A stretch of DNA of 64,000 bases from Mycoplasmataceae bacterium (lineage in GTDB: Bacteria > Bacillota_I > Bacilli_A > Mycoplasmatales > Mycoplasmoidaceae): positions 1-64,000 of the forward strand of contig JAIRTE010000024.1 of assembly GCA_031255095.1 (NCBI GenBank), in the 5' to 3' direction. The position numbers and the translations under genes were made by a program. Each line of letters opens with the position of its first letter. Position 1 is the stretch's first letter. The notes under the pieces were generated by a model that saw nothing but the letters and a program-made list of their open reading frames with translations, made no database searches and was not told the origin of the DNA. Positions 1 to 64,000 of this stretch are shown in pieces.

Positions 1-2
1 GT

Positions 3-110
3 AGATATCGTGCTAAGGGATTTAGAAATTTTGATTGATTTAAAAGCATTATTTTCTTAGTATGTGGCAAATTAAATTATGAGCAAAATTTTCCACTCAA
101 AACGTTATAG
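3..110 (+). CDS. C-terminal tail of a transposase (ISL3-like), partial
   Basis: The gene begins before the window; only the last 35 residues are seen, ending at TAG 108-110. The tail contains a short basic-aromatic stretch (RYRAKGFRNFDWFKSI), which resembles the Gly-aromatic-Arg-Asn-Phe motif near the C-terminus of ISL3-family transposases. TGA is read as Trp inside it. The assignment rests on this motif alone. No inverted repeat is visible in the small part seen, so the element could be complete or degraded upstream. Confidence 0.35.
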
Positions 111-223
111 AACCAAAAATTATAGAAAAAGCAGTCGAAGCACAAATAAGAAAATTAGAATATTTAAAACTTAACAAAAAGGAGGCGAAGGTATACAATG
201 AAACAAAAATCTTTAAAATCTAA
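62..223 (+). CDS. short unknown ORF or remnant, 53 aa
   Basis: An ATG-started frame with one TGA-Trp codon overlaps the transposase tail in another phase. Its second half is lysine- and glutamate-rich (EPKIIEKAVEAQIRKLEYLK) and looks protein-like, so it may be the tail of a broken gene. Its last part carries the ribosome-binding sequence AAGGAGG (179-185) used by the next gene. I do not recognise it and it may not be a gene. Confidence 0.25.
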
Positions 224-542
224 AAAGTGAATAGAATTTATAAATAATTTTAATTATGAAAAATATAATTCTCTATTGTTAAAAATTGAAGATATGGTAT
301 ATTTTATTGGTCTTGTTGGCGAAGGATATGGAGAATATAAATGAAAACAAAAAGAAAAATATGGTATTTTTTCTTTCTCCTATGACTGATATGATGAAGG
401 TAATGTAATTTCAGTTGATGAAAAGGAATGTGCTTTTTATAATAATTGAGAAGAAATGTTTTACAATGCCAAAATTAATGGAATGTTTATTTGAGAAGCA
501 ATCATAGATGAAGATTCAAGAATTGTAGAATACAATATGTAG
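198..542 (+). CDS. hypothetical protein, 114 aa
   Basis: Starts at ATG 198, 13 bases after a strong AAGGAGG sequence, one of the few convincing Shine-Dalgarno sites in the window. The product is acidic and aromatic-rich (GEGYGEYKW, SYDWYDEGN), has no membrane segment or signal peptide, and reads through several TGA-Trp codons. The frameshifted DUF4417 gene starts two bases after its stop, so the two probably form one transcript in the accessory segment next to the transposase tail. Family not recognised. Confidence 0.6.
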
Positions 543-544
543 TT

Positions 545-1184
545 ATGAAAAATAAAAATACAACCCATTTAATTTATCATAAAATAAATTGTAAAAAAGA
601 TGAATATGGAATCCCATATATGTTAAAACAAGATATTAATTTAGAAAATTTAAAAGTTTGCAGTTTTAAACATATTAATAAGTCGTTACCTAATTCAATT
701 GCACACATGTTTTTATATGATGATGTGTTGGAACGAACATATAAAAATCCTGAAAATATGTTGAAAACTAAAAAATGTTAAAGCTGTAATGTCACCTGAT
801 TTTAGTGCATATGTTGATATGGATAAAGCAGAAATTATTCACAATATTTATAAATCCAGAATTGTTGGTCGTAAATGACAACAATATGGTATTAAGGTAA
901 TACCAACAATTATTTGAGCAAAGCCCAATACATATGACATTAGTTTTATGGGTATTGAACAAAATTCGATTGTCGCTATTTCCACATATGGTGCTGTTAA
1001 AAATAAAAATTTCTTTTTACAAGGATATAAAGAAATGCAAAAAAGATTAAAACCAAAAACAGTCATTTGTATTGGCAATAAGTTAAAGGAAATAGATGAA
1101 GGTAATTTAATATTTGTAAAAGCTAGAGATACTTATTTTATGAATTCGAAAAATGATAATCAACCTAATTTATTTGATGATTAA
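545..1184 (+). pseudogene. DUF4417 family protein, split by a frameshift
   Basis: The first frame (545-781) gives 78 residues ending just after an A6 run at 770-775. The family's conserved core then continues in another frame from about 777 to 1184 (SPDFSAY, GRKWQQYGIKVIP, FMGIEQNS, RLKPKTVICIG). DUF4417 proteins carry exactly this order: an SPDFS-like motif, an R-x-x-G-x-x-Q motif and a C-terminal strand. One extra base, or two missing ones, near 771-788 breaks the gene. A second ATG at 789 in the distal frame could make an N-truncated product. The family is common on plasmids and phages and its function is unknown. The stop overlaps the convergent asnS stop by a few bases. Confidence 0.7.
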
Positions 1185-2581
1185 AATAATAATTTTCCTG
1201 GTACTCTAGGGAAAGGTATAGCATCTCTAATATTTAAATCTAATAATACCATTAACATTCTTTCAAAGCCAATACCAAAACCAGATGAAGAATGGTAACC
1301 ATATTTTCTTAAATTAACATACCAACTAATTGAAGAAGTATCAATACCACGTTTTTTTGATTCTTCTTCAATTAAATTAATATCATCTTCCCTTTGTGAA
1401 CCACCAATTACTTCACCAACACCTGGAATTAATAAATCATTAGCAGCAACAGTAACACCACTGAATCCTTCTAATTTATTAGTTCCATTATACTTTTTAT
1501 TTTCACCATTTTGTTTCATATAAAAAGCTTTCATTTCTAAAGGTAAGTTTTGTAAAAATACTGGACATTTAAAAACTTCTTCACATAAAAATCTTTCTTC
1601 TGGTGTACCAATATCAGTTCCAAATTTAAATTCAGTTACACCATCAGCAAATACTTTTCCATTTTCAACAGCCTTTTGTAAAATTTCAATTGCTTCAATA
1701 TAGTCTAATCTTTTATAATTTGAAGAAAGAATAGCATCAATTCTATCCTTTAAAAATGGCTTTTCAGTATAGAAATATTCCAATTCAGCACTACATTCAT
1801 CAACTACATATTGTGTAATATATTTAATGAATAATTCAATTAATATTTGTAATTGTGATAAATTACAAAAAGCAATTTCGGGTTCAATCATTCAAAATTC
1901 ATTTGCATGTCTAAATGTATGAGAATGTTCAGCACGAAATGTTGGACCAAATGTATAAATTTTTCGAAAAGCTTGAGCATATGCTTCACCGTGCAATTGG
2001 CCAGAAACAGTTAGAGATGCAGGTCTATCAAAAATTGGATTTTTTGAATCTTCAGATAAAACAAAATTATCTCCTGCTCCTTCTGCATCATTACCAGTAA
2101 TAATTGGTGTTGCTACTCATAAAAAACCATTTTCATCAAAGAATTTATGAATAGCAAATGATAATTTACTTCTAATACGCATAATTGCACCAAACATTGT
2201 TGTACGTGGACGTAAATGTGCAATTTCACGTAAATAATCTAGTGAATGTGCTTTTTTTTGTAATGGATAGTCTTCATCAGATTGTTTTAATAATTGAATT
2301 TCTTTTGCAATTATTTCTTGAGAATTGTTGTTTTTATTAGTGCTAATTTTACCATTAACACTAATTGCAGAACCAGTTCTTGCAGTTTTAATTGAATCAT
2401 CATATCCAGTTGTAATTTCTCTTTTGCACACAACTTGAATGTTATTAACTGTAGAACCATCATTTAATTCAATAAATGAAATTTTACCACTATCTCTGTT
2501 AGTTTTTACTCAACCAATAATTGTGACTTCATCACCATCGTGTTTCTTCACTAATTCCTTAATATCTATATAGGTAACCAT
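1181..2581 (-). CDS. asnS: asparaginyl-tRNA synthetase
   Basis: A 466-residue class II aminoacyl-tRNA synthetase that charges tRNA-Asn. The N-terminal OB-fold anticodon-binding part ([20 protein letters not shown]) is followed by the class II catalytic core. Motif 3 lies near the C-terminus ([16 protein letters not shown]), and the protein ends in [11 protein letters not shown], typical of AsnRS. The start at 2581 follows no Shine-Dalgarno site. Length fits the bacterial family. Several TGA codons are conserved Trp positions. It is convergent with the DUF4417 remnant and divergent from the ATPase gene at 2731. Confidence 0.95.
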
Positions 2582-2604
2582 ACACAATAATTATATAGCA
2601 TATA

Positions 2605-2645
2605 TAAGTTAGGAGATTTTTTGTCAGAATAAACCTCCTAACTTA
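2605..2645. promoter_or_regulatory. perfect 11-bp inverted repeat between asnS and the ATPase gene
   Basis: TAAGTTAGGAG at 2605-2615 is exactly complementary to CTCCTAACTTA at 2635-2645, with a 19-base loop. It sits in the divergent intergenic region 24-64 bases before asnS. No T-run follows on either strand, so a rho-independent terminator is unlikely. It could be a leader hairpin of asnS, an operator, or a remnant of an element end. One arm contains GGAG, so pairing could mask a ribosome-binding sequence. Confidence 0.5.
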
Positions 2646-2718
2646 CATACAGTAGTATTTTATTCTCAAATTTCGAGGGGAAATTACCCAAAATTGGAAA
2701 AAATGTGTTTTTGGGTAA

Positions 2719-2724
2719 TATAAT
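2719..2724 (+). promoter_or_regulatory. -10 box TATAAT for the ATPase gene at 2731
   Basis: An exact TATAAT ends six bases before the ATG at 2731. There is no room for a leader or Shine-Dalgarno site if this box is used, so the mRNA would be leaderless. A TTGG-containing stretch lies upstream but no clear -35 is seen. Confidence 0.5.
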
Positions 2725-2730
2725 TTTAAT

Positions 2731-3957
2731 ATGGAAATTTTAAGAAAAGAGAGTTTAGAAAAACTAATTTTATGGAAAGATAAACATTTTATTAAGGTAA
2801 TTACTGGTTTAAGAAGATGTGGAAAATCTACATTGCTTAATCAATATAAAAATTTACTTATTCAACAATATCATATCAAAGATAAGCAGATTTTATCATA
2901 TGATTTTAATGACCCAATGCTTACAAAAATATCTTATTTAGACTTATATAATGAAATAATTAACAAAAGTAATAAAAATACTATTAATTACATTTTATTA
3001 GATGAAATTCAAGAAATTAAAGATTTTGAAAAATGTGTTATTGGTTTATTTGAACATAAGACAATAAAATTTGATATTTATATTACTGGTTCGAATTCAC
3101 ATATGTATAGTAGAGAATTAGCAACACTATTTACAGGTAGAAATATAGAAATTAACCTTATGCCCTTGTCTTTTATAGATATTAAAAATAATATCTTCCC
3201 AAAAGAAAAAGATTCTTTTATTTTTAATAAATATTTAAATCTTGGAGGTTTAGGAATAATTATTGATACCTATCTAATGAATGAAAATGATAATTTGCAA
3301 ATTATTAATAATGTTTTAAATGATGCTATAGAAAAAGATATTATGTTAAAAGTTAATACTTCTAATAAAAAGAGAATTTTAAATATTATTAAATACATAT
3401 TTGTTTCAGTTGGTAAACAAATTTCAACTAGAAATATAGAAAATTTCATGAAAACAAACAATGGAATTGAATTAACGCATAATACTATTTCTAAATATAT
3501 AAAATTTTTAACAGAAGCAATGATTTTATATCCAGTACATTTTTATGAAGTTAAAACAAAAAATATATTGCTTAATAAAGTCAAATACTATTCTGGAGAT
3601 TTAGGATTATTAACCTCAATGTTAAGTTTAAAAAATATTGATAGTTTGATGGGTTTTAGATTAGAAAATTTAATATTTTTAGAATTAAAGAAACAAAATT
3701 TTAAAATATATACATTTAAAAATAATGATTATGAAATAGATTTTATTTGCGAAAAGAACAATGAAATTTATTACATTCAAGTTTGTTACAAATTAAATAA
3801 TGATAATTTCTTAAGAGAATCAAAAAGTTTGCTGAATATGAAAGATAATTTTAAGAAAATAATTATGTATTATTATCTTGAAGATTTATGAAACGATAAA
3901 GGAATTAAACTGATTGATATAACAAAATTTCTTAATAATGAAGAAAGTATTTATTAA
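2731..3957 (+). CDS. AAA ATPase with C-terminal DUF4143 domain (copy 1)
   Basis: A 408-residue protein of the AAA_14/DUF4143 type. Walker A is GLRRCGKST (residues 26-34) and Walker B is YILLDEIQE (about 87-95), followed by sensor motif ITGSNSHMYS and the arginine-finger region FTGRNIE. The C-terminal part ends in a degraded PD-(D/E)XK-like fold (EIDFICEKNNEIYYIQVCY) in which the usual Glu-x-Lys is replaced by Ile-Gln-Val. One TGA-Trp follows residue 386. The cellular role of the family is not established. Copies lie at 16916, 45011 and 50614, with remnants at 5637, 15302 and 18330. Confidence 0.9.
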
Positions 3958-4026
3958 ATGAATAATTTTTTATTTTTAAATATAGCAAATATTCAACACT
4001 ATAATTATTTTAAATAATTAGTTCTT

Positions 4027-5337
4027 ATGGGGAATAATTGATATATTGAATTATATAATGCTGGATACAAAAAAGCATTACAAATGCTAAAAGATAAATA
4101 TTCAAAATACACAATGTTTGACTATAAGCATAGAACAATTAATGGATGTAAAACAAATGCAAAAAATACATCACCAGAATACTTGCAAATTCATCATGAT
4201 TTAGAATTGAATTTTACCGATATTTGCAAGGACTATATTGGGTATTATGATTATTTACCTGAAAGTAATTATTGCACAAATTTAACATATTGCAATATAT
4301 TTGAACATTATGTTTTACATGTTCTTATTAAATTAACACCAACTAAAAAAATTTCTGAAAAAGAAATGTTTAAAGAATATAGAAAAGATTTATCTGAAAA
4401 AGAAATTGATGTAATGCTAAAGAAAAAACATATACGAATGATGAAAAATAAAACTGAAAATAAATTTGCAGGATGGTCAGGAATTTTTAAACAAATTGAA
4501 CAAATATTTGCAATACATTATGAAAACAAATTTTCATTATCAATTTACAAAAAATACATGAAAGCTTTTTCTAATACAGATTATGAAAAATTTACAGAGT
4601 TTTGAAATACATTACCAGAAAATTTTAAAACAAAAGAACAAAAAATTAATAATTATTATAATAGCAAAAGAACTAAAGAATTAGGTATTAAAGATAACAT
4701 AACTACTAATGAAATTATTGATGTTAGTAAATGTAATTATTCGCAATATAATGACAGCTGTTTAAAAAATGGAATTGAGACTCAATATCCATTATTTGAT
4801 GAGAATGGAATTTATTCTTTAATAGAAAATGAGTGTCGAACAAAAGATAAAAATTGTTTGCTACTTTTCACTAACAATGTCAATGCAGAAATTTTTATCA
4901 AATTATTCAACAAAGATGAAGAATTATTAAATCACATTAAAAAATTATTGAATGAAAGTGAAAAGTTACGTTGTATATTTTCAAATATTAATAATCCTGC
5001 TAATTTTATACAATTTGTACGTGAAGTTGGTTCAATGTTTTATGGTTATCCTTGTGGAACAGAAATATCAAAAAATGATATTATTAATTTTTATTTTATT
5101 TTGCCAGCAATTTCTAAAGATCCTTCTTTATTAAAAAAGGGTAGTAAAGAAATACGACATTATATGTTAGAAAATCATCTACCTATTCCTGATACTTGAA
5201 AAAAACCAAAATGTTTATCAAAAAAAGATTCATTATTGTGAGATAAAAATATATTCACTATATCTGATAAATGATTTATTGAGGAAACAAAAAAATTCAA
5301 AGATAAGAATTTATTACCTTTTGCTCCTAAAAAATAA
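4027..5337 (+). CDS. HNH-like hypothetical protein, 436 aa
   Basis: The start chosen is ATG 4027, which is in frame through a TGA-Trp and adds 19 residues before the next Met; no Shine-Dalgarno site precedes either. The N-terminal 110 residues hold a His-His pair (EYLQIHHDLE) and then NLTYCNIFEHYVLHVLI. That spacing of HH, N, EH and LH resembles HNH endonucleases of the phage or homing type. The remaining 300 residues are charged, with no motif I recognise. It is soluble with no signal peptide. It lies between an AAA/DUF4143 ATPase and R-M remnants, so a role in mobile DNA or defence is plausible but inferred. Confidence 0.6.
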
Positions 5338-5347
5338 AATATTTAGA

Positions 5348-5636
5348 TTAGATGCTATTTGGTAGAGACTTTATATATTCCTCCATATATTTTCAATCAG
5401 GTTGATTATTTTTTGATGGCAAAAAAACATTTAATTTTGCAATATCTTCCGGATTTGCTGAATTACCATAAAAAAATTTAGGCATATTTTTTATAAAAAT
5501 TGTTGCTAAAAACATTCCAATATATTTATTTATTATTGTTTCTTTTTTTGGTATTAAGATTCTTGCGCTATCAGTCACAAAACATTTTTGTGGTTGATAT
5601 GTAGTAAACATACCAGAAGCTTCACCTACGCATACT
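5348..5636 (-). pseudogene. remnant of a restriction-modification specificity domain
   Basis: About 95 residues remain from the C-terminal end of a target-recognition domain. It contains VGEASGMFTTYQPQKCFVTD, an ILIPKK turn, a long helix, then YGNSANPED and the ending PDWKYMEEYIKSLPNSI. The last string closely matches the C-terminal signature of type IIG/BcgI-like specificity domains (PDW-x-x-ME-x-YIKSLP). No methylase or nuclease part precedes it. Upstream of 5636 the sequence becomes the start of a different gene family on the other strand. It is therefore a rearranged leftover of another R-M system. Confidence 0.65.
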
Positions 5637-5685
5637 ATGGAAATTTTAAGAAATGAAAGTTTAAAAAACTAATTATATAAAAAGA
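5637..5685 (+). pseudogene. remnant of an AAA/DUF4143 ATPase gene start
   Basis: ATG at 5637 begins a string (MEILRNESLKN, then stop) that is nearly identical in DNA to the first 45 bases of the intact ATPase gene at 2731 (MEILRKESLEK). Homology fades by about 5685 and no ATPase core follows before the hsdR stop. It abuts the specificity-domain remnant, so a recombination joint lies near 5636. Confidence 0.6.
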
Positions 5686-5710
5686 GAGGCTAGCCAAAAA
5701 TCAAGATATT

Positions 5711-8659
5711 TTAAGTTTTTTCTTTTTTATAAAGTTGATCGGCAAATTTATTAATCAATTCATCTAATGCACCGCTATTATCACTTAATTGATTAATATC
5801 TTCTCTAACTATATCTTTGTGTATTTTGTCTGATATTCATTCATGGAATTTATCATAATTAACAGTTCTAGCAATATCTTTAGTTTCAATATCATTATTG
5901 TATTTTTCTAAAATTTCAGAAAGTTTATCAATTAAATTTTTTTGTTCTACAGGTTTTACACTACTTCAATATTTTTCCATAATTTCAATGATTATTTGTT
6001 GTAGTGGTTTGAAATTTTTATTTCCTTCTTTCAATTCATTGCTTTTACTTACATCTTTTTTTACACCATCACATTTAACTACACCAACAATGTCAACATG
6101 TTTAACTTCATCAATGTATATTGCATTTTTGATATCCATAACATCAATAATTGGTGTGTTAACACTTTCCCAAGTTAAACTTTTTAAGAAAAATTTTAAA
6201 AATATAAACATTTTATATTGTTCATCATTTTCATTCATTTTTTTAATATTGTTAGCATACATATATTTTTGATAAAAAATAGAACAAGCATATTTTAACT
6301 TCTTTTTTACTTCTATATTTTCCAATGTTAAAAACTTAGTAATATATTTTTTTAATTCAAAAGCTAAAACACATATTTCTGTCACAGTTTTACTATAAAA
6401 ATGATTTTGATTAGCATATTTGATTACAAAGTTATCCAAATCTATTAAATCAAAAAAATTAAAATTAATTACATCCTTATATTTATCAACTAATATTTTT
6501 TCATCAAATTCTGTTTTCAAATATGGAGAAGTATAGTAAAGATTTAAAGCTTTTTTTATTACATCGAAATTATTTTTTCAATCTAAAACTAATAAATCAT
6601 CACTTTGTTTTTTAATAATTATTTGAGCATTAGATGAAACCATTTCATATTTTCGATTTATTCTTTGAAATGTTTGATATAAATTAACACCTTTCATTTT
6701 TTTATGAATAAATAATGAACAAAGTTTTTTTTGATCAAAACCAGTTTGAAACTTATTAGCACAAACAAGAATTTTATAATCTTGTTTATCAAATTCATCT
6801 TCGATTGAAGATTTAATATTATTAATGGAATCTTCTGTATATTCTTTGTTATCAATTTTTTTAGAACCTGAAAATGCAATTAATACTTTGCAAATTTTGT
6901 TTCCATAATCACGTTTTAATTGTTTAATAATTTCATTGTATCTTAAAATAGCATTTTCGATACTAGAACATACTATCATTGCCTTTCCATTTCTATCTAA
7001 TAAATTATATGTTTTATCAAAAAACATTTTTAAATCTATTGTAGTCTGTGGTTCAATAGATTTTTCATCATTATCTATTATTGCTTCAATTTTTCTTTTT
7101 GTTGGAAGTGTATTTAATAATGGATCATCATTAATTTTTTTAATAATTAGTGGCAAAGATTTTTTAACATAAATGTTTTTAGTTATATCCAATATTACTC
7201 CTTCACTGATTGCTTGTTCTGTTGTATATTCATGAAATTCTTTTTTACCACCATCTGGTTTGTCAATACCAAACATTTCTATCGTTTTATCCTTAGGAGA
7301 TGCAGTAAAAGCAAAAAATGTAATATTTTTAGTGTTTAGTGATGCCTGAAAATCTTTTTCACTAAAAGCCAAATCGTTAAATTCTTTTTCTTTTGTTGAT
7401 AAAGAATTATTAATATTTTCTTGATATTGTCCACCTGTCGAAGAATGCGCTTCATCAATAATAATGGCAAAATTTAAGTCACTATGTTTTTTTAAAACAT
7501 TCTCAATGTAAGAAAATTTTTGAATAGTTGAAACAATTACTGGAGTGTTAAATTTTAATGCGTTTGATAACTCATCTGCACTAAAAACATGTTTAAATTT
7601 AATTTTATCTCCATCTTTATTTAATGAGCCTGCGAGTTGATCTAATGCATTGCCTAATTGTCTATCAACTACATTTCTATCTGTAACAATAATTACATAA
7701 TTAAAAACAGGTTTATTATTTTTATTTAAGTAAGATAAATTACGCGCTAATCAACACATTGTTTTAGTTTTACCACTTCCAGCAGAATGAACACATAAAT
7801 AATGATGGTGTTGTGTCTTGTTTAGAATATCTTTTTCTATTTTTTCAACACAATCTCATTGATGAAATCTAGGAAAAATCATTGTGTAACTACCATCTTT
7901 GTTTTTTTCAGCAAAAACATAATCATCTAATATTTTTGCTAAATTACTTTTATCTATAAAGGAATCTCAAAAAAATTCTGCATTTGGCTGATTTCATTTT
8001 TTATTAAAAGGTAAGAAAGAAGTTTGATAACTTTTTAATTTATTAGTCATAGCAATTTCATTGCTATCAATTGCAAAAAATACCATTGTTCTTTCTCTAA
8101 ATATTTTTTCGTTTTCGTTTCTATTTTGTCATTGTTCAATAGCATCGTTAACAGTTTGATTGGAAAAATTACATTTCAATTCAATTAGCATAATTGGAAA
8201 ACCATTAATGAAGATACCTAAATCGGTTGATTTTCTACCATCATATTCTATTTCTTCCATAACAGATCAAATATTTGTTTTGAAATCTTTTAATGTTTCA
8301 GGGTTTAAATTATGATTTGGTTTAGAAAAATAGAATTGTAATTTTCTATTTTTAATAGTAAAATCTTTTCTTAAGAATTCTACAATTCCAACATTTCTTA
8401 TTTCTTTATCTATTTCTTTCATAATTTCATCTTGATAGTCATCAAATGTAGTTTTCAAATATTTTAAAGATTCTTTATTTTGTTTAGAAGAGTTTTCTAA
8501 AAAATTAAATAATGTTGTTTTATCTAATGCATATTTAACATTGTAATCTTTTTTACAATTTGTTTCTATAAAGCCATGTTTATTGATCAAAAAATTATCA
8601 ATAATATGTCTTTGATATTGTCTTTCTGCTGATGTTTTATTTCCTCTATTTGATGGCAT
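5711..8659 (-). CDS. hsdR: type I restriction enzyme, R subunit
   Basis: A 982-residue HsdR: the translocase and nuclease subunit that cleaves DNA together with HsdM and HsdS. The N-terminal nuclease shows DLGIFINGFPIMLIELK (about 146-162), the PD-(D/E)XK core. Superfamily 2 helicase motifs follow: Walker A SAGSGKTKT near residue 293, DEAH (IIIDEAHSS) near 400, TASP, and a Q-rich motif VI (LYQTFQRINRKY). Several TGA-Trp codons are read through. It is last in the operon, two bases after orf215. Length and motif order are normal, so it is probably functional. Confidence 0.93.
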
Positions 8660-8661
8660 AA

Positions 8662-9309
8662 TTATTGATTGTAATTTTTGATTATGTTTAAAATTAAATC
8701 AATAGAATTAATTGTATCCCAATCACTCTTATATGGTAAATAATTTTTTTCACTTATTATTTTTACAACATATATTTTTTTATCTTTCAAAAATATATTA
8801 TCAAAATATACTTTTCCTTTTTTATCTATTACAAAATAGCTAGTATTACTTTTTACACATTCCCATATTTTTTTATCATTATTTTCACTATCATAAATAA
8901 TAATTTTTGCAAAATAATGAATACATGTAATTATTCCATTTAGATTTTGATAATTATTTCTTTTGTTGTAATTAACATAAAGTTTAATGGATAAAGTATA
9001 TGGTGGGTCAGCTTTTATGTTTTCTGGTAATTTGTTATTTTTTCATAAATGTTTAAAATAACTGCTTCTATCTTTTATATGTTTTAATTCATTAACAATT
9101 ACTCATTTAGGAATATTAAAATCTAACAAAGAAAAATGTTCTTTAAGCCTAATATCTGTCAGATCATATAAAAAATTAAATACTCATTTTTGATTTTCAA
9201 AATCCTTAATATCAGGACAATTACCACTCATTTTTGTTCTACAATAATAATCAGCATTCTTTTTAAATTCTTTTAATATAGAAACGATTTGATCCTTACT
9301 AATAACCAT
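8662..9309 (-). CDS. hypothetical protein (orf215) between hsdS and hsdR
   Basis: A 215-residue soluble, aromatic- and lysine-rich protein. Its ATG overlaps the hsdS stop (TAATG) and its stop lies two bases before hsdR, so it is translationally coupled into the R-M operon. The N-terminal third has Cys residues (YYCRTKMSGNCPD), and the middle holds a beta-rich stretch (TLSIKLYVNYN, GIITCIHYFAKIIIYD). I recognise no family. Position suggests an accessory or modulator of the restriction complex, or an added defence protein, by context only. Confidence 0.75.
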
Positions 9310-10511
9310 TAAATTTGTTCACCTCCGTTTTCGATTGTTTCATTAATTAGAGATTGTTTATAAAGTTTAATATTTTCTAATTGATTTATTAAATAATCAT
9401 TTTCTTTTTGTACAATTTCATATTTAATTTTTATATATTTAAATATTTTATTTTGTGTATTTAAAGAATAAAAGGGAATGATAGTATTTCTAATACTTTC
9501 AAGATTTAAATTATTTTGTATGCTACTAGTTGATTTTTGAATTATGAATTCTTCAAGATTTTTTAAAACAAATTTTAAATATTCTTTAGAAATCTTGTCT
9601 TCATTAATAATAAAACCCAATAATGCTTGATTGATGGTAGCTGGGAATAAAGTTTCTGATACCTTGCCTATTGTTGCATAAATTGAATAGATTAATGTTC
9701 CAGTTGGCAGTAATTGAAGATTTTTAGATTCTTTTCCTTGTTTAGTTAAATACTTTTCTGTTATTTTAACATAATCAACAGTTGACATATCACCAATAGT
9801 GATTCATGGTATAGCAGTATCAACATTAGTATAGAATTTATCATTCGATGATTCTGGTGTCCCACCTCCAATTATTTCTTTTAAAATATATTTCATCTTT
9901 ATTTGTCCTCTCTCTCTATGATCTACATAACATTCAGGATTATTACCACTAACTGTTTCATTTATTAAAGATTGTTTATACTCCTTTAATAAATCTTGTT
10001 TTTTCTTTAATAGTTCAGTTATTTTATCTAGTTTTTGTGTTTTAGAGTCTAGGAAATTTGTGATTTTGGTTTGCGTATGAAAATTTATATTTGGTATCAA
10101 TACATTTTTAACAACATTTTGAGATAAAACTCTTTGTGCAGAACCAATTGATAAATCCCATCAATTTATTGTTTTTAGTGCATATAGCAAAAAACTAACA
10201 TCATATTTTTTTTCATCATGCGGTATTAAACAAAATACATGATCAGTTCCAGAAATGGGTTCATTATGAATAAATAAATTACCTATTGATCCTGCACCAC
10301 TCATTGTTAAATTTTTTTTATTCGTTATGTAATTAGATGAATATCCAGCAATTCCATTATCAGTCGATTGATTAGCAATTATTGGAAAAATAGAAATATT
10401 ATTTTTTTCAAAATTCCAATTTTTAATTAAAGAATTGGAACAACCAATAATTTGAATCTTGTATTTTAAATTAATCTTATTTTTTATCATATCCATCTTT
10501 GTGTTTATCAT
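9309..10511 (-). CDS. hsdS: type I restriction enzyme, specificity (S) subunit
   Basis: A 400-residue HsdS with two target-recognition halves. Each half ends in the conserved helical repeat: LLKEYKQSLINETVSG near residue 180 and NIKLYKQSLINETIENG at the C-terminus. The second half opens with VLKEIIGGGTPESS-like sequence (KYILKEIIGGGTPE), the usual TRD start. The first half is short and lacks a clear opening motif, so its N-terminus may be altered. The ATG at 10511 overlaps orf361 by 35 bases; Met codons at 10496 and 10490 are alternatives. A (CT)5 tract lies at the junction of the halves. Confidence 0.9.
9908..9917. repeat. (CT)5 dinucleotide tract inside hsdS
   Basis: Five CT units (GA on the coding strand) encode the RER of DHRERGQIK, at the junction between the first and second recognition domains. 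The gene is currently in frame. A change of unit number would truncate HsdS after its first half. The tract is short, so frequent slippage is uncertain. Confidence 0.5.
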
Positions 10512-11562
10512 TTAAAAATCAGGTAATAATGTAGCTTAGCCATTCACATCTTCTTTTTTTAGTAATTTTACATATATTTTCGCCAATAAAATTTTCTCTT
10601 TTTTCATTAACATAGTTTTGTTGAAGATAATTGTTTTTTTTATTTAAATCGATGCTCTTTATAGTCATTTCCAATGAATCATAAAATTTTTTTATTTGTT
10701 CAAATTTAAGTTTTTTGGTGTAATTTTCTCAATTATTTATGCACATAGAATACAAATATTTAAAAATTTTTTCATCTGTAATATTTTTTGTTGTTTTATA
10801 TGTAATAATATATCTAGTTTTGTACATACCACGGGATTTAGGAAATTCGCTTGTTTCAAAAAATTTCTTAAGCTCAGAAATTTGTGATAATCAATAATTT
10901 AAATATCTAAAAAATTCATATGTACTAATTCCAAATGGATATTCAGTATTTATTGGTGATTTGTTTTTTACACCAAACATAAAGTCGACTACAATATCAT
11001 GTTCATATGTAATTACATCAATAAGTGAATTTTTTCATGAACAATATGCACTACAAATGGGCGAAGAGATTTTGTGATTGGTTTGTAATGGATGTTCTAT
11101 TGTCAAGGATCTTAAAAAAATAAAATATTCAAAATCAGAAAAATCTCTATTTTTTTTAATATTTTTTATATTTTTGTGTTCGAAAATATTACTTTTACCA
11201 TCTATTTCACCAAACAGATCTCTTTTATCTAACAAAATAAAAATTTGTTCAATGCTCTTTATTATTAATGTTTCAAAAACTATGAATGAATAAAAATCTC
11301 AGCATTGATCTTTATGTTCTGTTGAAATTTTAAATGTTAAGAGGAAATTTGTTGTTTCCAAAACCCGTATAAAAGCAGATACTAAAGATTGATAATTAAA
11401 ATAATTATTTCCTTTTTTTGTATCATTAACACCCTTTTTTCTTAAATCAATTTTTAAAATTTTAAATATTTCTTTCCTTTGAGCAGAAACAAAATTCTGC
11501 ATATCTCGTCATTCATTAAGAATTTTTTCATTCTCGAGTTTAAAAAATATTTCTTTATCCAT
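10477..11562 (-). CDS. hypothetical protein (orf361) between hsdM and hsdS
   Basis: A 361-residue soluble protein, mostly alpha-helical and charged. Its ATG overlaps the hsdM stop by eight bases and its stop lies 35 bases inside hsdS, so it belongs to the same mRNA. Near residue 160 it has FEYFIFLRSLTIEHPLQTN, containing Arg-x5-His. This matches the loose R-x(4-6)-H pattern of HEPN ribonucleases in a helical context, but one short motif is weak evidence. No membrane segment or signal peptide is seen. Family not recognised; an accessory toxin or defence role is inferred from position. Confidence 0.75.
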
Positions 11563-13765
11563 ACAATTCATCCTCCAATTTTTTCAGTTCATCATCAACC
11601 TTTTTAATATCCTCTAAAATTTCTTTAGAACTTCTTAATTTTACTTCCTTATAAAATTCTTTATTAAAGTTAAATTCTACACCAATTTTATAAACTTTTT
11701 TATCATAAATTGTATCTGGTAAAAAAGGAAGAACTTCTTTTTTAAAATACTCTTCAATGTCCATTTCATATGGAATATGTTCGGTGTCTTTTAATTCACT
11801 GTCTAATTCTATTTTATTTTTATCAAAAGATTTAGAACCTTTTTCATTTCCTTTGTTATCAATAATAGGACAAGTAATATCTTTTTCAGATAATAAAACT
11901 AAAAAGTTATTTATTAGTTTTTTAGAATTTTCAATATTATTTAGTATATCTTCTAAAAACTTTTTAAACACAAATTTATTAACTCATTTTTTACTAGAAA
12001 TATTTTTGTTTAAAATTTTAATACATTGATCAGAGATTTCTTTAGTTTCCTTTGCTTTTATTAAATTATCTCTTTCCTTTTTTTCTTTATCAGTTAAAAT
12101 ATCTTCATCTTGTTCTAAATATTGAGATAATAAGTCTTTATCATAATCATAAGAATCAATGATTTTTTGAATTCTTTCTTTTTCTATGATAAAGTTTCTT
12201 CTATATGGCTGTTGCAATGGTACTTCTTTGTAATAGAAATGATATTTGCTAAATATCTTGCAAATATCATCGTCTTGTATTTCCTTATTTTTAAATTTAT
12301 CAAATTCATGATAAACATCTAATATTTTTGTTATTTGTTCTTCTGAAATATATTTAGTTTTTTTACCTTGTCCTTTCATTGTTTTAAAGAAATAACCGTC
12401 TTTATCTTCTTTATTTTTCTTAGCAGATAAATCAATTAATTGGACTAGATTTTTTCTATCTTTGGATTTATTTTTATCTAAAATTCAAATATAAATCTGA
12501 ATATTAGTATTGTAAAATAAATCTGTTGGTAATTGAATAATTGCTTCTAAATAATCTTCATCCAATAATCATTTACGAATAGAAGATTCATTGCCAATTT
12601 CTTTAGTTTCGTCTTTAGCTCCTCCGTTAAATAAAGGCGAACCATTAGTAATAATGGTTGCCCTACCTTTGTCACTTAATTTATAAATAGCATCTTCCAT
12701 AAATAACATTTGCATATCACTTCTTGTTGGCACACCATGAATAAACCTTTTGTTCAATTCTTTTATTTCTTTTTTATCTTCAACTCTTACGACACCATCA
12801 TCTGGATAATTAGGATTTGCACCATAATCAGATTTATTATCTTCTTTACCTCAAGGTTCACCAAATGGTGGATTTTCACAAACAAAATCCATATCTCGTT
12901 TGTTATCTTTTTGTAATTTAGCATATGGCGGAACCGTAATATCTTTTTGCAATGTAGAAATCATTCTAATATTAGAAGGATCTTGTCCTTTAATAATCAT
13001 ATCCCCTAAACATATTGCATATGTTGAGGGAACAATTTCTTGACCAAATAATTTAATTCTATCATCTGATAATCCATATTCAGTACTTAATTCATCATGA
13101 ATACATGATAATATACCACCAGTTCCACAAGCAAAATCCCCAGCATATACAATTGGTGTTTCATTTTTATTGTATTTATCTAAAAGTAATTTTACTTTTA
13201 GTTTAATTATTTCTCTGGGTGTAAAATGCTGTCCTGCTTTTTCATTTTCACTATATTCCTTTAATAAAGCTTCAAAAATATGACCCATTTGTACTTGATT
13301 AATTCTTTTAGTTGACAAATCATATTTACTAAAAGCTTTAATAATAGGAACTAAAATGTCATTTTTACCTAATCGATCAATGTGTCCAATAATATTAAAA
13401 TATTTTTCGTCATCATCAGTTTCCCCCATATAAATTGTTCTAATATTTTCACTAAAAGATTCGATATATTTTTTCAAATCCTTTTTAACATCTTTACTTC
13501 TAACACATGCTTCCAAATCTAATTCTGATTTATTGTAAAAATAACAATTAGATTTATGCAACAATTGTTCATTTGAAGCATTAGGATTTTTCTTTAATAA
13601 TTCTAAAACATCTTTTTTCGTTTCAGAATATATGCATTCAAAACGTCTTAATAACAAAAAAGGAAGAATAACATTTTGATATTCTCCTGGTTTATATCCA
13701 CCAGTACGTAATTTATTGGCTAAATTTTTTACAAAATTTACTTCTTGAGCAATGTTCTTATCCAT
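11555..13765 (-). CDS. hsdM: type I restriction enzyme, modification (M) subunit
   Basis: A 736-residue N6-adenine methyltransferase. The HsdM N-terminal domain (ILPFLLLRRFECIYSETKK) is followed by the MTase domain, with a GQHFTPREI helix. SAM motif I FACGTGG is near residue 213 and catalytic motif IV NPPF near 297. The long C-terminal helical tail ends in a coiled coil (KKVDDELKKLEDELYG) that would contact HsdS. It is longer than the usual 500-550 residues because of an extended charged tail. Its ATG overlaps the stop of orf94 by one base. Confidence 0.93.
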
Positions 13766-14049
13766 TATTTTCCCCCATGTGTTTTGTAAATAGTGCTGCT
13801 TATATGTTCTAATATTGGAGCAAATAAATCAATGTTTTTGGCAAAAAATTTATTATGTTTAATTTCTCTCCTTCTAGCAAATTCTAATTGTATTAAAAAA
13901 TTTTTATAAAAATCTTCTTTTGAATTAAATGTTTGTTTCTTCAAATTATTAAAAATTTTAATTAAATAATTAGAAAATGATAATGACAAATTCATATTGT
14001 ATTTGGCATTTAACATTTTAATTAATTCAATACACTGTAATTTATTCAT
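13765..14049 (-). CDS. hypothetical small protein (orf94), first gene of the R-M operon
   Basis: A 94-residue, helical, basic protein with no recognised family. It follows a good AAAGGAG sequence 8-14 bases before its ATG, and its TAA overlaps the hsdM ATG. Being the promoter-proximal small gene of an R-M operon, it could be a controller protein, but no helix-turn-helix is obvious. It could also be a separated N-terminal element of the complex. These roles are inference from position only. Confidence 0.7.
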   Translation of the reverse strand: MNKLQCIELIKMLNAKYNMNLSLSFSNYLIKIFNNLKKQTFNSKEDFYKNFLIQLEFARRREIKHNKFFAKNIDLFAPILEHISSTIYKTHGGK

Positions 14050-14405
14050 TATTTTTTAGCTCCTTTCAACAAGAACAATGAATCAATTACAAAAAAATGT
14101 ATGCAACTAGTGCTATTTATCTGTTTACTGTGTGTGTGTGTGTGTGACTTTCATAAGGTAATTATATTTTAGAATATTATTTCATAGAAATAATGAAGAA
14201 AGTTGTATAAAATTATTTAATCTTGCAATTTTATTTAATTTATTATTAATATTAATAATATCTTTTTTGTATCGAACCAATTTAGCAGCGATTTTCATTA
14301 TGCATGGTATCCACATATTACCCAAATATTGTTTTAATCTTACAAGTGTGTTTTTGCATCATTTACAATATCTTTTATTTTTAGATTTATACATCATTAT
14401 AAATT
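14050..14405. other. promoter region of the type I R-M operon
   Basis: No gene is seen here. The region holds the ribosome-binding sequence of orf94, a possible minus-strand -10 (GATAAAT near 14116) and the (TG)9 tract. Beyond that is AT-rich sequence with short fragmented frames and inverted AT repeats (ATTAATATTAATAAT near 14240) downstream of the coiled-coil gene. Confidence 0.4.
14129..14146. repeat. (TG)9 simple repeat upstream of the type I R-M operon
   Basis: Nine TG units (CA on the transcribed strand) lie about 80-97 bases before the orf94 start. On the minus strand the order is ATGAAAG, the CA tract, then GATAAAT, so the tract could form the spacer between promoter elements. Changes in unit number would alter that spacing and could switch expression, as known for dinucleotide tracts in other host-adapted bacteria. 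That effect here is inferred. Confidence 0.7.
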
Positions 14406-14798
14406 TTAAACTATGTTATTTCGATCTAACCTTGCTTCAACCACATCCAATCTAGTTTCAATTTTATCCAATCTTGCTTCAATAGCATCTAGTCTTTTGC
14501 TGTGTTCTGTTAAAGTGACTTTAATTTCAGCAATGTCCTTTGAGTGCTGATTAAGTAATGCAGTATGTTCAGCTAAAGTCGTCTCAATTTTATCTAATCT
14601 TGCTTCGATTCTCTCAGCAAATTCTCTGAATCATTTTGGACCTTTATTTTTCCCATGATGTTTTTTAACTTTCTTGTGAACTTCAACATCCTCATAGACA
14701 TTTTCCATTTGAACAATCAATTCAGTTCCAATACCTACTGGAACCTTCTTTATACCTTTAACAAAAAGTCTTTTCATATGATTAATTAATCTCTTCAT
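14406..14798 (-). CDS. coiled-coil protein, DUF16-like, 130 aa
   Basis: After a basic N-terminus (MKRLINHMKRLFVKGIKK), the protein is a long coiled coil with repeating RLDKIE units (IEARLDKIETTLAEH, then LDAIEARLDKIETRLD). This resembles the second half of DUF16 proteins of Mycoplasma pneumoniae, which carry QRLTKIETTLA repeats. A GGAGG sequence lies about 22 bases before ATG, too far to be ideal, and stops upstream exclude an earlier start. It probably oligomerises; its role is unknown. A second DUF16-like gene lies at 39319. Confidence 0.65.
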
Positions 14799-15301
14799 AG
14801 TAAATTATAGTTATTCCCTTCCTCCTTTCTCAAACAAAGCTTTTAAAAAATCTAAAAAGTTTTGTTTTAAAACTAAATTGAAATTGATTTTATTTTTAAT
14901 GTTTTCCATACCTATACTACAAGATTTGCTATTTTTGAGCAAATTTTTCTATAGGAAAAAGTGTAAAAATAAATTTGCTTTTATATACGTAGTATATAAC
15001 TAAAATTTTTTAAAAATTTTTGTAATATATACAAAGTATATATTAAATTTTTTTTCTCCTCGGTGCAACATCAAACATGGCCTAAAAAATGCATCAAAAA
15101 ACAGATTAAAATTTGATTATTTTTTGATAAAATGTAAACTTGTAACAACAAAACACCAAAATTCGGATTTGATCTTAGTGATGTCTTTTTGAAAAATAAG
15201 CTTCAAGGTTTATATGTTGAAGTGCAATTGTTTAAAATTGTACAAAAGTTAAAATCAGTACAAGAATATAAATATATTTAATATGTGGATAAAGAATGTT
15301 A
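14799..15301. other. intergenic AT-rich stretch with a shared upstream element
   Basis: No confident gene. A near-palindromic stretch rich in TATATAC occurs at about 14980-15045. At 15065-15100 the sequence GCAACAT...AAAAAATGCATCA, followed by TTTTTTGATAAAATG, closely resembles the stretch at 39255-39318 before the DUF16-like gene there. Here the ATG (about 15139) is followed at once by TAA, so any gene once driven by it is dead. A short open stretch follows to about 15282 with no recognised product. Confidence 0.4.
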
Positions 15302-15677
15302 TATTAATTTGATAATACAAAATAAAATTAAAAATTTAGAGAATTTTAATTACTAGACCTAAAGGATGTGGCAAACAACAACTGCAAAATAATTTTGCAA
15401 TTCTAAAATATTTTTAACTAATGCAAATAAAAATGAAAATTGTGAGCGTATTTTATCCGGTAAGTATCCAAAATTAATTGGCAAAAAAAGGTTTGTTCAT
15501 TTTATGCATTTTTTAGCTCCAAAATATAATACTAATAGATATTCTGATATCATAAGAACTAATAAAATCCTATTTGAATACTTTAACATTAGCAAAGAAG
15601 AAGTTTCAACAAATGAATTAAATTTTAAAAATTTTTCTAATGAAAAATATATAGAAAATATTATTATTGGTGGTTAA
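15302..15677 (+). pseudogene. decayed AAA/DUF4143 ATPase
   Basis: One phase gives ITRPKGCGKQQL at 15349-15384, a damaged Walker A comparable with ITGLRRCGKSTL of the intact copies, preceded by stops. From 15420 another phase gives ILSGKYPKLIGKKRFVHFMH and on to a stop at 15675-15677. That string corresponds to the sensor/arginine-finger region (LTGSNS...FSGR...LPLSF). The roughly 60 residues expected between the two are missing. Internal deletion plus frameshifts mark it as a dead copy. Confidence 0.5.
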
Positions 15678-15756
15678 AAAACATATGCAATAAATGATGA
15701 GATTAATGTTATTGTATTAACTTATTTGTTTTTTGAATAGTCAAAAAATATGAATG

Positions 15757-16698
15757 CTATTTTATGACAACATTAGTAGTCTTGCCGCCACCTCTTTTTA
15801 TGAGTCGATAAATTAAAAACCCAAGTAAAAATATTAAAAAAAGTACACTTAAAAATATAAAAAGGTCTCTTTTATTTTTCTTCTTTTTAATTAAATCAAT
15901 ATCTTCTTGAGAAACAATCATAAAAGTATAGAAGCATTCTATTCTATTAACTCTTAGATAATTTGTCACTAACAAAGAAGCATGTATTAAAACAGTGCCA
16001 ATGAAACAAGTTAAGGAAACAGTGGAAATAATAGCAAATGTATAATCAGGAGTATATTTCCACTGTAAAAAATAATCCCCTTTAGCAAAATTTGATAAAC
16101 CATCATCTTTGTGCATTAAATAAAAAAATAATGCATCAAGAAGGAAAACTAAAATACTTGCTACATACACCAATCCTGACATCCAATTAACATTGATATG
16201 AGCTGTTTTTAATCTTTTGTACAATTTTTGAATATTTAGACTAATTACTTTTTCATTTTTAAAACTAATTGTTTTAGCCTCAGTTCTAAAACAATAATAT
16301 TTATCAATATAGATAATTGTTAAAGCTGTTATAATGATGTAAGGAACAGCTATAAATGCAATAATTCAGTTATCAACATGTTCTGAAATGACAATTTGTC
16401 AAATTCCTAAACCTGTTGCAACGTTTAAAAGAAAGAAAAATGTGAATCACATAATCATTAGTGCAAAAGAATTTCTTAATTCTTTTTTGTAAAAATTAGG
16501 GAAAGTATAAAAGTATTTATTAATAGTTTTTATTTTTCTTTTATCTTTTAATTCTTTTTTATCTTCTTCAAAATGAAGCTTAACTGTTTTGGTAAATGCT
16601 TTTAATGTTGGTGTTACTTCATTTTGTATTTCTACTGGTGAAGTTTTTTGTGTAGGTGCAGTGTTTGCAAGATTAACAGAAAATGATTGTGTTTTCAT
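15757..16698 (-). CDS. multi-pass membrane protein, 313 aa
   Basis: A cytoplasmic N-terminal stretch of about 70 charged residues is followed by roughly five hydrophobic helices: FALMIMWFTFFFLLNVATG, IIAFIAVPYIIITALTII, one around VYVASILVFLLDALFFYL, ISTVSLTCFIGTVLIHASLL, and a last one LFIFLSVLFLIFLLGFLIY. The tail is basic (KRGGGKTTNVVIK). No transporter signature is recognised. It looks like a lineage-specific mollicute membrane protein. It is divergent from the small gene at 16734 across a 35-base region that contains ACTATAATAATTATAAA promoter-like sequence. Confidence 0.75.
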
Positions 16699-16733
16699 AG
16701 TATTTAAATGAACTATAATAATTATAAATTGTT

Positions 16734-16913
16734 ATGAAACTAAAAAAATCATTATATGGTAATAATGAAAGCTACACAAAAATTAAAATTAAATCTAATC
16801 TTTTAACTATTGATGCTTTGCATCAAGCACGTAAATTAATAAATGATTTAATTGTTGATGAAGAAAATAAAATTAATATTATTCGTAACAAACCTGAAGT
16901 TGCTGACGAATAA
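16734..16913 (+). CDS. small conserved-looking protein, 59 aa
   Basis: ATG 16734 to TAA 16911-16913. The product is basic then acidic (MKLKKSLYGNNESYTKIKIK, DALHQARKLINDLIVDEENK). It has no membrane segment, and the codon use matches its neighbours. A TATAAT-like box lies about 20 bases upstream. It ends two bases before the convergent ATPase stop. Unrecognised; the length and amphipathic helix resemble small regulatory proteins, but that is a guess. Confidence 0.55.
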   Translation: MKLKKSLYGNNESYTKIKIKSNLLTIDALHQARKLINDLIVDEENKINIIRNKPEVADE

Positions 16914-16915
16914 TT

Positions 16916-18142
16916 TTATAAATAACTTATTGGCAAAACATACATATTATCTTTAATTTTCATAATATTTTCTACACAACATATTACTGTCATAGGTAAT
17001 ATTTTCTTATTTTTAATAGAATTAACAATATTAAAATTACTAAAGAATTTATCATGATAGGTAGCTGATTTTTTAATCTCTATAGGATAGATTTCATTAT
17101 TATCTGCTTCAATAATGAAATCAATTTCCTTATTTGAATATGCATCTTCAATGTAATATATTTTATATTTTAAACCAGCATTGGTGTAAGATTTATATAT
17201 TTCTGAAATTGCATAACATTCAAAAATATGTCCAGCTTGTTCAGATTTTAGTAAATCTATTGGATCGATGTAATTGAGTATTGAACAAATTAATCCAGTG
17301 TCATAAAAATACAATTTTGGTGATTTAATTGCTTTTTTTAATATATTTTGAGAATAAGGTCTTAATAAAAAAATTATTCCTGATGCTTCTAAAGCATCAA
17401 TTCATTTCTTTATTGTTTTATCTGATACATTAATTTTAGAAGAAATATTTTGAATGTTAATTTTTTGTCCAACATAACTTGTTAGACATTTTAAGAAATT
17501 TCAAAATGATGTAATATTAGAGACATTTGTTATGTCCTCTCTAATATCTTTTAAAACAGTAGATGTAATATATGTAAAATAAAAGGCTGAGATATTAGTT
17601 TTAGTACCATTGTTAATATCTGGCATGCTGCCTTTAATAATTCTATTAAATATTGCTATTTGATCACATTCCTTTTTTCGATTTAACATCGCATCAAAAT
17701 CAGGTTTAAATGGTCAATTTTCTCGTTCGTCAATTTCAGATTGAGAAAGAGGTAGCATTGGAATTAAACACATTCGTGTTGAAAGGGTTTCAACAGAATT
17801 TAAAATTGGCAATATGTCACTACCACTTAGAAAAAACATTTTTGGTTGTTTATTTTTATCAATGCACAATTTTATTGTTTCTAAAATTTCTGGTGCTTTT
17901 TGAAATTCATCAATAAAAAGTGGCGGATTGTAGATGTTTAAAAGTGTTTTAGGATCATGCAAAGCTAAATTTTTAATATTTTTATCATCAAAGGTTATTG
18001 ATTTAGCATAACCTGTTTTTACAAAAACATCTTCTAATAAAGTAGATTTTCCGATTTGTCTAGGACCATAAACTACAATAGCTGAATATTCATTAGCACA
18101 GTCAGAAAGTGTCTTTGCAATATGTCTTTTATAAAATTTCAT
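16916..18142 (-). CDS. AAA ATPase with DUF4143 domain (copy 2)
   Basis: A 408-residue member of the family. Walker A is VYGPRQIGKST (about residues 24-34), Walker B PPLFIDEFQKAP, and the sensor FFLSGSDI. The C-terminal DUF4143 part keeps an intact PD-(D/E)XK-type core (KEIDFIIEADNNEIYPIEIK), unlike the copy at 2731. It belongs to a different subfamily from the copies at 2731, 45011 and 50614: GPRQIGKST instead of GLRRCGK. It probably couples ATP hydrolysis to a DNA or partner-binding domain; the biological role is unknown. Confidence 0.9.
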
Positions 18143-18329
18143 ACTTAAATTATAAATAATATTTCTAAAAAGTTTGGACTAAATGTTCCAATTTATTGGA
18201 GCATATTATTCCAAAAAGTTGATATTACCAAAGTTTAAAAAAGTACAACTTTAATATTTTTTAAAGTTATACAACGAAAAATATATCCATAACTTTAAAA
18301 AATTCATTTTTATTCAATTTAATGAAGTT

Positions 18330-18510
18330 ATGGAATTAATTAGAACTGAATACATTAATAAATTAAATGATATACTTAATCTAGATATATCTTACTGGCA
18401 GTAATTCACAAACATTAAGCTCTGATATATCAATATGATTTAGTTGACGACACATTATTTTACATTTCACATTTTATTCCTTTTCTTTTTGTCATAGTTT
18501 TTAATTAATT
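18330..18510 (+). pseudogene. internally deleted AAA/DUF4143 ATPase
   Basis: The first 16 residues (MELIRTEYINKLNDIL) match the start of the intact copy at 46207 (MEIIRQEYIDKL). Within a few codons, in a different phase, the DNA reads IYLTGSNSQTLSSDIS followed by WFSWRH, matching DIYLTGSNSQTLSTDIS and WFSGRH of that same copy. The roughly 100 residues with Walker A and B are deleted, and frames are broken on both sides. Nothing recognisable follows up to the next gene's stop at 18612. Confidence 0.7.
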
Positions 18511-18611
18511 GTTCTAATTGGGGATTTCACTAGCTTTTCAAAATGCAACTTTTAATCATGCATTTAGCTGTCTTTAGTCAATAGTTCAAGTTCCATTTTC
18601 TAATTCTCCAC

Positions 18612-21584
18612 CTATAGTATCTCTTCTTCATTTCTTAATTTTTCATAAATGTCATATTGCAATATATTTCTGCTTTTTTCACTAAGTTTTAAAATTTGAC
18701 AAGCAACTTGTTTAGCAAGTTTTGTTTTACAAATTAAAAAAATATGATCTTTAATAATTTTATCATAATCCTTTTTTAAATTAAGTGAAGAACGTGAAGT
18801 TTCGTATAATTTAATACTTGCATATAAACCATATAAAGCAGTTTTACTATTAATGTCTAAAATTCGTTTATTGTTTTTTAAAGCATCAACCCAATCGATG
18901 TTAATTTTTTTATAATGTTCTTTAATAACTTTAATTGGTGTTAACACAGTTTCTTTATCAGGATTATGCATGCTGGCAAAACGTTCAATTCAATATTCAT
19001 ATCTTTCAATTGGATCAGTAAATTTATCTGCTTCAAATACATTAGATATTCATTTTTGCATACTTGCATAAAAAATATCTTCATTAATAAAATTTTTTAT
19101 AGAATTAATAAATTCATTTTTTTCAATTTGCATGAATTCTTTTCAATCTCCATGCTCATAAAGTTTGGTAAATTTTTCAATCTCAAGTTCTTTAATATTT
19201 GGATATTTTTCTTTTATTTCTTTTGCTTTGCCTATAAGCATATATGGTATTCGAGTAAAAACCTGATTAATAATTTGCTTAATTTTTTCTTTTGCTTTTT
19301 TTAATTCATTAATTGTCTTATCAGGATTTGTGGTTGTTATTTCATTTTCTTTTTCAGGCGCATTGGTTTCACATATTGCCACATCTAAACCATGATCAGT
19401 AATCTTGTTGTTGTTTTTTGTGTTGCTACTTTTGCCAGTTTTGGAAACAATTTTTTCACAAAATTCTATAAGTTTCTTTGGATCGTCTTTATAATATTTT
19501 TTGAATTTATTAAAATCAATTAATGAAGTTGATTTAAATCCTTCACTAACAATTTCATTTGCTGTAGCATTATGTATAATTGTTTTTAAATCTTGTGAGC
19601 TTATTTCAGTGAAACCATTATCTGTAAAGCTCATTACATTGTAATAATTTAAAACTGTTTTTATATTTTCATTAGTTTCTCTGGTATTTTCCGACTCTGT
19701 TTTATTATTTTTCATTGAATTAGATTTTGCTACTTTATAAATTAATGCAAACATCCTATCAGGATCAAAATCAAAAACCAAAGCACAAGTTTTTTGTTGT
19801 TTTCAATCTTTCGGTGATGGATTTTTAGCACGATAGATAGTTTGAAAATATTTCATTGGGCTGTTACTATTAGATAACATTAAAACACAGCCCAAACCTG
19901 GTAATGTTACACCTGTTGTTAATCTATCTACAGAAAGAATAATTGAAGATTTTTCTTCATAGTTTGTATGTTCTTTTATTTCAGTAAAACTGTTTTCATT
20001 TTTTTTGCAATTATCTCCAGCAACATTAAAAATTCTATATCCATGTGTTTTAAAATAACTGTGTTCTTTTAATAATTTTTCTAAAGCATTGCAGATTTTT
20101 ACACTTGGTAATAATCAAAAACTATGTTGAGTATAAAATCTATTTTTTATGTTAAAAGGCATCTTGGTTAAAAATTCATCATTTTCATCATTTGATGATA
20201 TTCTGTCTAATCATTCTATTATTTCTCTTTCTTTTTTAAATTTCAATGTTTCATCATCAATAGCGAAAAATATTCTGAAATCAAAATAATTATTTTCATA
20301 ACCAGTAACATTAATTCCATTATTTAATTTTTCTTGAGTAATTGAAATACCATTTAGCGAAATATCTGGTAAATTTTCATAAGGATTGGAGTCAGTTCCA
20401 TTCTCTTTTACTCAATCACATTTACATTCTGCTTCTTTTTCTTGGTCAAATATATAAATATTGTCTCCAAATTTTTTATCATAATTATCATCATATTTTA
20501 AGTTATAGGCAGTACCACTTAAAAACAATGAAAATTTTCGTTTAAGATATTTGTACATTATTTCTGCTGAATTTGTTGAATTTCCTTCATGTGCTTCATC
20601 TATTACAATTAAATCTCAATTAGTATCAAATATAGCTTTATTTGATTCTTTAAATTTTGGTTCTCCAAATTCATTTGCATCTATCATTTTTTCACCATTC
20701 TCATTTTCGATATATTTAATTCCTCTCATATCTTGTATTGAAGCAAAATAAATTAAATTATTACAAGAATCGATTTTATTTTGTTTGCCATTTTCATCTA
20801 GACTCCCCAACTCTTTTTTATCTAAAAATTCATAATTTTTATTTAAAGTATTTTGATCTGCACTATTTTTAAAGACTTTTTTATAATCATCTCTTCAACT
20901 ATCTTTAACAACAGGTTTATGTGTTAATATCAGTACTTTAGAAATATCATTTGTGTTAATGAATTCATATGTTGTTACACATTTACCAAATCTCATAATA
21001 CAGTCTAACAAAAAGTTATTGTTATTTTTTTTAGTATTAGGAACATCATTCTTGAATTTTTTATATGCTGCAGAAATTTTTTCTACAGCTTCTTTTTGTG
21101 GCTTTCGTAATTCTATTTTTGAAGTTCATTCATTGGTAAAATTAATTTCACCTTTTTTATATTGTTCTAAAAAATTTATTGCAATATCTGCTAAACATTT
21201 AAACCACTCTCTACCAGTAGATTTAATCGTATCACTGTCTTTATTGTTGGCTGATACACCATTTGGTAATTCTTTTTTAATACCATTATTTTCCAAAACT
21301 CTATGAAAGTCATGGTCAGAAAATATTTGTTCTTTATCTCTATTTTTCCTTATTGCCAGTGTGGCATATTCTAATTTTGCATTTAATCCTGCAGTTTTGT
21401 TGATATCTCTAATTCTATTTTTTGCCTTAGCTTCAATACATTCTTGTAATATTTTGTCATCAAGATTATTAGCATCTAATTTAGTTTCTCCAATTTTACA
21501 ATATCCATCAAATTCAGATATGGAAACAGTATAGATGTAAATTATTTTCCATGATTTTGATTTAATAATATTTTTATTCTCCAT
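18612..21584 (-). CDS. GIY-YIG / DEAH-helicase restriction protein, 990 aa
   Basis: The N-terminus (IIYIYTVSISEFDGYCKIGET, residues about 12-35) resembles the T5orf172-type GIY-YIG nuclease domain. A superfamily 2 helicase follows: a modified Walker A with CIMRFGKCVTT near residue 196, DEAH (LIVIDEAHEG) near 326, motif III FLSGTAY, and a motif VI region YFQTIYRAKNPSPKD. The C-terminal 350 residues are helical and of unknown function. The ATG lies inside the end of the methyltransferase gene (11-base overlap), so the pair is one R-M operon. The family resembles restriction components paired with Eco57I-type methylases. Confidence 0.8.
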
Positions 21585-23431
21585 TGTCGTGCAATACTTC
21601 TATTGCATCATAGTTAGTATCATTAAATTTGCCTACATTTGTTTCTATTTCATTAATTTCATCATTTGAAAAACCGAAATATTCATATATTTTTTTATCA
21701 TCTCATTCTTTTTTAAAATCAATGAGTGGTATTAAATTAAAATTTTTTTTAGATACATTCATTCCACTCCAATATACGGAAAATAAATAACGTCATAATT
21801 TTGTCTTAATAAAACTTAAACAATTATTATTCTCCTCTAATGTTTCAAATTTTCCAATTGATAAAAAAGTCTCACTACATATTTCAAATGGTTTAGCAAC
21901 TATTATTTTGGGCATCGAAGAATATGGTGGTTTAAAAGTGAATGCTTTTGAGAAGAATAATTTGTAATTATCTTTATTTTCCATAATGTCTGTTTTAATA
22001 TGTCATTTAGAAATGTATTTTTCTATTCTCTTTGCTCCACCTTTGTTTCCAAAAACTCCAAAAATCTTATAGTCTATTTCATTTTTAAAATCATGAACAT
22101 TGTACTTATTAGTTTTATCGTTGAAGATGTCTGCACAAAAACCGTATGGTTTTCGTGCAGACACGATTGATGAAAAAATTGGTAAATTTTTAGCACCAAT
22201 TTTTTCTAGTATTTTCATAGCATTTGCATTTCTAATGAAAATTTCATACTTTTCATTATTTAATTCTCGGTCGCATTCAAAAATATTTGTTTTATTTTTC
22301 ACTCATGTATATTTACATTTATTATTTCAATTTTTTTGCCATGTCACTATATTGATACCACCAGAAATATTTGCTGAAGGAAATATTTCTTTAGCATTTT
22401 CTCAAATCGTTAAATTACAAATATCTTTTTGTTCTAAAATAAACTTTCTAAATTCATCAAGACCTCTTCCACCAGAAGTTCACTTTGCAGGGAAAATTAA
22501 TGATATTTTATTAGAGAGAGAGAGAGAGATTGAAAAATTTATCATACAATGGAATTGCTTGATCAGCATTTGGACCTTCACCAACTATTTTCTGATATGG
22601 TGGGTTAGAAATGCAGTAATCAAACTTAAAACCCTTATCAAAATGAAATTTTTCTATTATTTCTTTTGCAACTTTATCATATTTATTTTGATTTTTAAAT
22701 GCTTCCATAGCTTCGAAATTATTATTAAGTGTATTATAACCATTGATTGTAAATACTCAATGATTATAGGGTATTATGTCATATATAGGTTGTTCTATAT
22801 ATTCATCAGAAAACAAAGTTTCTTGCTTTACTGGATTTAAAATGCTGCTGAATTTTTTTACAAGTCTAATAATATTGTCATTTTTCCTAAAATACAATAC
22901 AAAATTAAAGTCAGTGTTTTTACTAATAAAATCTCCATGTAATGTATTTAAAAGCAAAATAATATTGACTGCATTTGCATAATGTTCAGGAATAGATTTA
23001 GTTTTTGTATATTTTTTATACAAAGATAAAATAAATTTGTAACATCGTTCTTTGATTCGTTCTATATTTTGATAGTCTATGTCGTTTAAGTACATTGAAC
23101 CTAAAGCTAGTAATGTTCTAATTTCATATTCTTTAATGAAATTTGCATTTTTTAAAATTAAATTTTCTTTTTTCATTTCTGAAATTACTTTTTTAAATTT
23201 GTAATTTATTATTTCAACTGCAAAATTGCCATGACCACTTGCTGGTTCTAAAATTGTTGCATTACTTTTAACTTTATCAATGTTTAAAAATTTAAGCATT
23301 TTTTCGACAACAACTTTGGGGGTGAAAATTTCTCCTAAACTTGCACCTCTACCAATATCAGGAACAAATTCTAATCCATCAGAAAATTTTTTATATATCT
23401 CTTCTTTGCAAAATGGTTTGTAAGCTTTCAT
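21574..23431 (-). CDS. Eco57I-like N6-adenine DNA methyltransferase, frame broken at a GA tract
   Basis: The proximal frame from ATG 23431 encodes SAM motif I (ILEPASGHGNFAVEI, about residues 55-69) and catalytic motif IV SNPPYQ near 272. It then runs into a (GA)8 tract and stops at 22511. The family sequence resumes in the next frame (KISLIFPAKWTSGGRG) and continues to TAA 21574-21576 with a recognition-type domain (GVFGNKGGAKRIEKYI). The two parts together make about 618 residues. Gain of one GA unit or loss of two would restore a single frame. As sequenced the gene is off, or the assembly has the wrong tract length. Confidence 0.8.
22513..22529. repeat. (AG)8 tract within the methyltransferase gene
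   Basis: Eight AG units plus one A lie exactly where the methyltransferase frame breaks. On the coding strand they encode a Leu-Ser repeat. Upstream coding is in the phase of 22511 and downstream coding in the phase of 22501. A tract of 9 or 6 units would join them. This is a typical contingency-locus arrangement. Confidence 0.85.
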
Positions 23432-23466
23432 ATCTTTAAATTATAAATAACTGTTTAAACAGCTAA

Positions 23467-24396
23467 TTAATATTTAGAAGGTTCAACAAAGTCTCAATTA
23501 GTAAAAACTGGCGTTCTTTTTTGTAAATCTAACAATAATGTTTTAGATGTTATACCACCAACATGAGAAATAATAGTTCCACGATTTGCAATGCCAGAAA
23601 ATACTTCTGTTCATTGATTTCTATTAACTGGAATACTTTGTCCATATTCATCCATATTAGCAGGAGAATTATAAAAATCAAGCACTGCAAGTTTTTTACA
23701 AGATACAAAAGTTCCCATTTCGATTCTTGTAACATTATTATGAATAACTAATTTATTGATAAGAGAACCACTAAAGTTTGCTGTTGTTCATAATGTTGGA
23801 GTTCCACCTGGAATTTCTATATTACCAAAAGCCAGACCACCAGCAACAACATCAGTTTGTAAAAAATGGAAATTACCATCATGTTGTTTTCCATTAGGTA
23901 AATGTGATTTGATTACAACTCTAGCATCTGGACCTAAATTGTCAACAAAAATAAAATTTGGGTTATTATTTAAGTTCACACCATCTAAATTAGTATTACA
24001 AAATGCAAAATCGCCAATATTATTAAATTTTTCACTTGAAGGTAATGTCAAAATACCAGTGATGTTGGTGTTTTGGAAAGCTCCAGCATCAATTTCAGTA
24101 ACTGGTAACTTAATTCTTTCTGGTTTTCCAAATTGATCAATTCTTGTTGGACTAGGAACTTCTATTTCATTTGGAATAATTAAATTTCTTGCCTTAAAAG
24201 TTCTTTTATCCACTGGTCCATTAACACAAAGTTCAGTTTCTTCTTCATTAATTGTATAGTTAATTTTACCATGGATGACACCATATTTATCAGGTTGTTC
24301 TGAACAAGAAGTCAAAGTTGTTGCTATAACAGCAGAAGAAGCAAAGACACCTAATCCTAAAAATATAGAAAGAAATAACTTTTTTTTGAACATCAT
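23467..24396 (-). CDS. BspA-like LRR lipoprotein, 309 aa
   Basis: The N-terminus is a lipoprotein signal (LGLGVFASSAVIATTLTSC) with the acylated Cys near residue 31. A single copy of a roughly 250-residue unit follows: an opening GVIHGKINYT strand, FKARNLIIPNEIEVP, LRR_5 repeats (VTEIDAGAFQNTNITGILTL), then DARVVIKSH and VVAGGLAFGNIEIP. The same unit is repeated in the 1045-residue protein at 53387. Surface adhesin-like proteins of this type bind host or microbial partners in other species. Two TGA-Trp codons are read. Confidence 0.8.
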
Positions 24397-24443
24397 CTGC
24401 TGCTATAGTGCTTCCCCTCTATTATACCTTAAAATTTATCTAT

Positions 24444-24472
24444 TTATAAAATATTTAAAAAATATTTTATAA
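24444..24472 (-). terminator. 12-bp AT hairpin downstream of the lipoprotein at 24480
   Basis: TTATAAAATATT at 24444-24455 is perfectly complementary to AATATTTTATAA at 24461-24472, with a five-base loop. It lies just after the 24480 gene and before the promoter of the 24396 gene. The stem is AT-only, so termination strength is uncertain. Confidence 0.45.
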
Positions 24473-24479
24473 AATAAAA

Positions 24480-25301
24480 TTAATTTATATTAATTGATGT
24501 AGATAATATAAAAAAAGATTTAAATGCAATGTGATATTCATAACTGTTTGCTAATTTCAAAATTGTTTGTTTTCTATGTAATAAAGTATTTTGACAAACC
24601 AAATCTTTATTTGTATTAACAATTGGGTTGTAATTAAAATCTCTTTCATTTAAAAATACTGGTACAGAATAATCCAAAGATAAAACGTCATTACCATTTA
24701 AAATATTAAAATTGAAATCATAGTCAATATATTGACTATCTAAAAATAATTTAATACCATTATTTTTAAATTTGAACACTATTTCAGTAGCATCAATTAC
24801 ATTTGCAGCAGATGCAGAACCTGTAATTGCGCCTATTCCTAATCTTTGAGAAAAAAGATCATAAATATTAGTACGTTCAATAATATGACATGCTTTTGTA
24901 GCAGTAATATCTAATTCCACGTAATTAGCATCATTTGAGAAGATGAATTGTCCAACATTTGCTTCTTGCCACTCATCACCTTCAACATTTAAATATGGTT
25001 CAATTGTTGCTAAAAAAATATTTGCAACATTTTTAGTTGTTAATAACTTATTAGCACCTGTTGGTGTTAAATGATAATCATCAGAAATATTTTCAACATC
25101 AAATTCATCAAGTGTCAAATGTGATTGATTACTAGCTAAATATTTTTCAATAGAGCTTTTAAGTGGGATTGCATAGTCATTATGAAAAACTACAGTGCTA
25201 TTATTATTTGGAGCTTGTGAACAAGAACTTAAGCCAAAAATTGCTGTTGTTGTAGCAATTATTCCTAAAAATGGTAATAAAAATTTGTATTGTTTCCTCA
25301 T
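24480..25301 (-). CDS. hypothetical lipoprotein, 273 aa
   Basis: The signal sequence MRKQYKFLLPFLGIIATTTA leads to lipobox GLSSC, with Cys at about residue 27. The mature part is acidic with no repeats. It includes SSIEKYLASNQSHLTLDEFD and several beta-strand-like stretches (YVELDITATKACHII). I recognise no domain. It is in line with, but separated from, RNase J upstream and the BspA-like lipoprotein downstream. A membrane-anchored surface protein is the safe description. Confidence 0.75.
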   Translation of the reverse strand: MRKQYKFLLPFLGIIATTTAIFGLSSCSQAPNNNSTVVFHNDYAIPLKSSIEKYLASNQSHLTLDEFDVENISDDYHLTPTGANKLLTTKNVANIFLATIEPYLNVEGDEWQEANVGQFIFSNDANYVELDITATKACHIIERTNIYDLFSQRLGIGAITGSASAANVIDATEIVFKFKNNGIKLFLDSQYIDYDFNFNILNGNDVLSLDYSVPVFLNERDFNYNPIVNTNKDLVCQNTLLHRKQTILKLANSYEYHIAFKSFFILSTSININ

Positions 25302-25343
25302 GAACTATTTCTCTGCTATTATATATAAATATTACAAAAATAT

Positions 25344-27032
25344 TTAAATACTAAAAACAGTTGTGTTAATTCATGGTCTTTTTTTAAATGTTTCTCACAC
25401 ATAATTTCAAACAACATTTTTAACCAAATTACTAAAATAATCATTATTAATATTTAAAGATGGATTAGAAGAAACTTCTTTATCAAAAGTTGCAACAATT
25501 TCCTTTGACATTTTCTCTACTAGAGGGATAGAAGTTTTTACATAAAAAGAACCTCTAATTGCAAAAACTGGAAAATTAATAATTTTTTTAGTTTCTTTGT
25601 TATAAATCAATGTTACACCACAGATACCATCAGTTGACAAAACCTTTCTATATTTTAGAATATCTGTAGAATCATTGATAGTTTTACCATCAATGTATAC
25701 TTCGAAAGTTGGAATAATTTCGTTTGTAACTTTAGCGACATGGTTTAATAATTCTACAACTTGACCATTTGTAACAATTAAAATATTATTTTGTGCTTGC
25801 CCCATGCTAACAGCAGTCTTTTCAAATGCATGTTGCATTTTAATCTCTCCATGCACTGGTAATAAATATTTAGGATTAATTAAACTTACCATTAGTTGTT
25901 GTTCTTGTTGTGTAGCATGTCCAGATGCATGTGTTGGGTGTTTAGAAGAATTAATAATAATTTTTGCACGTGTTTTATGTAATTTGTTAATTAAATTTTC
26001 AACATTTTTGTAATTACCAACAATTGGAGAAGAAGAAAATACAACTGTATCAGCTGGTTTAAAAGCAAAATATTTGTTTGTACCATTAACTATTTGGTTT
26101 AATGCAGCTAATTCTTCACCTTGTGAACCTGTCATTAAAACAAATATTTTATCTTCGGGTATATTATGGATAGAATCCAAATCTTCAACAAAATCTGTTT
26201 TTTCAACATTAACATATTTGATTTCCATTGAAGCATTAATGTTATTAATCATACTTCTGCCTAATAAAACTATTTTTCTATTATTTTTAACTGCAATTTC
26301 TAATAATTCATTTGCTCTAGAAATATTAGATGCAAACAATGAAACAAAAACTCTTCCTTTAGCATTTTTAACAATTCTACCAATTTCAGCAACAACATTA
26401 ACTTCAGAAGGAGAAAAACCTTTTCTTTCAGAATTTGTTGTTTCAGTTAATAATAAATCAATGTTTTTTTGTCCTAATTGAGCAATTTTAGTAATATCAG
26501 TTTTATCAGAAACTGCTTCAAAATCAAATCTATAATCTCCTGTAAGCATTATTTTACCATTAACAGTTTCAAAATAGATACCAAATCCATCAGGTGTTGA
26601 GTGACAAACTCTAAAAACTTCTACTTTAAAGTTTTTTGTTTGAAATGTTCAATTATCATCAAACATTTCAAAAACTGGTGTATTTTTAACAGCATCTGGG
26701 AATTGTGATATTTTATTTTTAACAATTACAGTAGTGTACTTAGCAGTGTAAATCTTTAAATTTGGAATTGCGGCAACTAAGTAAGGTATACCACCAATGT
26801 GGTCATCATGAGCATGAGTAATAAATAAACCTTTAATTTTGCTTTTATTGGCAATTAAATAATCAAATGGAACAATAATACCACTAACACCAGGCATTGT
26901 TTCATCACAAAATTTTACACCACAATCAGTGATAAAAATTTCATCATCATGTTCAACAATGTAACAGTTTTTACCAATTTCACCAATTCCACCTAACGCA
27001 AAAATTCGTGTTGGTGTAGCGTTTATACTCAT
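25344..27032 (-). CDS. rnj: ribonuclease J
   Basis: A 562-residue metallo-beta-lactamase/beta-CASP ribonuclease with endo- and 5'-exonuclease activity in mRNA decay and rRNA processing. The zinc motif HAHDDHIGG is at residues 73-81, CHSTPDGFG marks motif 3, LTGDYRFD motif 4, and MTGSQGEELAAL the beta-CASP motif A. SKHPTHASGHATQQEQ and LLPVHGE are motifs B and C. Length and order are normal. The C-terminal end reads through three TGA-Trp codons. Confidence 0.95.
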
Positions 27033-27157
27033 ATAAAAATAATTAAGTTAGTTAGTAATATTATATATTAATATATAAATTATGAACATTACGGAACATT
27101 TTTTGTATAAAATTATTCTCGCTTTTTCAATTAAAGAGTGTAGTTTTTATTAATGGC

Positions 27158-27178
27158 TTTTTTGATTCGATCAAAAAA
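27158..27178. terminator. short inverted repeat after the 389-aa coiled-coil gene
   Basis: TTTTTTGAT (27158-27166) and ATCAAAAAA (27170-27178) are perfectly complementary around a three-base loop. It lies just downstream of the minus-strand gene ending at 27195 and before the RNase J promoter. It could terminate transcription weakly in either direction. AT-richness makes chance occurrence possible. Confidence 0.4.
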
Positions 27179-27194
27179 ATAATGTACATAGAAT

Positions 27195-28364
27195 TTAAAG
27201 ATCCTTTTCAGTTTCTGTTTGAGTAATTTTGCCATTAGGGCATGGTAAATCATCTTTGTAATCCATTAATTGCCCAGCAAGAGCATCAATCTGCGTGTTT
27301 GTGGCTTGTGTTTCATTTAAAAATTCTGTTGATGGATCATTATCAGCTTTAAAAATGCTTATTAATCAATTAAGAGCTTTATCAACTTTTGCAATGATTT
27401 TAGAATTTTTTGGGTAGTGTAGTAGAAGAGGTTTTTCATCCCCAATGGTATCATTGGCATTTATTACACCATAATTATTTACAGGGGCGACTATTTTGTC
27501 AGACTTTGGTTTTTCATTTATAATTTCTTGACTTATACATGGAAAATATGGATGCGATATGACAAATTTCTGCATATTTTCTAAATATTGATTGTATTGT
27601 TTTACAGCTTTCTTATATATACCTTCAGTAATTTCACTAAGGATATTAACACAAACAGAATTTTGCAATGATTTTCCTTCATTAATACCATCTTCAAGAG
27701 CACTCACTTCATATGTAGTAGTTTTTTCATTAACTACATGGGCAATACCATTAATTTTTTTAACATATGTGGCAAGTTCTTTAATTTCTTGTTCCATTCG
27801 ATACTTTTTCCCATGAAAATTATGTGCTAATTGGACAACATTTTCTTGTAGTTCAGAAGATTTTTCCAATATATTATTTTGTTTTTCGCATAATTTAGAA
27901 ATTTGATTATTTATTTTTTTGTATTTCCATTTATTGAAAAATTTGTAAAGGCCACCTTTATTTCAGTTAATCTTTCCTTGCTCATTCTCCAATGATTCCA
28001 TTTTGATAGCATTTTTTTGATAGGGTATTCAAACATTCTCTCATTTTGGAACAAGTTCATTGCATAATTCCATTTCATCTTCTAAAATTTGATATGTTTG
28101 AAAATATTTTTGTGTAACTAAAGAAGCTATTTGCATTGTAAAAGTTTGCAATTTTAGATGATCATTTCCGAAATGATGATCGAGTCAAAGAGCTAAATCT
28201 GTTTCAGCATTAGATTTTAGTATTGCTATATCAGCAGTTTCATCATATTCACCACTAAAAAATGATTGTGCTTGCGGACTTATTTTATTCATTAATGAGA
28301 TAATATCATCCTTAGGCATTCAAAAATATGATAGATTAATTGTTGCAAATAATGGTTTAGACAT
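27195..28364 (-). CDS. coiled-coil hypothetical protein, 389 aa
   Basis: Preceded by AAGGAGAT eight bases before ATG, one of the best ribosome-binding sites in the window. No signal peptide or membrane segment is seen. Central residues about 150-230 form a coiled coil (INNQISKLCEKQNNILEKSS, ELQENVVQLAHNF). The N-terminal part is helical (SAWLDHH-like stretch LALWLDHHFGNDHLKL). The C-terminal part is less structured. I recognise no family. Its long helices suggest a cytoskeletal or scaffold role, or a toxin-like secreted effector, with no evidence to choose. Confidence 0.75.
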
Positions 28365-28481
28365 TATTTATTATCTCCTTTCATTTAAAACATAAAATTG
28401 TTTTCATAACAATGCTCTTATAAGGATTTCAATTAAAAATATTAATTAAATAAATGTCTATATTTTCATGTATAATTAAGA

Positions 28482-30122
28482 TTATTCAATAAACTCAATT
28501 TTATTTTTTTCTTGAATGATTAACATCATTTTTTCATTAAAGTATTTTTTGATTGGAATGTCAAAAGAATTAAACCAACTCTTTGAAATTTTGATGGTGT
28601 AGTTTTCTAAAGAGTATATTAATGATAAATTTAACAAATTTATATCTGCTGGATTATTAAAATCTATTTTGTATTTCTTTCACATTTTTAATACTAATGT
28701 ATTTGCGTTGTTTTTTATATATTCTTTGCTAAAATTAGTATTTTGATCAAATACAATGACTAATTTAGCTTCATCATTGTTGATTTCTATCATTGTTTTA
28801 TACATTTCATTATATCGATCAAATTCGATTTTTTTATTTATGAAATTTAATGTTTGACGAATATTACTTTCAAAAATTTCAAAGATCATAAAAATATAAA
28901 TTAAATTTGGGATTGAAAAATCATCCTTATTAATTAAATATACTGAAAGTATTATTAAAATCATATTAATAATTCTTGTCCCTATATGACCAAAAAAATT
29001 AATATTGTTTTCATAACTAAATTTAAAATTTGTTAAAGAATTTATTTCGCTTAAGTTTTCCTTCATTTTGTTAATTGTTAATGCAGTTTCAATACTATTG
29101 TTTTTATTATTAATAAAATCATTAGTAAGAGAAATATTCTTGAAATCTAAATTAATAATTTTAGTATTTACTTTCTTTTTCATTTTAAAATCATATATAA
29201 AGATTAAACCATTAGTAATGATTATTAATAAAGCAATTAAAATAAAAAGTGGATTGTAAGCAGCAATAATAATAAATGTTGTTAACATAAAAATGTTAGA
29301 TGTAATAAACATTGGTATTGCAGTAGTGTGAAATTCACTAATTGATGAACATATGTTGTTTAACATATAAAATTGTTCATTGTTAATTTTTTGATAAAAA
29401 TCACTATTTTTATTACCTAAAACTGTTAATAATCTATAACTTAAAATATTAAAAGATTTCATTCTTTTACGATTGTAGAAAATATTTGCAAAATATTGTC
29501 CACCAATTTCTAGCAAATATACCAATACAAAAGCTAAGGAAAGAATAATGATATTTTTAAAATCATTTTGTGGTAAAAAATCATTTAAAACAATTGCAAA
29601 ATATTTTGCACTAACAATTGATAATATTGCAATAATTGAATTGACTACAATACAAACTGCCACATATTTGATATCAATATTTTGTCATCACTTTGATTTT
29701 TTAAAATCAATTTCAGCAATATTTTTTTCTTTTTCTACTAAAATAAGAACACCCATTCATTTTTTATTTAATTCATCATAGCTTAGTGTGTATTCACCTT
29801 TAGCTGAATCATAAATTTTTACATTATCTTTGTGTCTTTTACAAATTACATAGTGCAAACCTTCTTTTTCTTTAAGTAATATTGTTAAAAAATTTTCAGA
29901 ATTAAAATTTTTAAATTCTTCAAAGCTACATTTATATGAAGAGGCTAATAAATTATTTTCTGAACATAAATATTCAAATTCGGCAATACTAATACCAGTT
30001 TCATTAAATTTTACTTTCTTTAGCAAATCAATTTTACAATCTTTATGATAATAATGTAATAAATAGGAATTTATTACACATATTCCACATTCTTTTGTAC
30101 CAATTTGTTCTGTTATTTCCAC
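28482..30122 (-). CDS. C39-peptidase ABC transporter subunit lacking an ATPase domain
   Basis: Start is GTG 30122. The N-terminal 120 residues are a C39 cysteine peptidase: catalytic Cys12 in GTKECGICVINSY, His near residue 90 in GLHYVICKR, and Asp near 105 in IYDSAKGEY. Six hydrophobic helices of an ABC type-1 exporter follow (residues about 150-420). The expected nucleotide-binding domain with Walker A, LSGGQ and Walker B is absent: only about 120 residues follow the membrane part, with none of those motifs. The protein is 546 residues, against roughly 700 for complete transporters. It would need a separate ATPase partner or work as a peptidase alone. Confidence 0.8.
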
Positions 30123-30140
30123 TTCTAAATATTATAATTT

Positions 30141-30146
30141 TATAAT
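30141..30146 (+). promoter_or_regulatory. -10 box TATAAT for the ABC-F gene
   Basis: TATAAT ends six bases before the ATG at 30153. The overlapping AT-rich sequence also serves the divergent C39 gene, whose GTG is at 30122. No Shine-Dalgarno site precedes either start. Confidence 0.5.
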
Positions 30147-30152
30147 TATAAT

Positions 30153-31682
30153 ATGGCTATTCTAGAAGTAAAAGATTTAACATATATTATTGGCACAAAA
30201 ACATTATATGAAAATGCCTCTTTTGACCTGAATAGAACTGATCACATGGGTATTGTTGGTCAGAATGGTGTAGGTAAGTCTACTTTAATAAATATTATTA
30301 TTAGTAAAGTAGAACAAAACTCAGGTACTATTAAATGACAAAAAGGTATTAAAATGGGCTATTTAGATCAGCATGCGGAAATAGATGGTGAATTAACAGT
30401 TTTTGAATTTTTGAAAACAGCTTTCAAATCACTTTTTGAAGCTGAACAAGCATTAAATGATTTATATTTAAGAATTTGCGAAGAACAAAGTGATGAATTA
30501 AATGATCAAATTGAACAATTGCAAAACCGTTTGATGTTTTCAGGTTTTTATGACATTGATAACCAAATAATGAAAGTAGCTTCTGGTTTAGGTGTTACAG
30601 CCATTGGTGTTGATAAATTATTAAAGAATTTATCAGGAGGTCAGAGAGCTAAAGTAATTTTAACAAAATTACTTTTAGAAAGTCCTGATATTCTAATTAT
30701 GGACGAACCAACAAACTTTTTAGATGTTGAACATATTGATTGGTTAAAAAAGTATCTACATGATTATGAAGGTGCTTTTATTGTGATTTCCCATGATTTT
30801 GATTTTTTAGATTACATTACAAATTGTGTAATTGATATTGAATTTCAAAAAATCAAAAAATATAGTGGTAGTTTTAGCCAATTTGAAAAACAAAAACAAT
30901 TAGATAAAGAATTACAACAAAAAGCATATGAAAAACAGCAAAAAGAAATCCAACACTTACAATCATTTATTGATCGTTTTAGTGCTGGTACTAGAGCTAC
31001 TATGGCTCAAAGTAGACAAAAAGTTTTGGATAAAATGGAAATTATTGAACCACCTAAGTCATTACAAAAACCTAATTTTAACTTTAATTCTATTCCTTTA
31101 GGTAGTAATAAAGAAATGTTAATTGTTAATAACCTAACAGTAGGTTATGATAAACCATTGCTTAAAAACATTAGTTTTAAGCTTAATAGCGGGGAGAAAT
31201 TAGTTATTACTGGTTTTAATGGTATTGGTAAATCAACATTAATTAAAACAATCATTGGTAAAATCCCGGCATTGTCTGGTGATTTTGAATTTGAATACCA
31301 TGTACAATGAGGTTATTTTGAACAAGAACTACATTGAGAAGACCCAAAATTAAAGCCATTTGAAATTTTAGGTGCTATTTATCCTGACATGGAAGATAAA
31401 GAAGTATTTGGTAAATTAGCTCTTTGTGGAGTTAAAGGTAAAATGTGTACACAACCTATATCTTCTTTATCAGGTGGTGAACAATGTAAGGTTAAACTAT
31501 GTATATTAATGTTGGAAAAAACCAATTTATTAATATTAGATGAACCAACAAACCATTTAGATCAAGAAGCTAAAGAAGTATTAAAGAAAAATTTAATTGA
31601 TTGAAAAGGTGGTATTTTAATGATTTCCCATGATAAAGAATTTTATGATGGATGAATTAACAGAGTTATTTCAGTTAAATAA
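30153..31682 (+). CDS. ABC-F family ATPase (translation factor type)
   Basis: Two ABC domains in one 509-residue chain with no membrane segment. The first has Walker A GQNGVGKST (36-44), signature LSGGQ and Walker B ILIMDEPTNFLD. A charged linker (QQKAYEKQQKEIQHLQSFID) follows. The second domain has GFNGIGKST, LSGGEQ and ILDEPTNHLD. These are the marks of ABC-F proteins, which act on ribosomes rather than as transporters. Which subfamily (EttA, YbiT/YkpA-like) cannot be decided by eye. TGA-Trp codons interrupt it three times or more. Confidence 0.93.
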
Positions 31683-31698
31683 TTTATAAGGCTGTTGT

Positions 31699-32262
31699 TT
31701 AACCTTTTACTCTAACACTCTTAACTTTAAATTTGTTTTCTTTAATTTTAGGTTTAATGATATCATTGCATGAGCATGCACTTGCTATGCTTAAACACAT
31801 AGTTATACCATAGTTAATTCATACATATAGTCCAAATATAGTAACTTGGTAATATTCACCATAGGCATTACCTTCTTCAGGGTAATCTGCATTATAAATT
31901 ACAGGTAAAAATTCTTCATTATTAGTGGCCATACCATATCAACATAAAATAATACATATTGAAATAAATACAAAAATGATTGAATTTAATACTATTCCTA
32001 CAACATTTTTCCTAACAAAAATATCTAGGAATAATAAAAAACCTGAAAAGAAAATCATTGAACAAGCTAATATTTGGATTGTTAATCCAAAAGGTGAAAT
32101 AGTTTTAGCAGCTGTTAGAAAATTAAGAAATTTAAAACCTGGTTGACCAAAGTGTTGTTGTTGAATGTAAAGAAAAATAATAAATATTAAAGCAATTGCA
32201 ATGTTTAAAACATTGAATATTATGCACAGTGCTTTACTTTTTTCACGAAAAAAATTCATCAT
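31699..32262 (-). CDS. small four-helix membrane protein, 187 aa
   Basis: Hydrophobic segments include ALCIIFNVLNIAIALIFIIF, GLTIQILACSMIFFSGFLLF, NVVGIVLNSIIFVFISICII, and a last one around VTIFGLYVWINYGITMCLS. The tail is basic (KENKFKVKSVRVKG). The topology resembles small claudin-like or MARVEL-like proteins, but no signature is recognised. The gene starts two bases after the giant surface protein stop, so it is probably cotranscribed with it. Confidence 0.75.
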
Positions 32263-32264
32263 AA

Positions 32265-35200
32265 TTATAATTTTCTTTTCTTATTAATACTATGTTTATG
32301 TATTGCTACTGAACCGGCAACAAGTGCAGTAATTGCACCAGCGCCACAAATTGTTCCTAATACACCATAATTAACTGTTTCCATCTTATTAACATGAATA
32401 GTAATATAATCTTCAGCAACTACTGAACCATGTGCAGTACTTGCTTTAATTGGTACTTTAACAGTAGTGTTAGTTTTAAAGTATGAAGTGTTGATGGTTA
32501 AAGTACCATCTTGTGAGAATTCAATACCTTTAATATTTGGATCAACAATTTCAAATTTAACATTACCATTGTAACCTGGTGGTACAATATGGTCATATTT
32601 AATTTGAATATAATCATAGTTTGAATTAATTTCAATTTCTTTTTCAGGAGCTTTAATAGCGATTTCAGGAGTTTTAACATTAATGTTTAGGTTGATGTTA
32701 TATTCTGGTCCATCCTTAATCTTAATTGTAAGAACAAATTGTCTATGACCTTGTGATAAAAATTCATTAATATATACCTTACCATCAGATTGAATGATTA
32801 ATTGTTTATTCACTTGTGAACCATATTCTTTTATTGTAGCTGTTTCAACAAGATTTTTAAAATCTGTAATATTTCCACCATTACTATTAATTAATGAATT
32901 AATATCAAATACATAACCCATATTACCTTCGTATCAATCATAGTTTATATCGTCACTATTAACATTAATTGCAGATTTAGCAGTAAACTCAAAGTCTTTA
33001 GTGGATAATTCATGTCCATATTCAGACCCAGGTGCGTATTCAGTTTTAATAAATGCACCAACACTGCTTAATTTAACTTCATAAGTATCAGAAATTTTAT
33101 TACATTTAACAACCAATTCACATTCATTGCTATTTTCTTTCTTTTTTAATTCAAATGACATTTCAAAATCAGTACTATTTTTAAAACAAACTGCCTTATC
33201 TTGCGATGAAGCAGGGTTAAGGTCAGTAATCGTCGTACCATTACTATTCGCCAAAGTACATTTTGGATTAACAAAAGCTCAATCAATATCATCATCAGTA
33301 ATTCCATATTTACCTAATACATCAGAATTTGCTCTTAAAGTATAAGTTCTTTCGTCACCAGCAGCAAAGACAGTACTTTTATTGCTTGATAAATTTTCAA
33401 TATTACCATTTACACCTTCAATAATAATTTTATAAGAAACTAAAGTAGTAACAGAAGTAGACGAACCATCAATATCAATAGTAAATTCTATGCCAAATTC
33501 TAAATTATATTCACCAGCAGGTAAAATATTAGTACTAGTATCAAAATTGCTTTTAACATTTACATTAAATTTATTGTTAATTGGTTCAGTACCAGAAGAT
33601 TTGGATACTGGACCAGCAGTTACATTTACAAGACCAGAAAGGTCTTTATCATTCAATTTTATATCTGTTATTTTTGCTTCTCTTTCGCCAGCACCATTAA
33701 GTGTTGGAACATTAAATTTCATATTAGCAGAAAAATATTGCCTTTCTACAGTTTTTAGTTGAAATTTTGTAACATTAGATGTAGTATCTGTATCATCATT
33801 TGTAACATCTTCTAATACTGCAGCATTATCAAGATATTTTGCAGTAATAGGTAGTGTGTTTGTTATATCAGTTTGGTTAGCATACTTTGCCTCAATATTA
33901 AATTTAAATTCCGTATCACTTTGAATATCTTCTTGACTACTATTATTAAATTTTAGCTTAAAATTACCTGTATTGTTAACATTTTGTATTTCAAATTTTG
34001 AATTCGCATCTATTACATTAACAGTAAAATCTCCACCTGTTGGTAATGTAGCATCCATTTTAACACCAGTTGGTGAATTTGGTGCACTAAATGTAATAGA
34101 ATAATCATGTTCAGTAACATATTTTGAAACTTTAATGTCTTTATTACCAAGAATGTTAAGTATTGGATGTCTAATGTGAATAAAAACATCTTTTGTAATT
34201 TCTTTGCTACTACTACCAGCAGATAAATTTGCATACAATGTAATTTTATATGTACCTTCATTAAGACAGTTGTGTGCAGTTGAACTAGTTCAATTAATTT
34301 TATTATTTTCAAATTTAAAAAGAGCTTTAATATCAGCATTTGTTACTTCACTAAAACCACCACTTGTAGTATCTGTATTAGTAGAATATTGAATATGAGG
34401 TTTCATATCAATTTTATCAAAAGTTATCCCACTATCTTTACCAATACCATCAATTACAAATGAATTTGTAGAAGCACTTGCAATTGAATAGAAATTATAT
34501 TCAACTGCGCTTGCATTTTCAACATCAACATCTTTAATAGGATCAACAATTTTAATACCATCAAAAGTTTTATATTCAACATCAATATAGATTGTTTTGG
34601 AATCACCATCAGTGGTTTTAGCAGTTAGAGCATATCTATTGCCATTTGGTTTTGTTTCTCCTTGAGGGAAATTAAATTCTACACTTGCTGTTGCACCATT
34701 AGAATTTAATTTTGCCCAATCACCACCACTTGCATATTTAGCATCACCATTTACAAGTGATAATGTTCATGAATTTATTGTTGGCAAAGGTTGTTCATAA
34801 CCATCAAATGGTGATTCCACAGTAGCTAAATAGGTTTTAGTAACCTTGTGACCTTCAAACACAGTAGCTTTATCACTATCAGTTATTTCATTACCAGCAT
34901 TATCTTTAATTTTAACTTCAGGACCAATTACATTTATGTAAATTACTTTATATAGAACTCTTGGATCACCACTTGCAAAATTAGTTGTTAATTTTATAAC
35001 AACTCTGTATTTACCAGAAGGAGTGTTAGGATCAATTTTCAATGTAAAATTATCAAGATTCTCTCCACCATGTTTAGATATTTTTGTCTTATTTGTTACA
35101 CCATCAGAATCTTTATTTGTTAAACTAAAACTTCCTGGTAATTGATGATGAGCATAAGTTAAATCATCAATTTTATCTTTATTATTTGCACCATTATATT

Positions 35201-37400
35201 TGTCCAAAAGACTTTCTAATGGTTCATCCGTTAGTTTACTTGTATCACCCTTTGGTGCACTACCATCACTATTAAAAAGCATAAGTTCTGCATCATAAGA
35301 TTCAAATTTTTTCACATTATCTTCATAAACACCAAAAACATAATTATAAAAACCTTGATCACTTTTATCAATGTCTATTCGTGAGTAACCATTTAAATAA
35401 AAGTATTCATCAGCAGAAACAGTAAATTTAATATGCATAAAATCACCAATAACCTCACCAGTTGCTTGATCTTTAGCACCAAAACTATCTTCAGCAGTAA
35501 TTTTAACATCTCATTCTGTAGATCTAGGAATATCTTGTGCGACATCAATTATTCCAGAATCTTGTCTAATACTAAATGGAACAACATTTTTTTTTTCAAG
35601 CTCAAAGCCATCTGCACCATTAACCTTTAAATATTTATCACCTGCTTTTCCACCAGCTACATATGCCACACTTATAGTTCATTTAAAATTATTATTAGGT
35701 TTTATAGTAGTAACACCTTGATCTTTACCTTCATAATTTGTAACAGTAGCATATCACATATCTAGTTCTTCACCACCTAATACTTCTCAGTCACCTGGTC
35801 CATTTAGTTTAATTTCTAAACTTTTTGGTACTTTAACTGGAGGAAGAGACGTACCTAATACTTTTCCTTTTTTTGCAGCATTACCATTACCATTATTTCC
35901 ACCAAAACCAACATCACTAACATGTCCCATATATTCCTGATATGAGTCCAAAGTACCATCATCAACATCAGATGGTAAATAAATTTGGACAATATTAGAA
36001 GACTTAGTTTTTTCACCATTATCTACATATAAATGTGAAAAAGTTCCTGAATATTCATATACATATTCACCAGGATTTGTAATTGGCACACTAAAACCAA
36101 TATTTTCATCAGCACTTGGAAAAACTTTAACTTCATCAATAGTTTTATATGCTTTATTTCCTTGTTCCTTATTTGGAGTAGATATAATATTACCCTGATC
36201 ATCATAATATTTAGTAAAAATAACATTTTTTTGATAAATATATACACTTTTTAAATTATTTGTACCTAAGAATGCACGATCACCTACTCAATTAATATTT
36301 CTTAAATCAACATCAGTAATTGAATAACAAGAATCAAAAGCTCGATTTGGTATGTAATGACCTTTAAGATTTGAAAAAACACCACTAATACCACCTGGCA
36401 CATCAAGATCATTAAAAATTTCACATGCCAATATACCACCAGCAGCTAATGTTGTACCATAAGGCTTTGTAACTATACCTCCATTTCCTCTTAACCGATA
36501 AGTTGCCAAAACAACAGCACCAGGTTTATTATTAACTCTTGATTTTTTTAATTTCAGAAATTGATTGGTTGGAGCTACAGAAATTTGAAGTGGATCAAGT
36601 TTTGGACAATAAGCAAATATTAATGATTCAAATGGAGTATTTGTACTACCACCAGCATCCAATTCACGCATATTTTTACCTAAATGAACAGATGTTAAAT
36701 TTTTACAATTTGAAAAACATCTAACAGGTAAAAATGACATATTGTCATTTGTTGATATTCCATATAATTGATCACAACCTCTACTACTACCTGTGGCTAA
36801 ATTTCCCCCACCAAAAAGTGTAGGATCTTGTCAAGAATTACTAGTAACATCTGGATTACCAATAATACCATAAACATCAACAGGTTTACCATTGCCTTTT
36901 AGTACAACTGTATCTTGCATTTTAAGAAAAACTTTATGACCAGTTTCAAATTTTCATCCAGCAAGAAAATATATATCACTACTATCTCCATTAATTGTAT
37001 TTGTTCCCTTAACAAAATAAAGTCTTTCATCAGCATTCAAACCTCATTTTATTGTTTCAGAAGGGTCTATTTCATGAACCTCCTGGGAATTTGTATCAAT
37101 CTTAGTCGTAGTATATTTAGGGATGCTATTAGGCACATCATCTTTTTCATTAGTAACAATATATCCGTTATGATCATAATTTCCATTTTGAGTATTAAAA
37201 TTAAATGTAACAGTACCATTATAAGTTTCTCTAATAGTACCAGACAAATTATAAGTTGTTGTCGCTGCTCTACTAACCCCAATTTTAAATATATTATTAT
37301 TCTTTGATAATATATCAGTAGCAATCAAAGCTGAAGAGATTACCATTGGTACAGTTGTAACTGCTCCTAATATAAAAAAATTTCTATTCAATCTAGCCAT
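32265..37400 (-). CDS. giant surface protein, 1711 aa, Ig-like with LRR segment
   Basis: An N-terminal hydrophobic anchor (FFILGAVTTVPMVISSALIA, about residues 9-28) starts the protein. A BspA-type region with LRR_5 motifs follows near residues 220-370 (FLPVRCFSNCKNLTSVHLG, GHYIPNRAFDSCYSITDVDL). About 1200 residues of beta-rich, Asp/Thr/Gly-rich sequence come next, with repeating strand patterns such as LPTGGDFTVNVID and GKYRVVIKLTT. The C-terminus has a membrane helix (GTICGAGAITALVAGSVAIH) and a basic tail. All frames between 32265 and 37400 are in one phase joined by TGA-Trp. It is probably an adhesin or biofilm-type protein. It overlaps the upstream lipoprotein stop by one base. Confidence 0.85.
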
Positions 37401-38296
37401 TAGTTCACATTTATTATAACCGACAAAATAAGTTCAAAGTTTTTTGACTCACCTGCAACTTCATCATATCAAGATACTTGATATTTAAAACTTTGTTTAG
37501 CAAGAGGATAGTATATTAATATAAAATTTTTTTTGAATTCTAAGAAATAATCATATGAACCATCAATGATTGTATCTTTATACTTTTCATCTTCATGTGG
37601 GTATACACTATATTCTAAATTACCATCTGCATTTTGATATTGATTTTGAATAGTGAATTTTCGTCAATCTAATCATACATTTTTTTCATCAGTGATTCCA
37701 TTAAAAGCACCATTAGAAAAACCATTATAATCACCAAATTGTCCATTTAAATCAACATCTTTTGAAGGATGAAATGGTCTTAGTATTTTGCCACCTGGTT
37801 CGTATTTAAGTCCATTTTCATTAACATTTGCCTCAAGTTCATTTTTAATGCCTTTGAGATTAGTTACATCATTATAACAATCAGCATCAGCCAAATTTTC
37901 ATAATTAAAATTAGTATAAGGAACTATACTATCATATAAATTAGTTTTTGCAGCAGCAAAATCACCAATTGGTTGAATATTTGGAATATTACTAGATTCA
38001 TTAATGAATTGGAAATACTTTTTTCCTACAATTTTATACATTTCATCTCGTGCATCAAAACTTGAATGATAAGCATGATTTTTTTTAGCAGTAATTGTAT
38101 TAACAAGTTCAATATGGTCTGTTCCAATATGAACATCAAGCTTTGATTCAGGAATATCACCAATTGGCACTGCAGCTAAACCATCTTTAAAGGATCAAGG
38201 CAATTTTTTATAACAAGAAGTTAAATTGGCTACAGTTGCAGTCAAAGCAATACCAAGTACTATGCTCCCTATGAATTTTACTTTATTCTTAAACAT
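37400..38296 (-). CDS. hypothetical lipoprotein, 298 aa
   Basis: Signal sequence FIGSIVLGIALTATVANLTSC gives a lipobox with Cys at about residue 27. The mature part is tyrosine- and asparagine-rich and has no repeats recognised. The TAA overlaps the ATG of the giant surface gene (TAATG), so both are translated from one mRNA and may act as a surface pair. TGA-Trp codons include LDWRKF near residue 210. A TATAA-like box lies within 15 bases upstream of the ATG (TTTATAATATACCC on the coding strand). Confidence 0.75.
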
Positions 38297-38357
38297 GGGT
38301 ATATTATAAAAGGGTATAGACAATAATTATGTAAGAAATAGTTAAAATCACTTTTTT

Positions 38358-38395
38358 AATTAATTAATATTTTTAAAAATTTTGATTAATTAATT
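38358..38395. terminator. 11-bp inverted repeat between 38296 and 38458 genes
   Basis: AATTAATTAAT at 38358-38368 and ATTAATTAATT at 38385-38395 are perfectly complementary with a 16-base loop, which itself contains TTTTTAAAAA. It lies downstream of the minus-strand gene ending at 38458. AT-only stem; terminator function is probable but weak. Confidence 0.4.
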
Positions 38396-38457
38396 TATAA
38401 AATTAAACAGAAAATAAAAAAATTAAATTATTTTTTATTTTATTAATTACTAAATAA

Positions 38458-38982
38458 TTAAAGTGTTGTTTGTTCTTTATCAGTTTTATTAACAATACCT
38501 AAAATTGTCTTGCATGATAATAAAAGTTTGTAATTATCAAGATCAGCTTTTTGATCTTGTTCTTTATCAATTTGCACTAAACAATATCATTTTGTAAGAA
38601 TTTTAATATATCATCTTTGTGAGTATTTATCTCATGTAAACCCATTAGTTAAATCTAAAACTAATAATTTATTACAAATACCAAATAAAATTAAATGATC
38701 ATATTTTTTAGTTGGATTAATTCCTAAAAATAAGAAGGAATTAGTTTTATTACTAATTCTAGCTGTTTTGATAATGTATTTAGCACCATTTGCTACCATA
38801 TCACAACTTTTATCATTATTTAATTCACCTTTATAAATTTGACATAAATACTTTTTACCCAATTTTTCAATATTAGAATGACTAATAAATTCAGTTGCAG
38901 CAAATTGCCCAAGAACTGGGCTTCTAGAATTTGTAATTATGTCACCCATTAAGCCCTTAAAAAGCTCAGCATCATGTTTCAT
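38458..38982 (-). CDS. possible PD-(D/E)XK nuclease-fold protein, 174 aa
   Basis: A helical N-terminus (ELFKGLMGDIITNSRSPVLG) is followed by DMVANGAKYIIKTARI, then FLFLGI and KKYDHLILFGI. This order resembles small restriction endonucleases: Asp-Leu-Val, Glu-x-Lys-Thr, Phe-x-Phe, Tyr-Asp-x-Leu-Ile-Leu-Leu-Gly. Here the Glu of Glu-x-Lys is Ile (IIKT), so catalysis is doubtful. No methylase neighbours it. It could be a degenerate orphan restriction enzyme or an unrelated protein with a similar fold. Confidence 0.6.
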
Positions 38983-39318
38983 AATTAATAATTTCCAAAG
39001 TGTGAAAAAGTCATAAAAACCATTTGAAAGTCATACTAATTATACCAATAAAACATATTTATTTTTCAATTGTCAAAAAAAATTTTGTAATAAAATTTTT
39101 TTTAAGAGGAAAATATGGTTTTTTTGTGTGTTTTTCTTAGGTTAAAATCACCTTAAAATACATGTTTTATATGCATTATTTGTACTTTTAGAGATAAAAT
39201 AATGCAAAATTAAGATATATAAAATCTGTTTTTATCAAACTTTATAGCCAATTTATTGCTCACATATTGTGGTAGCAACAAGGTGCAAAAAAATGCATCA
39301 TTTTTTATAATAAAATAA
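38983..39318. other. intergenic promoter region of the DUF16-like gene
   Basis: No gene is seen. The region contains several A/T runs and a GTGGTAGCAACAAGG...AAAAAATGCATCA element (39260-39301) shared with 15065-15100. A TATAAT box at 39306-39311 ends seven bases before the ATG at 39319. Near 39105-39180 there is AAGAGGAAAATATGG with no open frame behind it. Confidence 0.45.
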
Positions 39319-39921
39319 ATGTCAATAAAAAAATCAAAAACCATTAAAACTGTATTAAATACAACAGTTTTAGAATCTGAACAACCTGAAAGAGTTGGTA
39401 TTAAAGAGAAATTATTAACTGAAGAAAAAACTTATACATCAACAATTATTACAAAAACAAATAAAGGTAGTGGAAAATCTAATCCTCCTACTAATCCTCC
39501 AAAACCACCTTCTGAACCAAATTCATGAGTGGAAAAACCTACTAATAAACCTAATAATGGAGTAAAATCAGATCAAAAGAAAAATGACAAATATGTTTCA
39601 AAAGCAGAATTTAATGAATTTAGAAATGAGTTTAATGACAAATATGTTTCAAAAGCAGAATTTAATGAATTTAGAAGGGATTTTAACAATAAATATGTTT
39701 CAAAAACCGAATTTAATGAATTTAGAAATGAATTTAACAATAAATATGTTTCAAAAGCTGAATTTAATGAATTTAAGAACGAATTTAATGAGTTTATTAA
39801 AGAACAAAAAATAATCAACCAGAAAAATGAACAAGATATTTCAAATATGAAAACAGATATAAGTGATATGAAAAAGAATATTGATAAAATCCTTGATATT
39901 TTAACTAATAAGAATAAATAA
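39319..39921 (+). CDS. DUF16-like coiled-coil protein with 17-residue repeats, 200 aa
   Basis: Three parts are seen. A Thr/Lys-rich N-terminal 60 residues come first, then a Pro-rich linker (NPPTNPPKPPSEPNS). After a TGA-Trp there are four tandem 17-residue repeats, each with YVSKAEFNEFR, and a final coiled coil (DISNMKTDISDMKKNIDKIL). The repeat matches the YVT-x-x-EF-x-EF motif of Mycoplasma pneumoniae DUF16 proteins. No signal peptide is present. It is likely an oligomer; the function of DUF16 proteins is unknown. Confidence 0.7.
39586..39789 (+). repeat. four tandem 51-bp repeats
   Basis: Units begin at 39586, 39637, 39688 and 39739. Each encodes DKYVSKAEFNEFR plus four variable residues, with only a few base differences between units. 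Being a multiple of three, gain or loss of units keeps the frame, so length variants of the protein are expected between strains. Confidence 0.85.
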
Positions 39922-39988
39922 CAATATTGTTATTGGCTATATCAATTCAACTTAATATAAATTGTTGTGCTATAATTAATATGTTTAT

Positions 39989-41107
39989 ATGCTTACACGT
40001 TTAGAGGTTAATGTTGCTACAGTAAAGAAAAATATTCTTTTTATCAAAAAAGAAATTAAAGATAAATTGAAATTTGAGCACATTACTGCTACATTAAAGG
40101 GTAATGCATATGGTTTTGGTATTGAAAAAATTGCTAATTTATGTTTAGCAAATGGTGTAGACACAATTGCTGTTGCTAGAATGTCAGAAGCAATTCAATT
40201 ACGTCAATTAGTTAAGGGTAAATATGAAATAATGTTAATTGGTATTGTTGACAATGAAGATGTGGCATTGGCAATCAAACATAATGCTATTTTACCAGTA
40301 ACTTCTATTGAACATGCTAATGAAATGGCTAAATTAAATATTAAAAATTTAAAAATTCAATTTAAATTAAATACTGGTATGAATAGAATTGGTTTTAAAA
40401 ACAAAGAAGATTTAAAGGCTGCATATACACTTTTAACTAAAAAAGGTGTAAAAGTTATGGGTGTTTATTCACATATCTATGATAATGGTGATGTTGAAAA
40501 ATCAAAAAAACAATTTGATTTATTTGAAGAATTAGCTTCTGCTATTCCAAATTGAAAAAAATTACCATATAGACATATTAGAGCTAGTGGTGGTGTTGAT
40601 GCAGCAATTAGAAAAGTAATTGCTAAAAGAGACTGAGAAAACAATGTTCGTCCAGGATGTTCAATTTTTGGTTATGAATCATATGATCCTAAAAAAACTG
40701 ATGCATTTAATTGCATGCAATTAGTTAGTAAAGTTGTACAAGTTTCAATTGTTCCAAAAAATGAAACTGTAGGTTATGAATCTACTTATAAAGTAAATGA
40801 TAAATTTGAATATATTGCTAATATACCTGCTGGTTGAGCTGATGGTTTATCTAGAAGTTTCAGTGGTAAATCAGTTTATATTAATGGTAAATTATACCCA
40901 ATTGTTGGTAAAATGGCCATGGATAATTTAAGTGTTAAAGTTGATAAAACAGTTAAAAAAGGTGATACTGTTTATATTTTTAAAGATATTAAACATGCTT
41001 CAACATTTATTGATGATCCAAGCGATTTAGCTAATATTATTGCAGTTATTGCTAACCTTTCAGTTACTAGAGTACCTCGAGTTTATGTTGAAAAAACTAA
41101 AAAATAA
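39989..41107 (+). CDS. alr: alanine racemase
   Basis: A 372-residue fold-type III PLP enzyme converting L- and D-alanine. The PLP lysine is Lys37 in TLKGNAYGFG. Other family marks are KLNTGMNRIGF, the RPGCSIFGY turn, catalytic Tyr in VGYESTYK, ANIPAGWADGL (family GYADG) and GKMAMDNLSV (family CMDQ). All key residues look present. The start at 39989 lies 12 bases after TATAAT with no Shine-Dalgarno site. It is unexpected in a wall-less bacterium; D-alanine might serve another purpose, or the enzyme may act on other amino acids. Confidence 0.92.
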
Positions 41108-41177
41108 ATTATTCTTAAAAGTTCTACTAAAAAATAGTTTAAACCAATAGGCAATATATTATAATTTTAGTAGCACA

Positions 41178-41843
41178 ATGATTATTAATAATGATGAGAA
41201 TATTATTAGTTTAAACACAACACTTAAATCTCATGTGTATGCAATTAAAGATTCTTTAGGATATACTTTAATTGATACTAGTTTTCCTGGTAAAGGAAAA
41301 GCTATTATCAAAGAATTAAAGCGAATAAAAATAAATTTAAAGCAAATTAATAAAATATTAATTACACATAGTGATATAGATCACATTGGTAGTGCCAAAT
41401 ATTTGATGAAAAAATTGAAATGTAAGGTATATATTTCACAAGCAGAATATGATAACTATTTAACTAAATCTCAAAAAATAATTGATGAACTACCTTGATT
41501 TAAAAAATTTATTATTAAAAATTTTTTATTAGTTAACAGAGATCATTTAACTATTATTAGAGATCATAAGATTGATGAATTTGAAGTAATAACTACACCA
41601 CCACATTTTCATTCATATGGTATGGTAATGTATTTATACAAACAAATGTTGTTTTGTGGTGATTTTATCCAATCAAAATGTAATAAATTTATGTTGATCC
41701 CTGAAAACCATAATTTAGACAATAAAATATATCTTGATTTTATTAAAAAATTTGATATGTCAAATATTAATTATGTTTGTCAATCACATGGCAAACCATT
41801 ACCTGCACATCCTTTATGGGCAGAATTTATTAAAACATTATAA
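41178..41843 (+). CDS. metallo-beta-lactamase fold hydrolase, 221 aa
   Basis: The zinc motif is THSDIDHIGS (HxHxDH form with Ser replacing the second residue: H-S-D-I-D-H). TTPPHFHSYGM supplies the third-motif His, LFCGDFI the bridging Asp and CQSHGKPL the last His. The size fits glyoxalase II-like or general MBL hydrolases. Substrate cannot be inferred. It follows alr by 70 bases on the same strand with its own TATAAT at 41160-41165. Confidence 0.88.
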
Positions 41844-41874
41844 AATTTATTAATATAAGTTATAATTATTTTAT

Positions 41875-41951
41875 AGGAGTATAGCTCAGTTGGTTAGAGC
41901 ACACCCCTGATAAGGGTGAGGTCGATGGTTCGAGTCCATTTATTCCTACCA
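41875..41951 (+). tRNA. tRNA-Ile (GAU)
   Basis: A 77-base cloverleaf including encoded CCA. The acceptor arm AGGAGTA pairs with TATTCCT (one G-U), the anticodon stem CACCC/GGGTG encloses CTGATAA, and the T-loop is TTCGAGT. A TATAATTATT box lies just upstream. Confidence 0.95.
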
Positions 41952-42025
41952 ATTATTATTTTTTTAGCATGCATAATTTTTCAATTGAAATTTAATTACA
42001 TGTTAATCAATTTTTGATTAAATTA

Positions 42026-42811
42026 TTAATCTCTTCTTAAAGCCATTACTAATTGTAACAAAGTTCAAAATAATCCAATAAAATCACTTAATAATTTAAA
42101 ACCAAATAATAAACAAAATGCAAATGTTACATTATTGCTTTCTAATTGTACAAATGTTTGCAATCTTGTAATAACAATAAAATCATAAATGATATAACAA
42201 ATCATTAATAAAGCCATGATACCATATAAAACAATCATAAATGGTGTAATATTAAAAACAAACATAGAAAGTAATATTATTGGTATTAATACTACTAAAG
42301 CAATTGATAATATACCCATAAATTTCATTAAACCAAAATTTTCTTTATTAGCAGAAACAAACCCAATTGCCCCAGCAGTAATAAAAACAACTGCTGCAAC
42401 AATAAATACACCTAAAATATCTTGCATCATATATTGTTGTTGATGTGGTAGCATATATTGAATACTAGTAAACAATACACCAAATGATGCACCTTCAGCC
42501 AATGTATATACTAACATCATTGTTATTAGTGTAGTATTATTGATTTCATTGGGTTGGGCAAAAAATTTATTTAATTGGAATGCAAATGTTATTGAAGAAG
42601 CAATAACACCAATAATACTTGCAACAAGTAATAAATTCATTAATCATTCATGTTGCATAACACCCATGTGAAATAAAGCCACTTGAATTAACCATGCAAA
42701 TAATGCAATTAATCCAAAACCTAATGCTGCAATCATTAAACTTCTAGATAATAATGTTTGTTGAGACTTAGTGATTACTTTGCCACGTACTGGTTTAAAA
42801 ATATCAGCCAT
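42026..42811 (-). CDS. Bax inhibitor-1 / YccA family membrane protein
   Basis: A 261-residue protein with seven hydrophobic helices. After a short cytoplasmic N-terminus (MADIFKPVRGKVITKSQQ) come ALGFGLIALFAWLIQVALF, a helix with TLAEGASFGVLF, and a last pair with CYIIYDFIVITRLQ, the conserved YD motif of the BI-1 family. Members are pH-sensitive Ca2+ leak channels in the membrane. It starts two bases after the rpsR stop and is probably cotranscribed. Confidence 0.85.
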
Positions 42812-42813
42812 GA

Positions 42814-43032
42814 CTATTCTTTAACGTAAGGTAATAAAGCCATAATACGGGCTTTTTTAATTGCATTAGAAACCATAATTTGGTGTTTTGCACACAAACC
42901 AGAAGATCTACGAGGTAAGATTTTACCATTAACAGCAATAAACTTTTTTAATAGGTGAGTGTTCTTGTAATCAACAACCAATAAACCACGGTTGCAAATG
43001 TTACATCTCTTAATTCTCTTATCAGCTACCAT
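42814..43032 (-). CDS. rpsR: 30S ribosomal protein S18
   Basis: 72 residues with the family's core [29 protein letters not shown]-type sequence (seen as [16 protein letters not shown] and GLCAKHQ) and a CxxC pair (CNIC) near the N-terminus. It binds S6 and 16S rRNA. The gene is unusually not next to rpsF and ssb, but heads a pair with the BI-1 protein. Confidence 0.95.
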
Positions 43033-43050
43033 GTATATATTATATAAAGA

Positions 43051-43722
43051 TTATTTTTTTCTATTCTTAATTTGTTCATCTTTTCAATCTTTAAGTCTAA
43101 TATCTGCATTATCAATGAAGTCAAATTTACCTTCATCAATCATTTTATCATACATTTCTCTTTCAGGTAAACGTGATTGATAAATTAATTCTAATTGTTC
43201 TTTGGTTTTGTTTGGTTCTCTCTTAAAAAATTTTTCTTTTTGCGCTTCAGGAGAAATAGTTCAAACAGTTGAAATTAAAGTAACATTAGGAAATTTTTCA
43301 GCAAAATAATTTTTATAAAATTCTAAAGCACTGCCTAAAACCAAAAATACTAATGATTTACCTTCAGAAAGAGGTTTATCAATTTGATCTTTTGTATAAC
43401 AATATCAAATATCTCTACCTTTTTCTGAACCAAATTTTATCGGATTAATTGCATTTTCACTATATGAACCATCTGATTTAATAATATCTTCAGGATAAAC
43501 ATAGAAATAATCTTTTCCACAACGTTCACCAATTCTTGGCAAACGTGTAGTTGATGAAACAGGACGGTGTAAATTGTATTTTTTAATAAATTTCATTTCT
43601 TTAATAAATTTCCACAATCCATCTTTGCCAGAAGCACTAGGTCCAGAAATAAAAAATACACCTTGTTCACCTTTCCTATGAACATTTTCAATTCGTGAAA
43701 TAAAATTTTCGTATCTATTCAT
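43051..43722 (-). CDS. gmk: guanylate kinase-like protein
   Basis: A 223-residue P-loop kinase that should convert GMP to GDP. The P-loop is GPSASGKDGL rather than the usual GPSGVGKGT. The GMP-binding signature HRPVSSTTRLPRIGERCGKD is well kept and is followed by DYFYV. The lid and Arg-rich helix (FFKREPNKTKEQLELIYQSR) resemble guanylate kinases. The altered P-loop makes it a divergent gmk or paralogue. It ends 18 bases before rpsR and shares its direction. Confidence 0.8.
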
Positions 43723-43809
43723 GATGTTTAAATTAATTATAAATGCATCATTAAGAATGTCAAATAATTTTTTTGTTAGTTATTTTAACTAATTTTATAA
43801 TTAGAGTGT

Positions 43810-44775
43810 ATGGCAATAGGTAATCAATATACCACTGGTTATGAAGTTTTAACACCAGAACAGCGTCTAGTTAAAAAAAATAATATAGAAAAAGTAATTT
43901 TTGATTCTTTGGTAGAAAATGATGTATTCACCTATATTTGGGGTAGTGAAGGTTTAGGTAAATCTTATTTAATTAATAATTATGCAACTAAGGCAAAAAT
44001 GAGTGTTTGTTCAATTACAGGACACAGAGATATGAAACCTGAAGATATTACTTTTAGAAAATCTGAATCAGGAAAATTAATCATGTCCGAATTATTTTAT
44101 TACATGCAAAAACCAAATACTATCATTATTATTGAAGAACTTTCAAAAATTCCTAATGAAGTTATGGCACGTTTAAATGCCTTTACTGCATTAGGAAATG
44201 GTGCTAGTGAAACTATTTTAGATGTTTCATCAGGAAAACCTAAACAAATCACTATTTCCCGTGCTAAAAATGTTAAATTTGTTGGTACAGGAAATGCTAA
44301 TTTAGGTATGCCTGGTGGTAATCAATATAACAATGTGCAAATGACTTCAGATATTTGTTCACGTATCCAACAAATACATATGCCTGATGAATGTTTTTTA
44401 CCAAAAATTCTTTCAATACTTTGTATTAATGATAAATATTTGGCACCATTAATTTCTGTTTGAGAACAAGTTTCTCGTGAACAGAGTAATGTTACTAATA
44501 ATGCTTCACCACGTTTGGCACAACAAATTATTCCAATGTTAATCAAAGGTGTGCCAAAACAAATAATTTATGAAACAATTATGTTAGACATGATGCCAAA
44601 TGATATGATTCAAGTTGATACATTTTTTGGTTATCAAGATTCATGTACAGGAGCATTACATAAATGAATTAGTGCTAAATTAGAAATTAAAAATCCTTCA
44701 CCTTTTCCTCTTACTTTACCAGAAGATCCTGAAGATTATTATGATCATTTAGAGGATAAGAATACTACTCTTTAA
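43810..44775 (+). CDS. AAA_5 (MoxR/dynein-type) ATPase, 321 aa
   Basis: Walker A is GSEGLGKSYL (about residues 46-55) and Walker B IIIIEELSKIP (about 115-125). VKFVGTGNANLG, the sensor 1 region, follows, then an arginine-finger-like ICSRIQQIHMP. The order matches MoxR/AAA_5 chaperone ATPases, which remodel partner complexes. The usual VWA-domain partner is not adjacent. TATAAT at 43796-43801 lies eight bases before the ATG. One or more TGA-Trp codons are read. Confidence 0.82.
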
Positions 44776-44843
44776 TAAATTCTTTTCACTACAATGCATT
44801 TTTTAATGTAATTAAAAAGCAGGCTAACTTATAATTTAAGTAT

Positions 44844-44918
44844 GGTGGGTTAGCCAAGTGGTAAGGTCCAAAGCTGCAACCTTTGTATTCGTCAGTTCAA
44901 ATCTGTCACCCACCTCCA
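44844..44918 (+). tRNA. tRNA-Cys (GCA)
   Basis: 75 bases with encoded CCA. Acceptor GGTGGGT/ACCCACC, anticodon loop CTGCAAC. The T-stem has one apparent T-T mismatch, tolerated in mollicute tRNAs. Confidence 0.92.
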
Positions 44919-44920
44919 AT

Positions 44921-44997
44921 GCACTCATAGCTCAACTGGATAGAGCACATGGCTACGAACCATGAGGTTGTGGATTCGATTTCTTCTGAGTGCGCCA
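44921..44997 (+). tRNA. tRNA-Arg (ACG)
   Basis: 77 bases with encoded CCA, two bases after tRNA-Cys. Acceptor GCACTCA/TGAGTGC, anticodon stem CATGG/CCATG around CTACGAA. The T-stem again shows a T-T mismatch. Probably cotranscribed with tRNA-Cys. Confidence 0.92.
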
Positions 44998-45010
44998 CAT
45001 AAAATAATTA

Positions 45011-46207
45011 TTACAATCAATCAAGTATGTTAATAATTTCAATACCATTATCTAATCTTTCTGTTTCGTTTTCAAAACAAATACATATTTTCCTATTTGA
45101 ATCTCTAATTGATGCTAAAACACCAATTTCACGGTCTCAATTACTGTTTTCTTCATTTTTAGGTACTAAATACTTTGTTACTTGAATATATGTAATTATT
45201 GAATCATTAATGCATATGAAATCTATTTGTTTGCCATTTTTATTTTTATATGTGTATACATACTCATATTTTTTTAATAAATCTAAATAAACTAAATTTT
45301 CTAATTTTCAGCCAAAATTTTTATTAAACCCATTCACCGAACCAATAATTCCTAAATCCAATGAATAATATTTAGAATTGGTTTTTAATAATCTTTTACC
45401 TTTAACATCATAATAATTAATTTCATTTATTACATTTGCATTGCACATTCATTTTATTTGTTGTTTAGTAGTGCGATAATTAACTTTTAATAATTTAGAA
45501 ATATTATTTAATGAAATTTCATTTCCTATTGTATCAAAAATATATTTAAATGTTTTTTCAAAACTATCTTTATCTTTAATTTTGTAACGCTTATAAACAT
45601 CTTTAAAAATTGCATCATTGATAATATTTCTTAGTAATAATTTCATTTCAGTAATATCATCATAAAATGGTATTATTTTTCCTAAACCACCAAATTCTAA
45701 ATATTTTTTAAAATCATTTTTGTCGAAATTTAGAATTTTATATTTTACTAAATCATTAAATGTTATTGGTAAAAGATTAATATTTATGTGTCTACCACTA
45801 AATCATGTTGATATATCAGTGCTTAATGTTTGTGAATTACTACCCGTAAGGTAAATATCAAAATTGATTTGATCATTTTCAAATAAAGTTTTGATTGATT
45901 TTTGTCAATCTTTTAATTCTTGTATCTCATCAATAATTAAAAAAATTTTGGTATTTTTATTTTTTGCTTTTTGGATAACTCCAATAGTAAAATTTTGTCA
46001 TGTTAATTTATCTAATAATAATCTATTATTGAAATCATAAGTTAAGATGTTTTCTTCAGTGGCGATATTATTAGTTTTGATAAATGATATAAATTGTTTA
46101 AGAACAGTAGTTTTACCACTACGTCGCAAACCTGTTATTATTTTAATATCTTTGATTTTACTATACCTTAATAATTTATCAATATATTCCTGTCGAATGA
46201 TTTCCAT
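45011..46207 (-). CDS. AAA ATPase with DUF4143 domain (copy 3)
   Basis: 398 residues. Walker A is ITGLRRSGKTT (about 24-34), Walker B IFLIIDEIQELKDW, the sensor IYLTGSNSQTLS and the arginine finger WFSGRH. A winged-helix-like middle (ISLNNISKLLKVNYRT) precedes the C-terminal domain with QIDFICINDSIITYIQV, a degraded nuclease core. The deleted remnant at 18330 is closest to this copy. Its stop lies 14 bases from the tRNA-Arg end, so the gene sits at a tRNA 3' flank, a common insertion position. Confidence 0.9.
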
Positions 46208-46323
46208 ACATAGTATTTATAATACAATATTTTTCCATTTTAGCAAAATATTGTAGTTAAAATTTCAAAATTAACATTATTCGTTGTACTACACGCGTAT
46301 ATGCACATACACACATGTAGAAA

Positions 46324-47901
46324 TTACATTTTATTAGCTTCAGGTATTTTCGGTAATCCAGGCATTCTAACAATATTACCTGTTAGAACAACAATAAAAT
46401 TTGCTCCATTTGAAATCACTATATCCTTAACATTGATATCAAATTCTTCAGTGATAGCTAATTTTTTATCATCATCAGTTAGTGATAATGGTGTTTTTGC
46501 CATGCAAATAAAATATTTTAAATCTTTATATTCTTCAATTTTTTTATTAGCAATTTCTGAATATACAACTCCTTTTGCACCATAACATCTAGTGCAAATT
46601 TTTTCAATCTTTGCTTTAATACTATCATTCATTTCATAAACAAAATTAATATCTTTTTTTGATTGCTCACACATTTGCACAACTTTATTAGCTAATTCTA
46701 CACCACCCTTTCCACCATTACTAAATGTATCATTGAAACAACAAGGAATGTTGTCTTTCTTTAAAGAATCAGCTAAAAATTCTAATTCATCTTTTAGTGA
46801 AATATCTAATTGTGTAATACTTACAATTAAATCAATACCAAATGATTTAATATTTTTGATATGTTGTTTAAGATTTTCTAAACCTATTTCTAATGCCTTT
46901 AAATTAGGTAATTTAAGATTATCTTTATCAACACCACCATGCATCTTCAAACTCCTTGTAGAAGCCACTAAAACAACACAATTTGGAACTAAATTTGTTT
47001 TTCGACAAACTATATCTAAAAATTTTTCAGCTCCTAAATCACTTCCAAAACCTGCTTCGGTTATTGTATATTCAGCTAAATTCATTGCGGTTAAAGTTGC
47101 AATTACAGAATTGCATCCATGTGCTATATTTGCAAATGGTCCTCCATGTACTACGCACATGTTAGACTCCAATGTTTGAACTATGTTTGGTTTTAATGCT
47201 AAATCAAGTATTTTAACAATGGCATTTGTGATACCTAAATCCTTAACATAAATTGGCTTATTAGAAGTGTTATAAGCAACAATAATGTTGTCTATTTTTT
47301 CCTTCAATTCATCTTTAGTTTGAACTAAACAAAAAATAGCCATCAATTCAGAGGCTACCGTGATATCAAATCCACTTTTGTATTTGATGTTTTTTTTAGA
47401 ATTTATAGTAATTTCAACTTCTCTTAAACTACGATCATTTACATCTAAAACCCTTTTCCAAACAATTTTATTTAAATCAATTTTTAATGAATTTCCTCAA
47501 TAAATATTGTTATCAATACAAGCAGATATTAAATTGTTTGCAGCTGTAATTGCATGCATATCACCAGTGAAATGGAAATTAATATCATCTTTGGGAACAA
47601 TTTGACTATTTCCGCCACCATTTGCACCACCTTTAACACCAAAAACAGGACCCATAGAAGGTTCTCTTAAAGCACCAATAGCATTTTTACCAATAAAATT
47701 TAATGAATCAACTAAACCAATTGTTGTAGTTGTTTTACCTTCTCCAGCAGGTGTTGGAGAAATAGCAGTAACTAAAATAAGTTTTTTATCTTTTGAGGGA
47801 ACTGAAATATTAGCATCAATTTTGCCAATATGCTCCCCAAAATGGTAAATTTGGTTTGCATTGATACCAAATTTTTTTGCAATTTCATCGATCGGTTTCA
47901 T
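46324..47901 (-). CDS. fhs: formate-tetrahydrofolate ligase
   Basis: 525 residues making 10-formyl-THF from formate, THF and ATP for one-carbon metabolism. The ATP-binding motif [13 protein letters not shown] is at about residues 48-60, then [18 protein letters not shown] and [27 protein letters not shown] and [13 protein letters not shown] follow. The start at 47901 ([12 protein letters not shown]) is the family start; an upstream Met at 47967 would add promoter-derived residues. Slightly shorter than the usual 555. Confidence 0.95.
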
Positions 47902-47946
47902 TTTTAAGTTAATATTATTATATTTAATAAGACATAATATATAAGT

Positions 47947-49362
47947 ATGGCTAATATTACTAAACAAAACAATAACTTTGCAGATTGATATACTGATGTT
48001 TGTTTAGGTGCTAAATTGTTTTCATATGGTAGCGTAAAAGGGACCATAAATTATCTACCTTATGGTTGAGCAATTTGAGAGAATATAAAAAGCATTATTG
48101 ATGCTAAACTTAAAGAAACTGGTTCAGAAAATGTTCAATTGCCAATTTTTATTAAAACAAGTGATTTTGCCAAAGAAAAAGAACATATTGAAGGTTTTGC
48201 ACCGGAAGCATTTTTAGTTAATAAAATTGGTTTGGAAACACTTTCAGATCCATTAATAGTTAGACCAACTTCTGAAGTATTATTTTCACAATTATTTCAG
48301 CAAGAAATTTTCAGTTATAAAAACCTGCCACTGAAATATAATCAATGAGTTTCAGTTTATAGAGCTGAAAAGAATACTAAACCATTTTTACGTGGTTGTG
48401 AATTCTTTTGACATGAATTACATGCAGTTTTTGACAATCAAGATGAATGTGAAAAATATGTATTAGAAATTCACAATCTGTACAATGACTTTTTAATTAA
48501 GCAATGTGCATTACCAATTTTAAGTGGTAAAAAAACAGAAAATGAAAAATTTGCTGGAGCAATTGACACATACACAAGAGAAGTTTTTTCAATTGATGGT
48601 CAATGTATTCAAACAGGTACTAGTCATTTTTTAGGTACTAGTTTTTCTGAAATGTATGATATTAAATTTCAGGCTAAAGATAATACTTTTAAACATCCAT
48701 ACTACATGTCTGCTGGTATTACAACAAGATTAATTGGTGATTTAATTGTTGTACATGGCGATGACAAAGGTATTGTTATGCCATTTGATATATCACCAAT
48801 ACAAATACAAATCTTAACTTTATTTGCTGATAAAGATCAACGTGTTTTAGCAAAAGCAAATGAAATAAAAGAATTATTAAATCAATATAGAGTTAATATT
48901 AATTCAAAAGATGAATCATTTGGGTTTAAAGCAAATGAATGAGAAATCAAAGGTATTCCATTTGCATTAGTAATTGGACCAAAAGATTTGGAACAAAACA
49001 CTTTAACCATCATTAGGCGTGACTTGGGTACTAAAACAATATGTAATTTGAACGATTTAAGCCCTACTATAGCTAATTTTAAAGTAGAATATTATAATAA
49101 CCTATACAACAAAGCAAATAAGCATTTAAATGACTCTATTGTTGAAATTAATAGTATTGATGAATTAGATACAGTTATTAAATCTGGGAAAATTGGTTTA
49201 GCATATTGGTGTGGTGAGGCAGAATTAGAAAAAACTATTAAAGAAAAAACTTCTGCAGCACCTAGATGTGTTAAAGAAGATAATTTAAATGATGATAATT
49301 TAAAATGCTTTTTAACTAATAAAAAAGCCAAACAAAGAATATATATTGCAAGAAGTTATTAG
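47947..49362 (+). CDS. proS: prolyl-tRNA synthetase (archaeal/eukaryotic type)
   Basis: 471 residues. Class II motifs are PLIVRPTSE (motif 2 region), [17 protein letters not shown] and [19 protein letters not shown] (motif 3). The anticodon-binding domain begins near [14 protein letters not shown], and the C-terminal zinc-like domain is shortened ([13 protein letters not shown]). It lacks the YbaK insertion, as in mycoplasmas. The start is TATG 47947 and is divergent from fhs across 45 bases. Confidence 0.95.
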
Positions 49363-49418
49363 TCAAATAATATATTTGAAGTCATGTTGACAAAAATTAA
49401 ACAAAAACAAATACTAAT

Positions 49419-49494
49419 TGGTGCCCTGCCCGCGACTCGAACGCGGGACCCCTTCATTAAAAGTGAAATGCTCTACCACTGAGCTAGCAGGACA
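49419..49494 (-). tRNA. tRNA-Lys (UUU)
   Basis: 76 bases with CCA encoded. Acceptor TGTCCTG/CAGGGCA, anticodon loop CTTTTAA, T-arm CCGCG TTCGAGT CGCGG. Confidence 0.95.
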
Positions 49495-49498
49495 AAAA

Positions 49499-49573
49499 TG
49501 GCTGGGTAGAATGGATTCGAACCATTGCGTGCGAGAATCAAAATCTCGTGCCTTACCACTTGGCTACAACCCA
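49499..49573 (-). tRNA. tRNA-Gln (UUG)
   Basis: 75 bases with CCA encoded. Acceptor TGGGTTG/CTACCCA region, anticodon loop ATTTTGAT containing TTG, T-arm ATGG TTCGAAT CCAT. Confidence 0.92.
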
Positions 49574-49576
49574 AAT

Positions 49577-49661
49577 TGGTGGGCAGGGACGGATTCGAAC
49601 CGCCGAAACCTAAGGTGCCTGATTTACAGTCAGGTGCGTTTAGCCACTTCGCTACCTACCC
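49577..49661 (-). tRNA. tRNA-Tyr (GUA)
   Basis: 85 bases with a long variable arm (class II), acceptor GGGTAGG/CCTGCCC, anticodon loop CTGTAAA, CCA encoded. First of the Tyr-Gln-Lys cluster. Confidence 0.95.
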
Positions 49662-49691
49662 AGTTTGTGGATAACATTAAAATTATAATAA

Positions 49692-50165
49692 TTACTTGTT
49701 AGAAATTTTAATAATTTTAACCTTATAGGGAGTTTCAACCCCCTGGATTAATACTTCATCACCTTCAGATTTGTTTAATAAAGATTTAGCAAATGGAGAA
49801 TGTAAAGAAATTTTGCCTTCAAGTGGAGAAGCTTCAAGTTCACCAACAATTTGATAAGTTTCTTGTTCTTTGTCACTGATATTTTCAATAACAACACTAC
49901 AACCAACTGAAATTGTATTGCTTGTTTTTTTATTGTTATCAATTAAAGCATAATTTGCTAAAATATATTCAATTTCAGTAATACGACCTTCAATAATACC
50001 TTGTTTATCTTTTGCAGCATCATAATCAGCATTTTCACTTAAATCACCTTGTGCTCTAGCATCTTGAATTGCAGTAATGATGTTTGGTCTTTCAACATTA
50101 ATTAACACTTCTAACTCTTTTTTAAGTTCTGCTAATTTTTCTTTAGAAATTAGAACTTTTTCCAT
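49692..50165 (-). CDS. greA: transcription elongation factor GreA
   Basis: 157 residues. The N-terminal coiled coil carries the acidic tip GDLSENADYDAAKDKQG, which enters the RNA polymerase secondary channel to rescue backtracked complexes. The C-terminal FKBP-like domain (YQIVGELEASPLEGKISLHS, SPFAKSLLNK) follows. Start Met at 50165 (MEKVLISKEKL) fits the family; a longer upstream frame is promoter sequence. Confidence 0.95.
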   Translation of the reverse strand: MEKVLISKEKLAELKKELEVLINVERPNIITAIQDARAQGDLSENADYDAAKDKQGIIEGRITEIEYILANYALIDNNKKTSNTISVGCSVVIENISDKEQETYQIVGELEASPLEGKISLHSPFAKSLLNKSEGDEVLIQGVETPYKVKIIKISNK

Positions 50166-50613
50166 ATCTATATATATTATAATAGAGTTATTGGTTTTTC
50201 TAATAGCAATAATTACTAATAAATCCATAATTGATTGAATAATGACCAAAAATACAAAGAATTTTTTTGTTTTAAAATAATATTCTAGATCTCAATTTTA
50301 AAATGCATTGCACTTAAAAATGATTTTACTTTTCATAACTTTGTTTGTAAATTATTGGTTTAATGGGACAAAAACAATAAAACACTGTTGATTATTTACA
50401 CATATTCTAAAACTAATGCTCGCAAAATATTACATTATTAATTTTACAATTTTATACATCTCAATGGAATATTTTGGCAATATTATTAACAGCATAAGCC
50501 CTACATTTTGTATGGAATGTATTAAAAATTTATAAATTATTATATTTTAAAACCAAAAATTTATAAATTCTATAAGTTTTTATACTATAGAAACTTTTTC
50601 ATATAATATTTTT
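50166..50613. other. intergenic region with a repeated promoter motif
   Basis: No gene seen in 448 bases between divergent greA and the ATPase gene. It contains AATGGGACAAAAACAAT and an AT-rich run with two exact copies of AAAAATTTATAAATT at 50524-50538 and 50555-50569, 31 bases apart. TATAAT at 50602-50607 ends six bases before the ATG at 50614. Confidence 0.45.
50524..50569 (+). promoter_or_regulatory. two direct repeats AAAAATTTATAAATT before the ATPase gene
   Basis: Identical 15-base copies start at 50524 and 50555, a spacing of 31 bases (about three helical turns), just upstream of the -10 box for the ATPase at 50614. They could be paired operator or activator sites. AT-richness makes chance possible. 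Confidence 0.35.
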
Positions 50614-51840
50614 ATGGAAGTAAAAAGAAGATATTATTTGAGTCAATTACAGCAATTAAAAACAGTTGATCTAATAAAAGTAATTACAGGAATTAGAAGA
50701 TGTGGTAAAACCACTCTTTTATTACAATTCATTGAAGAATTAAAAAAAGAATATAAACCAGAGCAAATTATTTATTTAAATTTTGATGATTTTGACAACA
50801 ATGATTTATTAAATGCAAAAAAATTAAGGATATTTTTGGATTCTAAAATTATTAAAAACAAACAAATGTTTTTATTTTGTGATGAAATCCAAAATGTTAT
50901 TGGATTCGAAGAATTAATACTAAGTTATTATTCAGTTAATAAAAATGTTGATATTTATTTAACTGGTTCTAATTCCCATATGATTTCAAACCAAATAGCA
51001 ACAAAATTTACAGGAAGGGAAATAAACATTAAGGTATTACCTTTAAGTTTTATGGAATTTTATGAATTACATAATGGTAATGAAAATAATAAATATGAAT
51101 TGTTTTGCAAATACAAAGAAACTGGAGGATTTCCAATAATCAATAATTTTTTAAATAATGATAATTTAATAAGTATCACAGTTAATGGAATTATTGACAC
51201 AATAATTAATCGAGATTTAATCCCACATTTTAAAATTAAAAATATTGCATTATTAAAAAAGATTTTAATTTTTTCAATGGAAAACATTGGTAATAGTTTT
51301 TCAGCCATTAATGTCGTTAACTATTTAAAAAATAATGGTGTAGAAAACACTACTGTTAAAACAATAGAATTTTATCTTAAAGCTTTGCAAGATTGTTTTT
51401 TACAGATAAAAATTGAACGACTTGACATAAAAGGTTATAAAACATTAAAGACCTTGTATAAAATTTATGCAATTGATTTAAAATTAAGAAATTTGATATG
51501 TCATAAAAATGCCGAATTAGATAGGGGCAAACAATTAGAAAACATAGTACTGTTAAATCTTTATACCAAATACAATCAAATAAATGTTGGTACATATTAT
51601 TTCAATAATAATAATGAAAAGACTTTATTATTAGAATGTGATTTTGTTTGTAAAAACAATGATGACATAGTTTATATTCAAGTTTGTGAAGATATTTATA
51701 ATCAAACAACATTCGATAGAGAAATGCAAATATTACAAAAGATTAATAATGGAAGAAGAATTTTATTGAATAACAATAGAGTCAATAAAATTTCTAATGG
51801 TATAGAAATAATTGATATTGTTGATTTTCTTCTAAAGTAA
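50614..51840 (+). CDS. AAA ATPase with DUF4143 domain (copy 4)
   Basis: 408 residues. Walker A VITGIRRCGKTTLL (about 23-36), Walker B MFLFCDEIQNV, sensor IYLTGSNSHMIS, arginine finger FTGREINIKVLPLSF. A winged-helix middle (FSAINVVNYLKNNG) and a C-terminal nuclease-like core follow, with CDFVCKNNDDIVYIQV, again lacking Glu-x-Lys. It has no TGA-Trp codons, unlike its neighbours, which may reflect composition or recent arrival. Closest by eye to the copy at 2731. Confidence 0.9.
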   Translation: MEVKRRYYLSQLQQLKTVDLIKVITGIRRCGKTTLLLQFIEELKKEYKPEQIIYLNFDDFDNNDLLNAKKLRIFLDSKIIKNKQMFLFCDEIQNVIGFEELILSYYSVNKNVDIYLTGSNSHMISNQIATKFTGREINIKVLPLSFMEFYELHNGNENNKYELFCKYKETGGFPIINNFLNNDNLISITVNGIIDTIINRDLIPHFKIKNIALLKKILIFSMENIGNSFSAINVVNYLKNNGVENTTVKTIEFYLKALQDCFLQIKIERLDIKGYKTLKTLYKIYAIDLKLRNLICHKNAELDRGKQLENIVLLNLYTKYNQINVGTYYFNNNNEKTLLLECDFVCKNNDDIVYIQVCEDIYNQTTFDREMQILQKINNGRRILLNNNRVNKISNGIEIIDIVDFLLK

Positions 51841-51876
51841 ATTAAATATTTACTTTTATCTTCAATATAGTGAAAA

Positions 51877-52140
51877 CTATGCTGCTTGTTTAGTTTCCAT
51901 AAATTTTTTCCAAATACCTTCTTTTTTAAGGATAGTTAAAACAGTTTCACTTGGTTGAGCACCTAATGATAATGTTTTAATTGTTTTTTCAGCATCAATA
52001 ATGTATTTATCAGTTGCAGGATCTAAACGACCTAATAATTCTAAATATTCACCATCACGTTTTTTTTGTGAAGAAATAGCAACAATTTTGTATAAAGGTT
52101 TTTTATGTCTTCCACACAAAGCTAATCTAATTTTAACCAT
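51877..52140 (-). CDS. rpsP: 30S ribosomal protein S16
   Basis: 87 residues with the family start VKIRLALCGRHKKPLYKIV and core LELLGRLDPAT and LSLGAQPSETV. It stabilises 16S rRNA. The usual rimM and trmD neighbours are absent here. Confidence 0.95.
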   Translation of the reverse strand: MVKIRLALCGRHKKPLYKIVAISSQKKRDGEYLELLGRLDPATDKYIIDAEKTIKTLSLGAQPSETVLTILKKEGIWKKFMETKQAA

Positions 52141-52170
52141 AAAATATAATATTATTATAACTGAATATTA

Positions 52171-53370
52171 ATGGCTGATAGTTCCTCATTTACACTTTTT
52201 GGGATCATTTCTTTTGTTATTGTGGTACTAACTTGTATAGGAATTGTTTGTTTTTATCCAAAATTTCATAAATTTTATACTAAAAATAAACACATTGCTG
52301 TTCCAATAATTTTTTCATATGCTGTTTTTGTGGCAATTATTCTTTTATTTGGTCGATACATTTATGCATGAATTGATTTAATATCATATGGTATGAATGA
52401 TATTATAAAAATTGATCATAATGGTTTTGTAATGTACCAAAATAAATATGTATCTTTGGATAATAGCAAAATATTTTTTGTTGATACTCCAGCTGTTAAA
52501 TGAAATGAAATTTTCGAAAATAACGGTGCAATTAAAAAAAATATTTTAGGATTAGACAATATTCCTTTATATAACCATATTTTTGCATCAGGTGCAGATG
52601 CAATAAATTTTAAAACAGATGATAATCCATATGGAATTTTACAAGCAGGTTATCATGGCGAACATTTAAGTGATGCTTTTTCTTTAGATTTATGTCCAGT
52701 TACTGCAATGTTATTACCTGTTCTAATTTGTTATGATATTAAAAAGAATACTAAACTTAGTTTAGGTATTGCTCCTTGAGCATTATTTGGTGGTCTCTTA
52801 TCAATATTTGGTGCAACAATGAGTGATTTTCAAAATGGTATGGAATCAACTAATTTTAAAACAGCAAGTGAATTTTTAGAATTTATTACAATTGGTTACC
52901 CATTTGATCGATTATTTTATTTTATGCATTTCAGTATGGTTGTTAGCGGTACAGTATCTTTATTAATGTTCAGAATTAGATACAAATGAACATTATTAAT
53001 TTCTGCATTATATTTCCCAATGATAATCATATATGCTCAAATTATTGGTGGTATTGGTGGTGTTGAAAAACATATGTCAGGGTCTGTATTATTAGATTAT
53101 GTAAGTACTTCTCAATTAGGTAAAGGACAATTTGGTGCAGTTGGTGATGTTTTAGGTCTACCTGTAACAGTTAATGATCCTAAAATATATTTAGTAATAT
53201 TTATTGGTATTAGTTTAGTATATATTTGTATTTTTTTATTTGTAACTATTTTCTGGTCATTCCAAAATGCAAAAAAACTAAATAAAAAATTTAAAAATTT
53301 CATTCCCATCTTTATTGATGCAAAAGATGGATATATTTATACAAAGATTAATCGATACATTAACATATAA
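52171..53370 (+). CDS. multi-pass membrane protein, 399 aa
   Basis: Seven or more hydrophobic segments: GIISFVIVVLTCIGIVCF, IIFSYAVFVAIILLFG, a middle group around LCPVTAMLLPVLICYD and APWALFGGLLSIFGATM, then YFMHFSMVVSGTVSLLM, LLISALYFPMIIIYAQIIG, and IFIGISLVYICIFLFVTIF. A polar loop of about 90 residues lies after the second helix. The Gly-rich and Pro-rich core suggests a transporter or a prolipoprotein-processing type enzyme, but no signature is recognised. It diverges from rpsP across a 30-base AT-rich promoter. Confidence 0.78.
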
Positions 53371-53386
53371 ATAATATAACAATTAC

Positions 53387-56300
53387 ATGAAGATATATAA
53401 AAATATATTATTAAAATCGTTGCTATTTTGTTCAGTAATAACATTATCTGCTTTAACTGTAATGAATTTAACTAGTTGTGATGGTAACAACAATGTTAAT
53501 GATGCAGATACCTTAAGTGCAGATGGTAAGGATTGAAGTGGAAGAACTGCTGGAACAATACATTGTCTTAAAGGTTCAGATTATGCAAAAATTGAATCTT
53601 ATTCTGAAGATTTTAAGGCACAGAATTTAATAATACCTGCAAAGGTTAAGTTTCCTGATGGCGAAGTGTTACCTTTAAAGGTTATTGATGACTCTGCATT
53701 TAATCAAGCAATAAATCTTAAAGGTTCATTAACATTACCTAAATATCTTCTTAAAATAGGCAGAGGTGCTTTTTATAATTGCTCTAATTTAAATGAAACA
53801 TTAACAATTCCAGGAAGTGTTGGTGATATTGGTGATGGAGCTTTTAGCAACACGAAATTTAAAAATTTGAATCTTTCTAGTCCTGCTAAATTTAAATTAG
53901 CCAGTAAAAAATCTGTTGGTGATGCTAAAATTTTATTGCCAATGAATCATGATGGTAATGATTTTGATTATGAAAATGATAAGGTTGTTGGTGGTTTGGC
54001 AATTGGAGATTTAGAAATACCTAAAGGCACTGTTAGTATCAAAGAAGGATTATTTGAAAATTGTAATCTAACAAGTGTATTGATACCTAATTCTGTTACT
54101 GATATTAAAAACAATGCTTTTAAAAATTGTTCTAATCTTAAAAAAATAATATTAGATGGGTATAGTAGTGTAAATTGAAGTGGTACAAATATTTTTGCAA
54201 ATGTTGCAACACAAGGCAAAATACATAGTGTAAATGGTAATTTCCCTATTACAGCAGCATTACTTAATAATTTGGGTATTGGTGATTGAAGTAATGTCAA
54301 TCTAATTGGCAATGCAGATGGTAAGAATTGAGGCGGATATATTTCAGGTAATATTACAGTAGAAAAAAATTCAAGTGATGAAACATGTGCTATTGTTTCA
54401 ACAAATGGATATCATGCAAAAAATTTAGTACTACCTGAAATAATTAGATTTGATAATGATAATAAAGATTACAAATTAACTAGAATTAATGATAATGCAT
54501 TTAAAAATATGCCTATGTCTGGTAGTATTTTGATTTCTAAAAATATTACAACTATTGGATCAAATGCTTTTGCAAATGTTAGGTTAAATAATATTTTTAA
54601 TGAATCTTCTGCTTTTAAATTTGCTGATAGTTCAAATGTTGGTAATGCGGAAGTATTAATACTTAGCACTGATACATTTAATTTTTCCACAACAAAACCA
54701 GTAGGGTGTTTAGCAATTGGTGAATTAAGTGTTAATAATCATGAAAATTTTACAATTGAAAATGACTTTTTCACTAATTGTGCTGGATTAAATGGTACAC
54801 TAACATTAAATAGTAATTTAACAGAAATTAAAGCTAAAGCTTTTAAAAATTGTATTGGTATTAAAACTATTTGTTTTCAAAAACCACATTCTGCTTTATC
54901 AATTGCTGCAGATGCATTTAGTGGTTGTGATAATATTAATAAATTGTTTTTTGATGGTTCAACATCATCACAAGAAGCTTTAAATAATATTGTAAGTCAC
55001 TTTGTAACTAATGGTACAATAATTTCTATTAATAGTAATATCGCAGGTGTAGAAATTGCAAATGCAATTAATACTGCAAATGCAGGATATCACTGAATTG
55101 CTTCTGAACCTGAAAATACTAAATCAGAAGCTGGAGGAGATTTGTATGGAATTATACATGGGAATGTTATTTATGCAGATGCAGAAAATAATAAGAAAAA
55201 AATTTCTACTGTCTCAGCAGATTTCCAAGCTGATGGTTTATTTTTACCTGATTATATTAAGACCACTGATGGTAAAATTTGAGAATTGATTAAAATTGAA
55301 CAAAATGCTTTTGCAGATTTACATAATAAATTATCTGGAACGTTAACATTAAATAAAAAATTAACTGCAATTGGTAATTGTGCATTTAAAAATTCAGATT
55401 TAATGGGTGTTAATATTAATGGAAATAAAAACTTTTGTTTTGCAAATGAAGAGAGTGTTGGAAAAGCTAAGGTTTTAATGCATTTTCAAGACACTAATAC
55501 ATTTGATTACCAAAGTGGTGTAGTTGCTGGTAGTTTAGCATTTGGTGAATTAACAATACCTGTTAATGATGGTGTATTTAATATTAATGCACATGCATTT
55601 GAAGGTTGTAATAATTTAATAGGTAATTTATTTATACCAAAAAAAATTGTAACTATTGGCGAAAATGCATTTGCTGATTGCGCTGGGTTAAATAAACGTT
55701 TGACTTTTAATGGCCAATTAACAATTGGCAATGCGGCTTTTAAAAATTGCACACATATTAATCAAATAGTATTTGATCAACTTAGTGGTGAACATCTAAG
55801 TGATGCAGAATCCAATGGCATTTTCGAAAACGTTGGAATAAATAATCCATTGGATAGTAATAAACTTTTTTTCATTAATTCAAGAGATACAGTAAATTCT
55901 GATAATTTTTATAATAATTTATTCTCTGAAGCAAAATGCAAACTATCTAATAGATATTGAGCAACTTTGGTCTTTCGAACAGGATATATTGGTAATGAGC
56001 ATGGTACAAATTTAGAAGGTTATTTAGAAGGTCAATTGCAAATTATTAAAATTGATAATCATGCTAAGCTGATTACTGGTGTTGCTAATAAATATAAAGC
56101 TACAAATCTAATTTTACCAGATGATGTGTTATTTGATGATGGTAAAATATTGCCTTTAACTGAAATTGACAATAATGCATTTTTGAATTCTAACTTATTA
56201 AGTGGTGAGATTGATTTTGGTTCAAATATGCAAAATATAGGTTCGCAGGCTTTTAGTGGGTGTGGCAATTTAAATAAAATCATCATTCACGAAAAAATTA

Positions 56301-56524
56301 CTAATTTCGGTGCAGGTGCATTAAATAATTGCCACAATGTTGATAATATTACATTTATTGGTTTTAGAGCTAGACCAGCATTTATTTGTTCAACTGATTT
56401 GTTTTCTGGATTAAAAACAAGTGGTACTGTTACTGTCGCTTCACTTAAATTAGATGGTACTGAAAATGAAGAGTGAAGTAGTAATAATGCACAAAGCTTT
56501 TGTAATGAAAAAGGTTTAAGTTAA
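53387..56524 (+). CDS. BspA-like LRR lipoprotein made of about four tandem units, 1045 aa
   Basis: Lipoprotein signal SVITLSALTVMNLTSC (Cys near residue 32). About four units of 190-290 residues start near 53510, 54300, 55110 and 55990. Each has an opening GxI-x-G strand, a (K)A-x-NLI-P strand, LRR_5 repeats (ITTIGSNAFANVRL, AFKNCSNLKKI), and in the first three a VG-x-A-x-ILLP plus GGLAIGDLEIP motif. The last unit is truncated. Likely surface-exposed and adhesive, with recombination between units expected. All four phases are joined by TGA-Trp. Confidence 0.85.
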
Positions 56525-56567
56525 TTAAACCAAAATACATGCTACTTTGTGGACACTTTAATGTTAT

Positions 56568-56589
56568 TTAATTATATTAATATAATTAA
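56568..56589 (+). terminator. 22-bp palindrome followed by a T run
   Basis: TTAATTATATT directly followed by its exact complement AATATAATTAA, then GAAGCTTTTTT. It lies 44 bases after the stop of the BspA-like gene. No loop separates the arms, so a shorter stem with a central loop would form. Likely the end of the transcript. Confidence 0.45.
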
Positions 56590-56689
56590 GAAGCTTTTTT
56601 AGAATGTTATTTATTTACAAAGTTGAATAACTGACTTGTAAACTTGCATTGTATTATATAAATATAATACAATTTTATAATATAAGTAA

Positions 56690-58582
56690 ATGGTCAAAAA
56701 GAAGACATTTAATATATTACTTTTAGCACTTGTTAGTTTGCCAGTTGTTTTCACAACTTCATGTTATGTAAACAACTCTTATATTCCTATGACTGCCCAT
56801 ATACAAACTTATGTAAATGGTGAGTTGTGTTCACCAGATACAGAAATCATAGTAAGATTTGATGATTCAGCACCTCACAGCAAGCAGACTAAATTAACTT
56901 TCAAAGCAGTTTGTACTTCAGAAAGTGTTAAATATTTTGCTTTTGACAAAATAAACACCTCTAAGTATCCTTTCATTTTAAAGGGAAACGATGTAATTAC
57001 AGGCAACACAGTATCAACAACAATTTCTTTTAACACAGATGCTGGTATGCGTAATTGAGATAATATGCAATTTCAATTTGGTGGGCACATAGAAGGTTTT
57101 AATTATTCTTGTTCCAATAGAATTAATTTTGCTCCACATGCAAGTTTTAATACTATTGAAGATACAAGTATTGCAGAAAGTGATGCACAAATGATTGGTT
57201 TGTACAAAGAAAGAATTAATGCATCGAAATTCAATTATTCTTCATTAATGATTAATGAATACTGAGCTTCTATTGCTCCACATGCATTTGATCCATTACA
57301 TGTGGAAACTAATCCTACAATAGCGGATTCAGTAACACATATTTTGCCTTCAACTGTTAAAAATATTGTCCCTAATTTTTCTAATGAAGATCAACTATCA
57401 TTAAGTAGAATCTCAGAGTTTGCTTTTCAAAATAATAATATTTCAAATGTCATTATTCCCTCTACAGTAGATACTTTGGGAATTAAAAGTTTTTACAATT
57501 GTTCTTTATATAATTTAAAATTATCTAAAATTCAACATATTTTACCATTAGCATTTGCTAAAAATGACTTTTTATTTAATGTGAATAGTCCAAATGATTT
57601 TAGTGCCGTAGATTTCGATACCGAATATAATCATAATTTTAATACTAATACTAATTTAAAATGAATAACACAATATGATAATTTAAAAAGACCAATAGGT
57701 AAAATACTTATTGATGATACTAAATTTGGTGAAGGTGGCATGAAATATGATGAAAATTTTTCAGTATATCCTTTAAATATTCAAAATGCCATTTTTTGAC
57801 CAATTGGTTCATTAGCATTTGGAAAATTAACAATTGGTGGTAATACAGGAGAAAACACTATTTTTCCTAATTTTACTTCCTTGGAAACTGGAAAAAAACA
57901 ACAAAATGGTAAAATATATAGTTTTGATAATAATTTTGTTAATAATAGTGATAAAACAAAGATTAGATACGAAATAACAGGTCCAGATACACTAGTATCT
58001 GGTCCATATTACTTTGTGAAAAGTCCTAGTGGAGACCTTTTAGGTGAAGATGAAGACAAATTTAAGTTGGATTTTGTAAATGGAAAATGTGAAAAGGAAT
58101 TTGATGCATATGAATTACCTGATGGTAATGGTTTTAAAGTAAAGGATAGTACAACAGGCACTACAGAAACTGTTAATATTAAAGCTAATTGAATAAATAA
58201 TAACTATTTTGGTCAATTTCAAGATGCAACAAATATTACTGAATTAGAGTTTAATGCAAAAGATTTAACAAATATGATAGATGTAACACCAGTTGAACCA
58301 ATAAATACATTGGAAAATACTGATAATAAAGTTGGTTTTTTCTCAATGGCTCTTGTAGGTTGTAAAAATTTAAAAAAATTAACAATTCATGGAGGAGATT
58401 CCTATACTCCTCCTCTACCATTATATAAAACTAGTTTTTTGCCAAAAGGTTGATTAACTGGAACAAGTGACGATTTAGTTATTTATTTTGATAATGAGGG
58501 TATTGCTGACAAGTATAGAACAAATAATCCTGAATGAAGTGAACCTTTTGGAAGTAAAATATTTGCAACACCCACCGTTTAA
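56690..58582 (+). CDS. LRR-containing lipoprotein, 630 aa
   Basis: Signal ILLLALVSLPVVFTTSC gives lipobox TTSC, with Cys near residue 25. The first 190 residues are beta-rich. LRR_5 motifs follow (ISEFAFQNNNISNVIIPST, IKSFYNCSLYNLKL), then the linker GSLAFGKLTIGG seen in other lipoproteins here. A region with IRYEITGPDTLVSGPYY comes next, and a final LRR-like segment (MALVGCKNLKKLTIHGG). TATAAT-like sequence (TTTATAATATAAG) lies just before ATG. The stop is adjacent to the convergent leuS stop. Confidence 0.8.
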
Positions 58583-61015
58583 TTAAACAATAAAATTAAT
58601 TATTTTACCATTTACAAAAATGACTTTTTTGTATTTTCTATCAGGCACATATTTTAGTACATTTTCATTGCCAAATGATAGTTCAATTGCTTCAGATTCA
58701 GAAATGGTTTTCTCAACTTCTATAGTTGCTCTTAATTTGCCATTAACTTGAATTGGTAAATTAAATGTTGCTAATGATATAATTTTATCATCATATTTAG
58801 GAAACTCCTCACCTACAATTGATTTATTTGTTTTAAATATATGAGAATACAATTCTTCTGCTAAGTGTGGAGCAAAGAAACTAAGAATTGTTAAAAAACC
58901 TTTAACATGTTCTTTATAAATATTTTTATAAATATTACATTCATTAAAAAAAATCATCATATCACTTACTGCTAAATTATGTTTAAATTCATCTAGATGT
59001 GTATCAACATTTTTGATGAATTTATTAAATGCAATATTTAACTTTTGATCAATTAATTTAATATCATCAACAATTTTGATTTCTGTATTATTAAAGAACA
59101 TATTATATACTCTATCTAATCATTTTCTAACACCATCTACACCAGATGATTTTCATGGGAAAATTCCATCAATAGGCCCAATAAAAGCAAAATATGTTCT
59201 TAATGCATCTGCACCATGACTACTAATAATACTGCTTGGGTTAATAACATTACCCCAACGTTTAGACATTTTTCTACCATCTTCAGCTAGTATTATTCCA
59301 TGATCTATACGTTTTTTAAAAAACTCTGTTGTTGGAGCATAACCAATGTTATGCAAGAATTTATTCCAAAATCGTGCATATAAAACATGTCCAGTTGTAT
59401 GTTCTTTACCACCCAAGTATAAATCAACTGGCATTCATCGTTTTAATCTTTTTTGACCTTCTTCACTATCAAATGGTGTATATGAACCATCATTATTTTT
59501 TAAAATATAAGCTAAGAAATATCAAGATGAACCAGCACTGCCGGGCATTGTGTTACTTTCTCTAGTAAAAATTTCACCATTAATATTAACACTTGTTCAA
59601 TTCTTTGCATGCTCCAAAGGATTGACATATACATCAGCAGATTTAGAAAAATTATAGTTTTCCATTTTTGGTAATGTAACTGGCAATGTCTTTAAGTCAA
59701 CAAGTTTTGGATTATTATTTTTATCATAAATAATTGGGAATGGTTCACCTCAATATCTTTGTCTAGAAAATACTCAATCATGTAATTTTGTTGTTGTATG
59801 CACAACACCAAGATTATTTTTTATTACAAATTCTGTTGCTTTATTAATTGCTTCTTCTTTATTTAATCCATTTAAGAAATCAGAATTAATATGTTTGCCA
59901 TCTGAAACATTTGCACAGTCAGGTGAAGTATTTTCAATAACAGGAATAATGTCAAGATTGAATTTTTTGGCAAAATCAAAATCTCTTTGGTCATGTGCTG
60001 CAACACCCATAACCATTCCTGTTGCATAATTATTTAAAACATAATTAGCAACATAGATTGGTATTTTTTTACCACTAAATGGATTAATTGCATAACTACC
60101 TGTAAACACACCTGTTTTTTCTTTATTTTCTTTTCTTTCTAATTCAGTCATAGAATTAGTTAAATCAATGTATTTATTAACTTCAGTTTCTTTTTCTGAA
60201 ATTGTTAATTTATTAACAATATCATTCTCTGGTGCAATAACAATAAAACTTACACCAAAAATTGTATCAATTCTTGTTGTAAATACCTCAATGTTAATAT
60301 TTTCGACAGTTGTTTTAAATTTTAATTTAACACCTGAAGAAACACCAATTCATTGTTTTTGAACATCTGCACTAGGTCATTCGACTTGTTCTAAATCATT
60401 AGTCAATTGTTTAGCATAATCTGTAATTTTTAAAGTTCACTGTGAAAGTAATTTTTTATGAACTGGATATTCACCCCTTTCTGAATACATTTTATCATCC
60501 TTAATGATGATTTCATCATTGGCTAAAACAGTATTTAATTGTTCACATCAATTAACCTCTGATTTTTCTTTAATTGCTAAATTATTTTCAAAAAATTTGG
60601 CAAATATTCATTGTGTTAATGCATAATATTTAGGATCAGTTGTATCAACTTCTTTATCATTATCAACTAATAGACCAAATTCTTTTAATTGGTCTCTCAT
60701 TTTGCTAATATTTTTTTGTGTAAAAATATTTGGATCTTGATTATTTTTAATAGCAAATTGTTCTGCTGGTAAACCATAAGCATCCCAACCAATTGGGAAT
60801 AAAACATTATAACCTTTTGCTACTTTATATCTAGCATGAATATCACTATTACTTCAACCAGTTCCATGACCACAATGTAATGCATCACCTGATGGATAAG
60901 GAAATTCATTTAAACAAAAATATTTAGGTTTTGTTGGATCATCTATAAATTTATTTGTCTTATTTTCTTCCCAAAATTTCACTCATTTTTTTTCAATTAA
61001 AGAATGATTATACAT
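58583..61015 (-). CDS. leuS: leucyl-tRNA synthetase
   Basis: 810 residues, class I. HIGH motif is [17 protein letters not shown] with HCGH, and the KMSKS motif is [11 protein letters not shown] near residue 583. The editing (CP1) domain includes [13 protein letters not shown], with the Thr-rich and [11 protein letters not shown] elements. The C-terminal domain and [17 protein letters not shown] ending are present. The start at 61015 ([11 protein letters not shown]) is the family start. Many TGA-Trp codons are conserved Trp positions, good evidence for the code. Confidence 0.96.
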
Positions 61016-61034
61016 ATACTTTTATATTATAGTA

Positions 61035-64000
61035 TTAGCCAATTATAGTATTAGCCGTTTTTCCAACATTTTTAAATCGAAGATCAAATTTCATTTCCAC
61101 ACCACCATTTTTATATGAAACAGTATAAATTTGTCCAACTCTTTTTTCATTTTGGTCTTCTTCAAAACGAAATAATATTTTTTTATTTGTTGTATCAATG
61201 GAACAACTTAAAACAGCTTCTTGTTCTAAAACATTATTAGAAGTAATATGAATTTTATCCGGGTGTGCTCCAATGTCATCGAATATTGCTTGAGTAACAT
61301 CAGAAAAATCTATTTCTATATTATCAGCATCTGTAGAAGTTGCAAAATGACGATCATTAATAACAAAATTTGATGTTGCAATCTTGTTATCATAGTTACC
61401 AAAATTTATTGTTTCAGAAACATATCCATCATCTGCATCAATACCATTATGTGCAAATGTTGCTAATAAACCATCCATTCTGCTTTTAATATCAGTAAAA
61501 GTCTTGCTTGTTACAGGAAAATTAAAATAAAAATTACTTGTTTTTACTTCGCCATTCATATTATCTTCTTTTTGTATTGTTCACTCATTTTTATTTGTAA
61601 AAGCAAGTTCTTCATTTATGTTACCATCACTATCCCTTGTAAAAAATGGTTTACTTAATACCCCCATATAAGAATTAGCTATATTAACATTACTATTCAT
61701 GATATATGCCATTGGGGTTTTATTAATTACATGTTGTGTAATCATTTTCGAATTACCACTACCAGAAGTTGAATTAAGTGGAGCAACAAATATTGGATTT
61801 GCAACTGTCTTATATTTAATTTTTGCTATTGGTTGAATAACATAAGTTTTAGGTACATAGCCAGTTGGTGCAAATGTAAATGTTTCTGATGGTAAATATC
61901 CTGCATCAAGGTCTGTACCGTTTAAAATATTTATAGAATTATCTTTTAGTTTAAATGTTATACGTTGAGGATCGTCAGTAGTATCAACATCATAATCATA
62001 CGCACTATCTACATTATTAGGTGTAATATTATCTATATTTAAAGTAGTACCAGCAGGACCCTCAATTTCTGCAATAATATCAGTACTGCTAAAGTTTTCT
62101 GATTTAGTGAAAGTTTTTTGTTTAAAACTAAATTTAGTTTCTTGATGTTCTAAATATGTAATATTTGTAATATCAAATGTTAATGTTTCATTTCCTAAAG
62201 TTATTGTAACTACAATACTAGCAGGACCTGGAGTAGCTGAATCACCTTTGTAATGTAAATATGTGTCAACCATTTCAAAATTAGTATCATTGACAGCTAT
62301 AGTTGTATTAGCAGGAACATTAGTAAAATTACCTATTATTGTTCTTTCATTAATAACAGGTGAAGTGTTAGTTGCATTGAATCTTACAATATTAATTGGT
62401 TCAGTATGATAAATTTGTGTAGATTTACCTGCAGCACTAACTGTTATTGCAGTTGAAGGAAAGGTTGATTGTGTATTTGGAATATTTGGAATATTTGGGA
62501 CTGAATTTAATTTTAATTCATTAACTTTAGTACTATTTGGATATTGGGTTAAAGTATAATAAGTAATATTTGAATTTGCAAAGGCAAAACCATCTAGGTC
62601 TTCTTCTTTGCTAAATTCTGCAATTGTATTATTAGCAGGATACGTAATAGTAGTTGTTTCACCTTGATCTTCTCCTTTGACCATATGTACTGTTTGTGAA
62701 AATGCAATACCATTTTTTGAAGGAATATGTATTTGATATTGTATTTTCACTTCATCATTTGCAATTGGTTTATTTTTTCTGGTTAATTTAGCATCTAATT
62801 GAAGTATATCATCTGGCAATATTTTATCACTAGGATTATACATAATATTATTCCCTTCAAGACTAAATAAATTTTCTATTTTTTCTGTGGAAGCAGGAGA
62901 TGTATGATGTACAACAGTATTACCATCGGAAAAATTAACTGCCACTCCAGTTAAATCTCCTAAAATTGTACCCACAGGAACTTTATTTTTGTAATTATAA
63001 AGATATGATGCGCCAGATTTAGGTAAAAGAGAATTATAACCATATATTGTAACCGGTGCAATTGTTAATGTTTTATCAAAATATCCCTCACCACTAACTT
63101 TTATTGCTGTACTTGGAATTAAAGAAGTTGGCTCTCTTTTAATTTTAATAGGCATTTGATTAGATGTATTAGTTCCACGTTCATAATCATCATCATTAGG
63201 AATAAATTCATAATCTAAAGTAGAATTGTCAGGAATATCAATGATTTTAGCTACTTCTGTATCAATAGATGATTGTGTGGGTGTGGGAGGGGTGTCAGTA
63301 AGTGTTGTAGTAGGAAGCATTGTTCGTTTCTGCTCCAAAGTTAATGGTAAATAATTATTAAATGTTAATTTTTTAAAATTAAAAATTTGTACTGCTGGTA
63401 AATATTTGGCAACTTCCAATTTGATAGTAACACCTTCAAGATCTTCAGGCTTAGGAACAGCACTAGCATCATATTTATAATAAATTTTCTTGGTACTTGG
63501 ATCATATTTAATAACATTACTACTAATTTCAGCACTATCTTTACAAAATTTAACAGACACAGCACTACCTTCTGAATTTGGTAAAAAATTTTTAATGTAT
63601 CCAATTTCATATTCACGGCCACCTACTGGATCTGGAATATTAGTAACTGTTTGTTCAAATTGATTATGCAAATGTCCAAAACCAACAATTAATACGCTAA
63701 AAGTATATTCCATTGCACCCCAATTAATATTAAAAAAAATCTCAATTGGTACTTCTAATGTATTATCAACACTTTTCACTTTTAACTTTATGTTTGGACT
63801 ATCAGAAGGATCAATCTTTACAATTTCATCAAGATCTGTAATATTAGTATGTTTAATATTAAATTTAGAAGGATTAGAAGGAAATTTCTTTTTTGGTTCA
63901 AAAACAAAATCTAAGTCACTCTCAGGAATACTTGGTTGCACAACCTCATATTGATGTCTTTCATAATTTTTAAGAGATATTTTATCTTTATTTGCATCAG
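61035..64000 (-). CDS. giant surface protein, partial (at least 988 residues)
   Basis: The frame is open from the TAA at 61035-61037 to the window end, where the N-terminus is missing. It is Thr/Ser/Asn/Pro-rich, with beta-strand repeats such as FKLKDNSINILNGTDLDAG and repeated short P-T-I/V patterns (TITYPANNTIAEFS, ITVSAAGKSTQIYH). No LRR or Cys is seen in this part, and no C-terminal membrane helix is evident (ending FDLRFKNVGKTANTIIG), unlike the 1711-residue protein. Anchoring would depend on the unseen N-terminus. Likely surface or secreted. Confidence 0.75.

What the first reader, a model, noticed from the sequence alone, without database searches (positions are those of the whole stretch)
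22513..22529. Methyltransferase switched off by a (GA)8 tract
The catalytic half (motif I, NPPY) and the recognition half lie in different phases and meet exactly at the (AG)8 tract. Nine or six units would join them. This is strong internal evidence for a phase-variable methyltransferase (phasevarion candidate).
Basis: partly seen in the sequence, partly recalled or inferred. Interest (0 to 1): 0.7.

Follow-up and report, generated by a model that had tools for sequence, protein, structure and literature searches.

The report
Repeat-switched DNA methyltransferase in a mycoplasma-like bacterium
A short (AG)8 repeat sits inside a DNA-methylating enzyme gene of a mycoplasma-like bacterium and currently breaks it in two, and relatives carry similar repeats of other lengths, types and positions in the same gene, so this is very probably an on/off switch for a restriction-modification system, a kind of switch already well known in mycoplasmas.

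Summary
At 22513-22529 lies (AG)8A, or (TC)8T on the coding minus strand (code TGA=Trp). A 306-aa catalytic half (motif I, NPPY) stops right after the tract. The remaining ~313 aa, with the recognition domain, are open in another phase. Only tract lengths such as 6, 9 or 12 give one ~619-aa protein. The tract is far beyond chance, and both halves look coding and constrained.

The next gene (18612-21584) is a ResIII helicase with a probable GIY-YIG (T5orf172) N-terminus, so this is a two-gene relative of PADLOC's helicase-containing 'Type IIG' family, with an Eco57I-like methyltransferase. It is not Type III.

Relatives give the best evidence. Nine of 22 Mollicutes genomes encoding the family carry repeats in this gene: (TC)8, (CT)7, (GA)9, (GA)13, (AG)7, (AC)11, G11, G11, G9, at six alignment positions; three in frame, six out. 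Sibling hsdM and hsdS genes also carry repeats.

So: an SSR-driven phase-variable R-M switch, now OFF. Length variation within one population is not shown, and 'phasevarion' is untested. It is a new member of a known kind, with a notable convergent pattern.

The parts
22513..22529 (-). (TC)8T dinucleotide tract on the coding strand (AG8A on +), the frame switch
   Evidence: Direct sequence and TRF; expected about 1e-7 to 1e-6 per 64 kb
22511..23431 (-). Catalytic half of the methyltransferase (306 aa, code 4), truncated by TAA TAA just after the tract
   Evidence: Pfam PF02384 N6_Mtase 30.1 bits, above the curated cut-off
23222..23248 (-). Motif I EPASGHGNF (SAM binding)
   Evidence: invariant in the four closest homologues
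22595..22606 (-). Motif IV NPPY
   Evidence: same alignment column in the homologues
21574..22512 (-). Recognition half (about 313 aa after the tract), open in another phase than the catalytic half
   Evidence: PADLOC PDLC03375 E=2e-23 and PDLC03626 positions 1043-1324 E=2e-17
18612..21584 (-). Probable restriction partner: 990 aa, N-terminal T5orf172-like domain plus ResIII/helicase; start overlaps the end of the methyltransferase frame
   Evidence: Pfam PF04851 E=4e-16; PDLC03626 positions 70-914; T5orf172 seen in homologues

Best explanation
This is a translational on/off switch in the modification gene of a two-gene restriction-modification system. Slipped-strand mispairing adds or removes TC units (inferred). 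About one third of tract lengths give a full ~619-aa Eco57I-like N6-adenine methyltransferase with its own recognition domain (shown by frame arithmetic). All other lengths, including the assembled 8 units, give a ~306-aa fragment lacking the recognition domain, so modification is off. The overlapping helicase-nuclease gene stays intact. It probably depends on the methyltransferase's recognition domain for targeting, so losing that domain would disarm restriction at the same time and make switching safe (inferred from the fused single-chain relatives and from Type III precedent).
For: Frames meet exactly in the tract. Unbroken homologues span the junction: G027 (608 aa), G011 (581 aa) and G025 (626 aa). 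Same site, different length: window (TC)8 and G009 (CT)7. Same site, ON against OFF: G025 (GA)9 intact and G032 (GA)13 broken. Order-wide, 9 of 22 genomes with family matches carry a repeat in this gene, at six alignment positions (columns 304-310, 357, 382, 447, 563, 640) and with several repeat units. G009's tract is its genome's only AG/AC run of 7 or more units, and G145's is its only G run of 9 or more. Window versus G009 codon-position identity is 68/77/53% in the recognition half and 65/72/55% in the catalytic half, i.e. protein-level constraint. Coding signal is normal in both halves. hsdM and hsdS genes of the genus also carry repeats. Precedents: M. mycoides MmyCI AG12 off / AG10 on (PMC3498834); in-vivo dinucleotide-repeat length variation in Ca. 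M. girerdii R-M genes (PMC5476646).
Against: No reads or second isolate of this species, so tract variation within the population is not observed, and the MAG gives one consensus length. Methyltransferase and nuclease activities are predicted only. The R N-terminal fold search was not significant and the AlphaFold model of the methyltransferase was poor (pLDDT 52). The dependence of R on M is inferred.
Confidence: 0.88

Rival explanations
1. The two frames are separate genes making two subunits that assemble into an active methyltransferase (a naturally split enzyme).
For: In the window the second frame has ATG codons just before the tract, one with an AAGG-like sequence 5 nt upstream. A related system (G011, G027) has a separate 243-aa motif I gene beside a full methyltransferase gene.
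Against: In G009 the second frame has no ATG before or near the tract, only a TTG at codon 2 and the next at codon 126. In G032 it has only a TTG at codon 32 and an ATG at codon 83, the latter after NPPY. The gene is one frame in G025, G027 and G011, and breaks examined in other genomes fall at other sites, again at a repeat.
Confidence: 0.05
2. A dead gene: the frameshift is a fixed loss-of-function mutation in a decaying pseudogene.
For: It is out of frame in the assembled genome; R-M genes are often lost.
Against: The only lesion is the reversible repeat; about 313 codons downstream remain open with normal codon usage; constraint is seen between two OFF species; the R gene is intact.
Confidence: 0.05
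3. Assembly or sequencing error in the repeat; the real gene is in frame and not switching.
For: Draft MAG of 52 contigs; repeats are error-prone.
Against: The same kind of repeat at the same site is out of frame in an independent assembly (G009), and other genomes break at repeats in this gene. A 17-nt tract fits inside short reads (general knowledge).
Confidence: 0.05
4. A true phasevarion: the methylation switch mainly regulates host genes rather than restriction. (This is an added function on top of the best explanation, so its confidence is not exclusive of it.)
For: Phase-variable methyltransferases in other bacteria alter expression, e.g. the Type IIG Cj0031 in Campylobacter (PMC4889913).
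Against: Intact linked R gene; no expression or methylome data.
Confidence: 0.2

Closest known systems
MmyCI Type III R-M of Mycoplasma mycoides subsp. capri (PMC3498834)
   Same: AG repeat inside the methyltransferase gene; OFF by a stop immediately after the repeat; overlapping downstream res gene; ON/OFF clones demonstrated
   Different: MmyCI Mod is a Type III enzyme; here motif I precedes NPPY, with Pfam N6_Mtase and Eco57I-like relatives
PADLOC PDLC03626 'REase_MTase_IIG' (helicase plus methyltransferase in one chain)
   Same: The window R protein matches profile positions 70-914 and the recognition half matches 1043-1324; an intact Mollicutes homologue (L158) matches at 1470 bits
   Different: Two separate genes here; the catalytic N-half is not matched by this profile
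Cj0031 Type IIG enzyme of Campylobacter jejuni (PMC4889913)
   Same: Phase-variable Type II-like methyltransferase; switching alters methylation and gene expression
   Different: Single-chain Type IIG enzyme; Campylobacter phase variation uses G/C homopolymer tracts
Dinucleotide-repeat contingency genes of Ca. Mycoplasma girerdii (PMC5476646)
   Same: Dinucleotide repeats in R-M genes of an uncultured mycoplasma; Type III methyltransferases OFF in the majority of the population; length variants seen in reads
   Different: The affected R-M genes named there are Type III methyltransferases and Type I HsdS

Membership tests
SSR-driven phase-variable gene (contingency locus) | Hypermutable simple repeat inside the reading frame, longer than chance | tested here: met
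SSR-driven phase-variable gene (contingency locus) | Unit gain or loss toggles a full-length and a truncated product | tested here: met
SSR-driven phase-variable gene (contingency locus) | Different tract lengths and frame states among relatives | tested here: met
   (between species only)
SSR-driven phase-variable gene (contingency locus) | Length variants within one population | not testable with these tools
   No reads; one genome per species; no viral-contig match
Phasevarion | Methylation state changes expression of several genes | not testable with these tools
   Needs methylome and transcriptome
Type III R-M (Mod/Res) | Beta-class Mod with DPPY before FxGxG | tested here: not met
   Motif I (EPASGHGNF) precedes NPPY; N6_Mtase hit
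Type IIG R-M | Restriction and modification in one polypeptide | tested here: not met
   Separate genes 21574-23431 and 18612-21584, although fused relatives exist
Eco57I-like / helicase-linked methyltransferase family | Eco57I or N6_Mtase domain, with the recognition half and helicase matching PDLC03626 | tested here: met
   the Eco57I Pfam hit is in homologues, not in the window halves
GIY-YIG (T5orf172) nuclease in R | T5orf172 match and conserved catalytic residues | tested here: inconclusive
   Pfam match in G025 R (21.5 bits against cut-off 20) and G027 R (33.7 bits); I-Y, K-x-G and E-W conserved in the window; no window Pfam match; Foldseek not significant

The most novel reading that the evidence does not exclude
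One helicase-linked Eco57I-type methyltransferase family is a favoured target for switching across Mollicutes. It has independently acquired slippable repeats (AG/TC, AC and poly-G) at six or more places in the gene, and so may form a class of phase-variable epigenetic or defence switch outside Types I and III.
Probability: 0.45. Interest if true: 0.55.

Novelty: new member of a known kind. Interest (0 to 1): 0.4.

Why it matters
It adds an uncultured Mollicutes genus to the organisms that appear to switch restriction-modification by repeat slippage, and does so with a methyltransferase class different from the Type I and Type III genes usually reported. The repeated appearance of different repeats at different points of one gene family suggests strong selection for switchability of this system. 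That can be tested with existing metagenomic reads.

Tried and rejected
Viral-contig scan for the tract flanks: no match. Foldseek of the R N-terminus against PDB: nothing significant. PDB sequence search with the joined protein: only two weak Type I M matches at E about 0.6-0.7. The (CA)10 in G027 near its motif I gene lies upstream, and no frame joins it to that gene, so it was not counted. The G005 split gene first met is a Type I hsdS, so it is not in the family count. Type III classification rejected on motif order.

Full report
Setting. The window lies on contig C10 (98,244 bp) of a 997-kb, 52-contig genome in a genus of Mollicutes. Its nearest homologues found by name are uncultured Mycoplasmataceae/Mycoplasmatales MAGs. 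GC is 25.8% and genes read with TGA=Trp, so code 4 is needed: under table 11 the catalytic frame appears cut at a TGA.

Observation. The tract 22513-22529 is (AG)8A, or (TC)8T on the coding strand. The catalytic half (23431 to 22511) carries motif I EPASGHGNF and NPPY and ends in TAA TAA straight after the tract. The other half runs to 21574 in a different phase. Simulated tract lengths of 3, 6, 9 and 12 units give 615-621 aa; all others give 302-314 aa. The chance expectation for such a run is about 1e-7 to 1e-5 per 64 kb depending on the unit. Both halves have a coding signal close to that of ordinary genes of this window, and only in the expected frame.

What the gene is. The catalytic half matches Pfam N6_Mtase. 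The recognition half matches PADLOC methyltransferase profiles, including the C-terminal part (1043-1324) of the 1359-position PDLC03626 'REase_MTase_IIG'. The downstream 990-aa protein matches positions 70-914 of the same profile. Intact homologues match Pfam Eco57I, and single-chain helicase-methyltransferase homologues exist in other Mollicutes. The 990-aa protein is a ResIII helicase. Its N-terminus aligns with homologues that have a Pfam T5orf172 (GIY-YIG) domain, but the fold search was not significant, so the nuclease identity is likely rather than shown. The methyltransferase frame and the helicase gene overlap (stop at 21574, start at 21584). Motif order excludes Type III.

Comparative test. 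In the genus, G009 has the same arrangement broken at (CT)7 at the same alignment column. G025 has an unbroken 626-aa gene with (GA)9 inside. G032 has the same site with (GA)13, broken. Across 298 genomes of the order, 22 have matches to the family. Adding G237 (AG)7 OFF, G292 (AC)11 ON, G062 G11 ON, G145 G11 OFF and G155 G9 OFF makes nine genomes with a repeat inside this gene, at six distinct alignment positions. A further family match in G155 also contains a G9 run. These repeats are rare genome-wide: one AG/AC run of at least 7 units in G009, two in G025, two in G292, three in G237, one G run of at least 9 in G145 and four in G062. Their recurrence in one ~1.9-kb gene is therefore far above chance; this is an argument from counts, not a formal test. 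hsdM and hsdS genes in the genus also carry G8-G9 and 7-10-unit dinucleotide tracts, and a Type I hsdS in G005 is broken at (CA)8.

Rivals. Two independent subunits are unlikely: the second frame lacks a usable ATG near the tract in G009 and lacks one before NPPY in G032, and the gene is one frame in G025, G027 and G011. A dead gene is unlikely: both halves show codon-position constraint between two species that are both OFF. Assembly error is unlikely given independent assemblies, but only reads can settle the true length distribution.

Mechanism. Slippage changes the frame (inferred). OFF removes the recognition domain. R probably relies on that domain, so restriction and modification would go off together (inferred from the fused relatives and from Type III logic). 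The published precedents in M. mycoides (AG12 off, AG10 on, PMC3498834), M. agalactiae poly-GA mod genes (PMC9465063) and in-vivo repeat variation in Ca. M. girerdii (PMC5476646) make this an expected behaviour. Phase-variable Type IIG enzymes are known from Campylobacter (PMC4889913).

Verdict. A real, probably functional, phase-variable R-M switch, assembled in the OFF state. It is a new member of a known kind. The convergent distribution of repeats across the family is the most interesting part. No claim of a phasevarion can be made.

Noticed in passing
window 14129-14146: (TG)9 tract upstream of the Type I R-M operon, before ORF 13765-14049; no long frame is joined by it, so perhaps a promoter-spacing or leader switch.
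   Followed up: partly
window 5711-13765: Type I R-M locus (hsdR, hsdS, hsdM) with two interspersed ORFs of unknown family (8662-9309, 10477-11598).
   Followed up: partly
window 16916-18142: AAA_14/DUF4143 gene next to the R gene, a strong match (E=5e-86) to PADLOC candidate defence family PDC-S01.
   Followed up: no
L025 2553-9771 (G000:C51): (TC)9 near the 3' end of a PAPS-reductase (BrxP/DndC-like) gene, in a cluster with an HNH gene, two HATPase_c_3 genes and a Z1/ResIII helicase: possible defence operon.
   Followed up: partly
L080 3601-6237 and L083 1742-3855: Tandem paralogues (sugar-transferase-like by eye; probable membrane proteins) with CA/TG tracts right at their N-termini, probable surface contingency genes.
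   Followed up: partly
L096, L098, L092, L094 (hsdM) and L109, L125, L126, L127, L137 (hsdS): Poly-G and dinucleotide tracts inside Type I hsdM and hsdS genes of many species of this genus, some in frame, some broken.
   Followed up: partly
G020 and G023: Two congeners with unusually many long AG/AC dinucleotide runs (over 130 overlapping pattern matches each).
   Followed up: no
window 39583-39791: 51-bp tandem repeat, 4.1 copies, inside ORF 39319-39921.
   Followed up: no
L021/L022: Related three-gene systems with a separate motif I-only gene (243 aa), a full Eco57I methyltransferase and a T5orf172/helicase-type protein; the role of the extra motif I gene is unclear.
   Followed up: partly
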